From a virus, in the IMG/VR virus record IMGVR_UViG_3300037071_003849, positions 1 through 41,502 of that record: a DNA stretch of 41,502 nucleotides. The stretch is one strand, 5' to 3'. The translations under genes were made by a program, and so were the position numbers. Under the pieces are notes generated by a model. It did no database searches. It saw only the letters and a program-made list of their open reading frames with translations, and was not told where the DNA came from. Positions 1 through 41,502 of this stretch are shown piece after piece (position 1 is the stretch's first letter; the number at the start of each line of letters is the position of its first letter).

Positions 1-2
1 AG

Positions 3-128
3 CCAGGCGCTCCAGCTCGCACAGGCCACAGGCAACGCCGAAGCCGCACGGCTGCTGCAGACGCAACTGGGCTTGCTCGATGCATCCATCCAGAGCACGG
101 CTATCGAACAGCAGGGGTCACTTGGCCG
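3..128. repeat. Left copy of the 126-bp terminal direct repeat (contig overlap)
   Basis: Bases 3-128 are identical to 41377-41502. The two bases before them (AG here, AC at 41375-41376) match only at the first. A gene reads in frame across the joined ends, so the repeat closes a circle of about 41,374 bp. It is most simply an assembly overlap of a circular or circularly permuted molecule, not a true terminal repeat of the virion DNA. Confidence 0.93.
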
Positions 129-261
129 TGGCGACCTGACGCTCAGGGCCATCCTCGGGCTGCTCACGAACCAACTGGGCTATGACACGCTCGGCAGCAA
201 CAATGCCTTCAACGCCTCGACGCTCAACCAGAACTGGCTTCGCACCCTGATGGGACTCTGA
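3..261 (+). CDS. C-terminal part of the virion protein that begins at 40424 (wraps round the contig ends)
   Basis: This is the 3' end of the reading frame starting at 40424; joining 41502 to 129 gives a 403-aa protein ending in TGA at 259-261. The segment is Gln/Leu/Ala-rich and predicted helical (LLQTQLGLLD, ILGLLTNQLG). The next virion gene starts two bases after the stop, consistent with a tightly packed late operon. Bases 3-128 duplicate the right end, so only 129-261 are unique here. The function is described with the 40424 entry. Confidence 0.85.
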   Translation, partial: QALQLAQATGNAEAARLLQTQLGLLDASIQSTAIEQQGSLGRGDLTLRAILGLLTNQLGYDTLGSNNAFNASTLNQNWLRTLMGL

Positions 262-262
262 T

Positions 263-1240
263 ATGGGCTTTCTCGACGTTCTCAAAAAGATCGCTGGTGG
301 CGTCAGCATCGCGAGTGACCCGGCCAGCGCACTGGGAGCCAGCGCGGCGGACAACCGGCGACTGCAAAACAACTTTGCCGACAGCCGTGGCCGCACGCTG
401 TCCGACATCTACCGCACACAGGTCGGCCAGCAAACTGGCATCTACGGGTCACAGGCGGACCAGCAGACGAGTCAATACGGGACGCAGCAGCAAGCCATAC
501 TGAATGCCCTGCTGGGCAGTAGCCGGGAAGCGCAGGGCAACGCGCAGATCGATCTCGATCGCCGCAAGTTTGCGCTCGATGCGCCCGGCACCCGTGCGAA
601 TCAAGCCGTGCGCGGGTCACTGCTCCAGACCGCCCAACCGTTTCGTATCAGCGGCGGTTCCCCGCGGTTGCAGGCGCACACCCCGACCATCAGCGGCGGG
701 GCCAATGAACCGCTCGGCCCCGGTGCGCGGGAAGCCGGATCATTGCTCGAAGGTATCGCGCTCTCAGGACTCCGCTCCGGCGACACGTTCGACCCGTTGC
801 AGAAGACCGACTTCCAGGGAGGCGTGCTGAAACCACCAGGCATCCTGGCCGCGCCGACGCCCATTGCTGCACCGAAGTTGCCGGACTATCAGGGACCGGG
901 AGCCATCGAGTCGATCCTGGGCGCACTCGGCCTGGCGAAACCCGTCATCGACAACATCCTGAACAAGCTCAAGAACAATGTTCCCGGCTCTGGTGTCAAT
1001 CCCTACACCTTCGGCGGCACTATTGACCGGACTCCGCCTGAACCCCCGCCGGGACTGACGGGCGAGACCAGCGGACGCTTCTACGCCGACCCGTGGAACA
1101 TGGACCCGTTCAACCCCTACGCCTTCGGCACGACCATCGACACCAATGCCCCCGATGAGCCGTTCAATCCCTACACGTTCGGGGGCGGCATTGACACGTC
1201 ACCGCCGCAATATGACGACTGGTGGAATCAGGAGTTCTGA
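263..1240 (+). CDS. Virion-associated protein with three FNPYxFG repeats
   Basis: 325 aa, start ATG one base after the preceding stop. The N-terminal 120 residues are Gln/Ser/Ala-rich and probably helical, similar in style to the preceding protein's C-terminus. The middle is Pro/Gly-rich. The last 80 residues carry three copies of an (F/V)NPYxFGxxID motif, encoded from about 998, 1112 and 1166, with acidic proline-rich linkers. I do not recognise the family. Its place between the tail/hub genes and putative ejection proteins suggests a structural or ejected protein. The repeats could be docking motifs for a multimeric partner; that is inference. Confidence 0.75.
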   Translation: MGFLDVLKKIAGGVSIASDPASALGASAADNRRLQNNFADSRGRTLSDIYRTQVGQQTGIYGSQADQQTSQYGTQQQAILNALLGSSREAQGNAQIDLDRRKFALDAPGTRANQAVRGSLLQTAQPFRISGGSPRLQAHTPTISGGANEPLGPGAREAGSLLEGIALSGLRSGDTFDPLQKTDFQGGVLKPPGILAAPTPIAAPKLPDYQGPGAIESILGALGLAKPVIDNILNKLKNNVPGSGVNPYTFGGTIDRTPPEPPPGLTGETSGRFYADPWNMDPFNPYAFGTTIDTNAPDEPFNPYTFGGGIDTSPPQYDDWWNQEF

Positions 1241-1242
1241 CC

Positions 1243-2400
1243 ATGTGGGGCATTAGCGGCGACGTCGGCGAGATCTATCGCCAGCAGCAGAGTGACGCAC
1301 TCAAGGATCAACTGCTGCAGCAGGAAATGGCCCAGCGCATCAAAGCCTTTGAAGAGACGCAGGCCCAGAACCGCGCCGAAGCGGAGCAGCGGCGTCTCAC
1401 CAATGAACGCCTCGCCCGTCAGGAGGAGCGGCAAACGCGCCTCGATACCGAAGCGGCGGATACGCGCGGCGGACAGCAGCGGGCCATCGGGAACATTCAG
1501 AACCTGATTCCGTTGCTGCAGCCGGGGACGCCGGAGTTCCGCAACGAAGTGAGCCAGCAAGCCCTGCGCATCGACCCCGAACGGGCCGTCTCGGAACTAC
1601 TCAGAGAACCGAAAGAGCCCACCAAATATCGCGTGACCACGAAAGGCCCGCGCGGTGAGCCCATCGCGAGCGTGAAGACCGAAGAGGAATTGGCGCGCGG
1701 GGACGTGCAGGAATATCGCGAACCGAAGCAGCCACGCGAAGACCAGATCATTCCGGTGCAAACCACCGACGCGCAGGGCAATCCGATTACGGTCTACATG
1801 CGGGAGTCACAGGCGCTCGGGCAGAACTTCACGCGCGCCGTGCCGAAGAAGCCACCGACCGGCCAGCAATCCACGGCACTTGCCTACTACAAGCGCATGG
1901 ACGAAGCCATCAAGACGATGGACGAGGTCGAAAACAAGGTGTCCGACAAGGACATCTTCCTGATCAACAACTCGCCCTTGCCGAATCTCATCAACAACCC
2001 ACTACTCTCCGAAGCCGGTCAACTCTACGCACAGGCCCTAGGCACCTATACCGAGGCGCGTCTACGCAAGGAATCCGGGGCGGCGATTGCCCAGCACGAG
2101 TTTGCCCAGGACCGACAGATCATCGGCCGTCAAGTCGGCGATACGCCGAAGACACTGGCGCAGAAGCGACAAACACGCCAGACCACCGCCCGCGGCATTG
2201 CCAGAGCGGCCGGCCCAGCGTACGAGCAGGAGTTTGGTGAACCGCTGGAGCAACTGACGCCTCAAACCGTTCGGCCTGGAGGCGATGGCACGCAGGATTG
2301 GCTGAAGGTGCCTGCCGCGCAGCGGCCGGTCGGGGCAGAAGCGACGGTGCCGAATTTAGGACCGTCGACCTGGAATGGCCGGGGCTGGGTGAAAAAGTAG
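1243..2400 (+). CDS. Probable internal virion/ejection protein with long coiled coil
   Basis: 385 aa from ATG 1243, chosen over the in-frame GTG at 1222 because AGGAG at 1230-1234 sits 8 nt upstream and the GTG lies inside the preceding gene. Residues 15-75 are a strongly charged Gln/Glu/Arg heptad-like helix (EEQLAQRIKAFEE type composition). A proline-rich middle and a helical C-terminal third follow. There is no signal peptide or membrane segment. Composition and position resemble ejected internal proteins of podovirus-like phages, but no specific family is recognised. Confidence 0.75.
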   Translation: MWGISGDVGEIYRQQQSDALKDQLLQQEMAQRIKAFEETQAQNRAEAEQRRLTNERLARQEERQTRLDTEAADTRGGQQRAIGNIQNLIPLLQPGTPEFRNEVSQQALRIDPERAVSELLREPKEPTKYRVTTKGPRGEPIASVKTEEELARGDVQEYREPKQPREDQIIPVQTTDAQGNPITVYMRESQALGQNFTRAVPKKPPTGQQSTALAYYKRMDEAIKTMDEVENKVSDKDIFLINNSPLPNLINNPLLSEAGQLYAQALGTYTEARLRKESGAAIAQHEFAQDRQIIGRQVGDTPKTLAQKRQTRQTTARGIARAAGPAYEQEFGEPLEQLTPQTVRPGGDGTQDWLKVPAAQRPVGAEATVPNLGPSTWNGRGWVKK

Positions 2401-2406
2401 GACGCG

Positions 2407-3816
2407 ATGGCCCAGCAACAGCAAGTTATCTACGACGACGCGGGCAATCCGCTGACTCCGTCTGACGTGGGCATGGTCTTCGATGACGAAGGCAAGCCGG
2501 TCATGGCGGCCTCGCACGAAGCGCCAAAGGAATCCACGTTTACTGAGCGCCTGCAGCAACTCCCAGGAGAACTCCCACGGCTTCTGAAGGAAGCCGCGTG
2601 GAAAGCCGCCGGACCAGGACTCTTCGCGGATACCGCAGGAGCCGGGGCCACGGCTGGCGGGATGGCCGGACTCGCGCTAGCCGGAGAGACTGCCGGTGCC
2701 TCACTGCTGATCCCAATTCTGACAGCCCTCGGCGCGGCCGGTGGAAAAGCTGTCGACCTCGCCAGCGAAGGAAAGTCCTTCTACCCGAGCGATGTGGCCC
2801 CGCGCGTAGCTGGTGAAACGCTTCTGTCGATGGTCCCGGCTGGTTTCAAAGGTGGCGGGAACGTGGTTGCCAAGGCTGGCGAGCGCATGGCCCGCAGCGC
2901 GATCAAGCCCACCGTCAGCGCCGGAGCGGGAGAAGCGCAGCGGCGATTTGGTTCTCGCGCCCTCGCCTCAGACGCCAGCGACGAAATCATCCGCCGAGGC
3001 CTTGAGCGCAATATGTTCGGCGGTGCTGATCCCATCGGCACCGTGAAGGCGGCGCAGGAAGCCACCGTCGAAGAACTCAACCGCGTCATCGGCGACCAGC
3101 CCGTCACGCTAGCGCCCGTGCTCAGCAGCCCATTCAGACGCGCACGCGGAGCCGCCTCCGGAGCTGTCAAAAACATCCCCGGCGCACAGTCGGCGGTGCG
3201 GTCAGAAATCAACGCACTGCGAAAGGGCGTGCTCGGTGAAGACGTCACACGGCCTGTCGTCAGCCACGTCCCGTCGCCCATTCTCGGCCCCAGCGGTCAG
3301 CCGCTTATGACGATGCGAACCACCCCAGTCGTCGCGCGCCGATTTCGTGAAGAGGTGCCAGCGAAAGAGTTGTGGGATGCCGCCAAGAAGCTCGATGCCA
3401 GCAATAACTACGAGCGCCCCGCCACGGATTTGATTGACAAGTTTAACCAATGGACGAGCGGGGCCATGCGCGGCGGTGTCAAGGGAGCGGTGCCTGAAGC
3501 CCAGCCTGTACTCGCTCGCTACGGCGATGAAACAGCCCTACTGAAGATGATGGCGAACCCGACCAACCGCGAAACCAACAAGAACCAGGTGATGCGGTTG
3601 CCCACGATGCTCGCCGCCTTGGCCGACCTCTCGCAAGGCCGACTGCCCATTGGTGCGGTAGTAGCGAATGTGGCCGACCGCACGGCACTGCAAAACTCGC
3701 AACGGCTGTTCAATGCCGGCCGTGACGCCCCGCGGACCGCAGCGAAGGCCATGCTCGCGAGTGATGCGCTGCGGGAAGCCTTGATGCGACTGCTCAGCGA
3801 AGAACCGCAACCCTAG
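2407..3816 (+). CDS. Probable ejection protein with glycine/alanine-rich hydrophobic segments
   Basis: 469 aa, start ATG with AGGA 4-8 nt upstream. Residues about 70-125 are small-residue-rich and hydrophobic (GLFADTAGAGATAGGMAGLA, then an LLIPILTALGAAGG helix) and could insert in a membrane. The rest is mixed alpha with many Arg/Ala residues. Such segments occur in phage internal proteins that help DNA cross the inner membrane, and the gene lies between the coiled-coil protein and the putative lysis genes. No enzymatic motif is seen. The ejection role is an inference from composition and synteny. Confidence 0.7.
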   Translation: MAQQQQVIYDDAGNPLTPSDVGMVFDDEGKPVMAASHEAPKESTFTERLQQLPGELPRLLKEAAWKAAGPGLFADTAGAGATAGGMAGLALAGETAGASLLIPILTALGAAGGKAVDLASEGKSFYPSDVAPRVAGETLLSMVPAGFKGGGNVVAKAGERMARSAIKPTVSAGAGEAQRRFGSRALASDASDEIIRRGLERNMFGGADPIGTVKAAQEATVEELNRVIGDQPVTLAPVLSSPFRRARGAASGAVKNIPGAQSAVRSEINALRKGVLGEDVTRPVVSHVPSPILGPSGQPLMTMRTTPVVARRFREEVPAKELWDAAKKLDASNNYERPATDLIDKFNQWTSGAMRGGVKGAVPEAQPVLARYGDETALLKMMANPTNRETNKNQVMRLPTMLAALADLSQGRLPIGAVVANVADRTALQNSQRLFNAGRDAPRTAAKAMLASDALREALMRLLSEEPQP

Positions 3817-3825
3817 GAGGCCATC

Positions 3826-4008
3826 GTGGGACTGATCTCGCTCATCCTGTTACTGGTGGTGGTCGGCGTCGTCCTCTATCTCATCGAAACCTACATCCCG
3901 ATGAGCCCGCCGATCAAGACCGTCATTCGCGTGGTCGTCGTCATCGTCCTCTGCTTGTACCTGCTGCAACTCTTCGTCGGTGATGTGCCCCTGCCCAGAC
4001 TGCGCTAG
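3826..4008 (+). CDS. Small double-TM membrane protein (Thivi_2564-like; possible holin)
   Basis: 60 aa from GTG 3826, preceded by an excellent TAGGAGG at 3815-3821. Two hydrophobic helices (about residues 3-22 and 33-52) flank a short loop with the IPMSPPIKTVI element. This is the shape of a widespread tiny membrane protein family in proteobacteria and phages (Thivi_2564-type). The stop overlaps the Shine-Dalgarno of the next gene (TAGGAG). Lying just before a glycosidase-like enzyme it could serve as a holin, but the family itself has no proven function. Confidence 0.75.
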   Translation: MGLISLILLLVVVGVVLYLIETYIPMSPPIKTVIRVVVVIVLCLYLLQLFVGDVPLPRLR

Positions 4009-4017
4009 GAGTCCTTC

Positions 4018-5568
4018 GTGCCCACCAACCTGAAGCCCGCCGTCGATCGCATCAACAACGCCTTCCCCTGGCTGCTGCAGTGGAACGACCATAAAGCCTG
4101 TGGCGAGTTCCTGCAGCGGGTCGCCAACGAGCCGGAGTGCAAGGCCGAACGTGTGGGGCTGCTGAGTAAGGACCCCGGCGAGAACGGCTACACCTTTCCC
4201 AACGGCATCCGCACCAGCCACGATGTCATCGCCTGGCCGAACGGCGAGAGAGTCGACATCATTCAGAGCGCCGGCGGCCATCCCGCGCCGGGCGGCCCCG
4301 CGTGGGGCGTGATTCCACCCGACCAGTGGCGCCCCGCGAATAAATGGGTGGACATCTCGAGTTGGCCGATCTTCGACAGCGGCACGCCACATGACGCAGG
4401 TGATGCGGCCAAGGCATGCGAAGTCATGATGGGCTGGTTCTGCTGGATGCGTGCGTGGGCTGATTGGCCTGACCTCTGTAAAGAGAACGAGGCGTGGATC
4501 ATCGGCGAGATTAACCCGACGGCATACCGCGTGATGCTGTGCGTCGAAGGGCAATCGCATCAGCAGGGCAGCGACCCGGACGTGTGGCGCGATGCGGGTG
4601 TCACGATCGAAGCCCCGCAGTGGGAAGACCGATTCAAGAAGATGCTGGATCACGTCGGCTCGCAAGGCCGCAAGGTTCACGCGACGTTGTACGGCGGAAT
4701 CAACTATGTCCCCACTGAGGATGATCGTCGACGTTTCAACGATCGCATCGTCGCAGCGGCGGAAGGACGATGGGCAGCGATCCGTTCATTCGAGGTCGCA
4801 AATGAGTACACCGTTAACAAATTTACTGCTGACCAAGTGCGTAATGCAGGTCGCGATCTGCGCTCCAAGGTGCCCGCAGGCACGCTCATCTCGCTCTCGT
4901 CACCGGACGCTGCGCACGGCAGCAGTGGAACGAATCCGACCAACGAAGAAGTCGAAGCGAGCTTCGATGTCCTCTATGGCGGTGACGGAGCCGGGGCCAA
5001 CGAATGCACGATCCATACGATGAGAGGCGACCCGAACAACAAGTGGGCCGACCCCTTCTCATATAACTTCTGCTATCCAAACCTCAAGAAGATCAACAAC
5101 GAGCCGCCAGGACCGGGCAGTTCAGCGGGCGGGATGTACACCAACGCATCCGACGTGCAGCGCGACCTGACCAACACCATCAACGCAGGCTGGGCGGCGT
5201 ATGTCACGCACTGCGAATGGTCCGTCTGGAACGGTTTTCTGCCGGATTGCTACCATAACGGATGGCGGGAAGTGAAGTACGTCTCGCAGTTGCCGCAGAT
5301 GCCTGAGATTGGCAAGGTCGTGAAGAGTCTAGGGGTCCATCCCCAGGAGGAGCCTGAAGTGCCTGTACCCGCATATGATGAAGGGTGGCTGCAAGACGTG
5401 GTGCGACCTGCGGTCGTCGCAACCTACACCGAGGCCAACCATCCGCTTGACGACCTTTATCCAACGTGGATGTGCCGGACCCTCTATGACTACGACGCTG
5501 GCATGAGTAAGGATGACTCACTCAACAAGCACATCGGCGAACTGCGGGCGGCCCTCGGCCTTCCGTGA
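4018..5568 (+). CDS. Glycoside-hydrolase-like (TIM-barrel) protein, candidate lysin or depolymerase
   Basis: 516 aa from GTG 4018 (TAGGAG 6 nt upstream). Residues about 165-440 look like a (beta/alpha)8 glycosidase barrel. FEVANEY at 258-264 puts Glu263 after Asn in the strand-4 position typical of the acid/base of clan GH-A. HCEWSVW near Glu400 could supply the nucleophile. The N-terminal 160 residues (repeated Trp and GGHPAPGG) and a C-terminal helix of about 65 residues could be attachment domains. It ends the late operon and overlaps the convergent HNH gene by 51 bp. It could be an endolysin or a virion-borne polysaccharide depolymerase. Confidence 0.6.
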   Translation: MPTNLKPAVDRINNAFPWLLQWNDHKACGEFLQRVANEPECKAERVGLLSKDPGENGYTFPNGIRTSHDVIAWPNGERVDIIQSAGGHPAPGGPAWGVIPPDQWRPANKWVDISSWPIFDSGTPHDAGDAAKACEVMMGWFCWMRAWADWPDLCKENEAWIIGEINPTAYRVMLCVEGQSHQQGSDPDVWRDAGVTIEAPQWEDRFKKMLDHVGSQGRKVHATLYGGINYVPTEDDRRRFNDRIVAAAEGRWAAIRSFEVANEYTVNKFTADQVRNAGRDLRSKVPAGTLISLSSPDAAHGSSGTNPTNEEVEASFDVLYGGDGAGANECTIHTMRGDPNNKWADPFSYNFCYPNLKKINNEPPGPGSSAGGMYTNASDVQRDLTNTINAGWAAYVTHCEWSVWNGFLPDCYHNGWREVKYVSQLPQMPEIGKVVKSLGVHPQEEPEVPVPAYDEGWLQDVVRPAVVATYTEANHPLDDLYPTWMCRTLYDYDAGMSKDDSLNKHIGELRAALGLP

Positions 5569-6243
5569 GCGCTTGTTCTTCGCCTGTTCAGATGATGTCG
5601 CCCATCGTACGTTGCCGACCTCGTAGTTTCCATCGTTGTTGACTCTGTCGATGGAATGCTTCGGACTGGGACATGGACCCATGTCTGCCAGGAACGCTTC
5701 GAAACTGTGCAGCCATCGCTCGCAGACGGTAATTCCACGTCCGCCATATCGCATCCAACGAATGCTTTTAGGATAAGTGCAGCGAGCCTTCATCGCGCAC
5801 CAGATCCTGTACTCCCGCACGCCTTTGCTCTGACCGTGCTTCAGCCTCCGAGCACTCGCCAGTTCCGCATTCAAGCATCCGCATGATCTCGTAAAGCCCT
5901 GCACGAGATTGGGGCGGGGAATACTACGGGTCTTGCCGCAAGCGCATTCGCACAGCCATCCGCTGTGCTCTCCAAAATTCTCATCACGCCGAAGGACGGT
6001 CAGACGGCCGAAGGTGCGTCCAGTGATGTCTCCACGCAGTTTCCACCGCGCCTTTACAGTGTCGGACTTCCAGCACCCGCATGATTTTGTGTGACCCTTG
6101 CGAAGGCGCCCTGACTGGACACGCCGTTCTGCTCCGCAATCGCAACGGCATAGCCACGCGCCGTCATGGCCGATACGTCCATCCCGCCTGAGTGCCACCA
6201 GGCGTCCGAACCGCTGGCCGGTGATGTCGACCCGATGACTCAT
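5518..6243 (-). CDS. HNH homing-type endonuclease with two Cys-rich DNA-binding repeats
   Basis: 241 aa from ATG 6243, with GGAGGGG just upstream on the minus strand; this start is preferred to the longer one at 6285. Two tandem N-terminal modules follow the pattern GxxFGRLxxLRR...WxCxCxCG...SCGC (about residues 6-60 and 60-115), as in free-standing phage HNH nucleases. The C-terminal half contains YRIWCAMKARC, an HSIDRVNNDGNY active-site region and the GNVRWAT/EQAKNK signature. It is a paralogue of the HNH gene at 29929-30492. It lies antisense and its 3' end overlaps the glycosidase-like gene by 51 bp, as expected for a selfish insertion. Confidence 0.9.
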   Translation of the reverse strand: MSHRVDITGQRFGRLVALRRDGRIGHDGAWLCRCDCGAERRVQSGRLRKGHTKSCGCWKSDTVKARWKLRGDITGRTFGRLTVLRRDENFGEHSGWLCECACGKTRSIPRPNLVQGFTRSCGCLNAELASARRLKHGQSKGVREYRIWCAMKARCTYPKSIRWMRYGGRGITVCERWLHSFEAFLADMGPCPSPKHSIDRVNNDGNYEVGNVRWATSSEQAKNKRSRKAEGRPQFADVLVE

Positions 6244-6254
6244 GGCCCCTCCGC

Positions 6255-6425
6255 CTAGCGGTATCCCTTCAGGATGCCGACGCACTGATACTCTTTGAAC
6301 CCGTCAGCCATGCACTCGGCGATGAGCCGATGGTGGCGCTGAACCGCATAGACGAGGACCGCGACCACGATGACCAGCATCAGGCCGATCGATGTCCAGA
6401 ACGTCTTGTCACTGCCCAGGATCAT
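6255..6425 (-). CDS. Small single-TM protein
   Basis: 56 aa. ATG 6425 overlaps the TGA of the upstream gene (ATGA), so translational coupling decides the start. One hydrophobic helix (about residues 10-29) is followed by a His/Arg-rich juxtamembrane stretch and a C-terminus containing one Cys. It is the third gene of a leftward trio of small membrane proteins, which suggests a lysis cassette; a spanin-like accessory role is possible but unsupported by motif. Confidence 0.65.
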   Translation of the reverse strand: MILGSDKTFWTSIGLMLVIVVAVLVYAVQRHHRLIAECMADGFKEYQCVGILKGYR

Positions 6426-6628
6426 TTGGGCAGCCTCACCAGAATCTGAAAGACCAGTCCGAGGGTGACCAGGCTCAAGGTGATGAGCACCCCGACCATC
6501 CATTTCAGCAGGAGCAGGTCGGCTTCGACCTTGGTAAAGCGGTTCTCGTAGCCGGCGACTTCTTCAGCGGCCTTCCGGGCCTGCTCTTCACTCGGCGCAA
6601 GCAGCGCCTTGTACAACTCACCCAGCAT
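6422..6628 (-). CDS. XhlA-like small membrane protein, candidate holin
   Basis: 68 aa. An amphipathic, charged N-terminal helix of about 35 residues leads into KVEADLLLLKWMVGV and a single C-terminal TM helix ending at a short polar tail. This is the arrangement of haemolysin XhlA-family holin components (coiled coil, then one TM near the C-terminus). It is followed by a coupled small TM gene and preceded by a similar coiled-coil/TM gene. Lysis function is inferred from architecture only. Confidence 0.65.
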   Translation of the reverse strand: MLGELYKALLAPSEEQARKAAEEVAGYENRFTKVEADLLLLKWMVGVLITLSLVTLGLVFQILVRLPK

Positions 6629-6633
6629 GATGC

Positions 6634-6906
6634 TTATGGCTTCACCGCGGGCAGGAATCTCGCGAGTGCGGCCAGCAACGCCATGAGCCCGCCCAGAATG
6701 ATGATGATGCGGTTCCCCTGCTGGGCCATCTCGGTGCGCAGGACCGCCATCTCGGTGCGCAATTCAGCGACGGCCGCTTTCAGGTCCCCCTTGGTCGCGA
6801 ATTGGTCAAGGTCCGGTGCGGGGTGAATCTCGGCGGCGGCTCGCTCAGCGAGTCCATCATCCACTCCAGCCGCTTTCAGTGCTTGATACAGGGCGACGCT
6901 GCTCAT
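6634..6906 (-). CDS. Coiled-coil plus C-terminal TM protein (DUF1640-like shape)
   Basis: 90 aa, ATG 6906 with a strong GAGGAGGG upstream. Residues 1-30 form an Ala-rich helix. Residues 35-65 show heptads with near-identical repeats (LRTEMAVLRTEMA), and residues 68-87 are a TM helix. The family pattern (coiled coil then TM) is frequent in phage genomes next to lysis genes. It is the first gene of the leftward trio and starts downstream of a TATAAT at 6993-6998 on the minus strand. Confidence 0.7.
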   Translation of the reverse strand: MSSVALYQALKAAGVDDGLAERAAAEIHPAPDLDQFATKGDLKAAVAELRTEMAVLRTEMAQQGNRIIIILGGLMALLAALARFLPAVKP

Positions 6907-6992
6907 CGGATGCCCTCCTCAGGGCGCCTCAGAAGGTTGGCGGCAGCCGGTGAGGAACCGGGATTCACGCTGCAGGCGCTAGCCGCCGTGCC

Positions 6993-6998
6993 ATTATA
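6993..6998 (-). promoter_or_regulatory. Candidate -10 element for the leftward small-membrane-protein operon
   Basis: The minus strand reads TATAAT here, about 87 nt upstream of ATG 6906. No good TTGACA-like -35 box is seen 16-18 nt upstream, so the promoter may be weak or activator-dependent. The intergenic space of 113 bp also carries the Shine-Dalgarno (GGGAG) of the rightward gene starting at 7020. Confidence 0.4.
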
Positions 6999-7019
6999 CG
7001 TCAGCGGGAGTTTCCTCTG

Positions 7020-7463
7020 ATGCCGCAAGACCCGACACCACCACCGCTCACGGTGCAGGACTATCTGCAGCAAGCGCTCGGCAAAGCCGAGAGTATCGGG
7101 CCTGCGCTCACGCACCGGCAGATGGCAGATGCACAGATGCAGGCGCCCGGCCCAATGGGTGACATCCTGCGAGCGGTGGCATCCGGTGGCTTCTCTGGTG
7201 GACTGAAACTCATTGGCGGCGGCGGTCTACCCACGAAGCCCCCGGCACGCCCACGACCCAATCCCACGCTGGCGTCCATTCTGAGCGACCCGCGCCTGCC
7301 CGATGATGCTTACGCCAATACCGTGAAGACGCTGTCGGATACCGCCATTGCGCGGGAGCTTTTCCGGGTGCAGCAGCCGAGTCTGGGACTGTCCGCACTG
7401 GAGAAAGCCCGACGGGTGGAGCAGTTGCAGCAGGAAGCCGCGCGGCGGGCAGCGACCCGCTAG
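7020..7463 (+). CDS. Hypothetical protein, Gln/Pro-rich
   Basis: 147 aa, ATG 7020 with GGGAG 9 nt upstream. It has a Pro-rich N-terminus, a Gly-rich hydrophobic middle (residues 52-72) and a helical, Gln/Arg-rich C-terminus (EQLQQEAARRAATR). Composition resembles the virion proteins at 263-3816 more than the early genes, so it may be a distal late protein. It is the only rightward gene between the two leftward groups and is convergent with the PP-loop gene. Function unknown. Confidence 0.65.
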   Translation: MPQDPTPPPLTVQDYLQQALGKAESIGPALTHRQMADAQMQAPGPMGDILRAVASGGFSGGLKLIGGGGLPTKPPARPRPNPTLASILSDPRLPDDAYANTVKTLSDTAIARELFRVQQPSLGLSALEKARRVEQLQQEAARRAATR

Positions 7464-7477
7464 TCTACCCCATCATT

Positions 7478-8311
7478 TCACGTCCAGCAGTAGCCTTCAT
7501 CGCAGGTTTCGCCGGGGCCTCTGCCGAAATCCAGTTCGGTTTGCATCTCTTCGCCAATGGCCGCGACCAGCGGACGCCCGAATTGCGTGAGGTAGACCGC
7601 ATCCTTCTCCAGCATCACCCGCCGCTCGTTCAGCACCCGCTCCAGATCCGCCGCCTTGTAGAAGAGTACGGGTCGGTCCCGGCGCAGGTCGGCCCAGACA
7701 CTGGGCTTGTGATATGGACAGAAGTAGCAGGCTGACTTCGGCGGAATCGGTAAGTCGGCCCGCCGAATCACATTCAGGCAGTCTTCCCGCTTCAGTCGCA
7801 GGTCGATGAGTGGAAACTCCCGACGCTGACAGAGGATACTGCGACTCGGCTGCTTGCGGCGCTCGACCCCATCGCCCATTCGATGCGCTTCATCCAGCGA
7901 GAAGCCAATCAGGACATCGGCTGGATGCTGCGGTGTGGCCCCATGCTGCAGCAGATAGCGGCCAACGACCTTAATCTTCCAGTCTTCAGTGCAACTCCGA
8001 GTCCCCGGAGCGCCGGTATCGGACATGCGCACGGGAATCGGCAGGCTGCGCGACTCTGGCCGCATCAACCGTTCATAGAGCGTTTCGACACGGCCGTCGC
8101 GTAGAATCTTCCGCAATTGCACGAGTGGAAATTGATGCGCGGCAGCGAAGGGCACGGCATGCGTCTCGAAATACCGCAACGTCTCCGGGTCTTCTGAGTC
8201 GTCGCCGACATTGGCAAAGAGCGCCGCATCCACCGTGCCGAGTTGGCCCTGACAGGCGAGCACGAGCAGCGCCGTTGACTGCACCCCGCCGCCGTAGGAA
8301 ATGACTCTCAT
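7478..8311 (-). CDS. PAPS-reductase/adenine-nucleotide alpha-hydrolase-like (PP-loop) protein
   Basis: 277 aa. The N-terminal SYGGGVQSTALL (residues 5-16) is a PP-loop pyrophosphatase motif (SGGxxS type). RSCTEDWK (Cys107) and CYFCPYHK (Cys195, Cys198) are the conserved features of phage-encoded PAPS-reductase-superfamily proteins. These bind ATP or an adenylated substrate; in phages the true reaction is generally unknown, with sulfur transfer or nucleotide modification possible. ATG 8311 overlaps the upstream TGA (ATGA). It is the last gene of the leftward early operon. Confidence 0.85.
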   Translation of the reverse strand: MRVISYGGGVQSTALLVLACQGQLGTVDAALFANVGDDSEDPETLRYFETHAVPFAAAHQFPLVQLRKILRDGRVETLYERLMRPESRSLPIPVRMSDTGAPGTRSCTEDWKIKVVGRYLLQHGATPQHPADVLIGFSLDEAHRMGDGVERRKQPSRSILCQRREFPLIDLRLKREDCLNVIRRADLPIPPKSACYFCPYHKPSVWADLRRDRPVLFYKAADLERVLNERRVMLEKDAVYLTQFGRPLVAAIGEEMQTELDFGRGPGETCDEGYCWT

Positions 8312-8520
8312 TTCACCCGCCGCAGCACCGGCCTGGCCTGCCGCGCCTCAATCCTCGCCCAGAACTGCTCGCTGTCCCTGAGCGCCTTCGCCACCTGCTC
8401 CGGCCGCAGCACCTTCCAGATCTCGAGCACCCGGCCACAGCGCTGACAGCGCACCTGCCCTTCCGTGAAGACGACGGAGGTGTGATGTCGCCTAAGCAGG
8501 CAGAGCAGACGGCTGAGCAT
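8308..8520 (-). CDS. Small zinc-finger-like protein
   Basis: 70 aa, start fixed by ATGA overlap with the upstream stop. One CxxC (RCQRCGR, residues 25-31) and N-terminal Cys/His residues (LLCLLRRHH) could form a zinc site. The C-terminal half is basic and helical. Function unknown; a member of the coupled small-protein chain. Confidence 0.65.
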   Translation of the reverse strand: MLSRLLCLLRRHHTSVVFTEGQVRCQRCGRVLEIWKVLRPEQVAKALRDSEQFWARIEARQARPVLRRVK

Positions 8521-9002
8521 CAGGGCTCCTGCGTGGGAGGGGAGGCGGCAAGATAGGCGGCAGCAGGCGTTGACCACTTGTGCCATTCGCCGCCGTGCTT
8601 CTCCAGCTCGGACAGCGCCGCTCGCCATCCCTTCTCGAACCATGCGCGGGAGAGGGCGTCAGGGACAGGTGAGCACGCACGTGTGAGGTGCCATGTCCAC
8701 CCGCACCAATCACAGGCAACGACTGGCTCCTCTGTGGACTTGCGGCATTTCGGACAAGCGATCCCCGGTGAGGGAACCGCCTCCGGCGGGAGTGTGGCAT
8801 CTTCGGCACGCCAGGCGGTGAGCAGGGCGTGTGCGGTCGCGTGATCGGTGGTCGGTTCCTGCGAGGCGAGGGCGGCATCCAATTCATCAGCGCAGGCGCT
8901 GAGGGCGTTCGCGCGAGCCTCGATAGACGTTCTTTGTGACCAACTGCGCCAATAGGCCGCAAGCTCTCGGAGTCTCTGGGAGGAGGCGTGCGGATCAGTC
9001 AT
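8520..9002 (-). CDS. Hypothetical protein with internal zinc ribbon
   Basis: 160 aa from ATG 9002, which overlaps the upstream TGA and has GGAG 8 nt before it. The N-terminal helix resembles other phage RELAAYWRSWS-type sequences. Residues about 83-103 have CPKC and CDWCGW, a four-Cys zinc ribbon, followed by a Trp-rich helical region. It ends coupled to the next gene. No function recognised. Confidence 0.7.
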   Translation of the reverse strand: MTDPHASSQRLRELAAYWRSWSQRTSIEARANALSACADELDAALASQEPTTDHATAHALLTAWRAEDATLPPEAVPSPGIACPKCRKSTEEPVVACDWCGWTWHLTRACSPVPDALSRAWFEKGWRAALSELEKHGGEWHKWSTPAAAYLAASPPTQEP

Positions 9003-9358
9003 GAGGATCGCTCCGGATAGGTGATGGCACACCCTAATTCCGCTGACTTGGCGTTGAATACATCAGGCACAACCTCAGCCAGTGAAATGCCCTGCGATTG
9101 CGCGAGAAGGTCAAGGTAGATGAAGGTGTCGGCCAATTCACGCGCCAACGCCGAGCGTAATTCTTCTGGCGTTTGCTTGTTGCCAGGGATTCCATCGCGG
9201 ACGCGGTTCAGTTTTTTCGCAATGTTCGCTGCCTCGCCCAGTTCCCCGAGCACCGCCGTGAACCAGTCCGACGCGGACCACGAATCAAGCCAGTGGTTGA
9301 AGCCGTCTGGACTCTCACACCGCTGGCGATTGATCCGGCCGAACTCTTGAAGATTCAT
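8999..9358 (-). CDS. MazG-like nucleotide pyrophosphohydrolase
   Basis: 119 aa. GELGEAAN (Glu39, Glu42) and ELADTFIYLDLLA (Glu74, Asp77) form the ExxE...ExxD metal-binding set of the all-alpha NTP pyrophosphatase superfamily. Length fits single-domain phage MazG-like enzymes, which hydrolyse (d)NTPs or related nucleotides to monophosphates and can adjust the nucleotide or alarmone pool during infection. The gene sits in the ATGA-coupled early operon. Confidence 0.85.
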   Translation of the reverse strand: MNLQEFGRINRQRCESPDGFNHWLDSWSASDWFTAVLGELGEAANIAKKLNRVRDGIPGNKQTPEELRSALARELADTFIYLDLLAQSQGISLAEVVPDVFNAKSAELGCAITYPERSS

Positions 9359-9714
9359 ACGCGCTCCGTGTCCGTGCGCCAGTGACGGGCGAGTTGCCAG
9401 AGGCAGTCGTCCGCGTGGCTCAAGTCGTTATCGCCGTATGACCAAAGGTGGCCACAGTAGAAGCATATGCGGCCACCATCCGACGAGCGCATGAATGCCG
9501 GATCGCGATCAGCTATTGCTGTCGCAATCTCCACGGCACGGGCGGCGTCATCGAGGGCAGCCACGAGAGCACGGATGGTGGTTGCGACTTCCAGTGCCGC
9601 CGTCGATCCAACCCAGAGCGAGGCATCCCCAGCGAGTGCATCTTCTGCCATTCGGTGAAACTGTTCGGCTAGCACGGTGGCGCGTGCGATCACGTTCGGT
9701 GTGTCAGCACTCAT
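9355..9714 (-). CDS. Hypothetical protein with C-terminal zinc finger
   Basis: 119 aa from ATG 9714, coupled to the TGA of the 38-aa gene upstream; GAGGG precedes it. The first 80 residues are Ala-rich helix. CFYCGHLW followed by SHADDCLW gives a C-x2-C...H-x3-C zinc pattern near residues 83-105. A longer start at 9807 is rejected because it would run through the well-supported 38-aa gene. Confidence 0.65.
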   Translation of the reverse strand: MSADTPNVIARATVLAEQFHRMAEDALAGDASLWVGSTAALEVATTIRALVAALDDAARAVEIATAIADRDPAFMRSSDGGRICFYCGHLWSYGDNDLSHADDCLWQLARHWRTDTERV

Positions 9715-9827
9715 CGTTCCCTCACCCGCAGGCACACCGGGCACCGGAAGCACGCGATGCCATTCACCCGATCCCACATGGGCATCGAATGCAGGCCCCA
9801 CCAGCACAGTAAGCTAGCGAACATCAT
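9711..9827 (-). CDS. 38-aa microprotein with CxxC
   Basis: An ATG at 9827 overlaps the upstream stop (ATGA) and is preceded by a strong AGGGGAGGA. The stop overlaps the next start (ATGA at 9711-9714). The peptide starts MMFASLLCWWG and ends CFRCPVCLRVRER, giving a CxxCxxC cluster. Gene borders on both sides make this a credible, tightly coupled small gene. Function unknown. Confidence 0.6.
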   Translation of the reverse strand: MMFASLLCWWGLHSMPMWDRVNGIACFRCPVCLRVRER

Positions 9828-10021
9828 GTCCTCCCCTCACTAGCCGACAACCATCGTTCCACGGTGTCATTAGTCACCTCTGACCGTTGCTGGCACTTCT
9901 GGAATCCCCAGAACGGATGATCGCGCATATCCCATCGAACACACGTTCCACATTCCGCGCATTCCGCCATATCATGCGGCGCTTCAAGGACTCGTCCGCC
10001 GTCACACGCCTTCTCGCTCAC
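9824..10021 (-). CDS. 65-aa zinc-ribbon-like protein
   Basis: GTG 10021 is chosen as start because GCGGAGG lies 6 nt upstream; an ATG at 10042 would lie deeper in the preceding gene. Cys residues CAECGTC and a later QKCQQ suggest a zinc site, with Trp/His-rich spacing like small phage zinc ribbons. The end couples to the 38-aa gene by ATGA. Confidence 0.6.
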   Translation of the reverse strand: MSEKACDGGRVLEAPHDMAECAECGTCVRWDMRDHPFWGFQKCQQRSEVTNDTVERWLSASEGRT

Positions 10022-10172
10022 GCCACGCCTCCGCTGCATCATGTAACGTCCCGCCCATGTTCGCGGCCCAATAAAACCCGCACGCCGTGCAGGCAATCTC
10101 AAATCAGCCTGGAACCGGATCGTTCTCCGCGATCGTTGCAGGCCAACGACAAATCGGGCATGGCATCGTCAT
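10002..10172 (-). pseudogene. Lar-like zinc-ribbon gene interrupted by an in-frame TGA
   Basis: Translation from ATG 10172 gives MTMPCPICRWPAT, then 22 sense codons, a TGA at 10104-10106, then in the same frame FEIACTACGFYWAA and AAEAWREREGV to a second TGA. The whole looks like one 56-residue Lar-type zinc ribbon (CPxC...CxxCG...AAxAW). The second CxxC half has no start codon of its own, so the stop either kills the gene or is read through. GGAGG lies 11 nt before the ATG. Family likeness is from pattern only. Confidence 0.55.
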
Positions 10173-10517
10173 CTAATGTTCTACCTCCTGCTCTCCACTC
10201 ACGGCTCTGGCGACTCGTTCCACAAAGGCCGCCGCTTCCAAGGCTTGTGTCTCCAGTTGGGCGCGGAGACGGGTGTTCTCGGCGGCCAGATTTGCAATTA
10301 GCGTGTCATTCCGTTGACGCGCGAGATGATCCGCCATCCCGATGGTATGCAGGTTCTCGACATAGGCGCGTAGTTCGCGCAACCACCGCAGCCATGTTAA
10401 TCGGCGATGCCATCCCTGTTTCATCCACGGCGTTTTCAGTTGCGTGGACCCAACGCCTTCAATTTCGCCAATCAAGGCACTGAGACACCGCATCGCATCT
10501 TGGCTCAACATGCTCAT
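10173..10517 (-). CDS. Hypothetical coiled-coil protein
   Basis: 114 aa. The N-terminal half is Trp/Arg-rich (WLRWLRELRAYVENL). Residues about 65-100 form a leucine-zipper-like coil (LAAENTRLRAQLETQ) resembling the coil at the end of the neighbouring 66-aa protein (IAELEAENARLRAL), so the two may pair. The ATG couples to the upstream TGA. Function unknown. Confidence 0.7.
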   Translation of the reverse strand: MSMLSQDAMRCLSALIGEIEGVGSTQLKTPWMKQGWHRRLTWLRWLRELRAYVENLHTIGMADHLARQRNDTLIANLAAENTRLRAQLETQALEAAAFVERVARAVSGEQEVEH

Positions 10518-10714
10518 CGTGTCACCAAGGCCCGCAAGCGAGCATTCTCGGCTTCGAGTTCAGCGATGCGTGAACTCAGGTGCCGATACCCGGCATTCGC
10601 CAGCGTCCGCCCGAGGGACACCCCTTCACGGCGGCACTGGTCAATCGTGACCATCACGCCGGCTTCAGCCGCTTGTGCGCGGCGGTGGAGGGCTTGGCAC
10701 CGTTCACAGGTCAT
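10514..10714 (-). CDS. Small CxxC plus coiled-coil protein
   Basis: 66 aa from ATG 10714 (ATGA with the nuclease stop). It begins MTCERCQALHRRA, a CxxC with nearby His, and ends in an ELEAENARLRAL coil. The longer form from 10732 is unlikely because it ignores the coupled start. Function unknown. Confidence 0.65.
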   Translation of the reverse strand: MTCERCQALHRRAQAAEAGVMVTIDQCRREGVSLGRTLANAGYRHLSSRIAELEAENARLRALVTR

Positions 10715-11037
10715 CCTGTCACCAAGGCCCACAACTCCTCGGGCGTCACTCTGCCGTCATCGGATCGCCTGCCATACAGCACATTCGTTAATTCTTGGGC
10801 CGTCGCGATGAAGTGAACAGGCCACCCCTCGGCCACCATGCGCTCCTGGGACGCCGTCCGAAGCGTGCGCGGTGCCTTCTTCCCGCGTGGCGTCTTCCAG
10901 TCCACCAGCAGTAATCTCCCGCGATAGCACACCAAGACGTCAATCACCCCGTTCAGGGGCAGCACCTTTGCCCCGAGCTGGCGGGCGAGCGCGGTCAACT
11001 CGCTGGCTGTCGTGTCTACCTTCGCCGCTCTCCTCAT
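10711..11037 (-). CDS. VRR-NUC-like PD-(D/E)xK nuclease
   Basis: 108 aa. GVIDVLV (Asp33), LLLVDWKT (Asp46, Lys48) and a downstream SQERMVAEGWPV helix match the core of small stand-alone VRR-NUC nucleases (D...D/ExK...Q). Such proteins cleave branched DNA and could act with the ERF/YqaJ pair in processing recombination or packaging intermediates. Start ATG 11037 overlaps a TGA upstream. Confidence 0.8.
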   Translation of the reverse strand: MRRAAKVDTTASELTALARQLGAKVLPLNGVIDVLVCYRGRLLLVDWKTPRGKKAPRTLRTASQERMVAEGWPVHFIATAQELTNVLYGRRSDDGRVTPEELWALVTG

Positions 11038-11090
11038 GCGCTCGACTCCGTCTTCTGCTGCAACGCCTCTCGGACCACCTGTCGCAGCAT
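11034..11090 (-). CDS. Possible 18-aa leader peptide coupled to the nuclease gene
   Basis: ATG 11090 (or GTG 11093) preceded by AAGGA opens MLRQVVREALQQKTESSA, whose TGA overlaps the nuclease ATG (ATGA). It fills the only gap in this stretch of the operon with the same overlap style. It is too short to be certain and may only deliver ribosomes to the next start. Confidence 0.3.
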   Translation of the reverse strand: MLRQVVREALQQKTESSA

Positions 11091-11124
11091 CACCGTCCGT
11101 TCCTTCCCCTGTGCCAGACAGCGC

Positions 11125-11394
11125 CTATGACTTTGGCCGACGTGACTCTACCAGCACCACCAACTTCAGCCAGTCCGCCTCAGGCATCCGACCTTTCCAG
11201 ATCGCCAGTTTCTCCAGATCCTGCTCATACGCCGCTCGTGCCCAGTGTGCCCGAATCCGCTGCGCCATCTCATCATCCACCGTCGCCGCAGGCTTCGGTG
11301 GCGCCGCACGAGCCGGGGTGCGCTTGCGTGGAGCTGGTGTCTTGAAGCGCTCCCATGCGGGGTTGTGCGGACCGAAGAGGTCATCGTCGGGCAT
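11125..11394 (-). CDS. Hypothetical protein, Pro/Arg-rich N-terminus
   Basis: 89 aa. Residues 1-38 are basic, proline- and alanine-rich and probably disordered (KTPAPRKRTPARAAPPKP). Residues 40-85 form two helices (EMAQRIRAHWARAAYEQD, then DWLKLVVLVESRR). It starts one base after the previous stop. Function unknown. Confidence 0.65.
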   Translation of the reverse strand: MPDDDLFGPHNPAWERFKTPAPRKRTPARAAPPKPAATVDDEMAQRIRAHWARAAYEQDLEKLAIWKGRMPEADWLKLVVLVESRRPKS

Positions 11395-11395
11395 G

Positions 11396-11608
11396 TCACA
11401 GTCCAGGGATGAGCGGTGTGACGTGCGTTTTCAGTTGCTCGAAGTGCTGGCGCTGCTCCTCAGTAATCCAGGTGCCTTCCGCGAGCCAGAGCCAGCCTTT
11501 CTTCGGGGGCCACGGCACACCAAGAACGGCGAGTTGTTTGCGATTGAACCCACCCGCTTTTCCGGTGTGAGCATGAAGCCATTCGGCCGTCACACGGAAT
11601 GTTTTCAT
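11396..11608 (-). CDS. Hypothetical protein, first gene of the left early block
   Basis: 70 aa. It has an alpha/beta look with a conserved-looking GGFNRKQLAVLGV and PKKGWLWLAEG core resembling a small winged or HTH fold, but I cannot assign it. It is the first gene after a 500-bp untranslated region full of repeats, so that region probably controls it and all genes down to 7478. Confidence 0.65.
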   Translation of the reverse strand: MKTFRVTAEWLHAHTGKAGGFNRKQLAVLGVPWPPKKGWLWLAEGTWITEEQRQHFEQLKTHVTPLIPGL

Positions 11609-12112
11609 TCGCCTGTACCAGTACCCCTCGTACTTCTTGCTTTTGTCTTGCTGTACTCTTTTTTTTTTTTGTACTCTCGCTTCGCTTGTACTCTCGCTTC
11701 GCTCGTTGGTCTCTGTCCCCTACATGCCCACGGTTTGGCTCGGTTGCTTGAGAGGCAGAGGTCCCCCTACCCCAGTGAGGGACGACCCATGCCTTGTGCC
11801 CATTAGGATGGCCGGCGCTACAAGGCCCCGCGCTCAGTGACACGTGTCGCAGGTGGGCAGACTGTTCGAGGCCGTGCAGCACCTCGGATGGCGCCCTCTA
11901 CCCATTTGGTCCCAGGCGTGCTCCTGTTGCCATCTCCCATTGTTGGAGCCGTACCAGCTCGCGCCCAACCGTGCTCATCGGACGCATAAACGCGAACCGT
12001 CTTGCGTGTTCCCGGTGACTGTCTCAAATGCGATTCGTTCTGCCTAGCGACCTAAACCTTTAGTCATCACGCATTTCGCGCCGCAAATTTTTCTACTCAA
12101 CGTATTGCTGAG
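11609..12112 (-). promoter_or_regulatory. 504-bp gene-free region upstream of the left early block
   Basis: No convincing gene is seen on either strand. It holds three copies of TGTACTCT (11652-11659, 11670-11677, 11687-11694), three further GTAC sites between 11615 and 11633, a run of 12 T (11659-11670), a tandem 17-bp repeat (11671-11704) and a 10-bp palindrome GACACGTGTC (11839-11848). A short hairpin at 12096-12112 directly after the HNH stop may be a weak terminator. The clustering just before ATG 11608 suggests regulation of the leftward operon. Confidence 0.5.
11652..11704. repeat. TGTACTCT direct repeats with T12 tract
   Basis: TGTACTCT occurs three times with 17-18 bp spacing. The last two lie in a near-perfect 17-bp tandem (GTACTCTCGCTTCGCTT and the same with a final C). 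A homopolymer of 12 T separates copies one and two. Helical-repeat-like spacing is not exact, so a protein-binding role is only a possibility. Confidence 0.7.
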
Positions 12113-12511
12113 CTAGCCGCTTCCAAGACATTCCCACCGTGCTTGTTCATCGGAGAGCCAGAACTCACAAGGACCGCTTGTGCCGTGCGGCGTCGTCGGC
12201 TCAATCCGCAAGTCCCCTGAATGATGGCTCCGTGCCCCGAGGTGGTGCGGATGGCACAGGCCAATCATCTTGTCTGCCTGTGTGCGGTCGAGCAGCCGGT
12301 CCCCGCCCATTCCCTTGTGCTCGAGGTGCGCGCAGTTCCATGCCCACCCGTGTTTCAGATTGGTGCAGCCGGGGACGCGGCACTCGCCCTTGTCGCGGAC
12401 GCGGACATAGGCTTTGGCGGCCTTCTCCAGCGTGCGCCGTGAGGCTCGCTTGTGGAGCAGTTCCATCCGGCGTGCGCCGCGCTCTGGTTTGGGATTGGCC
12501 GTCTCAAGCAC
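12113..12511 (-). CDS. HNH endonuclease
   Basis: 132 aa from GTG 12511, which overlaps the upstream TGA by a few bases and has GGAG 7 nt before it. ECRVPGC...WNCAHLEHKGMGG and the later GLCHPHH give two zinc-binding CxxxxC/CxxH pairs around an AHLEHKG catalytic strand, as in phage-encoded HNH nucleases. Its function could be homing, or packaging-related nicking. A longer minus-strand frame from 12778 overlaps the Cys-rich gene and is rejected. Confidence 0.8.
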   Translation of the reverse strand: MLETANPKPERGARRMELLHKRASRRTLEKAAKAYVRVRDKGECRVPGCTNLKHGWAWNCAHLEHKGMGGDRLLDRTQADKMIGLCHPHHLGARSHHSGDLRIEPTTPHGTSGPCEFWLSDEQARWECLGSG

Positions 12512-12758
12512 CGTCGTACTCCTCGCCCGCATGCATGCAATCCCAAGCGTGGTATTCCTCAAAGAGCGCGCAGCCACAATCGTCGCAGTGCGGATCGTTC
12601 TCGCACTGTGGGCACCCTCGCTTGTCGCACATGCGGCACCACATCGCCTGATGGTGTCCACAAAACTCGTGCGCCGTCTTATGCGCCTCGAAGTCCTTGC
12701 ACCACGGCTCAGTCTCGTAGTCGTCTCCATCGCAGGGATAAAAGTCTTCAGGATCCAT
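12504..12758 (-). CDS. Cys/His/acid-rich zinc protein
   Basis: 84 aa with AGAGGA 7 nt before ATG 12758. It has about ten Cys and several His in the order C-x-D...WC...FCGHH...WCRMCDKRGCPQCENDPHCDDCGC, dense enough for two or three zinc sites, plus many Asp/Glu. It overlaps its upstream neighbour by 11 nt. The family is not recognised. Confidence 0.7.
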   Translation of the reverse strand: MDPEDFYPCDGDDYETEPWCKDFEAHKTAHEFCGHHQAMWCRMCDKRGCPQCENDPHCDDCGCALFEEYHAWDCMHAGEEYDGA

Positions 12759-13155
12759 CGCGCTGTCCTCTCAGCCATCGCATGCTGCGAGCGTTGTTTT
12801 CCGCAGGCGTGACAGGCTCAAGATGCCAAGGATTAACGCAGCAACGATTCCGACAGAGATGATCGAGCGCCAAGCCTTCAGGAATAGGGCCGACGAATGT
12901 CTCGTATGACACCCGGTGCGCGAGTCGCCGCTGAAGCGCCTTGCCGTAGCCAGCCTTATTTAGGCACAGCCGCCACGACCAGCACCCAGACGCACTGCTG
13001 AAATCGGCATAAGTGAGGATGTAGAGGCGCCTCGGTTGCCGCCGTTGGTGGCCGCGAATATACGGCAACTGCTGGCCCTTAACTTGCCCCAGCCTAGTCC
13101 GTGAACGAGTGGCTACTGGTGGATATGCGCCGCATCCACATCGACACTGATTCAC
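12748..13155 (-). CDS. HNH endonuclease (Cys-ribbon plus HNH)
   Basis: 135 aa. GTG 13155 overlaps the upstream TGA (GTGA) and has an ideal AGGAGG 7 nt before it. An N-terminal CRCGCGA ribbon precedes the phage HNH signature: GCWSWRL, AHRVSYE, then LDHLCRNRCCVNPWHLEP with His, Asn and His intact. It belongs to the small phage HNH family that includes the variant at 18578-19027, which has lost the first His. Confidence 0.88.
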   Translation of the reverse strand: MNQCRCGCGAYPPVATRSRTRLGQVKGQQLPYIRGHQRRQPRRLYILTYADFSSASGCWSWRLCLNKAGYGKALQRRLAHRVSYETFVGPIPEGLALDHLCRNRCCVNPWHLEPVTPAENNARSMRWLRGQRDGS

Positions 13156-13373
13156 TTCCCGTCCTCCTTCTGCTCCACCAGTTCCCACGGGCGACCGGCG
13201 CTCAGTTCGTCATCGTCCTCGACATCCCGGCCACAGGTCGGGCAGTGTGGGACCATCAGCCGTAAGGTGGAAGCGATAAGCAGATCGTTTCCGAACAGAC
13301 TGAATCCGTCACCAGTCTGCGGCAACGACTCCTCGCGGAACGTCACGGGTTGACCGCAGACGGTGTGCGTCAT
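13152..13373 (-). CDS. Small zinc-binding hypothetical protein
   Basis: 73 aa, start set by ATGA overlap. An N-terminal Cys and CPTCGR (near residue 45) could bind zinc; an acidic DVEDDDELS stretch follows. Function unknown. Confidence 0.6.
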   Translation of the reverse strand: MTHTVCGQPVTFREESLPQTGDGFSLFGNDLLIASTLRLMVPHCPTCGRDVEDDDELSAGRPWELVEQKEDGK

Positions 13374-13639
13374 TGGGCTTCAGCCTTCGCAATGGCCTTT
13401 GTGACTTCCTGAATGTCGCCAACGCTCAACGGCTGCCACGCCACGGCAAAACTCGCGATGAGTTTGCAGGCAGCCAGCAGATCCGGTGCGGAGGCGATGA
13501 GGCGGGCGTTATCTGAGCGGTATACTTCGGCCACACGACCTATGGTCCCTGGGATGAATTGTTGTTCAACAAACCACAAATTGCCGTCCCTGCTGAGCTT
13601 GGATTCTCTCGCTGTCCACGGTCCCGGTGTATGCGTCAT
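13370..13639 (-). CDS. Conserved phage protein of the MTHTPGPW/NARLIASAP family
   Basis: 89 aa from ATG 13639 (ATGA with the 50-aa gene). It starts MTHTPGPWT and has NARLIASAPDLLAA in the middle, a combination found in many phage hypothetical proteins of unknown function. The longer frame from 13771 runs back through the zinc microprotein gene and is rejected. Confidence 0.75.
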   Translation of the reverse strand: MTHTPGPWTARESKLSRDGNLWFVEQQFIPGTIGRVAEVYRSDNARLIASAPDLLAACKLIASFAVAWQPLSVGDIQEVTKAIAKAEAQ

Positions 13640-13788
13640 GCTTTCTTCTCCCGTATGGGCTTCCCGCAGTAGCAGCAGAACTTCATCTGGTTGTCTGCCG
13701 GCGTGCCGTCGAAGATGACAAACAACTTCCCGCAGTCGGTCTGCCAGTTGCCGTCCTCGTCCGCAATCCAACGGCAGACGGGCGTCAT
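13636..13788 (-). CDS. 50-aa phage zinc microprotein
   Basis: Coupled at both ends by ATGA. The pattern CRWIADEDGNWQTDCG, then FDGTPADN, then FCCYCGKPI is that of a widespread phage microprotein whose four Cys (positions 5, 19, 39 and 41, or neighbouring Cys) form a zinc ribbon. Its molecular role is unknown. It is supported by clear family likeness and exact fit between neighbours. Confidence 0.8.
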   Translation of the reverse strand: MTPVCRWIADEDGNWQTDCGKLFVIFDGTPADNQMKFCCYCGKPIREKKA

Positions 13789-14207
13789 GCCGCTGCCTTC
13801 TTCCGCTTCACGACCTCACGTGCTGGCGGTGCGATGACCACGCCGAGCTCGCCGGCGGCCCACACCGTCACTCGTTCGAGATAGTCGCTGAATTCTGCTG
13901 TCGAGAGTTTCCGGGTCGACCCGATCCGCAGCAGGCCGCGGCTGAGATCTTCCTGCCCGAGAAACTTCGCCTTGAGTGCCTCGTGCATTTCATCGTGCGT
14001 ATACCCGCAGTGCTCGGCCAGTGGGGGAATGACGACGGACCAGTAAAAGGCGTTCTGTTCCGTTGACCGCTTACTGCGGCGTTTGCGGACTTCGACTTCC
14101 ACCTCTTCACCGATGAAGCGGGCGACATAGGCGCGAAAGACCTTCGGCGCATCCAGCACGAGTTTGCCGGTCTCGGTCACGACGCCGATGAAGACGTTGA
14201 GGCTCAT
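13785..14207 (-). CDS. NinB-like recombination protein
   Basis: 140 aa from ATG 14207 (coupled to the upstream stop). KRSTEQNAFYWSVVIPPLAE, GYTHDEMHEALKAKFL and STRKLSTAEFSDYLERV follow the NinB/Orf-like pattern found next to phage recombinases; lambda NinB is of similar length and binds single-stranded DNA or SSB. Here it neighbours YqaJ and ERF genes, fitting a recombination mediator role. Basic residues cluster at both ends. Confidence 0.75.
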   Translation of the reverse strand: MSLNVFIGVVTETGKLVLDAPKVFRAYVARFIGEEVEVEVRKRRSKRSTEQNAFYWSVVIPPLAEHCGYTHDEMHEALKAKFLGQEDLSRGLLRIGSTRKLSTAEFSDYLERVTVWAAGELGVVIAPPAREVVKRKKAAA

Positions 14208-14359
14208 GGCGCAAGCACCGGCTCGGTGATGTCTTCCCACCGCAGCAACAGTCGGCACTGACTGCAGACGTAGCGGCCATTGGGCAGCATGAACTCCGGC
14301 TGCTCGGTGCACGCCGCACTGACGCCGAAGTCGCACTGGTCGCTCTCTGGTTCGCCCAT
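14204..14359 (-). CDS. 51-aa zinc-binding microprotein
   Basis: ATG 14359 has GAGG 8 nt upstream. Four Cys (DQCDFG, AACTEQ, VCSQCRLL) make a probable zinc ribbon, ending coupled to the NinB-like gene. Function unknown; it sits inside the recombination gene cluster. Confidence 0.65.
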   Translation of the reverse strand: MGEPESDQCDFGVSAACTEQPEFMLPNGRYVCSQCRLLLRWEDITEPVLAP

Positions 14360-14387
14360 CGGCGTGTCCTCTACCTCCACCGGGTTC

Positions 14388-15062
14388 CTACCGCCCAGCC
14401 ACCACGGCATAGGGGGCCTCGACGGCATGCCAGCCAAGCGCCGCCTGATACTCCCGCTCCACTTCCTCAAGGAACGCCAGGGCCTTCGAGGCATAGGCGC
14501 TGACCTCAGCGTCGTTGCGGTAGTAGCGCACATAGAAGGTCCGCAGGTGCGCCGGGAACATCGGGTTGAAGCTCAGGAAGTCGGCATAGTGCGACCCGGT
14601 AATCCATAGCGTGTGCAGAATTTGTGGCAGATAGCGCGGCGGCACGACCGGATCGCCTCTGAGCCACGCCCAGTGATTCGCGGCACGTGGCGCCTTCAGT
14701 TCAAGCACGCCCTCGAAGTCGTTGATCACCCCATCCGGGCTGCAGCCCGCGAGGTGCGTCACATGGCGGCAGAAGCCTACTTGCGTGGCAAGCGTCCCGG
14801 TCAGTGCCTCGAAGGCCGCAAAGGCATCCGGCTCCAACTCGATGCCGCGGGCCATGTCGGCGTTCATGTAGCCGTCTTCTTCGGGCTGCTGTGTGAGGCG
14901 TTCACAGACCAGACGAATCCGCAGGTCGCGCCGGGCTGCCGCCTCGCCGCCCTTGATGGTGGCAAGCATCTCGTGGGCGACTGAGGCGGTGAAGGTGCCC
15001 AGGCGGGCACGCTTCCACTCGTCGGAGCGTTGCGGATGGTCGATGACCTCGAACTCACGCAC
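14388..15062 (-). CDS. YqaJ-like viral recombinase exonuclease
   Basis: 224 aa from GTG 15062, overlapping the ERF stop by 8 nt. RSDEWKRARLGTFTAS, ARGIELEPDAF, CSPDGVI (Asp110) and LELKAP (Glu121, Lys123), then YLPQILHTLW, give the PD-(D/E)xK core of lambda-exonuclease/YqaJ proteins. These degrade 5' strands at double-strand ends so that an annealing protein can load. Pairing with the adjacent ERF gene makes the role convincing. Confidence 0.9.
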   Translation of the reverse strand: MREFEVIDHPQRSDEWKRARLGTFTASVAHEMLATIKGGEAAARRDLRIRLVCERLTQQPEEDGYMNADMARGIELEPDAFAAFEALTGTLATQVGFCRHVTHLAGCSPDGVINDFEGVLELKAPRAANHWAWLRGDPVVPPRYLPQILHTLWITGSHYADFLSFNPMFPAHLRTFYVRYYRNDAEVSAYASKALAFLEEVEREYQAALGWHAVEAPYAVVAGR

Positions 15063-15678
15063 TGACCGGCTCCGTCACCTTGGCGGCGACCTCCTTGAGT
15101 CGATCGAGGCCAGCCTTGTTGGTTTGCACCAGATAATCCCGAAACTCCGCTTTCGACGCTTTCCATGCGGCGCGCAGCGCCTCAGTTCCCTCAGCGGCCG
15201 ACGCACTCAAGTCGTGCTGCCAGTCGTCGTAGCCCTTGGGCGCCGGGCGTGAACTGACGGTGGGCGTGGCGTCCTGTGCGGTTTTGCCGTCGTCGTCCTT
15301 CTCCGGGGCAATGCCGAGCGCACCGCCGGCGGCGTAGCGTTTCGCATAACTGATGGCTGAGCCCTGCTCCTGCGGGCGTTCGTACATCCCCAGCGGGTAA
15401 TGGCCCTTCATCCACTGTCCGGACTCGTGCATGAGCATCGTCACCAGCAGGAACTTGCCGTCCCCATTGATGTCGGGCCACTGCGAGAGCGTCAGACCGT
15501 GATTACTGAGGGCGGGCGTGGTGGCGTCGAACAGATCGGCGAGGTCCCCGTATTCGTACTCGTAGCCGCCCTTCTGCGAGGCCACTTTGGCGGTGTGGCT
15601 TTTCGCGAACGGGGTGAACTCCTTGCGCGCCCTGGCCAGGGCCGCGGCGAGTTCGTTGATCTGGTCGCTGGTGGTCAT
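15055..15678 (-). CDS. erf: ERF-family single-strand annealing protein
   Basis: 207 aa from ATG 15678 (ATGA overlap). The sequence INELAAALARARKEF, YEYEYGDLADL, HGLTLSQWP, QEQGSAISYAKRYA matches the ERF superfamily core. These ring-forming proteins anneal complementary single strands. The C-terminal helical part is variable. It is translated just ahead of the YqaJ exonuclease, the usual partner. A longer start at 15948 lies within the upstream genes and lacks support. Confidence 0.9.
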   Translation of the reverse strand: MTTSDQINELAAALARARKEFTPFAKSHTAKVASQKGGYEYEYGDLADLFDATTPALSNHGLTLSQWPDINGDGKFLLVTMLMHESGQWMKGHYPLGMYERPQEQGSAISYAKRYAAGGALGIAPEKDDDGKTAQDATPTVSSRPAPKGYDDWQHDLSASAAEGTEALRAAWKASKAEFRDYLVQTNKAGLDRLKEVAAKVTEPVSA

Positions 15679-15878
15679 GACGGCTTCGCCTCCGGTCGGG
15701 TTTCGTCGTGGCTGGACAGGTGCAGCAGCGCAATGGTGCGCATCAGCAGCGCCACGCGCTGTTCGAGTCGTGCGAGTTCGAGGTCGAAGACGATGAGGTG
15801 CAGCTCGTCCGGCTGGACACTGGACAGGCCATGCGCGATGGCTTTGGCTTCCGCCAGCAGATCGTCCTGGGTGCTCAT
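15675..15878 (-). CDS. Small helical hypothetical protein
   Basis: 67 aa. Almost entirely helical with Leu-rich heptads (LELARLEQRVALLMRTIALL), likely a dimeric coil. It is coupled to ERF by ATGA, suggesting an accessory role in the recombination operon; no family recognised. Confidence 0.7.
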   Translation of the reverse strand: MSTQDDLLAEAKAIAHGLSSVQPDELHLIVFDLELARLEQRVALLMRTIALLHLSSHDETRPEAKPS

Positions 15879-15881
15879 CGT

Positions 15882-17378
15882 CTAACCAGCCATGCCCTTG
15901 AGATAGGCGAATGATTTCGGGAGAGATGCGGCTTTGGGATGGACCCACGGAAACTCACGCACGCGGTTCTCATCCGAGAGCAGGTTTGTCTTGAAATAGA
16001 CCCGGCAGCCGGCGTCCACCGCCGCGCCATACAGGTCATGCACCCAGCGGAAGGGCGGATACCACGCCGGCGTCCTGGTGCTCGGTGTGGCGCCGCCGAT
16101 CACGACCCACTGAAACAGTTCGAGGTGTGTGAAGCGCAGCGGTTCCAGCAGCGGCTCCAATGACAGCCATTTGGTGTCGCATTTGATCTTGGCAAACGCG
16201 CGCTCCGCATTGTCGACACGTGCCTGGGCATCGACGGTGGTGCCCATCCAGACGTTCGATGGGAACGTAAACTCCGCCGCCCGTTGGGGAAACTTCGTGA
16301 GCGTCAGAAAGTTCCAGCGGGGGTTGCGACGCGCCATCTCCAGCGTGGCGTCAATCCAGTCCGCTGGCACCCACTGGCCGAACAAATCGGACATCGAGTT
16401 GGCGAAGATGTTTCGATAGGATTCGTCTCTGCTCGCCTCGGCCGGCACCTTGACGTGTCCTGGCCCTGCCAGACGGTGCGGATGAAACGAGGGCTCGAAT
16501 TTTTGCGGATACAGGCGGTCCGCGATGTCCCTGGCGTAGCAATAGGGACAATCGTGCTTGCAGCCGGTGACGGTATTGTGTGACCAGCGCGCCCACTCGA
16601 TGGACGTGCCGGTCTGCTCGTTCATGCCCTCGCCGGTGGCCTCGAACCCGTCGGCGATGATCGTCGCCCGTTTCGCTTTTGACAGGGCCTTCCAATCCTC
16701 GAGCAGGTAGTACTGCTTGGTTCCGGCCTGCGCCTTGTTGGACACGAGGTGCAGTTCGGTGGGTGGCGGTTCCGGTTTCGGCTGCCGCTTCGCCTTGTCC
16801 TTGGCGTCCTTGATCTTCCGGCGACGGATGCTGTCGCTGGGTTCGGTGGCGATGTCGAGTTGGTCTTCGTGCGACAGGCTGACCAGTTGAGCGGCGGCCG
16901 ACACGCTGACCATCTGTGAGTCGACGGCTTTCGCGAGCTCCGGAGTTCCTTCAGTAATGACTTTTTTGGCGTGGGTTACAGATGCGCGAGCAACGCCGAC
17001 GAGGGACGCAGCAGCAGCCACTGACGTATCAGAGGCTAAATTTAGCCTCTGATCGCTCTTTCGGTCGCCTCCGTTGGATAGATTGGCGATGCGACCGGCG
17101 ACCATCGCGAGTTGGCTGACGTCGAGGTGTCGGCGGGCGACGTTCATGCTGATGACGAACTTCAGCGGATCGCCCTCGGTCTCGGGATCGAACGGGCGGA
17201 TGTGCGGCTCGATGTCGAGGGCTGCGCACGCGCGCCAGCGGTTCACGCCGTCGAGGATGGCGTTGTCATAGACGACGATCGGCAGATGCTGCCCGGACTC
17301 GCGGATGGACGTCTTCAGGGCCTCGAAGTCGTCTGCGCTCATTGGCGGCAGCAGGTCGGCCAGCTGGTGTGCCTTCAT
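15882..17378 (-). CDS. ParB-like domain fused to a DUF5131 (phage Gp37/Gp68) radical-SAM-type domain
   Basis: 498 aa. Residues 1-60 form a ParB/Srx-type fold with the LDGVNRWRA nucleotide-binding strand-loop; residues 75-165 are a helical, HTH-like region (NGGDRKS, VGVARASVTHAKKV). A charged Pro/Lys linker follows. From about residue 255 the second domain has TGCKHDCPYCYARDIADR (Cys273, Cys277, Cys280, a CxxxCxxC iron-sulfur motif), NSMSDLFG and WLSLEPLLEPL, the marks of the Gp37/Gp68 three-Cys family. The next gene is its TcmP-like partner. A 26-bp palindrome lies within the coding DNA. The substrate is unknown. Confidence 0.87.
   Translation of the reverse strand: MKAHQLADLLPPMSADDFEALKTSIRESGQHLPIVVYDNAILDGVNRWRACAALDIEPHIRPFDPETEGDPLKFVISMNVARRHLDVSQLAMVAGRIANLSNGGDRKSDQRLNLASDTSVAAAASLVGVARASVTHAKKVITEGTPELAKAVDSQMVSVSAAAQLVSLSHEDQLDIATEPSDSIRRRKIKDAKDKAKRQPKPEPPPTELHLVSNKAQAGTKQYYLLEDWKALSKAKRATIIADGFEATGEGMNEQTGTSIEWARWSHNTVTGCKHDCPYCYARDIADRLYPQKFEPSFHPHRLAGPGHVKVPAEASRDESYRNIFANSMSDLFGQWVPADWIDATLEMARRNPRWNFLTLTKFPQRAAEFTFPSNVWMGTTVDAQARVDNAERAFAKIKCDTKWLSLEPLLEPLRFTHLELFQWVVIGGATPSTRTPAWYPPFRWVHDLYGAAVDAGCRVYFKTNLLSDENRVREFPWVHPKAASLPKSFAYLKGMAG
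17028..17053. promoter_or_regulatory. 26-bp perfect palindrome inside the ParB-radical SAM gene
   Basis: The half-site ATCAGAGGCTAAA is followed immediately by its reverse complement TTTAGCCTCTGAT. It encodes the SDQRLNLASD segment after the ParB core. It could be a centromere-like or autoregulatory binding site for the encoded protein, an RNA hairpin, or chance imposed by codons. Confidence 0.75.
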
Positions 17379-18187
17379 GCCACCCCCCGCCGTTCGATGC
17401 GCTGCAATAGGGACTTCCCGTCTGGTGAATCAATACGTCGCATGGCCGGCAGTCCCCATTTCTCCAGGGCGGGCACATACCGCAGATTCGACCCGTAGAG
17501 CACGACGTGATCGCGGCCCTGCCCGGAGGGGGGTCTAAAGGGTTCGGACACGAGCCACGAGGCACGGCGGAGTGTGTCGAAGATTTGAGCGAAGCTGGCG
17601 ACCTTCTCGCCGGTCTCTCGGAAGTCGTCGCTGGTGGAGCGGTCCCAGTACGACCAGACCTGTTTGAAACTGCCGATGTGAATGATCACGTCCAGATAGG
17701 GGGCACGGTCGAGTGCGGTGCGGATACCCTGCAGCGGCACGTCCAGTCCATTGGGATCGGCGATGATGACGCCGCGGGTGTTTGATGCTTTCGCCCCGAT
17801 CTCACTGATGCGGTCTGGGATGGTGGGTGAGAAGACGGCGTTGTCGGCTCTGACCACATGGACGAGGATGAGCGGTTCCCCGCCAAACAGATGCCCGTTG
17901 CAGGAGGCCCGTGACTGCAACACGGGGATGACTGTCTTGTCTTTGTCCACCCACCACACGACGGATCGCTGCGACTTCGATTCGAGCTTGTCGTAGATCG
18001 TCTGCGTGGTGCCGCGATACCGGCGTCCACCGATGTGGTTGGTGGGTTCGCCGGCGTTCAGGTCGAAGACACAGTAGCGGCCATCACCAGGGCGCATGTG
18101 TTTCAGTCCCCATCCCACACAGGCGGAGATCAGGGCTTCCTTGGGTCCGGTGGCTTCACTGCGCCCCTGTTTGGCGGGGGTGCTCAA
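17375..18187 (-). CDS. tcmP: Three-Cys-motif partner (TcmP)-like protein
   Basis: 270 aa, ATG-coupled upstream of the ParB-radical SAM gene. YCVFDLNAGEP near residue 40, a PLILVHVV strand, an IIADPNG strand and the DVIIHIGSFKQVW segment suggest a Rossmann-like domain of the TcmP type, which is typically encoded next to Gp37/Gp68 three-Cys proteins. The family's reaction has not been established to my knowledge. The assignment relies on pattern and on adjacency, so a different methyltransferase-like or nucleotide-binding role is possible. Confidence 0.65.
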   Translation of the reverse strand: MSTPAKQGRSEATGPKEALISACVGWGLKHMRPGDGRYCVFDLNAGEPTNHIGGRRYRGTTQTIYDKLESKSQRSVVWWVDKDKTVIPVLQSRASCNGHLFGGEPLILVHVVRADNAVFSPTIPDRISEIGAKASNTRGVIIADPNGLDVPLQGIRTALDRAPYLDVIIHIGSFKQVWSYWDRSTSDDFRETGEKVASFAQIFDTLRRASWLVSEPFRPPSGQGRDHVVLYGSNLRYVPALEKWGLPAMRRIDSPDGKSLLQRIERRGVA

Positions 18188-18486
18188 GCGCGTTTCCTCT
18201 GTTCGAGCCAGGCCCTGACGGTGTGGTAGTTCCCCCAGGCGTCATGGGGGGCGTATTCCACGAGAAACCCCACGAGGTCCGGCAAGGCGGCGAGGCTTTT
18301 CGGGTCGGCCCGCTGCACGGCATCGGACAGGTGGTTCGCCAGTACGGCCATGAGGAATGAGCCTGGTCGCACGTGGTGCACGACGTAGGCGATGAGGCCG
18401 TCCCGGAGATGGTCGGGGACGTGGCAGGCGGCGAGGCGCTCGTGCCAGCGGGCGATGACGAGGTCGGGCGGCAGTTTCTGGCTCAT
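18184..18486 (-). CDS. Hypothetical helical protein
   Basis: 100 aa from ATG 18486 (ATGA with the 32-aa gene). All-helical prediction with LRDGLIAYVVHHVRPGSFLMAVLANHLSDA; this block resembles helix packing in phage proteins that control replication or early transcription, but no family is recognised. Its end couples to the TcmP-like gene. Confidence 0.7.
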   Translation of the reverse strand: MSQKLPPDLVIARWHERLAACHVPDHLRDGLIAYVVHHVRPGSFLMAVLANHLSDAVQRADPKSLAALPDLVGFLVEYAPHDAWGNYHTVRAWLEQRKRA

Positions 18487-18581
18487 GACTGCATTCCGAC
18501 CAGGGCAACCCAGACCAGTAACCCCATCCACAGCAGGGCCAAGGTCAGCAGGCAGAGCCGTTCAGCTCGCGACGGGTTCAT
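18483..18581 (-). CDS. 32-aa single-TM micropeptide
   Basis: ATG 18581 overlaps the upstream TGA and the stop overlaps the next ATG. MNPSRAERLC is followed by a continuous hydrophobic stretch (LLTLALLWMGLLVWVALVG). It has N-in topology by the positive-inside rule. Exact coupling on both sides supports translation. Function unknown. Confidence 0.6.
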   Translation of the reverse strand: MNPSRAERLCLLTLALLWMGLLVWVALVGMQS

Positions 18582-19027
18582 CGCAGGCTCTTCTCCCGCT
18601 CCCGCGCTTTACGTCTGACTTCGGTGAGTTCTTCGACGGTCCAGCCGTAGCGTTGCGCCAGCACCTCAAGCATCCCTGGTCGTCGCGGTAACAGGCGGAG
18701 ATGCTCCGGGTTGCAGCACATGAGATTCCCGCAGATTTGCTTGAGGTAGCGGCCTTTGTCGAGTTGTCCGTACGTCAACTCATAGGCCATACGGTGGGCG
18801 TAGCGGTTGTCGGCTTTGCCTTGGGCGTTGCGACCGACTTTGAACATGCCGCGGCCTGAATGGTCAGCGCTGCCGGTCCACAACCAACACCCTCCGTCGA
18901 TGCGGTTGACTTTGCCCCAGAAGCGAGTAAGGATGGCTTCCGTCAGCCCCGCCGTCGGCCTCTTCCCTGACGTGGCTTCATGACTTGCTGCCACGTCATC
19001 ATAATATGTATTACCAGACCCATGCAT
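18578..19027 (-). CDS. HNH-family protein with a substituted active-site His
   Basis: 149 aa from ATG 19027 (3 nt after the upstream stop). The sequence GGCWLWTGSADHSGRG, YAHRMAYEL, then LKQICGNLMCCNPEHLRLL aligns with small phage HNH nucleases such as the one at 12748-13155. The residue pair that is Asp-His there (LDHLC) is Lys-Gln here (LKQIC). Asn and the last His remain. It may be an inactive, DNA-binding derivative. The C-terminal 35 residues form a basic helix. Confidence 0.75.
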   Translation of the reverse strand: MHGSGNTYYDDVAASHEATSGKRPTAGLTEAILTRFWGKVNRIDGGCWLWTGSADHSGRGMFKVGRNAQGKADNRYAHRMAYELTYGQLDKGRYLKQICGNLMCCNPEHLRLLPRRPGMLEVLAQRYGWTVEELTEVRRKAREREKSLR

Positions 19028-19029
19028 TT

Positions 19030-19299
19030 TTAGGCCACTTTTGTGGGGTTTCGTTTGAACGATTGTTCTAAAGTTGCTCTGCCGGCAGCAGAAAGCCAAC
19101 GGATGAGGTTTTCCACAGGGACGCCCGTCACCTCATGCAGCCGCAGCGCCTTCTCCAGCGAACAACGCCGGGAGTGCGTGAGGATCTTCGACATATGCGT
19201 CGCTTCGATGCCGGTGAGTTGGGCGAGCTGGCCGGTGGTGGTGCCCGTGGCCTCCATCCAGGCTTGAAGCGTCGCAAAGGGGCGACGAGGCTTGGACAT
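19030..19299 (-). CDS. Cro-like HTH regulator
   Basis: 89 aa. LQAWMEATGTTTGQLAQLTGIEATHMSKILTHS gives an XRE-type HTH (about residues 11-50), with a C-terminal helical extension. It is the first gene of the leftward early operon and is divergent from the CI-like gene at 19443. A promoter (-35 at 19333-19338, -10 at 19310-19315, minus strand) would start RNA only about 3-5 nt before ATG 19299, so the message may be leaderless. Confidence 0.8.
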   Translation of the reverse strand: MSKPRRPFATLQAWMEATGTTTGQLAQLTGIEATHMSKILTHSRRCSLEKALRLHEVTGVPVENLIRWLSAAGRATLEQSFKRNPTKVA

Positions 19300-19381
19300 G
19301 ACGAAGCGAGAATAACTGACGACACATCAACGACGCAAGCACTTTCGCTGCTTGAGCTTGATTTTTTCTTTCCACCTCAAC

Positions 19382-19398
19382 ATTGCGTGACGCGCAAG
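19382..19398. promoter_or_regulatory. Operator motif ATTGYGY-N3-GCGCAA, copy 1
   Basis: ATTGCGT GAC GCGCAAG overlaps the -35 box of the CI-like gene. A near copy (ATTGTGC ATA GCGCAAT) stands at 21115-21131 upstream of the GIY-YIG gene. Both are 17-bp dyads with 3-bp centres. Confidence 0.55.
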
Positions 19399-19422
19399 AA
19401 ATTGGCTATATCGAAAGCGAAT

Positions 19423-19441
19423 AGTTGACGTAGAGTCAACT
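19423..19441. promoter_or_regulatory. Operator-like inverted repeat in the repressor leader
   Basis: AGTTGAC, 5-bp spacer GTAGA, then GTCAACT; both arms match perfectly. It ends one base before ATG 19443, so a bound protein would block transcription or translation of the CI-like gene, which suggests autoregulation. Confidence 0.65.
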
Positions 19442-19442
19442 T

Positions 19443-19985
19443 ATGCGCGACGCGGATGTCACGACACGGGTCAGAGCTCGCTTGTTGGAGTTGTTCAATG
19501 CCGGCCAGTTCAAACAGGCCCGCGTAGCCGATCGTCTCGGCATCAACTCGTCGGCGATTACGCGGTATGTCAATGGGCCCACTGCCTTGACGCTTGAGTT
19601 CCTCGACGCGGTGGCGGTCGAGGCGAATCTTCCCCTCGGCGAGCTGGTCTCACCCGCTGGCAGTGGGCATCACCTGGACACTCACGAGGCTGCGCTCATC
19701 CGAGCGCTGCGGCAGTGGCCGAAATCAGTTACGCAAGCAATTTTGAACTTCGTCGCCTTTTTTGCGGATGAGACGCCGGTCGAGCGCCAGGGGAAGAACC
19801 TCCACGAGATGTACCGGCGGATGCCGGACGCGGACCGAGAGTGGCTTTACTCTGTCGCGTTGCTCGTGTCTGAGCGAACCTTGCCGCCAGACCTGCGAGG
19901 AGGAGTTGTTGATCTGCTGAAAGGCGAGGCCACACGCGGTCAAAAACGCTACGGGAGAGCACGCGCAACGACGTCGACGCCATAG
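19443..19985 (+). CDS. CI-like HTH repressor
   Basis: 180 aa. VRARLLELFNAGQFKQARVADRLGINSSAITRYVNG is an XRE-type HTH (residues 8-45). The remaining helical domain (about 100-170) is not a LexA/S24-like autoprotease: no Ser-Lys dyad context is seen. It faces the Cro-like gene across an operator region. It is a candidate prophage repressor or an immunity-type regulator; an anti-repressor or toxin-system regulator is also possible. Confidence 0.78.
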   Translation: MRDADVTTRVRARLLELFNAGQFKQARVADRLGINSSAITRYVNGPTALTLEFLDAVAVEANLPLGELVSPAGSGHHLDTHEAALIRALRQWPKSVTQAILNFVAFFADETPVERQGKNLHEMYRRMPDADREWLYSVALLVSERTLPPDLRGGVVDLLKGEATRGQKRYGRARATTSTP

Positions 19986-20192
19986 AGCCGCCTTCCTGAA
20001 CCAGCGGGCGCTTACACGGTCACGCCCGCCTAAGCATGGTTGAGGTGGGTTGACGCGGCTCTGGGGGGTAGCCGCAAACGGTCTACAGTAATCCCGTTGC
20101 GGGGCGTTCGCACTATGCAAAATCGGCAAGCGCGCAATTTTTCTAGCGTGCTTGGTTGTCTAGCATTACAGTGGTTCTTTACGATGCTTGCG

Positions 20193-20405
20193 ATGACCTC
20201 GCGCAAGCCGCTCCAGCCTGCCGTTCGCCAGGTCAACTTCCGGCTGCCTCAAGACTCGTGGGAATGGTTGGCGGCGGCGGCCGGCGTCCTTGGGCGTCCG
20301 CATTCGAGTATCGTGGCAGAGGCGCTGCAGCAGTATCGAACGGCCCTGCCGGTGGCGGATCAGCAACTGATCGAACAGACGATTGCGAGGCGCCGCCAGC
20401 CCTAA
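20193..20405 (+). CDS. Ribbon-helix-helix (CopG-like) protein
   Basis: 70 aa from ATG 20193. RQVNFRLPQDSWEWLAAAAGVLGRPHSSIVAEALQQY is a strand followed by two helices as in RHH DNA-binding proteins. The frame is open further upstream, but those residues do not look like the family. It is convergent with the GIY-YIG gene; their stops share bases at 20402-20405. Start is uncertain since no strong Shine-Dalgarno is seen. Confidence 0.65.
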   Translation: MTSRKPLQPAVRQVNFRLPQDSWEWLAAAAGVLGRPHSSIVAEALQQYRTALPVADQQLIEQTIARRRQP

Positions 20406-21043
20406 TCTTGCGCCACGTGCAGGACTGCCCCACTGGTTTCCACAGGCTGTGCAGAACTTGTCGACGGTGCGGTATGAAGCTCGTCTTTATTGTCTCCCTG
20501 GCATTGGATGGCCTCGGTGACAGCCTCGATGCGGTCCGTATTCTTCCAGAAGAACGTCAACGGATTGAATCCTTCCTCGAGGTGCATGACAAACGCAAAG
20601 AGCCGTGTGCTGACCTTGAACCACTCGCCCTCGTCGCGGTCGTCCTTGAACTGAGTGTGGACGAGCGTTTCCAAGGTCCAATGCGCTGGGCACACCGCGA
20701 GGAGGGTGAGCGGGATGGGACTGCCCTGCTGCAATGAGCGGAGGCGTTCGGTCAGGTTGACGGCGCGGCCAATTTTGACGCGGTCCTGGCACTGCACGAT
20801 GTAGAGATAGCACCAGCCTTCGGGACTCACCGGGAAATGACTGGGGGTTTTGGGTGTGACCCACTTGGTCATCAGGGCCTGCTTCCACGGCGGCCGCGGC
20901 GCGCGGAAACCCTTCCGCCAATCGCGAATCGTTTCGAGGGGTGTCGTCAGCGGGAAGGTTCTGGAGTGTCGCTGGCCTTTGCGCGAGACGATGGCTTCAT
21001 AGCGATTGCCTTGCCGGCGGATGCCCTTTTCGATGTTTGCCAT
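20402..21043 (-). CDS. GIY-YIG (T5orf172/Mug113-type) nuclease with integrase-like N-terminal arm domain
   Basis: 213 aa from ATG 21043 (AGGA upstream). Residues 1-50 (NIEKGIRRQGNRYEAIVSRK, then TFPLTTPLETIRDW) resemble the N-terminal arm-binding domain of tyrosine integrases. Residues 77-145 match T5orf172-type GIY-YIG nucleases: WCYLYIVQC, VKIGRAVNLTERL, a helix with Glu125, and EGEWFKVS. No integrase catalytic domain follows. The combination suggests a DNA-site-directed GIY-YIG enzyme, possibly a homing-type element that captured an integrase arm domain. Confidence 0.78.
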   Translation of the reverse strand: MANIEKGIRRQGNRYEAIVSRKGQRHSRTFPLTTPLETIRDWRKGFRAPRPPWKQALMTKWVTPKTPSHFPVSPEGWCYLYIVQCQDRVKIGRAVNLTERLRSLQQGSPIPLTLLAVCPAHWTLETLVHTQFKDDRDEGEWFKVSTRLFAFVMHLEEGFNPLTFFWKNTDRIEAVTEAIQCQGDNKDELHTAPSTSSAQPVETSGAVLHVAQD

Positions 21044-21230
21044 GACGGGTATCCTAGCCCGACCATTAGCGAATTTCCATGTTTCCACGACTCCTTTATC
21101 AAATTCACCGTCAAATTGTGCATAGCGCAATATCTAGCGGTTCTTTCTTGACCCCACACCATGATGGGCGCATGATTCGGCTTGCTCGCTTCCTTGTAAC
21201 TGAGGGGCGCGAAGCGCTCTCGCCTAGCTC
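21044..21230. promoter_or_regulatory. Divergent intergenic region with operator motif copy 2
   Basis: The 187-bp space between the leftward GIY-YIG gene and the rightward small membrane gene holds ATTGTGC ATA GCGCAAT (21115-21131), a near copy of the dyad in the CI-like promoter. A minus-strand TTGACG lies beside it at 21109-21114, a potential -35. No clear matching -10 box was found. Confidence 0.5.
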
Positions 21231-21575
21231 ATGTGGTTGGTGCTGTTGCTGCTGATGGCGGTTCCTGCCGACGCGCAGATTCCACGTGGAACGCTCTACA
21301 CGGCACTGGAAGCGACACATATCAGCCTGCAAGCGGCAGACACCACCACGACCCTGATTGCGCTGAACCGTGGCCTAGCCGAAGCCAATCCGGTCTTGCA
21401 GTTGCCGCCGGCGGGTATCGTGGCAGTCAAAGCCGGCGTGACGGTGAGTACGGTGCTGCTGTCGCGGAAGCTGGCGAGGCGTCAGCGGGTGTTGGCGGTG
21501 GTGCTGCTGGCGGGGCTGAATACGGTGTCTGCGGTGGTAGTGGCGCGGAATCTGTCCGTGATGCGCTCCCGGTGA
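21231..21575 (+). CDS. Signal-peptide/multi-TM membrane protein (DUF5658-like)
   Basis: 114 aa. An N-terminal signal peptide or TM (MWLVLLLLMAVPADAQ, AxA-like site) is followed by DTTTTLIALNRGLAEANPVLQ, the D-TT...E-NP pattern of DUF5658-like membrane proteins, and two more hydrophobic helices. A role in the cell envelope, for example superinfection exclusion or lysogenic conversion, is possible given its place beside the regulatory genes; this is inference. Confidence 0.65.
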   Translation: MWLVLLLLMAVPADAQIPRGTLYTALEATHISLQAADTTTTLIALNRGLAEANPVLQLPPAGIVAVKAGVTVSTVLLSRKLARRQRVLAVVLLAGLNTVSAVVVARNLSVMRSR

Positions 21576-21578
21576 TCG

Positions 21579-21806
21579 ATGCATCCGCGGGTGTATGAGG
21601 CGGCCGATCAAGCGGAGGATCTCATCCTGGATCTGAAGCCGCTACTGGAGGGCTATCCGGTGCTCACGGTCATGCTGGCGATCGGGGAGATTCTGGCGCT
21701 CACCCTGGCGCACGAGATGATGCCGGCGGATGCACGGGAGGCGTTTTTGCGCAGTGTGCTGGGGCGGGCCTCGGACATGGCGGGTGATGGGCCGCGGGTG
21801 CACTGA
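21579..21806 (+). CDS. Small hydrophobic/acidic hypothetical protein
   Basis: 75 aa, 3 nt after the preceding stop. A helical acidic start (YEAADQAEDLILDLKPLLEG), a hydrophobic middle (VLTVMLAIGEILALTLAHEM) and a short amphipathic tail. Co-transcribed with the preceding membrane gene; function unknown. Confidence 0.55.
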   Translation: MHPRVYEAADQAEDLILDLKPLLEGYPVLTVMLAIGEILALTLAHEMMPADAREAFLRSVLGRASDMAGDGPRVH

Positions 21807-21898
21807 CGGAGACGGAGCGCGGGTGCCTGACGTTTATCGGGTTCCTGCTGGCGGCGGTTCTCGGAATGAGCGTGGCGTTGTATGCGGTCAGTTGCTAG
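21803..21898 (+). CDS. Possible 31-aa TM micropeptide with CTG start
   Basis: A frame opening at CTG 21803, whose last bases overlap the preceding TGA (CTGA), gives an acidic-polar N-terminus then a single TM helix (CLTFIGFLLAAVLGMSVALY). No ATG, GTG or TTG in suitable position was found. The hydrophobic helix and coupling-like overlap are the only evidence. Confidence 0.3.
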   Translation: MTETERGCLTFIGFLLAAVLGMSVALYAVSC

Positions 21899-22014
21899 TG
21901 GTGCTGTTGCTCGCTGCCCTGCTCTGGCTGACGAGTCCTGAGAGCGTGGTCGCTGTCGGCGTCGTTGCGGTCCTGGCTGGTTTCTCTGAATTCCCTTTAC
22001 ACTTCAAGGACTAA
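21898..22014 (+). CDS. 38-aa hydrophobic micropeptide
   Basis: GTG 21898 overlaps the TAG of the previous frame. The peptide is one or two short TM helices (VLLLAALLWLTSPE, then VVAVGVVAVLAGF) with a charged C-terminus. It ends 3 nt before the IPT-domain gene. A TTG at 21892 is an alternative start. Low certainty. Confidence 0.35.
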   Translation: MVLLLAALLWLTSPESVVAVGVVAVLAGFSEFPLHFKD

Positions 22015-22017
22015 ATC

Positions 22018-22515
22018 ATGGCTTTTCAGTGGACAGAACTGAGCCGGCGTGCAGGCGATCACGGGACGGTAATCACAGAGTCGGTGGCGACGGGCGAAGG
22101 CACCTTGGTGGCGACGACCGTGTTCACGGCCAATGGCAGCGCCACGAGCTCGATGTGCTTCGTGCCTGGGGAGTTCGAGGGGCCGGTGGTGCCGCCGGTG
22201 ATTGAGTCGCTCGAGCCGAGCAGCGCCGCGCTGGGCTCGCCGAGCTTCACGCTGCACGTCAAGGGCACGGGCTTCAAGGAAGACAGCGTGATTCTGTGGA
22301 ACGGCAGCCCGGAACCGACGACGTTCGTCTCAGCGACCGAGCTCACCACGGGCGTGAACATGGAAACGGTGGAAGTCGCCATGGAAATCCCGGTCGTGGT
22401 GAAGAATGCGGATGCGGAGAGTGAGCCGGCGACGTTCACGTTGACCAATGGGGCGGCCTCGGCGGCGCGCAAGGTGGGACGGCCGCGCAAAGACGCTGAC
22501 GAAGGGCGCTCCTGA
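22018..22515 (+). CDS. IPT/TIG immunoglobulin-like protein with AT-hook-like tail
   Basis: 165 aa. Residues about 63-145 (PVIESLEPSSAALGS, GTGFKEDSVILWNG, VVKNADAESEPATFTL) follow the IPT/TIG Ig-like fold, which in phages is often a decoration or adhesion module. Residues 20-55 are a beta-rich head. The C-terminus ends KVGRPRKD, an AT-hook-like basic motif (GRP core). The mix of Ig fold and possible minor-groove binder is uncommon. It may be a virion decoration protein or a secreted one; no signal peptide is visible. Confidence 0.7.
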   Translation: MAFQWTELSRRAGDHGTVITESVATGEGTLVATTVFTANGSATSSMCFVPGEFEGPVVPPVIESLEPSSAALGSPSFTLHVKGTGFKEDSVILWNGSPEPTTFVSATELTTGVNMETVEVAMEIPVVVKNADAESEPATFTLTNGAASAARKVGRPRKDADEGRS

Positions 22516-22524
22516 AAACGGGCG

Positions 22525-22929
22525 TCACTTCGGTGGATCGTCAGTGGCTGCGATGCGACCCATGATGCGCGCGTCTACCCCGCAGAGCATGCGATACGCC
22601 GGTTGCCACGGGCCGTAATGACCACTACGCCAGTTTTCGCGGAGCGCTTCAGCGACCGTGTAGGACGTGGTGGCGATAATGCGTCTGGCGTTGTAGAACT
22701 CATCGCGGGCGATGCTGAACCAGACACGAACATTATCCAGAAGCCCGGCATCCCAGCACATGGCGTCCTCTTCGAGCCACGCATGGGCGTACAGGTGTCC
22801 ATCGTCGGCGGTCGCAATGCCATGCACTAGACGCAGGCGATCAGCCGATGAGCGGTCTTCGCGCACGCGCTCAGTCAGCAGGTCCAGTGCATCATCAAAG
22901 CAGTGATGTGTCGGCAGAATATCAGTCAA
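22525..22929 (-). CDS. Hypothetical protein with VHGIA/HAWLE core
   Basis: 134 aa. Mixed alpha/beta with LVHGIATADDGHLYAHAWLEE and a Trp/Tyr-rich C-terminal half (YGPWQPAYRM). The His and Trp-rich core is reminiscent of small transglutaminase-like or Cys-His hydrolase folds, but I cannot identify a catalytic triad. It is separated from the upstream leftward operon by a terminator, so it is a single-gene unit with its own promoter. Convergent with the IPT protein gene. Confidence 0.6.
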   Translation of the reverse strand: MTDILPTHHCFDDALDLLTERVREDRSSADRLRLVHGIATADDGHLYAHAWLEEDAMCWDAGLLDNVRVWFSIARDEFYNARRIIATTSYTVAEALRENWRSGHYGPWQPAYRMLCGVDARIMGRIAATDDPPK

Positions 22930-22945
22930 GTTCTGGGCGCTCCTG

Positions 22946-22985
22946 AAAAAGGCCCACCCGATACCCCCGCGGCATCAGGCAGGCC
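22946..22985 (-). terminator. Strong rho-independent terminator of the 24.3-23.1 kb leftward operon
   Basis: On the minus strand, GGCCTGCCTGATGCC, a 5-nt loop GCGGG and GGTATCGGGTGGGCC form a 15-bp stem (four G.U pairs), then TTTTT. On the plus strand the same positions give mismatches, so termination is directed leftward, after the gene ending at 23065. Confidence 0.85.
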
Positions 22986-23064
22986 ACCTGGTCAACTTCT
23001 CTGCCGCCGAAAGCCCGGCGACGGCTGCAACTGTCGCTTCGGGGGAAGGGCTGACGGCGGCACT

Positions 23065-23289
23065 TTACAGCACTGCGAAGCCCCAGAGGGCGATACGGAT
23101 GACGGCGAGACCCAGCCCTGCCACGAGCGCGAACATGAACAGCATTGCAACGAAGGTGGCCGCGGCTGCCAGCAATGGGAGAAACTCGTCTTTAAAGGCC
23201 ATAGCCACGGCGCCCAGGATGAAGATCACGACACCCAGGCAGACGGCCGTGAGCACCGCCCCGAACAGCGTATTGAGCGCGTCCGTCAT
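23065..23289 (-). CDS. Small multi-TM protein, holin-like
   Basis: 74 aa. Two or three hydrophobic helices (LFGAVLTAVCLGVVIFILGAV, LLAAAATFVAMLFMFALVAG, LAVIRIALWGFAV) linked by short loops, one with FKDEFL. ATG 23289 overlaps the upstream TGA. It is the last gene before a strong terminator. Holin-type size and topology, but the location in the regulatory region makes a lysis role uncertain. Confidence 0.6.
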   Translation of the reverse strand: MTDALNTLFGAVLTAVCLGVVIFILGAVAMAFKDEFLPLLAAAATFVAMLFMFALVAGLGLAVIRIALWGFAVL

Positions 23290-23549
23290 GGTTTCTCTTT
23301 CCAGGTGAGTACGGCCCGTTCCAGACGTGCGACGCGATCTTCAATCGTGTCACTGGCGGCTGGCCTGGTCAGGTCGACCATCGTATGATCGACGGCCAGA
23401 CGTGCCAGGACGCGCAGCCGATCGCGAAAGTCGGGATCGCGCAAGAGCTCCTGTGCGATTTGCTCGCCGACGGTATCGGCTGCACGGCTGAGGCTCTCGA
23501 CGGTCGAGGCTGCGACCCGTTGCTCGATCAACTTTTCCAAGAACGTCAT
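23286..23549 (-). CDS. Hypothetical helical protein
   Basis: 87 aa from ATG 23549 (GGAG 9 nt upstream). All-helical, with VESLSRAADTVGEQIAQELL, DRLRVLARLAVDHTMVDL and a C-terminal coil DRVARLERAVLTWKEK. Coupled to the small TM gene, so the two may form a soluble/membrane pair. No family recognised. Confidence 0.65.
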   Translation of the reverse strand: MTFLEKLIEQRVAASTVESLSRAADTVGEQIAQELLRDPDFRDRLRVLARLAVDHTMVDLTRPAASDTIEDRVARLERAVLTWKEKP

Positions 23550-23553
23550 AGGG

Positions 23554-24087
23554 TCAGTCTCCGATCCTGTTGATGAGCTTTGACAGTTTGTCGCGTGTGG
23601 CCTGGTTGAGTGCTTGCAAGGCATTGGCACGCACCTGGACCACCTCAGCGACCGTCTCAGCTGCGACAGGCAGCACAATAGGCACCGCGACAGCTACGGG
23701 TATCTCGACAGGCTGTACCGCCGGTTGAGGTTTGATGGTCCGCGCTGCCGTCGACGAGAACTCCGGCACATGGGCCCTCCCGCAATTCCAGCAGTTTGGG
23801 TGCTTGATGCGGTCTGCGGCATACGGGAACACCGCTCGCCCAGTCAAGTGGTCAATCACTGTGACCGGGTCCAGCATCGCTGGCGGTAGCTTGTGGTTGC
23901 ACCCATCGCACGCCGGCTGCACGTCCAATGGCTTGTGATAGGACCGATGTTCGTAAATCAACGCCGGCCCTCCGCAATGGACACACGGCGCTGTCTCCGG
24001 TCGTGGTAACACTCCCCAACGCACCGCATGAGCCACCATGGCCAACGCTCGCTTTTGGTAGTATTGCCAGATCGCTCGACCAAGCAT
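23554..24087 (-). CDS. HNH-like zinc protein with Pro/Val-rich tail
   Basis: 177 aa from ATG 24087. Residues about 34-70 read CVHCGG...YEHRSYHKPLDVQPACDGCNH, the paired CxxC with HH of small phage HNH-type proteins, and NCWNCGR adds another CxxC. A Pro/Val-rich linker (residues 120-145) and a helical C-terminus follow. Whether it still cuts DNA is unclear. A longer frame to 24297 has the same domain but runs over the RHH gene. Confidence 0.7.
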   Translation of the reverse strand: MLGRAIWQYYQKRALAMVAHAVRWGVLPRPETAPCVHCGGPALIYEHRSYHKPLDVQPACDGCNHKLPPAMLDPVTVIDHLTGRAVFPYAADRIKHPNCWNCGRAHVPEFSSTAARTIKPQPAVQPVEIPVAVAVPIVLPVAAETVAEVVQVRANALQALNQATRDKLSKLINRIGD

Positions 24088-24110
24088 CTCAAATGGTGGC
24101 CGCTCGCGTT

Positions 24111-24281
24111 TTACCCTGCTTCGTCTCTCGCCGTGGCCGGCGTCAACACGATGCTGCCGTCGACGTACCCCCGCAGAAGCGCCAGTATCAGCATCCTCAG
24201 CGGCCACCCCTCCCACTTCGCTCGTGCCTTCACCTCGCGCCACAGATCCGCGTCGATCGTCCGTAGAATGTAACTCGCCAT
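24111..24281 (-). CDS. Arc/CopG-like ribbon-helix-helix regulator
   Basis: 56 aa from ATG 24281 (GAGGG upstream). SYILRTIDADLWREVKARAKWEGWPLRMLILALLRGY is strand, helix, helix as in RHH repressors. A 15-bp palindrome at 24308-24322 lies 27 bp upstream, between it and the divergent terminase-like gene, a natural operator for an RHH dimer. First gene of the leftward operon ending at 23065. Confidence 0.75.
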   Translation of the reverse strand: MASYILRTIDADLWREVKARAKWEGWPLRMLILALLRGYVDGSIVLTPATARDEAG

Positions 24282-24307
24282 GCCCTCGTTGCTCCATCCT
24301 ACTGAGA

Positions 24308-24322
24308 TTATCAAATTGATAA
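24308..24322. promoter_or_regulatory. Operator-like palindrome between divergent genes
   Basis: TTATCAA A TTGATAA, a perfect 7-bp inverted repeat around one base, sits between the RHH gene (start 24281, leftward) and the small terminase-like gene (start 24339, rightward). AT-rich symmetric sites of this size suit RHH regulators. Confidence 0.65.
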
Positions 24323-24338
24323 CTCTACCGCAAGCATC

Positions 24339-24842
24339 ATGAGCGACCTCCAACCCACAGAGCCAGACACCACATCACCATTTCCTCATGGCACACGCTC
24401 CACCCCAGCCTACAAACGTCTCACCCACTCTCAACTTGGCGTCATCCTGAGACTTCACGCCGACGGCCGTCCCCAAACAGCCATTGCCCATGCACTTGGA
24501 GTCGATCAGTCCGCTATCTCTCTCGCTCTCAAGAGACTCGGCACCGATTCCAGCGAGCTCGCCAAGCACCATTTCAAGGCCACCTCATATCGCGCCGCGC
24601 GTAAGGTCACAGGCGTCCTGGAAAGTGGCAAACCGGATGAGAGGCTCAAGGCAGCGAAGGTCGTTTTGGAGGCTGCAGGCGTGATTTCAGGCGCAAATTC
24701 GCAAATCCAGCTCGGCGTTTCAGTGGTGATTGGCGGAGCGCAACAGCCGGCATTCGACAGCTCGAGCATCACTGTCGAGAGTGCAGGTAACGCACTCGAT
24801 ACGACAGTTGCGACACTTCCAATCGAGTCGGAGCGAGTCTGA
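24339..24842 (+). CDS. terS: Small terminase-like protein (HTH)
   Basis: 167 aa. LTHSQLGVILRLHADGRPQTAIAHALGVDQSAISLALKRL forms an HTH domain (about residues 29-67), then a helical oligomerisation-like region (ARKVTGVLESGKPDERLKAAKVVLEAAG) and a Ser/Thr-rich tail. This order, DNA-binding HTH then helical core, and its position as the first rightward gene before the large terminase fit a packaging small subunit. A transcription regulator is the alternative. Confidence 0.65.
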   Translation: MSDLQPTEPDTTSPFPHGTRSTPAYKRLTHSQLGVILRLHADGRPQTAIAHALGVDQSAISLALKRLGTDSSELAKHHFKATSYRAARKVTGVLESGKPDERLKAAKVVLEAAGVISGANSQIQLGVSVVIGGAQQPAFDSSSITVESAGNALDTTVATLPIESERV

Positions 24843-25109
24843 GTCAGTTGCACGTTATGTCAACCAGCGCTTTCGCCTGCCTTCAGCGGATTCCCTAACA
24901 AAACACGAGGCTTTCGCTTTGTGGGTCTGATAAGAGCGATTATGTTAACTAACTCGGCTGTGCGCGCAGCGTCGGCCGCCAGCTCCGATTCGGAACCAGG
25001 CCGGATCGAAAAGTCAAATTCGGGCGAGCGGACGGCCGGGGGACCCTACCCGGTGGCAGTTGCATGGCTCGGGTGGAGAATTTTGGAGGGTGTGAGCTTC
25101 TAGTTGAGC
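24843..25109. other. 267-bp non-coding stretch after the small terminase gene
   Basis: A 60-codon frame on the plus strand (24921-25103) has no codon or motif support. A GC-rich patch (GGCCGGGGGACCCTACCC, near 25036-25053) is the sort of place a packaging recognition or cos site could lie, but nothing in the sequence proves it. Confidence 0.4.
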
Positions 25110-25151
25110 TTGCGCACTTTCGCATTTGCGCTATAATGTAAGAATGCGAAA
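25110..25151 (+). promoter_or_regulatory. Consensus-like promoter and 9-bp operator dyad for a probably leaderless gene
   Basis: TTGCGC (25110-25115), 16-bp spacer and TATAAT (25132-25137). Six bases lie between TATAAT and the ATG at 25144, so transcription should begin at or next to that ATG. A perfect 9-bp inverted repeat, TTTCGCATT (25118-25126) and AATGCGAAA (25143-25151), brackets the -10 box and the start codon. Confidence 0.72.
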
Positions 25152-25449
25152 AACCATATCTGTTGACGAGTTAGTGTGGGTGGAATTGAAGGAACGGGCG
25201 TTGCGTGGGCGTCGGACGATTGCGGAAGTGGTTGGGGGGTTGGTGGCGTCTGAGGGGCAACGTGGTTCGGTGGAGGCGGTTCGTGAGGTGCGGCTGTCGG
25301 TTGAGGTGCCGGTGAGTCAGGATTCGGCGGAGTATGAAGGCAGCCAGGAGGTGGAGGACGCTGAGCCGTGTCGCCGGAAGAGTTGCGGTCATTACCATAC
25401 GGGGCCGTGTCTACAGAAGGGCTGCACGTGCCGGGAGCGTGTCAGGTGA
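25144..25449 (+). CDS. RHH regulator with C-terminal Cys-rich zinc domain
   Basis: 101 aa from ATG 25144. MRKTISVDELVWVELKERALRGRRTIAEVVGGLV is a strand-helix-helix RHH start. The C-terminus has CRRKSCGHYHTGPCLQKGCTC, with Cys and His for a zinc site. The ATG lies inside a 9-bp inverted repeat and 6 nt after TATAAT, so the mRNA is probably leaderless and the protein self-regulated. An alternative TTG start at 25126 overlaps the promoter and is unlikely. Coding strand is G-rich (GTGGTTGGGGGG style). Confidence 0.75.
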   Translation: MRKTISVDELVWVELKERALRGRRTIAEVVGGLVASEGQRGSVEAVREVRLSVEVPVSQDSAEYEGSQEVEDAEPCRRKSCGHYHTGPCLQKGCTCRERVR

Positions 25450-25643
25450 GCGATCGGCTGCTGTGGTTGTCGAGTGAGGTGCTGTCTGGGATAGCGGAGG
25501 TATCTGGACGAGCGGAGAGTTTAGGGAAGGGTCGAATGGCTGAGCGGCAGGCGATAGAGGCGGCGGTGAAGGAGTGGGTGTCATCGAAGCATGTGTGGCT
25601 GGATGCGTTGGAAGCGGAGAGGGCGGCTCGAGTTGAGAGGTGA
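25446..25643 (+). CDS. Small helical hypothetical protein
   Basis: 65 aa. GTG 25446 overlaps the preceding TGA (GTGA), with GGGAG 8 nt upstream. Fully helical (LLWLSSEVLSGIAEVSGRAE, then RQAIEAAVKEWVSSKHVW). Coupling to the RHH gene suggests a partner. Function unknown. Confidence 0.65.
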   Translation: MSDRLLWLSSEVLSGIAEVSGRAESLGKGRMAERQAIEAAVKEWVSSKHVWLDALEAERAARVER

Positions 25644-25649
25644 GCGGCG

Positions 25650-25886
25650 ATGAGTGAGTGGGAAGACGACGAGCCTGATCTGCCTGAGCCTGAGCAGTTG
25701 ACATCGCCTGTGCTGGTGGCGGGTGGGGATCTGACGACGGCATGGGGGAAGCACCTCGAGTCGCTGCCGGTGCCGAAGAATGAAGAGGAGCGGAAGGCAT
25801 TGTTGGCGGGTGGGGGTTCGGCTGGTGACAACGACCTGACGACGTTGGTAGCGCAGTGGTTGGGGTATGCGGGTGGGGTGCCGTGA
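25650..25886 (+). CDS. Small acidic hypothetical protein
   Basis: 78 aa, 6 nt after the preceding stop. The N-terminus is acidic and proline-rich (EDDEPDLPEPEQL); the C-terminus is Gly/Leu-rich. Third gene of the small cluster between the terminase subunits. Function unknown. Confidence 0.6.
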   Translation: MSEWEDDEPDLPEPEQLTSPVLVAGGDLTTAWGKHLESLPVPKNEEERKALLAGGGSAGDNDLTTLVAQWLGYAGGVP

Positions 25887-26269
25887 GTGGGGCTGGTGGG
25901 TGAGCGAGACTGTGGGCGGGTCGCTTCTTCGCCGACGTCTGCCTATGGTTCCACCGCTCCCTGCCAGCCTCTTCTTGATGAGAACATGCTGAACAGTTGT
26001 GCTGCGCTACCCATCCACACCGAGACCCGCGACTAGGGCACCGTGGCCCCATTCACCGCGCGAAGGAAACGTAAGTCACTTACTATTCCCTCTCTATATA
26101 TCTCTTGTACATGCTGCGGCCCTTGACAGTCCCGTCTGAGCCCTGCGGCCGGTCCCTCTGGGAAGACACCGCCTGACCTTCTCACCGGCAACTCGCCCAA
26201 CTCCGCGGGCCTCGGCATGGGTCGTATCGAGCACCCGGCCCAACATGTTCTCTACGTTTTCTTCCTGAA
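25887..26269. other. 383-bp gene-free stretch between small genes and the large terminase
   Basis: The plus strand turns abruptly from G-rich (25.15-25.89 kb) to C-rich. A 13-bp dyad GTAAG TCA CTTAC stands at 26071-26083, and an AT-rich TATATA near 26095-26100 could belong to a promoter for the terminase operon. No gene with family support is seen; open frames here are compositional. Confidence 0.45.
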
Positions 26270-27250
26270 ATGGCCGCGATCTGTTGTTGGTGTGGTCAAC
26301 CGCTGGGTCGCTGGCGGCAGGCGGGCGTGGTGGAAGCGCCGTGGATCTGCCCGACCACGTCGTGTAAAGAGCGTATTGCGACCAAGAGTGTCGTCCTGAC
26401 CCAGAAGGGCAAGCCGACCAGGCCGCTCTTTGTGCCGCTGCCCAAGCAGTGTGAATGGCTCGAAGCCGCACTGGATAAGAGAACTACGAAGCTTCTCGTA
26501 GGTGGTGCGGCGGGTCCGGGTAAAAGCCGGGTGATGCGCGAGTTTCTGTATCGGCTGGCGCAGACGATTCCAGGCTTTCACGGACTCCTGCTCCGCCGGA
26601 CGCATAAGGACCTCGAGCAGAGTCACTCGCGCTTCATCCCGATGGAAGTCAGTCTGCGGGGCGGGACATGGCGTGTGTCCGACCGCGTCGTGGAGTTTGG
26701 GCACAAGGGCGCCAGTCCCGGCGTGATTCGTCTCGGCCATCTGGAAGACGCCGGGGCACTCCAGAATTATTTGTCGTCTGAGTACGATGTCATTGCACCA
26801 GACGAACTGGTCACTTTTTCAAAAGATGAGTGTTTGGAACTCTTCTCGCGTGCCCGTTCGTCCAACCCAGCGCTCCAAGAGCTCCGCGGCGGCTACCAGT
26901 ATTGGGACACCAACGAAGACGGGCAGCCCGAACTGATGACCACCGACGGCTCGCTCATCTTTGCCTCGTCGAATCCTGGTGGCAAAGGCGCACGGTGGAT
27001 CAAGGAATTCTTCGTGGACAAGAATCCGGACCCAGAGGAGCATCCCCACTACAAGCCTGAGTTGTGGCGTTTCTGTGGCGCGAAACTCAAAGAAAATCCG
27101 TATCTCAGCCGCAGTTACGTCAGCACATTGAAGGATCTGCCGGACGTGCGCCGACGCCAACTGCTCGACGGTGATTGGGACGCATTTTCAGGGCAATTTT
27201 TTGACTTCCGCCAGTCCATGCATGTACAGGATCTCGGCCTGCATCCGTAA
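26270..27250 (+). CDS. terL: Large terminase, ATPase part, with N-terminal zinc ribbon
   Basis: 326 aa. Cys5/Cys8 and Cys27/Cys32 form a zinc ribbon. Walker A GGAAGPGKS (78-86), an LLRR motif, Walker B YDVIAPDEL (Asp178, Glu179) and FASSNPGG (coupling motif) identify the packaging ATPase. TAA at 27248 ends it within the usual linker to the nuclease. The nuclease continues in the same frame after nine sense codons (see next entry), giving a 535-residue protein if the stop is read through. No strong Shine-Dalgarno precedes ATG 26270. Confidence 0.9.
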   Translation: MAAICCWCGQPLGRWRQAGVVEAPWICPTTSCKERIATKSVVLTQKGKPTRPLFVPLPKQCEWLEAALDKRTTKLLVGGAAGPGKSRVMREFLYRLAQTIPGFHGLLLRRTHKDLEQSHSRFIPMEVSLRGGTWRVSDRVVEFGHKGASPGVIRLGHLEDAGALQNYLSSEYDVIAPDELVTFSKDECLELFSRARSSNPALQELRGGYQYWDTNEDGQPELMTTDGSLIFASSNPGGKGARWIKEFFVDKNPDPEEHPHYKPELWRFCGAKLKENPYLSRSYVSTLKDLPDVRRRQLLDGDWDAFSGQFFDFRQSMHVQDLGLHP

Positions 27251-27277
27251 ACCAATCGTTCACAAACATCACACCCT

Positions 27278-27880
27278 GTGAGAGTTCGCGATCTGACGGT
27301 GAAAATGAGTATGGATTGGGGGAGTTCCAATCCCGGCTGTGTCCTGTGGGCCGTCGCTCTCCCTGACGCGCATGTGCATGTGTTCGAGGAGTGGAAATTC
27401 GTCAAACTGTCTGTCCGTGAAGTCGCCGAAGGGATCAGAGACAAGACGCTTTCAGACTGGAAACTCCAACGGCTCCCGCCAATTTTTTGCGATCCCGCGC
27501 TGAAAATTCGCACCGGGCAACTGGGCGAGGATTTCATCGGCACATTCAGTCGGTATCGCGTCACGCTCACCCCCGTGTCGAACAACCGCCAACTCGGATG
27601 GCAGAGAGTCCACGAAGCCCTCGCACTCGACCCAGCCACAGGCACCCCGTGGCTCACCTTTCATCCGCGCTGCAAGTATTTGATCCGCACCATCCCGGCG
27701 ATGATTCAGGACGAGCACGACCCGGAAGACGCCGACAGCAGCGGTGACGATCACGGAGCGGACGCCTTACGCTACGGTCTGATGGGCGGCTTCCGCCCCG
27801 GCTCCAAAGCCACACTCGTCAAGCACGAACCCCCAGGCTCCTGGGGCGAACTTAAGCGTTTTTTGAAACGGACCGCCTAG
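27278..27880 (+). CDS. terL: Large terminase, nuclease part (RNase H fold), in frame with the ATPase
   Basis: 200 aa if started at GTG 27278. MDWGSSNPG (Asp13), FCDPAL (Asp72) and DDHGADALRYG (Asp157/Asp158, Asp162) are the three acidic positions of the TerL nuclease. The frame is that of the ATPase, and only TAA 27248-27250 separates them. No convincing ribosome site precedes the GTG or the ATG at 27305. Expression may depend on readthrough, reinitiation or a split protein. Either half alone should lack full packaging activity. Confidence 0.88.
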   Translation: MRVRDLTVKMSMDWGSSNPGCVLWAVALPDAHVHVFEEWKFVKLSVREVAEGIRDKTLSDWKLQRLPPIFCDPALKIRTGQLGEDFIGTFSRYRVTLTPVSNNRQLGWQRVHEALALDPATGTPWLTFHPRCKYLIRTIPAMIQDEHDPEDADSSGDDHGADALRYGLMGGFRPGSKATLVKHEPPGSWGELKRFLKRTA

Positions 27881-29998
27881 ATGATCGGTGATCTGCCTGC
27901 CCTCCCCATGATGCTCGAGCCCTCAGACGAGCCCCAAGGCCCCATCCTCAAGATCCCTATTTCAGAGGAAAAAGTCGCGCTGTTTACCAAGGAAATTGAA
28001 CGTGCGCGGATACTGAGGGAGCAACTGATCGCAGAGTGGCAAGTTACCGAGAATTTGGCGCGATACGCCCCCGCCCAAAAGAACGACCCCGGCGTCAACG
28101 TCGGTGTCGACTTCCGAGACGTCGAACGCAAGGGCGCAGCCTTGTTCTACGACACCCCGACAATCAATATTCAGCCCGGCCCCGACGGCAACCCGCAAGC
28201 CGCCGTCCTCCATCAAGAGTTGCTCAATGGCCTGCTGAGCGCGCAGAAGATGAATGCCAAGGCCACCGCACTCAAAGCCATCAAAGACTGCCTCGTCGCT
28301 ATTCAACCCGCCTTCACCAAGATCGGCTACCTCCCCGTCACCGTCGACATGCCGCAGATGAACCCGATGACCGGACAGCCAGAAATGGGCCCCGTCGTCG
28401 TCCATGATGAAGTCTTCTGGTCCAGAATGTCCGGCAAGGCCGGCTTGCTCCCCGTCGACTTCCGCGACACCGACTATGACAGGAGTCCCTGGATTGGCTA
28501 CGACTTCAAGAAACCCGTCTCGCAAGCCCGACGCGATTTCAACCTTCCGCTCGATTGGTCTCCGCCCACCGGGGGGACGCGCGAAGTCACCTTTTCTGAG
28601 AATAAGGACCCCGCCGGCAGTAGCGACCCCCAGGTCACCGGCACCGAACTCTGGTACCGCGCCTGCCTCTTCGATGACACCGTCTCCCACCCCGAGCTCC
28701 TCAGATGCCTCGTCCTCGTCGACGGCTGGCCCACTCCTGTCAAACACGAAAACGCCCCGTGGCAGACCCTTGACCAGACTGGCAGACTTACTCCGGACTC
28801 TATTCAGGGCTATCCCATTCATCCGCTCGCGCTGAGAGATTTTCCAGACTCCGCCTGGGTCCCCGCCGATTGCTCACAGACGGGGCCGCTGACGGTGGAG
28901 ATAAATACGTACTTGACTCAAGCGAAAGCGAAAAGAGACTCGAATCGACTCATCCTGATGACAGACGTGAGCAAGATCGACATCGAAGGAGCTGGGCGCA
29001 TTGCCGACATGGCCATCTTCAAGGGGATGGAACTGGCCATTTTGCCCGTGCAGGAAAATGCCCTCATCGGCGACGGCGCCATGAAGCAAGTCCCCACCCT
29101 CGACCTCGGCCGCGAAACGTACTTGGGGTTAGAGATCTTCGAGCAGAAGCGGGACCAGATTTTAGGCATCACCGCCCCGCAAGGCGGCGTCCAGAATGAC
29201 AGCGCCCGCACCGCCACCGAAATTGCCACCGTCCAGCGCAATGCCGATGCACGATTTGAACAAGAACGCCAACGTGTCATCAATTGGTGGCTCGCGGGCG
29301 TCCGTAAATTATCAGCATTCGTTGTCCGCTACGGCGACCGTTGTGCGGAGGACATCCTCGGCAAGCAACGCGCTCAACAATGGATGCAGTTCCGCCAGCA
29401 AGGAATGCTCGGTGCCTTTACGTACGAAATCCTCATCGACAGCGGTCGTTACGTCGACATCGAATCTGACAGGAGGCAGTTTCTCCAAATCCTGAACTAC
29501 AGCGCGAAGTCGCCTTTCATAAATCAACAGACGCTCTGGGCCGAGTTCGCGAAGAAATTTGGGTACGATCCGCAACAGTGGCTCGCCCAACCACAGCCGC
29601 CGAAGCCCGAACCGCCCAAGATGAGTCTGACGTTCAACGGCGACGACCTCGCTGAACCGCAGTCGAGCATGGTCGTCGAGGTACTTGCCGCACAGGGCAT
29701 TCAGATCAGCCCACAAGCCATTTCCAACATGGTATTGGCACTCAAGGCAAAGCAACAGGCAGAGCAAGCGGCGGCATTGACGAAGGCAAACCCGGTCCTC
29801 GGCCTCATGGCGAACCCGCCGCAGCCCGAACCTGCTCCACCGCCACCGGGACCACCCGGCATGCCGCCGGGGAACCCCGCGACGCCGGGAACCGCCGATC
29901 AGGCTGAGCGGCTCGACAAACATGGTCTTCAGGAGAGCGGTTCGTTACCCGGTGCTGGTGCGGCTCCGGGGCCGGGCGCAGGGCCAGTCTTGGCATGA
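27881..29998 (+). CDS. Portal protein
   Basis: 705 aa, starting right after the terminase stop. Long helical N-terminal region (IERARILREQLIAEWQVTENLARYAP), a beta-rich wing and clip region (residues about 180-330), an AQAKRDSNRLILMTD helix, ITAPQGGVQNDSARTATEIATVQ (typical of P22/podovirus-type large portals) and a Pro-rich C-terminal tail. It forms the dodecameric DNA gate with the terminase. The last 70 nt are overlapped by the antisense HNH gene. Confidence 0.85.
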   Translation: MIGDLPALPMMLEPSDEPQGPILKIPISEEKVALFTKEIERARILREQLIAEWQVTENLARYAPAQKNDPGVNVGVDFRDVERKGAALFYDTPTINIQPGPDGNPQAAVLHQELLNGLLSAQKMNAKATALKAIKDCLVAIQPAFTKIGYLPVTVDMPQMNPMTGQPEMGPVVVHDEVFWSRMSGKAGLLPVDFRDTDYDRSPWIGYDFKKPVSQARRDFNLPLDWSPPTGGTREVTFSENKDPAGSSDPQVTGTELWYRACLFDDTVSHPELLRCLVLVDGWPTPVKHENAPWQTLDQTGRLTPDSIQGYPIHPLALRDFPDSAWVPADCSQTGPLTVEINTYLTQAKAKRDSNRLILMTDVSKIDIEGAGRIADMAIFKGMELAILPVQENALIGDGAMKQVPTLDLGRETYLGLEIFEQKRDQILGITAPQGGVQNDSARTATEIATVQRNADARFEQERQRVINWWLAGVRKLSAFVVRYGDRCAEDILGKQRAQQWMQFRQQGMLGAFTYEILIDSGRYVDIESDRRQFLQILNYSAKSPFINQQTLWAEFAKKFGYDPQQWLAQPQPPKPEPPKMSLTFNGDDLAEPQSSMVVEVLAAQGIQISPQAISNMVLALKAKQQAEQAAALTKANPVLGLMANPPQPEPAPPPPGPPGMPPGNPATPGTADQAERLDKHGLQESGSLPGAGAAPGPGAGPVLA

Positions 29999-30492
29999 CG
30001 CTTCCGCTTATTGTTGGCTTGTTCCTTCTTGGTGGCCCACCGGGCATTTCCGGGTTCGTAGTTCCCGGCCGGATTGGGATATCGGTCAATGGTATGGCTC
30101 AGCGTGGGACGTTCACCAACGTCGGCCAGAAAGTCTTCAAACGAGTTCTCCCACCGTTCACATACGCGAACGCCGCACTGATGGTAGTACTTGCGTTTGG
30201 GATCGCGGCAGCGGCCTTTCATGGCAATCCAACTGCGATAGGTCGGACTGCCGTAGTGATGATGTTTGGCGAGCACCACATTACGTGCGCGAGTAATTTC
30301 CGCTTGCAGGCATCCGCAACTGCGGATATTGCCTCGCCGGAGATGAACGCCGTTGACGACAGTGGTGCGGCCGCAATCACACAGACAGCGATACGCAGCC
30401 TTTCGGTCTTGCATCGACTCGAAACGAACGACCACCAGACGCCCGAACCGGCTACCGGCAGGTGTCTCCTTGAACTGCCCCTTTTGCGCCAT
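29929..30492 (-). CDS. HNH homing-type endonuclease, paralogue of the 5518-6243 gene
   Basis: 187 aa. One Cys-rich DNA-binding module (GSRFGRLVVVRF...YRCLCDCG...SCGC), then YRSWIAMKGRC, HTIDRYPNPAGNYEPGNARWAT and EQANNKRKR. Compared with the paralogue it has one module instead of two. It lies antisense between the portal and a late gene, its 3' end overlapping the portal by 70 bp. Its ATG at 30492 shares two bases with the rightward ATG at 30491. Confidence 0.9.
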   Translation of the reverse strand: MAQKGQFKETPAGSRFGRLVVVRFESMQDRKAAYRCLCDCGRTTVVNGVHLRRGNIRSCGCLQAEITRARNVVLAKHHHYGSPTYRSWIAMKGRCRDPKRKYYHQCGVRVCERWENSFEDFLADVGERPTLSHTIDRYPNPAGNYEPGNARWATKKEQANNKRKRHAKTGPAPGPGAAPAPGNEPLS

Positions 30493-30898
30493 GCCTGATA
30501 CTACCGAAACTCGCGCGGCCGCGCAGGAAAAATGCGAAAAGTGCGGTCATGTGATGCAGTTACGAGACTGGCCTTGGTGTCCCCACGACACAGGCGCCTC
30601 CTTCAACGTGCAGCCGGATAGCGTGCCTGGCGGCTTCTGGACAGAAAATGGCTGGTCTCAGCCGCGCAAATTCTACTCACGCTCCGAGCACCTGAAAGCC
30701 CTCGACCAGGAAGGCTTGCAGATGGCCCCGCGGCATGTGCCAAACGGCAAACTCGCGTTGTGGTCCTCGGTGGATCTGGAGGCGGCTCGTGCCCTCGTCT
30801 CTCGTGGCACGTCCCCGCGTGCGATGGAGAAGAAGGTGCTGCCGCCTCCCGATGACTCCATCACTGTCACCGATGCCGGCTGGACCGTCAAGCCGTGA
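30491..30898 (+). CDS. Zinc-ribbon hypothetical late protein
   Basis: 135 aa. CEKCGH (residues 15-20) and WCPH suggest a zinc ribbon, followed by a Trp/Phe-rich domain (FWTENGWSQPRKFYSRSEHL) and a Pro-rich C-terminus. The ATG overlaps the divergent HNH start codon and has no Shine-Dalgarno, so it may be translated from portal mRNA or the real start may be further in. Function unknown. Confidence 0.6.
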   Translation: MPDTTETRAAAQEKCEKCGHVMQLRDWPWCPHDTGASFNVQPDSVPGGFWTENGWSQPRKFYSRSEHLKALDQEGLQMAPRHVPNGKLALWSSVDLEAARALVSRGTSPRAMEKKVLPPPDDSITVTDAGWTVKP

Positions 30899-31368
30899 CC
30901 CTCCCACCGCAGACGATCGGCGTCGCCGCGACACCATCCGTCCTCGCCATGTCCTCGCAGCAAATGGCGCTGCTGCTGGCCTTGGAACCTGTGTGTCAGG
31001 CGGCCGGCTTCTGGGTGGTGTGTACGACGTGCGTTCGCGAACTCGGAACGTTCAAGCATCTCACGACCGGCAATCACCAGGATGACCCTGTATGGAAAAT
31101 GGATTGCCCCTGCACCACTCGTCGATTCACCCGTCGGGGTTTAGAACACTCGATGACCCCGAGCGGCGATCTGCTGACGGTGGCGACAATCCTCTTGCCG
31201 CCACTGCGGTTGGCTGTCCGGTGCGTCAACAAGAAAACGGGCTGCCTGACGACGGACCTGAAGCTGACCCAGCGGTCGGACGGAGTGACCGCCCGGTGTC
31301 AGTGCTGGCAATTGTCTCTGGGGAGCGGAATTTATCGGTTCACCAAGAAGAGCCCGCAGCCCTCGTGA
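30895..31368 (+). CDS. Cys-rich hypothetical late protein
   Basis: 157 aa from GTG 30895 (GTGA overlap). CTTC near residue 43, CPC near 72 and two later Cys pairs (RCVNKKTGC, RCQC) could bind zinc; a hydrophobic LLTVATILLPPLRLAV strand lies between. It shows no known packaging or head-morphogenesis motif. Confidence 0.6.
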   Translation: MTLPPQTIGVAATPSVLAMSSQQMALLLALEPVCQAAGFWVVCTTCVRELGTFKHLTTGNHQDDPVWKMDCPCTTRRFTRRGLEHSMTPSGDLLTVATILLPPLRLAVRCVNKKTGCLTTDLKLTQRSDGVTARCQCWQLSLGSGIYRFTKKSPQPS

Positions 31369-31478
31369 CGTGCCCCTGCCGCAATACCGTGGTAGAAATC
31401 CGGCCCAGCGGGGCTAAGATATGCGCCAACTGCGGCTGCCGGACGTGGACCGTGCATCCGACGCAACCGAGGTTCTGA
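31365..31478 (+). CDS. 37-aa zinc-ribbon microprotein
   Basis: GTG 31365 overlaps the preceding TGA. Its sequence TCPCRN...KICANCGCRTW supplies CxC and CxxCxC, a compact zinc ribbon. It is the last gene before the structured non-coding region. Confidence 0.55.
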   Translation: MTCPCRNTVVEIRPSGAKICANCGCRTWTVHPTQPRF

Positions 31479-31505
31479 AGTAAGCTAAACCGACTCATCT
31501 AAGTT

Positions 31506-31624
31506 CGACGACACGCCTAGCCCGGCCAGGCGAACACGGGTGCCTTCCCGTGGCGTGTCGACATCAGGCATTCAAGTCAAGGCGCTTGCGCGTCGTGGAT
31601 CGATTCCACGCTGCCAGGCGCCTT
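31506..31624 (+). ncRNA. Structured RNA element ahead of the capsid operon
   Basis: Bases 31509-31516 pair with 31553-31560 (8 bp), enclosing a small stem (31517-31521 with 31525-31529, one mismatch) and a 6-bp hairpin (31535-31540 with 31547-31552), a three-helix arrangement. Directly downstream is a long helix that acts as terminator (31579-31624). Whether this is one folded RNA is inferred from base pairing alone. Confidence 0.5.
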
Positions 31625-31631
31625 TTGCTTT
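31579..31631 (+). terminator. Rho-independent terminator upstream of the scaffold gene
   Basis: Bases 31579-31588 pair with 31615-31624 (10 bp, one G.U). After a single bulge the helix continues as 31590-31592/31612-31614 and 31594-31599/31605-31610, topped by a 5-nt loop. TTTTGCTTT follows. This separates upstream late genes from the scaffold/capsid genes, which may need their own promoter; none is obvious. Confidence 0.75.
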
Positions 31632-31657
31632 GTCTGCCTGATTCTTTCTCTTCGCCC

Positions 31658-31676
31658 GCTGCGGCGACATCGCAGC
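31658..31676 (+). other. Small hairpin before the scaffold start codon
   Basis: GCTGCG, a 7-nt loop and CGCAGC form a 6-bp hairpin ending 16 nt before ATG 31693. It may affect initiation of the scaffold gene, or be incidental. Confidence 0.4.
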
Positions 31677-31692
31677 ACTGAAAGCACGAACT

Positions 31693-32730
31693 ATGACAGG
31701 CGAACTACCCAGCACAGGCACCCCGGCTCCCGCTCCCCCGCCACCAGCGGCGCCGCCGTCTGCTCCGTCTCCGACACCGTCGCCCACTCCGGCCGAGAGA
31801 CCCACGTCTTTTCAGCAGGCACTCGCCCGCGAAGACGGGGTGGCAGATACGGCCACTGCCCAGACCTCAGCGCCGCCCTTCACAGAACCCGATGCCTTCC
31901 AGTCCGCTCCGACGACACAGGAGCAGGCACCCGTTCAGGAAGCGCAGCCACCAGGCGAACCTCCCGCAGAGCGTTGGCCGCAAATTCTCGACAATGCGCG
32001 CAAGAAAGCCAAAGACGAAGCCACACAGCAACTGAGCCAGCAGTGGGGACCAGCCTTACAGGTCATTCAGAAACTCAACACCGACCTGCCCGGCACCGTC
32101 TCCCAACTCATTCGCGAGGGCCTCGCCTCTCCGCAGCATCGCGAAGGACTCAGAGCGGAACTCGGTCGCCTCTTCGGCTCACTCCGCGCCCAGCAGCAAC
32201 AGGCCCAAGCCGCCCTTCCACCCGCACCGGCCACTGACGCCGAGCCCCAACGCTACGTGGAGGTCGATGGCGTCCAGTACTTCGACCCGCAGGCCGACGC
32301 GAAGTGGCAGCAGTGGCGCGAACGTCAACTCGACAAGCGCTACGAAGAAAAGTTCAAGCCGGCGATGTCGCTGGCCGAACAGGTGCAAAAAGCCCAGCAG
32401 ATCGCCCAGTTCCAAGCCCAGTCTCAGCAGACCGTGACTGAGCGGCTCAAGCACTGGAAGGAGCAGCCGGGTTTCGAGCAGCACAAGAAAGCCATCGGCG
32501 TCAAACAGCAGGAACTCTACAACTCCGGGCTCGATGAGTGGACCGCCCTCGGTCTCGCCTACGCCCAGGTGGTACCCCCGCTCTTGACGCAACAGTCCCA
32601 GAGCTCGCTGACGGCCCAGGCCGTCGCCAAAGCCGCGGGACGCACCGATAACCCCGGAGCCTTCGCCTCCGCGCCTCCCCGCCGACCCCGGTCCGCCAAG
32701 GAAGCGCTCGAGCAAGTCGGGCTCATTTAA
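31693..32730 (+). CDS. Probable scaffolding protein
   Basis: 345 aa. The N-terminal 40 residues are nearly all Pro/Ala/Ser/Thr; the middle is a long charged helical region (EERWPQILDNARKKAKDEATQQL, then QQQQAQAALPP and KAQQIAQFQAQSQQTV) and the end is basic (PPRRPRSAKEALEQVGLI). High helix content, absence of hydrophobic core motifs and location just before the major capsid gene are hallmarks of phage scaffolds. No protease domain is seen. Confidence 0.8.
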   Translation: MTGELPSTGTPAPAPPPPAAPPSAPSPTPSPTPAERPTSFQQALAREDGVADTATAQTSAPPFTEPDAFQSAPTTQEQAPVQEAQPPGEPPAERWPQILDNARKKAKDEATQQLSQQWGPALQVIQKLNTDLPGTVSQLIREGLASPQHREGLRAELGRLFGSLRAQQQQAQAALPPAPATDAEPQRYVEVDGVQYFDPQADAKWQQWRERQLDKRYEEKFKPAMSLAEQVQKAQQIAQFQAQSQQTVTERLKHWKEQPGFEQHKKAIGVKQQELYNSGLDEWTALGLAYAQVVPPLLTQQSQSSLTAQAVAKAAGRTDNPGAFASAPPRRPRSAKEALEQVGLI

Positions 32731-32745
32731 GAAAGTTACACACGC

Positions 32746-33714
32746 ATGGCAAACCCAAATGTGGGGCAGCGGGAAGCTGCCGCATGGGAGGCATACGTCG
32801 GGACCAAACCCGCCGATGTCATCCATGACGAATACTCCCAACTCGAAAGAATTGAGCGGTCGAAAGCCTTCAAGAGCTTCACCGGCGGGAAGGCGTACAT
32901 CGGCGGCATCGAATACAAACTCAACACCACCGTCAAAGCCATCACCGACACCGAAACGCTCGATACCAATCGCGTCGACGTGTTCGATGAATTCGAGTAC
33001 GAAGGCAAGCAGTACGCCGGCACCTACGTCATCTCGACGAGAGAAGAGGCTGAAAACCGTGGCACCGCGGCGAAGTTCGACCTCGATGCCGGCAAGATGG
33101 AGAACCTGCTGAAAAGCCTCAGAAGCCGGATCAATGCCGACATCTGCGGCAGCCAGAGCGGCAACGAGATCCTCGGCCTGCAGGACATCGTCTCCGCCAC
33201 CCCCACCACCGGCACCGTCGGCGCCATCGACCGGAGCACCTACACCTTCTGGCGCAACCAGCAGGAAACCGGCACGCAGTCCCTCGCCGCCTTCGACAAC
33301 CTCCGCAGCAAGATGCGGAGCATCCATGCGTCCTGCTCGAAAGGCATGGGCGTCATGGAACCCGAGTACTACCTGTCCACCAGCACGGTGGTCAACGGCT
33401 ACGAGAGCTTGTTGATTGCCAATGAACAGATCATCGACAAGACCGACAGCAAGCAAGTCGATGCCGGCATCGATCACGATGCCATGCGCTTCAAGAAGGC
33501 CAAAGTGGTCTGGGACCGCGACGTGCTGGACGCCACCATGTACGCGCTCAACAACAAGAACCTGATGATTGCGTATCAGGAAGGAAAGTGGATGAAGCCG
33601 TACCCGAAGATCCGTCCCGGCAACCAGCTCGTGGACATCCTGGCCGTGGAGACACAGATGTGCCTCTTGAGCGACAACCCGCGCCACCTCGGCGTCATCA
33701 CCCTGATCAGCTAA
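32746..33714 (+). CDS. Major capsid protein
   Basis: 322 aa, AAGAAAG upstream. It follows the scaffold and has a mixed alpha/beta HK97-like profile: an N-terminal helix, YEGKQYAGTYVIS and RGTAAKFDLDAGKMENLL early, WVDVLDATMYALNN-like strands late, and a spine helix with ISTREEAENRG. The length (about 35 kDa) fits an uncleaved or short-delta-domain HK97-fold protein. Identity rests on position, size and secondary-structure pattern. Confidence 0.8.
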   Translation: MANPNVGQREAAAWEAYVGTKPADVIHDEYSQLERIERSKAFKSFTGGKAYIGGIEYKLNTTVKAITDTETLDTNRVDVFDEFEYEGKQYAGTYVISTREEAENRGTAAKFDLDAGKMENLLKSLRSRINADICGSQSGNEILGLQDIVSATPTTGTVGAIDRSTYTFWRNQQETGTQSLAAFDNLRSKMRSIHASCSKGMGVMEPEYYLSTSTVVNGYESLLIANEQIIDKTDSKQVDAGIDHDAMRFKKAKVVWDRDVLDATMYALNNKNLMIAYQEGKWMKPYPKIRPGNQLVDILAVETQMCLLSDNPRHLGVITLIS

Positions 33715-33727
33715 AGGAGATATTCAC

Positions 33728-34447
33728 ATGCCTTCTCTCGCTGGCAGCGTGCAAGTCTTCGGACAGGAAATCTTCTCCTCGTCCGCCACACCCGCCCATC
33801 AAGTGGGCGCCATCGGCCTCGGTTCTGACGGCCGCGTTTATCGCTACGCCAAAGCCGGCCTCGCCGATCTCGTGGTCGGCAATGCCTTGCAGAGCCGTGG
33901 CGAAACAGCCAGTCTGGGCGGCCACATCTGCCGTGTCACCGCCGCTGGGGCCTCGTATGTCCTCATCACGGCCGGCGCGGCCATGACGGCCAATGAATTG
34001 GCCGGCGGGCTGTGCGTCGTGGACACCGGCCCTGGGGTCGGGTTCGCCTACAAAATCGCCGGCCATCGGGCCATTGCCGGAGCTGCAGCGGGGCAACTGG
34101 ACCTCGACCAGGAAGTCGTACAGGTTGGCGTCACGGCGTCGTCCGAAGTGAAACTCATCGCCAACCCGTACAACGGGGTCATTCAACACCCCGTCACGAC
34201 CGCCACCGGTGTCTGTGTGGGCGGAGCCGTGTATCCGATTCTTGCGGGGCAATACGGCTGGGTGCAGACGGGCGGGCCAGGTGCTGGCCTCATCGCCGGG
34301 ACGCCAGCCAAGGGACAGCCCCTCACATCCGTCGGGACACCTGCCGGTTCGCTCACGGTCCACACCGCGGAACTCAACCACGTCGCCTGGGCGATGTGCG
34401 ATACCGTCGCCGGCCGCGTGATGCCGGTCTGGTGGATTATCAACTGA
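33728..34447 (+). CDS. Probable capsid decoration/stabilisation protein
   Basis: 239 aa with a strong Shine-Dalgarno (AAGGAG, 8 nt from ATG). Predominantly beta, Gly/Ala/Val-rich with repeated beta-hairpin spacing (AVYPILAGQYGWVQTGGPGAGL, SLTVHTAELNHVAWAM). Directly follows the major capsid gene, as head decoration proteins do. No immunoglobulin or jellyroll signature is certain. A hairpin (34455-34488) lies after its stop. Confidence 0.65.
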   Translation: MPSLAGSVQVFGQEIFSSSATPAHQVGAIGLGSDGRVYRYAKAGLADLVVGNALQSRGETASLGGHICRVTAAGASYVLITAGAAMTANELAGGLCVVDTGPGVGFAYKIAGHRAIAGAAAGQLDLDQEVVQVGVTASSEVKLIANPYNGVIQHPVTTATGVCVGGAVYPILAGQYGWVQTGGPGAGLIAGTPAKGQPLTSVGTPAGSLTVHTAELNHVAWAMCDTVAGRVMPVWWIIN

Positions 34448-34454
34448 TCAACAG

Positions 34455-34488
34455 GGCGTGGCGGCATCTGCTGTGATGCCGCCACGCC
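34455..34488 (+). terminator. 13-bp perfect hairpin after the decoration gene
   Basis: GGCGTGGCGGCAT and ATGCCGCCACGCC pair perfectly around an 8-nt loop, in the 69-bp gap between the stop at 34447 and the ATG at 34517. No U-tract follows, so it may be a transcription-attenuation or mRNA-stability hairpin, not a classical terminator. Confidence 0.6.
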
Positions 34489-34516
34489 TCCGCATAGTTA
34501 TTCACTGGAGTTGTAT

Positions 34517-35140
34517 ATGGCTCTTGAACGCGACGACGTGACCTCACTCGCCACCGCCCTGACCGGCGTGATCGGCCCGCTCCTGGCGCAGATGCAGCAG
34601 CAGACCGCCGCCATGATCGCGCAGATGCAGGAAAGCAATGCGCAGATGCTCGCGGAGTTGGTCCGCAGTCAGCGTGACTCCAATACCCTGCTCGCCGCTG
34701 AAGCCCGTAAGAACAAGAGGCCCGAATCCTATCTCAATGACTTCCCCGAGCCGCTCGCCAACGCCTTCATGCCCGATGGTGAGCCGCTGCCGAAACTGAA
34801 GTGCCCCGCCGAACTCGGCTACTGGGAGGAAGACGAAGGCACAGGCGCCATGATGATCAGGGGCGGCTTTCCCTACATTGACGAACCACGCGGCGGCTCC
34901 ACTCGTGAAGAGCGCGACCTGCTGAACGGCTTGGAAGCCGGTGTCTACCGTGCTCGCCGCCGAGACGGGGCCGAAGGCGTTGTCAGAGTCGTGGTGAAAC
35001 ACGATGCCGATAACAGCCCGATCCGGCTGACCGTCGCTGTACCGAAGTCATGGTTGTCTCGTGAGGGAAAGAACGTGCTCGGCGGTGTCGAACTCCTGAA
35101 ACAGCTTCAGCCAGCCGTCGCGCGTGCGGCAGCGGCCTAG
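34517..35140 (+). CDS. Hypothetical late protein with N-terminal coiled coil
   Basis: 207 aa from ATG 34517 (GGAG 6 nt upstream; the TTG at 34511 is rejected). Residues 20-65 form a Gln/Met-rich coiled coil (LLAQMQQQTAAMIAQMQES). The rest is alpha/beta with a basic C-terminal part. It may be a head completion protein; no family recognised. Confidence 0.65.
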   Translation: MALERDDVTSLATALTGVIGPLLAQMQQQTAAMIAQMQESNAQMLAELVRSQRDSNTLLAAEARKNKRPESYLNDFPEPLANAFMPDGEPLPKLKCPAELGYWEEDEGTGAMMIRGGFPYIDEPRGGSTREERDLLNGLEAGVYRARRRDGAEGVVRVVVKHDADNSPIRLTVAVPKSWLSREGKNVLGGVELLKQLQPAVARAAAA

Positions 35141-35142
35141 CC

Positions 35143-36072
35143 GTGAACCGCGCCGAACTGCTCGCGCGCATCGGACGCGCCCTGAACAAAAATTCCACAT
35201 TGGATGCGCTGACGAAGGCTCGCCTGCTCGATGCGCTCAACAATACCCATCGGCAAATTTTGTCCGCGCCCGGCTGTGCCGCCTTGCGCCGGCGCCAGAC
35301 CCAGTTCACCAGCGTCATCGGACAGGCCCGCTACGCACTCGCCAATGCCGAGGCCATCAAACACATCAGAGACCTCGCGAATGACCGTGAACTGACCCAG
35401 CGCTCCCTGCCCGTCTATCGCCAGTTCAACCCCGACCCGTCGACCAACCAAGGCACCCCGGACGGCTTCGTCCCCTACGGCTATGAAGCCGTGGCCCAGC
35501 AGCCACTCACCAGCGGGTCGGTGCTGTTTGTCGCCTCGAGCTTCGCCGGGGACACCACGCAAACCGTGTACATCGAAGGCGACGGCGTCCCGATTACCGC
35601 GGGCCTCAATGGCACCACTGCGGTCAATCTCGGCACCATGAGCCGGGTGGACAAGTTTTACCTTTCTGCAGCGACGCTCGGCTTCGTGAGTCTCCGCATG
35701 ACCAGTGCGGCCGGTCCGCTGCTCGCCAGTATCGCCCCCGGCCAAACCCAGACCCGCTATCTCACCTTCGACCTCGACCCGACGCCATCTGAAGTCCTCA
35801 CCTATCAGGTCGATGCGGAGTATGCAATCACGGACATGGCGCAGGACACCGATGTCCCGCAACTGCCTTCGGACTTTCACGACGTGCTCGAAACCGGCGC
35901 GATTGTGGCGGAGCTTCTTCACACGGATGACAACAGGCTCGTGGTGCTGCAGCGCCAATACGACCGCCGGCTCGGCGAACTGAAGCTCCGCTTGGCTCGA
36001 CAGCAGCAAGACTTAGGCCCTCGCGGGTCAGGGTCTCGTTACGGCGCTTGGTTTCCGAACACGCCGTGGTAA
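35143..36072 (+). CDS. Probable head-tail adaptor protein
   Basis: 309 aa from GTG 35143. An N-terminal helix (ELLARIGRALNKNSTLDALTKAR) and an all-beta middle with Ig-like strands (VLFVASSFAGDT, VYIEGDGVPITAGLNGTTAVNLG), then a helical end with RQYDRRLGELKLRLARQQQD. Position between capsid and hub suggests the adaptor or tail terminator. Podovirus adaptors (gp4/gp11 types) have a similar helix-rich and beta makeup. Moderate certainty. Confidence 0.6.
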   Translation: MNRAELLARIGRALNKNSTLDALTKARLLDALNNTHRQILSAPGCAALRRRQTQFTSVIGQARYALANAEAIKHIRDLANDRELTQRSLPVYRQFNPDPSTNQGTPDGFVPYGYEAVAQQPLTSGSVLFVASSFAGDTTQTVYIEGDGVPITAGLNGTTAVNLGTMSRVDKFYLSAATLGFVSLRMTSAAGPLLASIAPGQTQTRYLTFDLDPTPSEVLTYQVDAEYAITDMAQDTDVPQLPSDFHDVLETGAIVAELLHTDDNRLVVLQRQYDRRLGELKLRLARQQQDLGPRGSGSRYGAWFPNTPW

Positions 36073-36075
36073 CTC

Positions 36076-38007
36076 GTGGCTGACCTCGGCAAGCAGTTCT
36101 GGCGCTGGACGGGTCTGCGCGGTTACTCCCAGCGCAGTGCGCCGCAGACCATGCCAGACGATATGGCCCAGCGCGCATGGGACATTCAACTGGAGCCGGG
36201 CACACTCGGCCGCCGCCGCCGCTCACTCGTCGCCATCGACCTGACTGGTGGACCGACCACACCCATCAACTATCTCGCCGTCTACCGCCCGCGCGATCCC
36301 GCACTGAGCCCGCAGTTATGGGCCTTCAGCGGCACCGCGCTACTCGCCGCCCATTCACGGCTCGGCACGACCTGGACCGCGCATGCCCTGTCTGATGCCG
36401 GAGTCATTCCCGCCATCGTCTGCGCGGTGCAGTTCAATAACAAACTGTTCGTGGCCTACGACTCGAATGTCAACCGCCTGCACGTGTATGACGGGACCTC
36501 CATCCGCCGCGTCGGTCTGGGGCAGCAAGGGGTCGCACCCACCGTCGCCAATACCGGCGCTGGAGCCTACCCCGCCACCGCCCGCTTCTATCGCACCCAA
36601 TGGCTGATCAAGAACGGGTCAGATGTGCAGGCGATGTCGGAACTCTCCCCGGCGGTGAGTTTTACCCCCTCAGGTGCCGGACTCGCCGCACGTGTCACCG
36701 TGGCGCCCGCCGCCATTGGCGATCAGCCCACCCACTGGCGTCTGTATGGACTGCTCGGCACGCTCGGCGACACCTACGACCTCTACGAACAAGTGGGCAG
36801 CGATACCGTCGTCGCCACCACGTTCATCGACGACACCACCAACCCGGCCAACTACAGCGGCGCCCAGCCCACTGCACAGGGCACCAATGTCCCGTGGCCC
36901 AGCGTGAAGTACCTGACCACGGACGGCAACCGCCTGCTTGGCGCCGGGGTGTGGGAAACCACCGCCGTCGCCTGGGAAACCACCCCGAAGCCGAACCGCG
37001 TCTACTTCTCCCGTGTCCTCGGCTCGAGCGACCTTGGCGACGATGAGTCCATCCCGAACACCACCGACCAAGCCAACTGGATCGATGTCGGGGAGGACAG
37101 CGAAGCCATTACGGGCCTCAGCGAACCGGTCGATGGCGTGGTCTTCGTCTTCCAGGGGCATCACATGCATGCACTGGTGCCCACCGGCATCGACACGCTC
37201 CCCTACAAAGAGGAACTCGTCTCGGCGCAGATTGGACTGGCCCCCGACCCCACGGCGCACCGGACGATTACCGCCGTGGCCGGCGTCGTCTATTTCGACA
37301 CGCCGAATGGTCTGTATCGCTTCTCGCCCACGGGTGGACTCGCACAGGCCGGGTGGGATCTGACGACTGAGTTCGGCGGCGGCTTCGGGTATGGCGGAGC
37401 GGCGTGGGATGACTTCCAGCAGCAACTCGTGCTCATCCGGCCCGGCATTCGTGAACTGAACGTCTACAGCCCCACGTTTGCCAGCCAGACCCCGCAGGGC
37501 CTCAGGGGCGGCTGGGTGCAGTGGTTTCCGATGGGGTTTTCGACCGTCGATGCCATCGTGCCCTTTGAAAGCACCGGGGCGAGCGATCCCCGCTGGGTGG
37601 TCCTTGCGGGCCTCGATACGGGCGGCACCACACCGCTCCTGCACGTCTTCAGCACGACGGCGGTCAGCGATGTGGGCGGCAGTTATCAGCCAGAGGTCAT
37701 CTCGCACGCGCATGTCGTGGGCCTCAACATGAGCGCCTACGCGCCGCTCCTGGAAGTGACGGTGCAACTCGCCGCCGATGTCGTGCCGCAGTTGTCGTAT
37801 CGGCTGGACTGGACGCGCGAGATTCGAGGGCCGGTCTCCGCGCCATCGCTCCTCACGGTCGGGTTTGCGTCACGACTCGCCGTGCGTGTGGATGGCCTGG
37901 AGGCGTCCGATGCCTATGCCCTGCAAGTCTGGCTCGTCTGGCACGCGAGTCAAACCGGGACGGTCGATGCCGTGACCGTGCCGCTGCATCCACAGGAGCC
38001 GCGATGA
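36076..38007 (+). CDS. Beta-propeller-like tail hub/nozzle protein
   Basis: 643 aa from GTG 36076. Repeated beta strands with Trp/Tyr/Asp turns (NYLAVYRPRDP, LFVAYDSNVNRLHVYDGT, THWRLYGLLGTLGDTYDLYEQ, VVYFDTPNGLYRFSPTGG) suggest blades of a propeller, as in podovirus tail hub/nozzle proteins such as T7 gp12 or P22 gp10. Length is similar. It follows the adaptor gene and precedes the fibre-like gene. Confidence 0.7.
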   Translation: MADLGKQFWRWTGLRGYSQRSAPQTMPDDMAQRAWDIQLEPGTLGRRRRSLVAIDLTGGPTTPINYLAVYRPRDPALSPQLWAFSGTALLAAHSRLGTTWTAHALSDAGVIPAIVCAVQFNNKLFVAYDSNVNRLHVYDGTSIRRVGLGQQGVAPTVANTGAGAYPATARFYRTQWLIKNGSDVQAMSELSPAVSFTPSGAGLAARVTVAPAAIGDQPTHWRLYGLLGTLGDTYDLYEQVGSDTVVATTFIDDTTNPANYSGAQPTAQGTNVPWPSVKYLTTDGNRLLGAGVWETTAVAWETTPKPNRVYFSRVLGSSDLGDDESIPNTTDQANWIDVGEDSEAITGLSEPVDGVVFVFQGHHMHALVPTGIDTLPYKEELVSAQIGLAPDPTAHRTITAVAGVVYFDTPNGLYRFSPTGGLAQAGWDLTTEFGGGFGYGGAAWDDFQQQLVLIRPGIRELNVYSPTFASQTPQGLRGGWVQWFPMGFSTVDAIVPFESTGASDPRWVVLAGLDTGGTTPLLHVFSTTAVSDVGGSYQPEVISHAHVVGLNMSAYAPLLEVTVQLAADVVPQLSYRLDWTREIRGPVSAPSLLTVGFASRLAVRVDGLEASDAYALQVWLVWHASQTGTVDAVTVPLHPQEPR

Positions 38008-38531
38008 AGTTCGGCACGAGCCTGGTGAAGTTCGGGTCGGTGGGCGACGTCGCGCTGGAACTTCGCAAAGCCCTCACCGCGATTGCCGCCGGCTGGAATG
38101 TCGAGCACACCGCGGAGGGCACGCATGCCTTCCCCGAACAATCATGGACCCCGGTCATTGGCGGCAGCACCTCCACCACCGGACAGACCTACAGTGCCCA
38201 ACTGGGGCGGGTGATCCGAACCGGCGCGCTGGTGACGGCGTTTTTCGATGTGACGCTGACCGCCAAGGGCACCATCGTCGGCTCGCTGCAGATCTCCGGG
38301 TTGCCGTGGGCCATCCGCAGCCATCAGCCGGGCGTTGGCGTGCTGCCGTTCTGGTCGGGCATGAATACGGCCTTCGTGCTGCTGACCGGCTACGGGGATG
38401 CGGGCACCACGAAGATGACGCTCATCGGACAGACCGCGGCGGCGACCGGGCTCAATACGCTCCTGTCCACGGCTGACATTACCAACACGACGAACCTCGT
38501 GGGCTCCATCACCTATCTGACCGAGGACTAG
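38004..38531 (+). CDS. Short tail-fibre-like protein
   Basis: 175 aa, ATG coupled to the hub stop (ATGA) with AGGAG 5 nt upstream. After a helical N-terminus (GSVGDVALELRKALTAIAAGW) comes a beta-rich jellyroll-like domain (YSAQLGRVIRTGALVTAFFDVTLTAKGTI, IGQTAAATG). The N-terminal helix could dock on the hub; the C-terminal part could be receptor-binding. Inferred from position and composition. Confidence 0.55.
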   Translation: MKFGTSLVKFGSVGDVALELRKALTAIAAGWNVEHTAEGTHAFPEQSWTPVIGGSTSTTGQTYSAQLGRVIRTGALVTAFFDVTLTAKGTIVGSLQISGLPWAIRSHQPGVGVLPFWSGMNTAFVLLTGYGDAGTTKMTLIGQTAAATGLNTLLSTADITNTTNLVGSITYLTED

Positions 38532-38535
38532 CCAC

Positions 38536-40170
38536 ATGGCGAAAAACTACACCTACGGCTATGACCCCTACGAAGGCTACGGCGACGTCCAGCACTTGCT
38601 GCAGGACGAACTCAACCGGGAAGACGGCGGCGACGGCAACCGCGATCAGGGTGGGGATGTGAACCTGCCGCTGACCCCGCCCCCCGGTGCGCCCACACAG
38701 CCAGGCGCCGGAGCGACCGGCTACTACGACTACGTCGATCGCAATGCCGGCCGATCCCCGCTGGATGTGCTGTCAGGCGCCTATGACGAATTTCTCGGCC
38801 GTCCCGCCGGACCGGGTGAAGCCGCCCTGCACTACGGCCCCGCGTCCGTGGGCTATGCCGGCGGCGGGCTCAGGGGTGGTGTCGGCGAGATTTACAACAG
38901 CCCGGAAGCCATCGCCTACCGCAGCCGCGGTGCCAGCACGACGACGCCCCCACCGCCGTCCACGCCGCCGCCCCCCAGCGGACCAGCGAATCTGACCCCG
39001 CAGGAACCGGGGATCACCTCTGCACCGCGCCCGCCCAATCCCGACTGGCAATCCGTCGCCTATACCGGCGAAGGCACCACCGCCTCCACCCGCGCCCCGC
39101 GTTTGAGCAAGAACGCACAGGGGCAGTGGGTCCTGACCGAGCACGGCAATACCCGCGTGCTGCAACCCTCCGAAGTTGGCAATGCGCAGTCCTACGTCGA
39201 TGACTTCCGCAGCCAGAACCCGACCGGCTTCATTCAGCCCGGCTCCCCCGGCTACGATGCGACACAGGCGACCACCAACGAGCAGTACCCACGCATCACC
39301 GGTCAGACCACGACGACCACGACTCCCCCGCCGCCCAATACCACCACGACCGGCCGCACCGGCTTCGGTGGCGTCAGTCTCGACCCACGCACAGGCGGCG
39401 GTGCCGGAGGCCAATGGAGCGGATTCAACTTGGATCGCGCACTGGCCGGTGGCGACCCCAACTCCATCAAGGACGCCTTCGCCAGATTCGGCCAAGGCTT
39501 CAATTTCGATCCGACCGGCAAGAGCAAGGAAGAGATAGAAGCCTATCTGCGCTCACAACTGCCCAATGCGAAAGCCTACGGCCTGAAGATTACCGATGTC
39601 CGCGGCGACCAGATCCAGATTGCCACCGCCGAGAACCCCGAAGGCACCTGGGTCGATGTCGTCGGCAATGCCGGCGGGCAGGGTGCGTCACCGTGGCAGT
39701 GGATTGACCAGTCCTATCTGGGCGATGAAGGCGGCGGCACGACTGGCGGTGGCGGTGGACAGTTCCAGTCGCAGTTTCAGTCGCTCATCGGCAACCGCAC
39801 GCCGTCCTATGCGACGTTGCAGGCGCTCGAGCCGGAACTGAACCGCGCCGGCTTCAAACTCGTTCGCAATGCCAGCGGCACGGGGGCCGACCTGCAACTG
39901 CCCACGGGGGAAATTGTCGATGTCATCGCCGGCCAGACCGGCCCCACGGGCGGCACGTCGTGGCAGTGGCTCACCGGAGATGGCGGCGGGGGCACCGCGG
40001 GTGGCGGGCAGCGTATCGACTATGACACTGCCGGCCAGGAAGACCCGCTGACCGCTGGCCTCGGGGGATCCGCCCTCTTCCAGCAACTCATGCAGGCGCT
40101 GATGCAGGCCATTCAAGGCCAGCGCTCCCCGACCAACCAGCAGAACCTGCAGACCCTGCTGAACCGGTAG
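38536..40170 (+). CDS. Large Gly/Pro/Thr-rich virion protein with a duplicated domain
   Basis: 544 aa. Begins KNYTYGYDPYEGYGDVQ, then Pro/Gly/Thr linkers (TTTPPPPSTPPPP style). Two copies of a roughly 70-residue domain follow (about 39499-39711 and 39775-39972), each ending in a VDV...WQW pattern with Gly-rich spacers. Such multi-domain, low-complexity proteins are common among tail-associated or ejected proteins. Function unknown. Confidence 0.6.
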   Translation: MAKNYTYGYDPYEGYGDVQHLLQDELNREDGGDGNRDQGGDVNLPLTPPPGAPTQPGAGATGYYDYVDRNAGRSPLDVLSGAYDEFLGRPAGPGEAALHYGPASVGYAGGGLRGGVGEIYNSPEAIAYRSRGASTTTPPPPSTPPPPSGPANLTPQEPGITSAPRPPNPDWQSVAYTGEGTTASTRAPRLSKNAQGQWVLTEHGNTRVLQPSEVGNAQSYVDDFRSQNPTGFIQPGSPGYDATQATTNEQYPRITGQTTTTTTPPPPNTTTTGRTGFGGVSLDPRTGGGAGGQWSGFNLDRALAGGDPNSIKDAFARFGQGFNFDPTGKSKEEIEAYLRSQLPNAKAYGLKITDVRGDQIQIATAENPEGTWVDVVGNAGGQGASPWQWIDQSYLGDEGGGTTGGGGGQFQSQFQSLIGNRTPSYATLQALEPELNRAGFKLVRNASGTGADLQLPTGEIVDVIAGQTGPTGGTSWQWLTGDGGGGTAGGGQRIDYDTAGQEDPLTAGLGGSALFQQLMQALMQAIQGQRSPTNQQNLQTLLNR

Positions 40171-40422
40171 ATGACCATGAAGAATGTGCAGCGGGCCGGG
40201 CTTGATACCGGCTGTCAAGGGGTCCGATCGGTGGCGACGTGGTTGCCGTCCGTGAATCGGCGGCTCGGTGCCACGCGACGTAGCAAGCGATCTGCACTGC
40301 CTGTTGGGCTGCATGCGGGACGTCCCTATGCCTCGCACTCGCTCGATGCCCCCACTGACGCTTTACGAGGCTCGATTGGCTGCGTGTCCGTCCACGCCGC
40401 CGCTGCACACCAGGTAACATAA
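40171..40422 (+). CDS. Possible basic small protein filling the gap
   Basis: 83 aa. ATG 40171 follows the previous TAG directly and its TAA ends one base before the next ATG, an exact fit. The sequence is basic, Arg/Ser/His-rich, and not obviously related to the neighbours. It contains no recognised domain. It could be chance or a distinct small gene; coding bias is not convincing. Confidence 0.3.
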   Translation: MTMKNVQRAGLDTGCQGVRSVATWLPSVNRRLGATRRSKRSALPVGLHAGRPYASHSLDAPTDALRGSIGCVSVHAAAAHQVT

Positions 40423-40423
40423 C

Positions 40424-41502
40424 ATGCCCTACGACCTCACCCAGGCCAAACAGAAAGTCACCGACTACGCCACCGGGAAGTACGGCCGCGGCCCGACCGA
40501 TGATGAGTGGGGCCAGATCGGCCAGGGCATCGACTACAGCCAGGGCGTCAGTGACGCGCAACTGCAGCAAGCGTACGGCAATGTCGACAAGCTCGCCAGT
40601 TCCTACGGCGCCCCGCAAGGCAACCTGACACCGGGGCCACCGCCAGCGAACACGACACCGCCTCCGGCGACCAACCTGACCCCGCCGCCGCAGACCGGCA
40701 CGGCACAGACCGCCTTTACCGGCGTCGACCCGGCAAGCACGCGCACGGGCCTGCAAGCACAGTCGGAACTGCAACGCCTCATCGGCCGTGCCCTGACCCC
40801 GCAGGAGCTCCAGCAAGCCCAGACCCTCACCGGCTACACCGACCCGACCGGACAGGCGCCACTCTCCGGCACCCAGTGGAACCAACTGCTACAGGCCGCC
40901 TCGCAGCAAACGCCCGGCTCGACCTATACGCCGCCCACGACCCCCACGCCGCCGCCGGCCGCCACCACCACTCCCCCGCCACCGCCGACTGGTCCGGTCA
41001 CCCCGCCCTACGGCGTGAACGTCCCGAAGAACCTGCAGGATCTCATCGGTAACCTGTTCAACCAGCAGCCCGCCTCACCGATTCAGAGCGCCTATGAGAC
41101 CTCGCTGCTGGACTTGATCAACAAGTCGCAGCAGCCCGTGAGCCTCGACGACCCGAACCTGTCGCGGCAGTCAGAGACGTATCGCGCCTCGAGGCAGCGG
41201 GGCACGGAACGGCAGCGCTCAGCCCTGGCGGAACGTGCGGCACAGACCGGAACACTCGGCGCCGGCGGCTTCGATACGGCAGTCGGAAACCTCTACGGGG
41301 ATGAGTCACGGGACATCGCCTCGAAGGACACCGACATCATCGTGGGGGAAATGACGGCCCGGCGCAACCAACTGACCCAGGCGCTCCAGCTCGCACAGGC
41401 CACAGGCAACGCCGAAGCCGCACGGCTGCTGCAGACGCAACTGGGCTTGCTCGATGCATCCATCCAGAGCACGGCTATCGAACAGCAGGGGTCACTTGGC
41501 CG
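40424..41502 (+). CDS. Pro/Gln-rich virion protein; continues past the contig end to base 261
   Basis: Start ATG 40424; joined to bases 129-261 it encodes 403 aa. The N-terminal 65 residues resemble a helical domain (DLTQAKQKVTDYATGKYG), then a Pro/Thr-rich linker (TTPTPPPAATTTPPPPP) and, from residue about 220, a Gln/Arg-rich helical C-terminus (YRASRQRGTERQRSALAERA). Together with the following 325-aa protein it probably belongs to the tail/ejection set. Function unknown. Confidence 0.7.
   Translation, partial: MPYDLTQAKQKVTDYATGKYGRGPTDDEWGQIGQGIDYSQGVSDAQLQQAYGNVDKLASSYGAPQGNLTPGPPPANTTPPPATNLTPPPQTGTAQTAFTGVDPASTRTGLQAQSELQRLIGRALTPQELQQAQTLTGYTDPTGQAPLSGTQWNQLLQAASQQTPGSTYTPPTTPTPPPAATTTPPPPPTGPVTPPYGVNVPKNLQDLIGNLFNQQPASPIQSAYETSLLDLINKSQQPVSLDDPNLSRQSETYRASRQRGTERQRSALAERAAQTGTLGAGGFDTAVGNLYGDESRDIASKDTDIIVGEMTARRNQLTQALQLAQATGNAEAARLLQTQLGLLDASIQSTAIEQQGSLG
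41377..41502. repeat. Right copy of the 126-bp terminal direct repeat (contig overlap)
   Basis: Identical to bases 3-128, continuing the reading frame of the gene that starts at 40424. The length is close to 127, a common assembler k-mer, which supports overlap of a circular assembly. Confidence 0.93.

Follow-up and report, generated by a model that had tools for sequence, protein, structure and literature searches.

The Question Raised by the Locus

Positions 15,882 to 18,187 of the IMG/VR record IMGVR_UViG_3300037071_003849 encode a protein in which a ParB-type domain is joined to a radical-SAM-type enzyme, together with a second, translationally coupled protein. The whole analyzed stretch of 41,502 nucleotides (41.5 kb), called here the window, comes from a tailed phage, with the large terminase subunit encoded at 26270-27250. 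An earlier note, made from the DNA letters, proposed that the two genes form a possible undescribed system for modification of nucleic acid or protein. The question is what such a pair of enzymes acts on, and why a phage would tether it to a DNA-binding module. The reading that we favor, and hold tentatively, is a two-gene system by which the phage modifies its own DNA: a docking module, a radical-SAM enzyme and a methyltransferase-like partner would be docked in cis via a site embedded in the fusion gene. A role in protein modification found no support in this analysis.

Organization of the Locus

Both genes lie on the minus strand. The gene of the 270-aa partner, P0002 (17375..18187, TTG start codon), is located upstream and shares 4 bp (an ATGA overlap) with the gene of the 498-aa fusion protein, P0001 (15882..17378). 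A 115-aa gene upstream of the partner gene overlaps it by 4 bp in the same way. On the 3′ side of the fusion gene, a 67-aa ORF is followed by genes for Erf (15055-15948), a YqaJ exonuclease and NinB/Orf proteins, as identified with Pfam and PHROGs; the Erf, YqaJ and NinB neighbors indicate that the fusion/partner pair is part of a phage recombination operon. No ParA gene was found with Pfam or PHROGs among the neighbors, as the genes next upstream have either no Pfam match or an HNH match and the downstream ones are those of the recombination group.

Several other genes of the minus strand were annotated in the window. They encode a PAPS-reductase-family protein, a PP-loop enzyme (7478-8311; phrog_424, 1.8e-30), two HNH or HNH-like endonucleases (5518-6285, phrog_374, 1.7e-76; 18578-19099, HNH_3, 8.2e-9), an HNH-like endonuclease assigned by eye only (12748-13188) and a T5orf172/MUG113 (GIY-YIG-like) protein (20402-21130). 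A perfect hairpin with 14-bp arms and a 6-nt loop, likely a terminator-type structure, lies in the structural gene region at 34455-34488.

Domain Structure of the Fusion Protein P0001

P0001 consists of a ParB-fold/HTH module, a linker and a DUF5131 radical-SAM-type domain. This confirms the architecture described in the earlier note, including the reading frame, the LDGVNRWRA segment (residues 42-50), the HTH segment and the three cysteines. The AlphaFold2 model (mean pLDDT 91.4, pTM 0.63) shows two domains with a floppy joint between them.

The radical-SAM-type domain (residues 258-466; 15981..16607, minus strand) was matched over residues 258-464 by the Pfam family DUF5131 (PF07505, Gp37/Gp68) with 127.6 bits against a gathering score of 28.9 (7.4e-37). 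The PADLOC models PDC-M30B/M41B match it at about 1e-33 (4.4e-32 for PDC-M30B), and TIGR04471 (rSAM_mob_pairA) of NCBIfam gave a weak match below its cut-off. In Pfam, PF04055 stayed under its gathering score (15.4 bits against 29.5). The CxxxCxxC motif GCKHDCPYCYAR (16539..16562, minus strand) comprises Cys273, Cys277 and Cys280, which are invariant in the 52 aligned relatives; no other cysteine is invariant. In the model, the motif belongs to a TIM-barrel-type fold. A methyl-Cys mechanism as in RlmN/Cfr was ruled out, because it would need an invariant cysteine beyond the three cluster cysteines. When P0001 was compared with solved structures using Foldseek, this part of the protein matched RlmN (6.5e-3) and spore photoproduct lyase (1.3e-2), both weakly, perhaps because the whole protein served as the query.

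The ParB fold postulated for the N-terminal part is weak by Pfam, where PF02195 (ParB N-terminal) remained under its gathering score for P0001 (13.9 bits against 26.3) and was met by one relative (L008, 46.7 bits). It is clear in PHROGs (phrog_21315, 1.4e-18; phrog_4715, 1.2e-10) and in the predicted structure: residues 1-100 (17079..17378, minus strand) adopt a ParB-CTPase-like fold, and Foldseek matched the N-terminal part to CTP/CDP-bound ParB, Noc and KorB with E-values from 5.6e-6. The HTH-type segment (residues 119-177; 16848..17024, minus strand) is helical in the AlphaFold2 model, and the Foldseek alignments with ParB span about 190 residues. Within the module, D43-G44-x-x-R47 and N79-x-x-R82-R83 are conserved; as for the NTP-binding boxes I-III, R47 and N79-x-x-R82-R83 are retained and box I is not recognizable by eye. 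It was reported that only 11 of the 28 ParB-fold fusions tested bound any NTP and that sequence does not allow NTP binding by this fold to be predicted (PMC12704722).

The Partner Protein P0002

P0002 itself gave zero family matches in Pfam, NCBIfam (including TcmP, TIGR04474), PHROGs and PADLOC, and a tblastn search with it against phage records returned no match. When P0002 was aligned with its homologues, TIGR04474 matched 6 of the 9 sequences of the alignment (best 1.7e-16), and one PADLOC PDC-M30A model matched up to 10 of 50 homologues. The putative TcmP identity of P0002, as proposed earlier, thus holds through its relatives only.

The predicted structure is more telling. The AlphaFold2 model of P0002 (pLDDT 86, pTM 0.87) has a class I methyltransferase fold, for which Foldseek found the m6A methyltransferase RlmJ as the closest structure (3e-9), followed by TYW4; M.BseCI matches too. 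Lys16 (codon 18140..18142, minus strand) and Asp144 in the motif DPNG (codon 17756..17758, minus strand) are the sole residues invariant across all 50 relatives. In RlmJ, Lys18 and Asp164 are essential catalytic residues, and the K18A and D164A variants are dead (PMC3814359). Judged from the position of the motifs, Lys16 and Asp144 appear to be the counterparts of Lys18 and of Asp164 in the RlmJ DPPY motif. The DPPY form of motif IV is absent from P0002, which has DPNG, and most relatives have D-P-x-G. The SAM motif is degenerate as well, with G-E-P in place of G-x-G. Because of these two changes, P0002 may have lost or changed its catalysis.

By its family models, the combination of DUF5131 and TcmP corresponds to PDC-M30, an uncharacterized candidate defense pair of PADLOC. 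The two genes could accordingly be a phage-borne version of this pair that serves in anti-phage defense or superinfection exclusion, as the matches of the radical-SAM domain to PDC-M30B/M41B and of up to 10 of 50 partner homologues to one PDC-M30A model would suggest. We consider this improbable: the PDC entries of PADLOC are untested candidates, P0002 itself lacks a PDC-M30A match, and the pair resides in an early recombination operon, not in a moron or a defense island.

A Viral Family with Exchangeable Docking Modules

Further fusions were gathered by scanning viral and genome contigs, and many of the loci obtained are fragments. The scan gave 55 distinct DUF5131 fusions with an N-terminal DNA-binding module, nearly all of them viral. 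The search for the fusion in other genomes, suggested in the earlier note, thus turned up a widespread viral family, and the possibility of a single exotic fusion was ruled out. A homologue of the partner is present in the same locus for 51 of the 55, usually directly upstream and often with a 4-bp overlap. The radical-SAM halves of many fusions share about 50% identity, while the N-terminal module varies: 39 have the ParB fold, 11 have another module, which we call type B, and the remaining ones belong to at least three rarer types.

The modules were also searched for on their own in viral contigs. As the pooled alignments (A6, A7) were too diverse, smaller sets (A8, A9) were used. Among 72 proteins with the ParB module, the module was accompanied by MT-A70 in 32, by Dam in 8 and by N6_N4_Mtase in 1; among 43 type-B proteins, Dam was found in 9, MT-A70 in 2, N6_N4_Mtase in 2 and DUF5131 in 1. 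Plasmids carry ParB-MT-A70 and type-B-Dcm fusions. The DUF5131/TcmP pair thus occupies the slot that an adenine-DNA methylase takes on the same docking modules, and it is mainly for this reason that we infer a DNA base as the substrate. These shared modules support the proposal of the earlier note that the chemistry is brought to DNA by the ParB part, with the palindrome described below as a plausible site.

On a Streptomyces plasmid, a ParA gene is directly followed by the gene of a type-B protein with an embedded palindrome, TCGAAAATTTTCGA (L146:758-2364). Since this protein adjoins ParA, the type-B module would also be partition-like, which suggests that type B may be an unnamed centromere-binding family.

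Phages and Clostridia often encode DUF5131 proteins that stand alone, with no docking module attached; the basic chemistry can therefore do without docking. Two such solo genes, from phages of Gordonia and Synechococcus (L288:3980-5849 and L131:4992-6610), are convergent with, and overlap, a TcmP-like methyltransferase gene, a layout that differs from the operon of the window. In S. meliloti, the TcmP gene SMa2243 is listed beside SMa2245, the gene of the phage-defense helicase Hna (PMC12445080).

The same data bear on two other substrates. The pair might modify host or phage tRNA or rRNA, with the ParB module serving only for autoregulation, by binding to its own gene. The closest solved folds are indeed those of the RNA enzymes RlmJ and TYW4 for the partner and, weakly, RlmN for the radical-SAM half, and pairs without a docking module exist. 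Nevertheless, the docking modules are those that are fused to adenine-DNA methylases, and autoregulation alone gives no need for a covalent link to an enzyme, seen here in so many independent types of module; we therefore regard RNA modification as unlikely, though worth keeping in view. Less likely still is an enzyme that repairs DNA or removes a modification in the manner of spore photoproduct lyase, which the ParB module would recruit to the phage DNA while it recombines. The nearest folds do include spore photoproduct lyase, and the gene lies within the Erf/YqaJ/NinB operon. To our knowledge, spore photoproduct lyase acts alone, without an obligate methyltransferase partner, whereas the partner homologue accompanies nearly all of the fusions.

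A Palindrome Embedded in the Module Genes

The coding sequence of P0001 contains a 26-bp perfect palindrome, ATCAGAGGCTAAATTTAGCCTCTGAT (17028..17053), over residues 109-117. Its presence had been noticed before, and it proved real. With 13-bp perfect arms it is the longest zero-loop palindrome of the window, where it occurs in a single copy even if 3 mismatches are allowed. The encoded residues belong to the linker that joins the ParB fold to the HTH, and AlphaFold2 models this linker with low confidence. In relatives, a palindrome is found at the corresponding place, and its sequence differs each time.

A palindrome score of at least 11 was reached by 21 of the 55 fusion modules, as compared with 0/55 radical-SAM halves, 0/51 partner genes and 5/188 neighboring ORFs. 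A second sample of modules was fetched independently, without regard to the radical-SAM domain. In this sample, a score of at least 9 was found for 31 of 74 ParB modules and 32 of 52 type-B modules; at the same threshold, the controls gave about 3% for synonymous-codon shuffles and one case each in the rest of the same genes (1/67 for ParB, 1/46 for type B). The synonymous shuffles and the rest-of-gene, partner-gene and neighbor controls ruled out a chance origin. A palindrome forced by the protein sequence was also ruled out, as the encoded peptides vary widely while the dyad stays. The position is fixed as well. In the ParB types, the center mostly lies 32-36 aa after N-x-x-RR; for type B, 19 of 32 genes have it 32 aa after TFEEY. 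The position is shared by 152 of 190 comparable module pairs (at least 50% identical). This comparison of genes shows that the module genes are under clear selection for a palindrome at one fixed position. About half of the fusion genes have no palindrome scoring at least 9. Covariation between paired palindromes (two-sided changes) was set aside, since the palindromes had been chosen for symmetry and compensation arises partly by construction.

Palindromes occur in ParB modules, in type-B modules and in two module types represented by single cases, and they accompany a methylase, a radical-SAM domain or no effector at all. As they span module types and effectors, they belong to the docking module. 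In type B they share an operator-like consensus, TGTNNMCAATTGKNNACA. A repeated operator was not seen in the phage, with one copy per sequence piece examined. We predict that the palindrome is the module's own parS-like binding site, which is plausible from its place and symmetry. The candidate site of a phage ParB-like domain could then, in many cases, be read directly from the gene itself.

The palindrome might instead be an mRNA hairpin or a transcription attenuator. Hairpin folding in RNA is possible for long palindromes, and some copies have loops of 4-5 nt, but among palindromes scoring at least 9 the loop is zero in 18 of 29 from fusions and 55 of 63 from modules. In most cases the central bases are thus palindromic too, which a hairpin does not need, and zero loops favor a DNA dyad, i.e., a duplex site for a dimer. 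Together with the type-B consensus and the restriction of the palindromes to the DNA-binding module, with none in the partner genes of the same operons, this makes a hairpin improbable in our view.

The 20-bp core of ATCAGAGGCTAAATTTAGCCTCTGAT was also found in three near-identical viral contigs (L135-L137) in an unrelated context. There it is part of a tail-type gene of 1465 aa, which a small ORF overlaps, and encodes EAKFSLS in both directions. Separately, genes located just 3′ of some fusions have long palindromes with arms of 11-14 bp (L080:7512-8321, L066:7746-8552, L060:7938-8621 and L108:7153-7983); these are perhaps replication initiators with an internal origin.

Proposed Mechanism

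The DNA-modification reading is based directly on the domain architecture, the folds, the conserved catalytic residues, the strong co-occurrence of the two genes, the swapping of modules with DNA methylases and the palindrome at a fixed place. The ParB/HTH module would recognize the palindrome inside its own gene, and might load there in an NTP-dependent manner, as ParB does at parS. In this way the radical-SAM domain, and with it the coupled RlmJ-like partner, would reach the genome of the phage itself, where the two SAM enzymes could install a modified, probably hypermodified, base in two steps. Base modification of the phage genome is presumably also what the ParB-methylase fusions of other phages bring about. 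Such a base would protect the phage DNA from host nucleases. A nucleic-acid target is supported by the clear resemblance of the partner to RlmJ and the weak resemblance of the radical-SAM half to RlmN and spore photoproduct lyase. The counterpoint is that RlmJ, TYW4 and RlmN are enzymes of RNA; for the pair, DNA is the probable target mainly in view of the methylases that share its modules. If so, the DUF5131/TcmP pair, which is common in phages, gains a likely role in DNA-base modification together with a likely RlmJ-like fold of its partner.

A wider proposal is more speculative, and we put it forward as a possibility. Several unrelated docking modules would each carry their own loading site, so that the DNA encoding them is marked as the substrate and modified in cis by the fused enzyme, be it an adenine methylase or the radical-SAM/methyltransferase pair. 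If true, self would be told from non-self by gene linkage and not by a short methylation motif, and a mobile element would have a new means of confining a DNA-modifying enzyme to the genome that encodes it.

Comparison with Known Systems

The nearest known proteins are those of the DUF5131 (Gp37/Gp68)/TcmP (TIGR04474) pair, PDC-M30A/B, which have the same CxxxCxxC catalytic domain and a homologous partner. Phage examples of adjoining genes include gp42/gp43 of Gordonia phage Jablanski, and no function is described for them in the literature searched. In contrast to the fusion of the window, they have neither an N-terminal docking module nor an embedded palindrome; P0002, unlike known TcmP/PDC-M30A proteins, matches no TcmP or PDC model directly. 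P0002 shares its methyltransferase fold with RlmJ, the 23S rRNA m6A2030 methyltransferase (PMC3814359), and differs from it by DPNG instead of DPPY and by the altered SAM motif.

With ParABS, the locus has in common a ParB fold with an HTH and a palindromic site in or near a parB-like gene. A precedent is provided by repABC replicons, in which parS sites lie inside repB, at its 5′ end (PMC9040568). The differences are that the gene of the window has no adjacent ParA, that the effector is an enzyme pair, and that each gene has a different site sequence, placed in the linker that connects ParB fold and HTH. The Dpd and Dnd systems likewise have a ParB-superfamily protein (DpdB, DndB) beside DNA-modifying enzymes (PMC12839542, PMC10853773), but there it is a separate protein, and DUF5131 and TcmP are lacking.

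Phage fusions of a ParB-CTPase fold with methyltransferases have already been surveyed by Kaljevic et al. 2025 (PMC12704722). These are also phage-borne, combine the ParB fold with a base-modifying enzyme and may have an anti-defense role. The view of an undescribed system is therefore only partly upheld: the enzyme pair has a counterpart in PDC-M30 and ParB-methylase fusions are published, whereas the radical-SAM fusion and the embedded palindrome, neither of which appears in the main text of that survey, are both present here.
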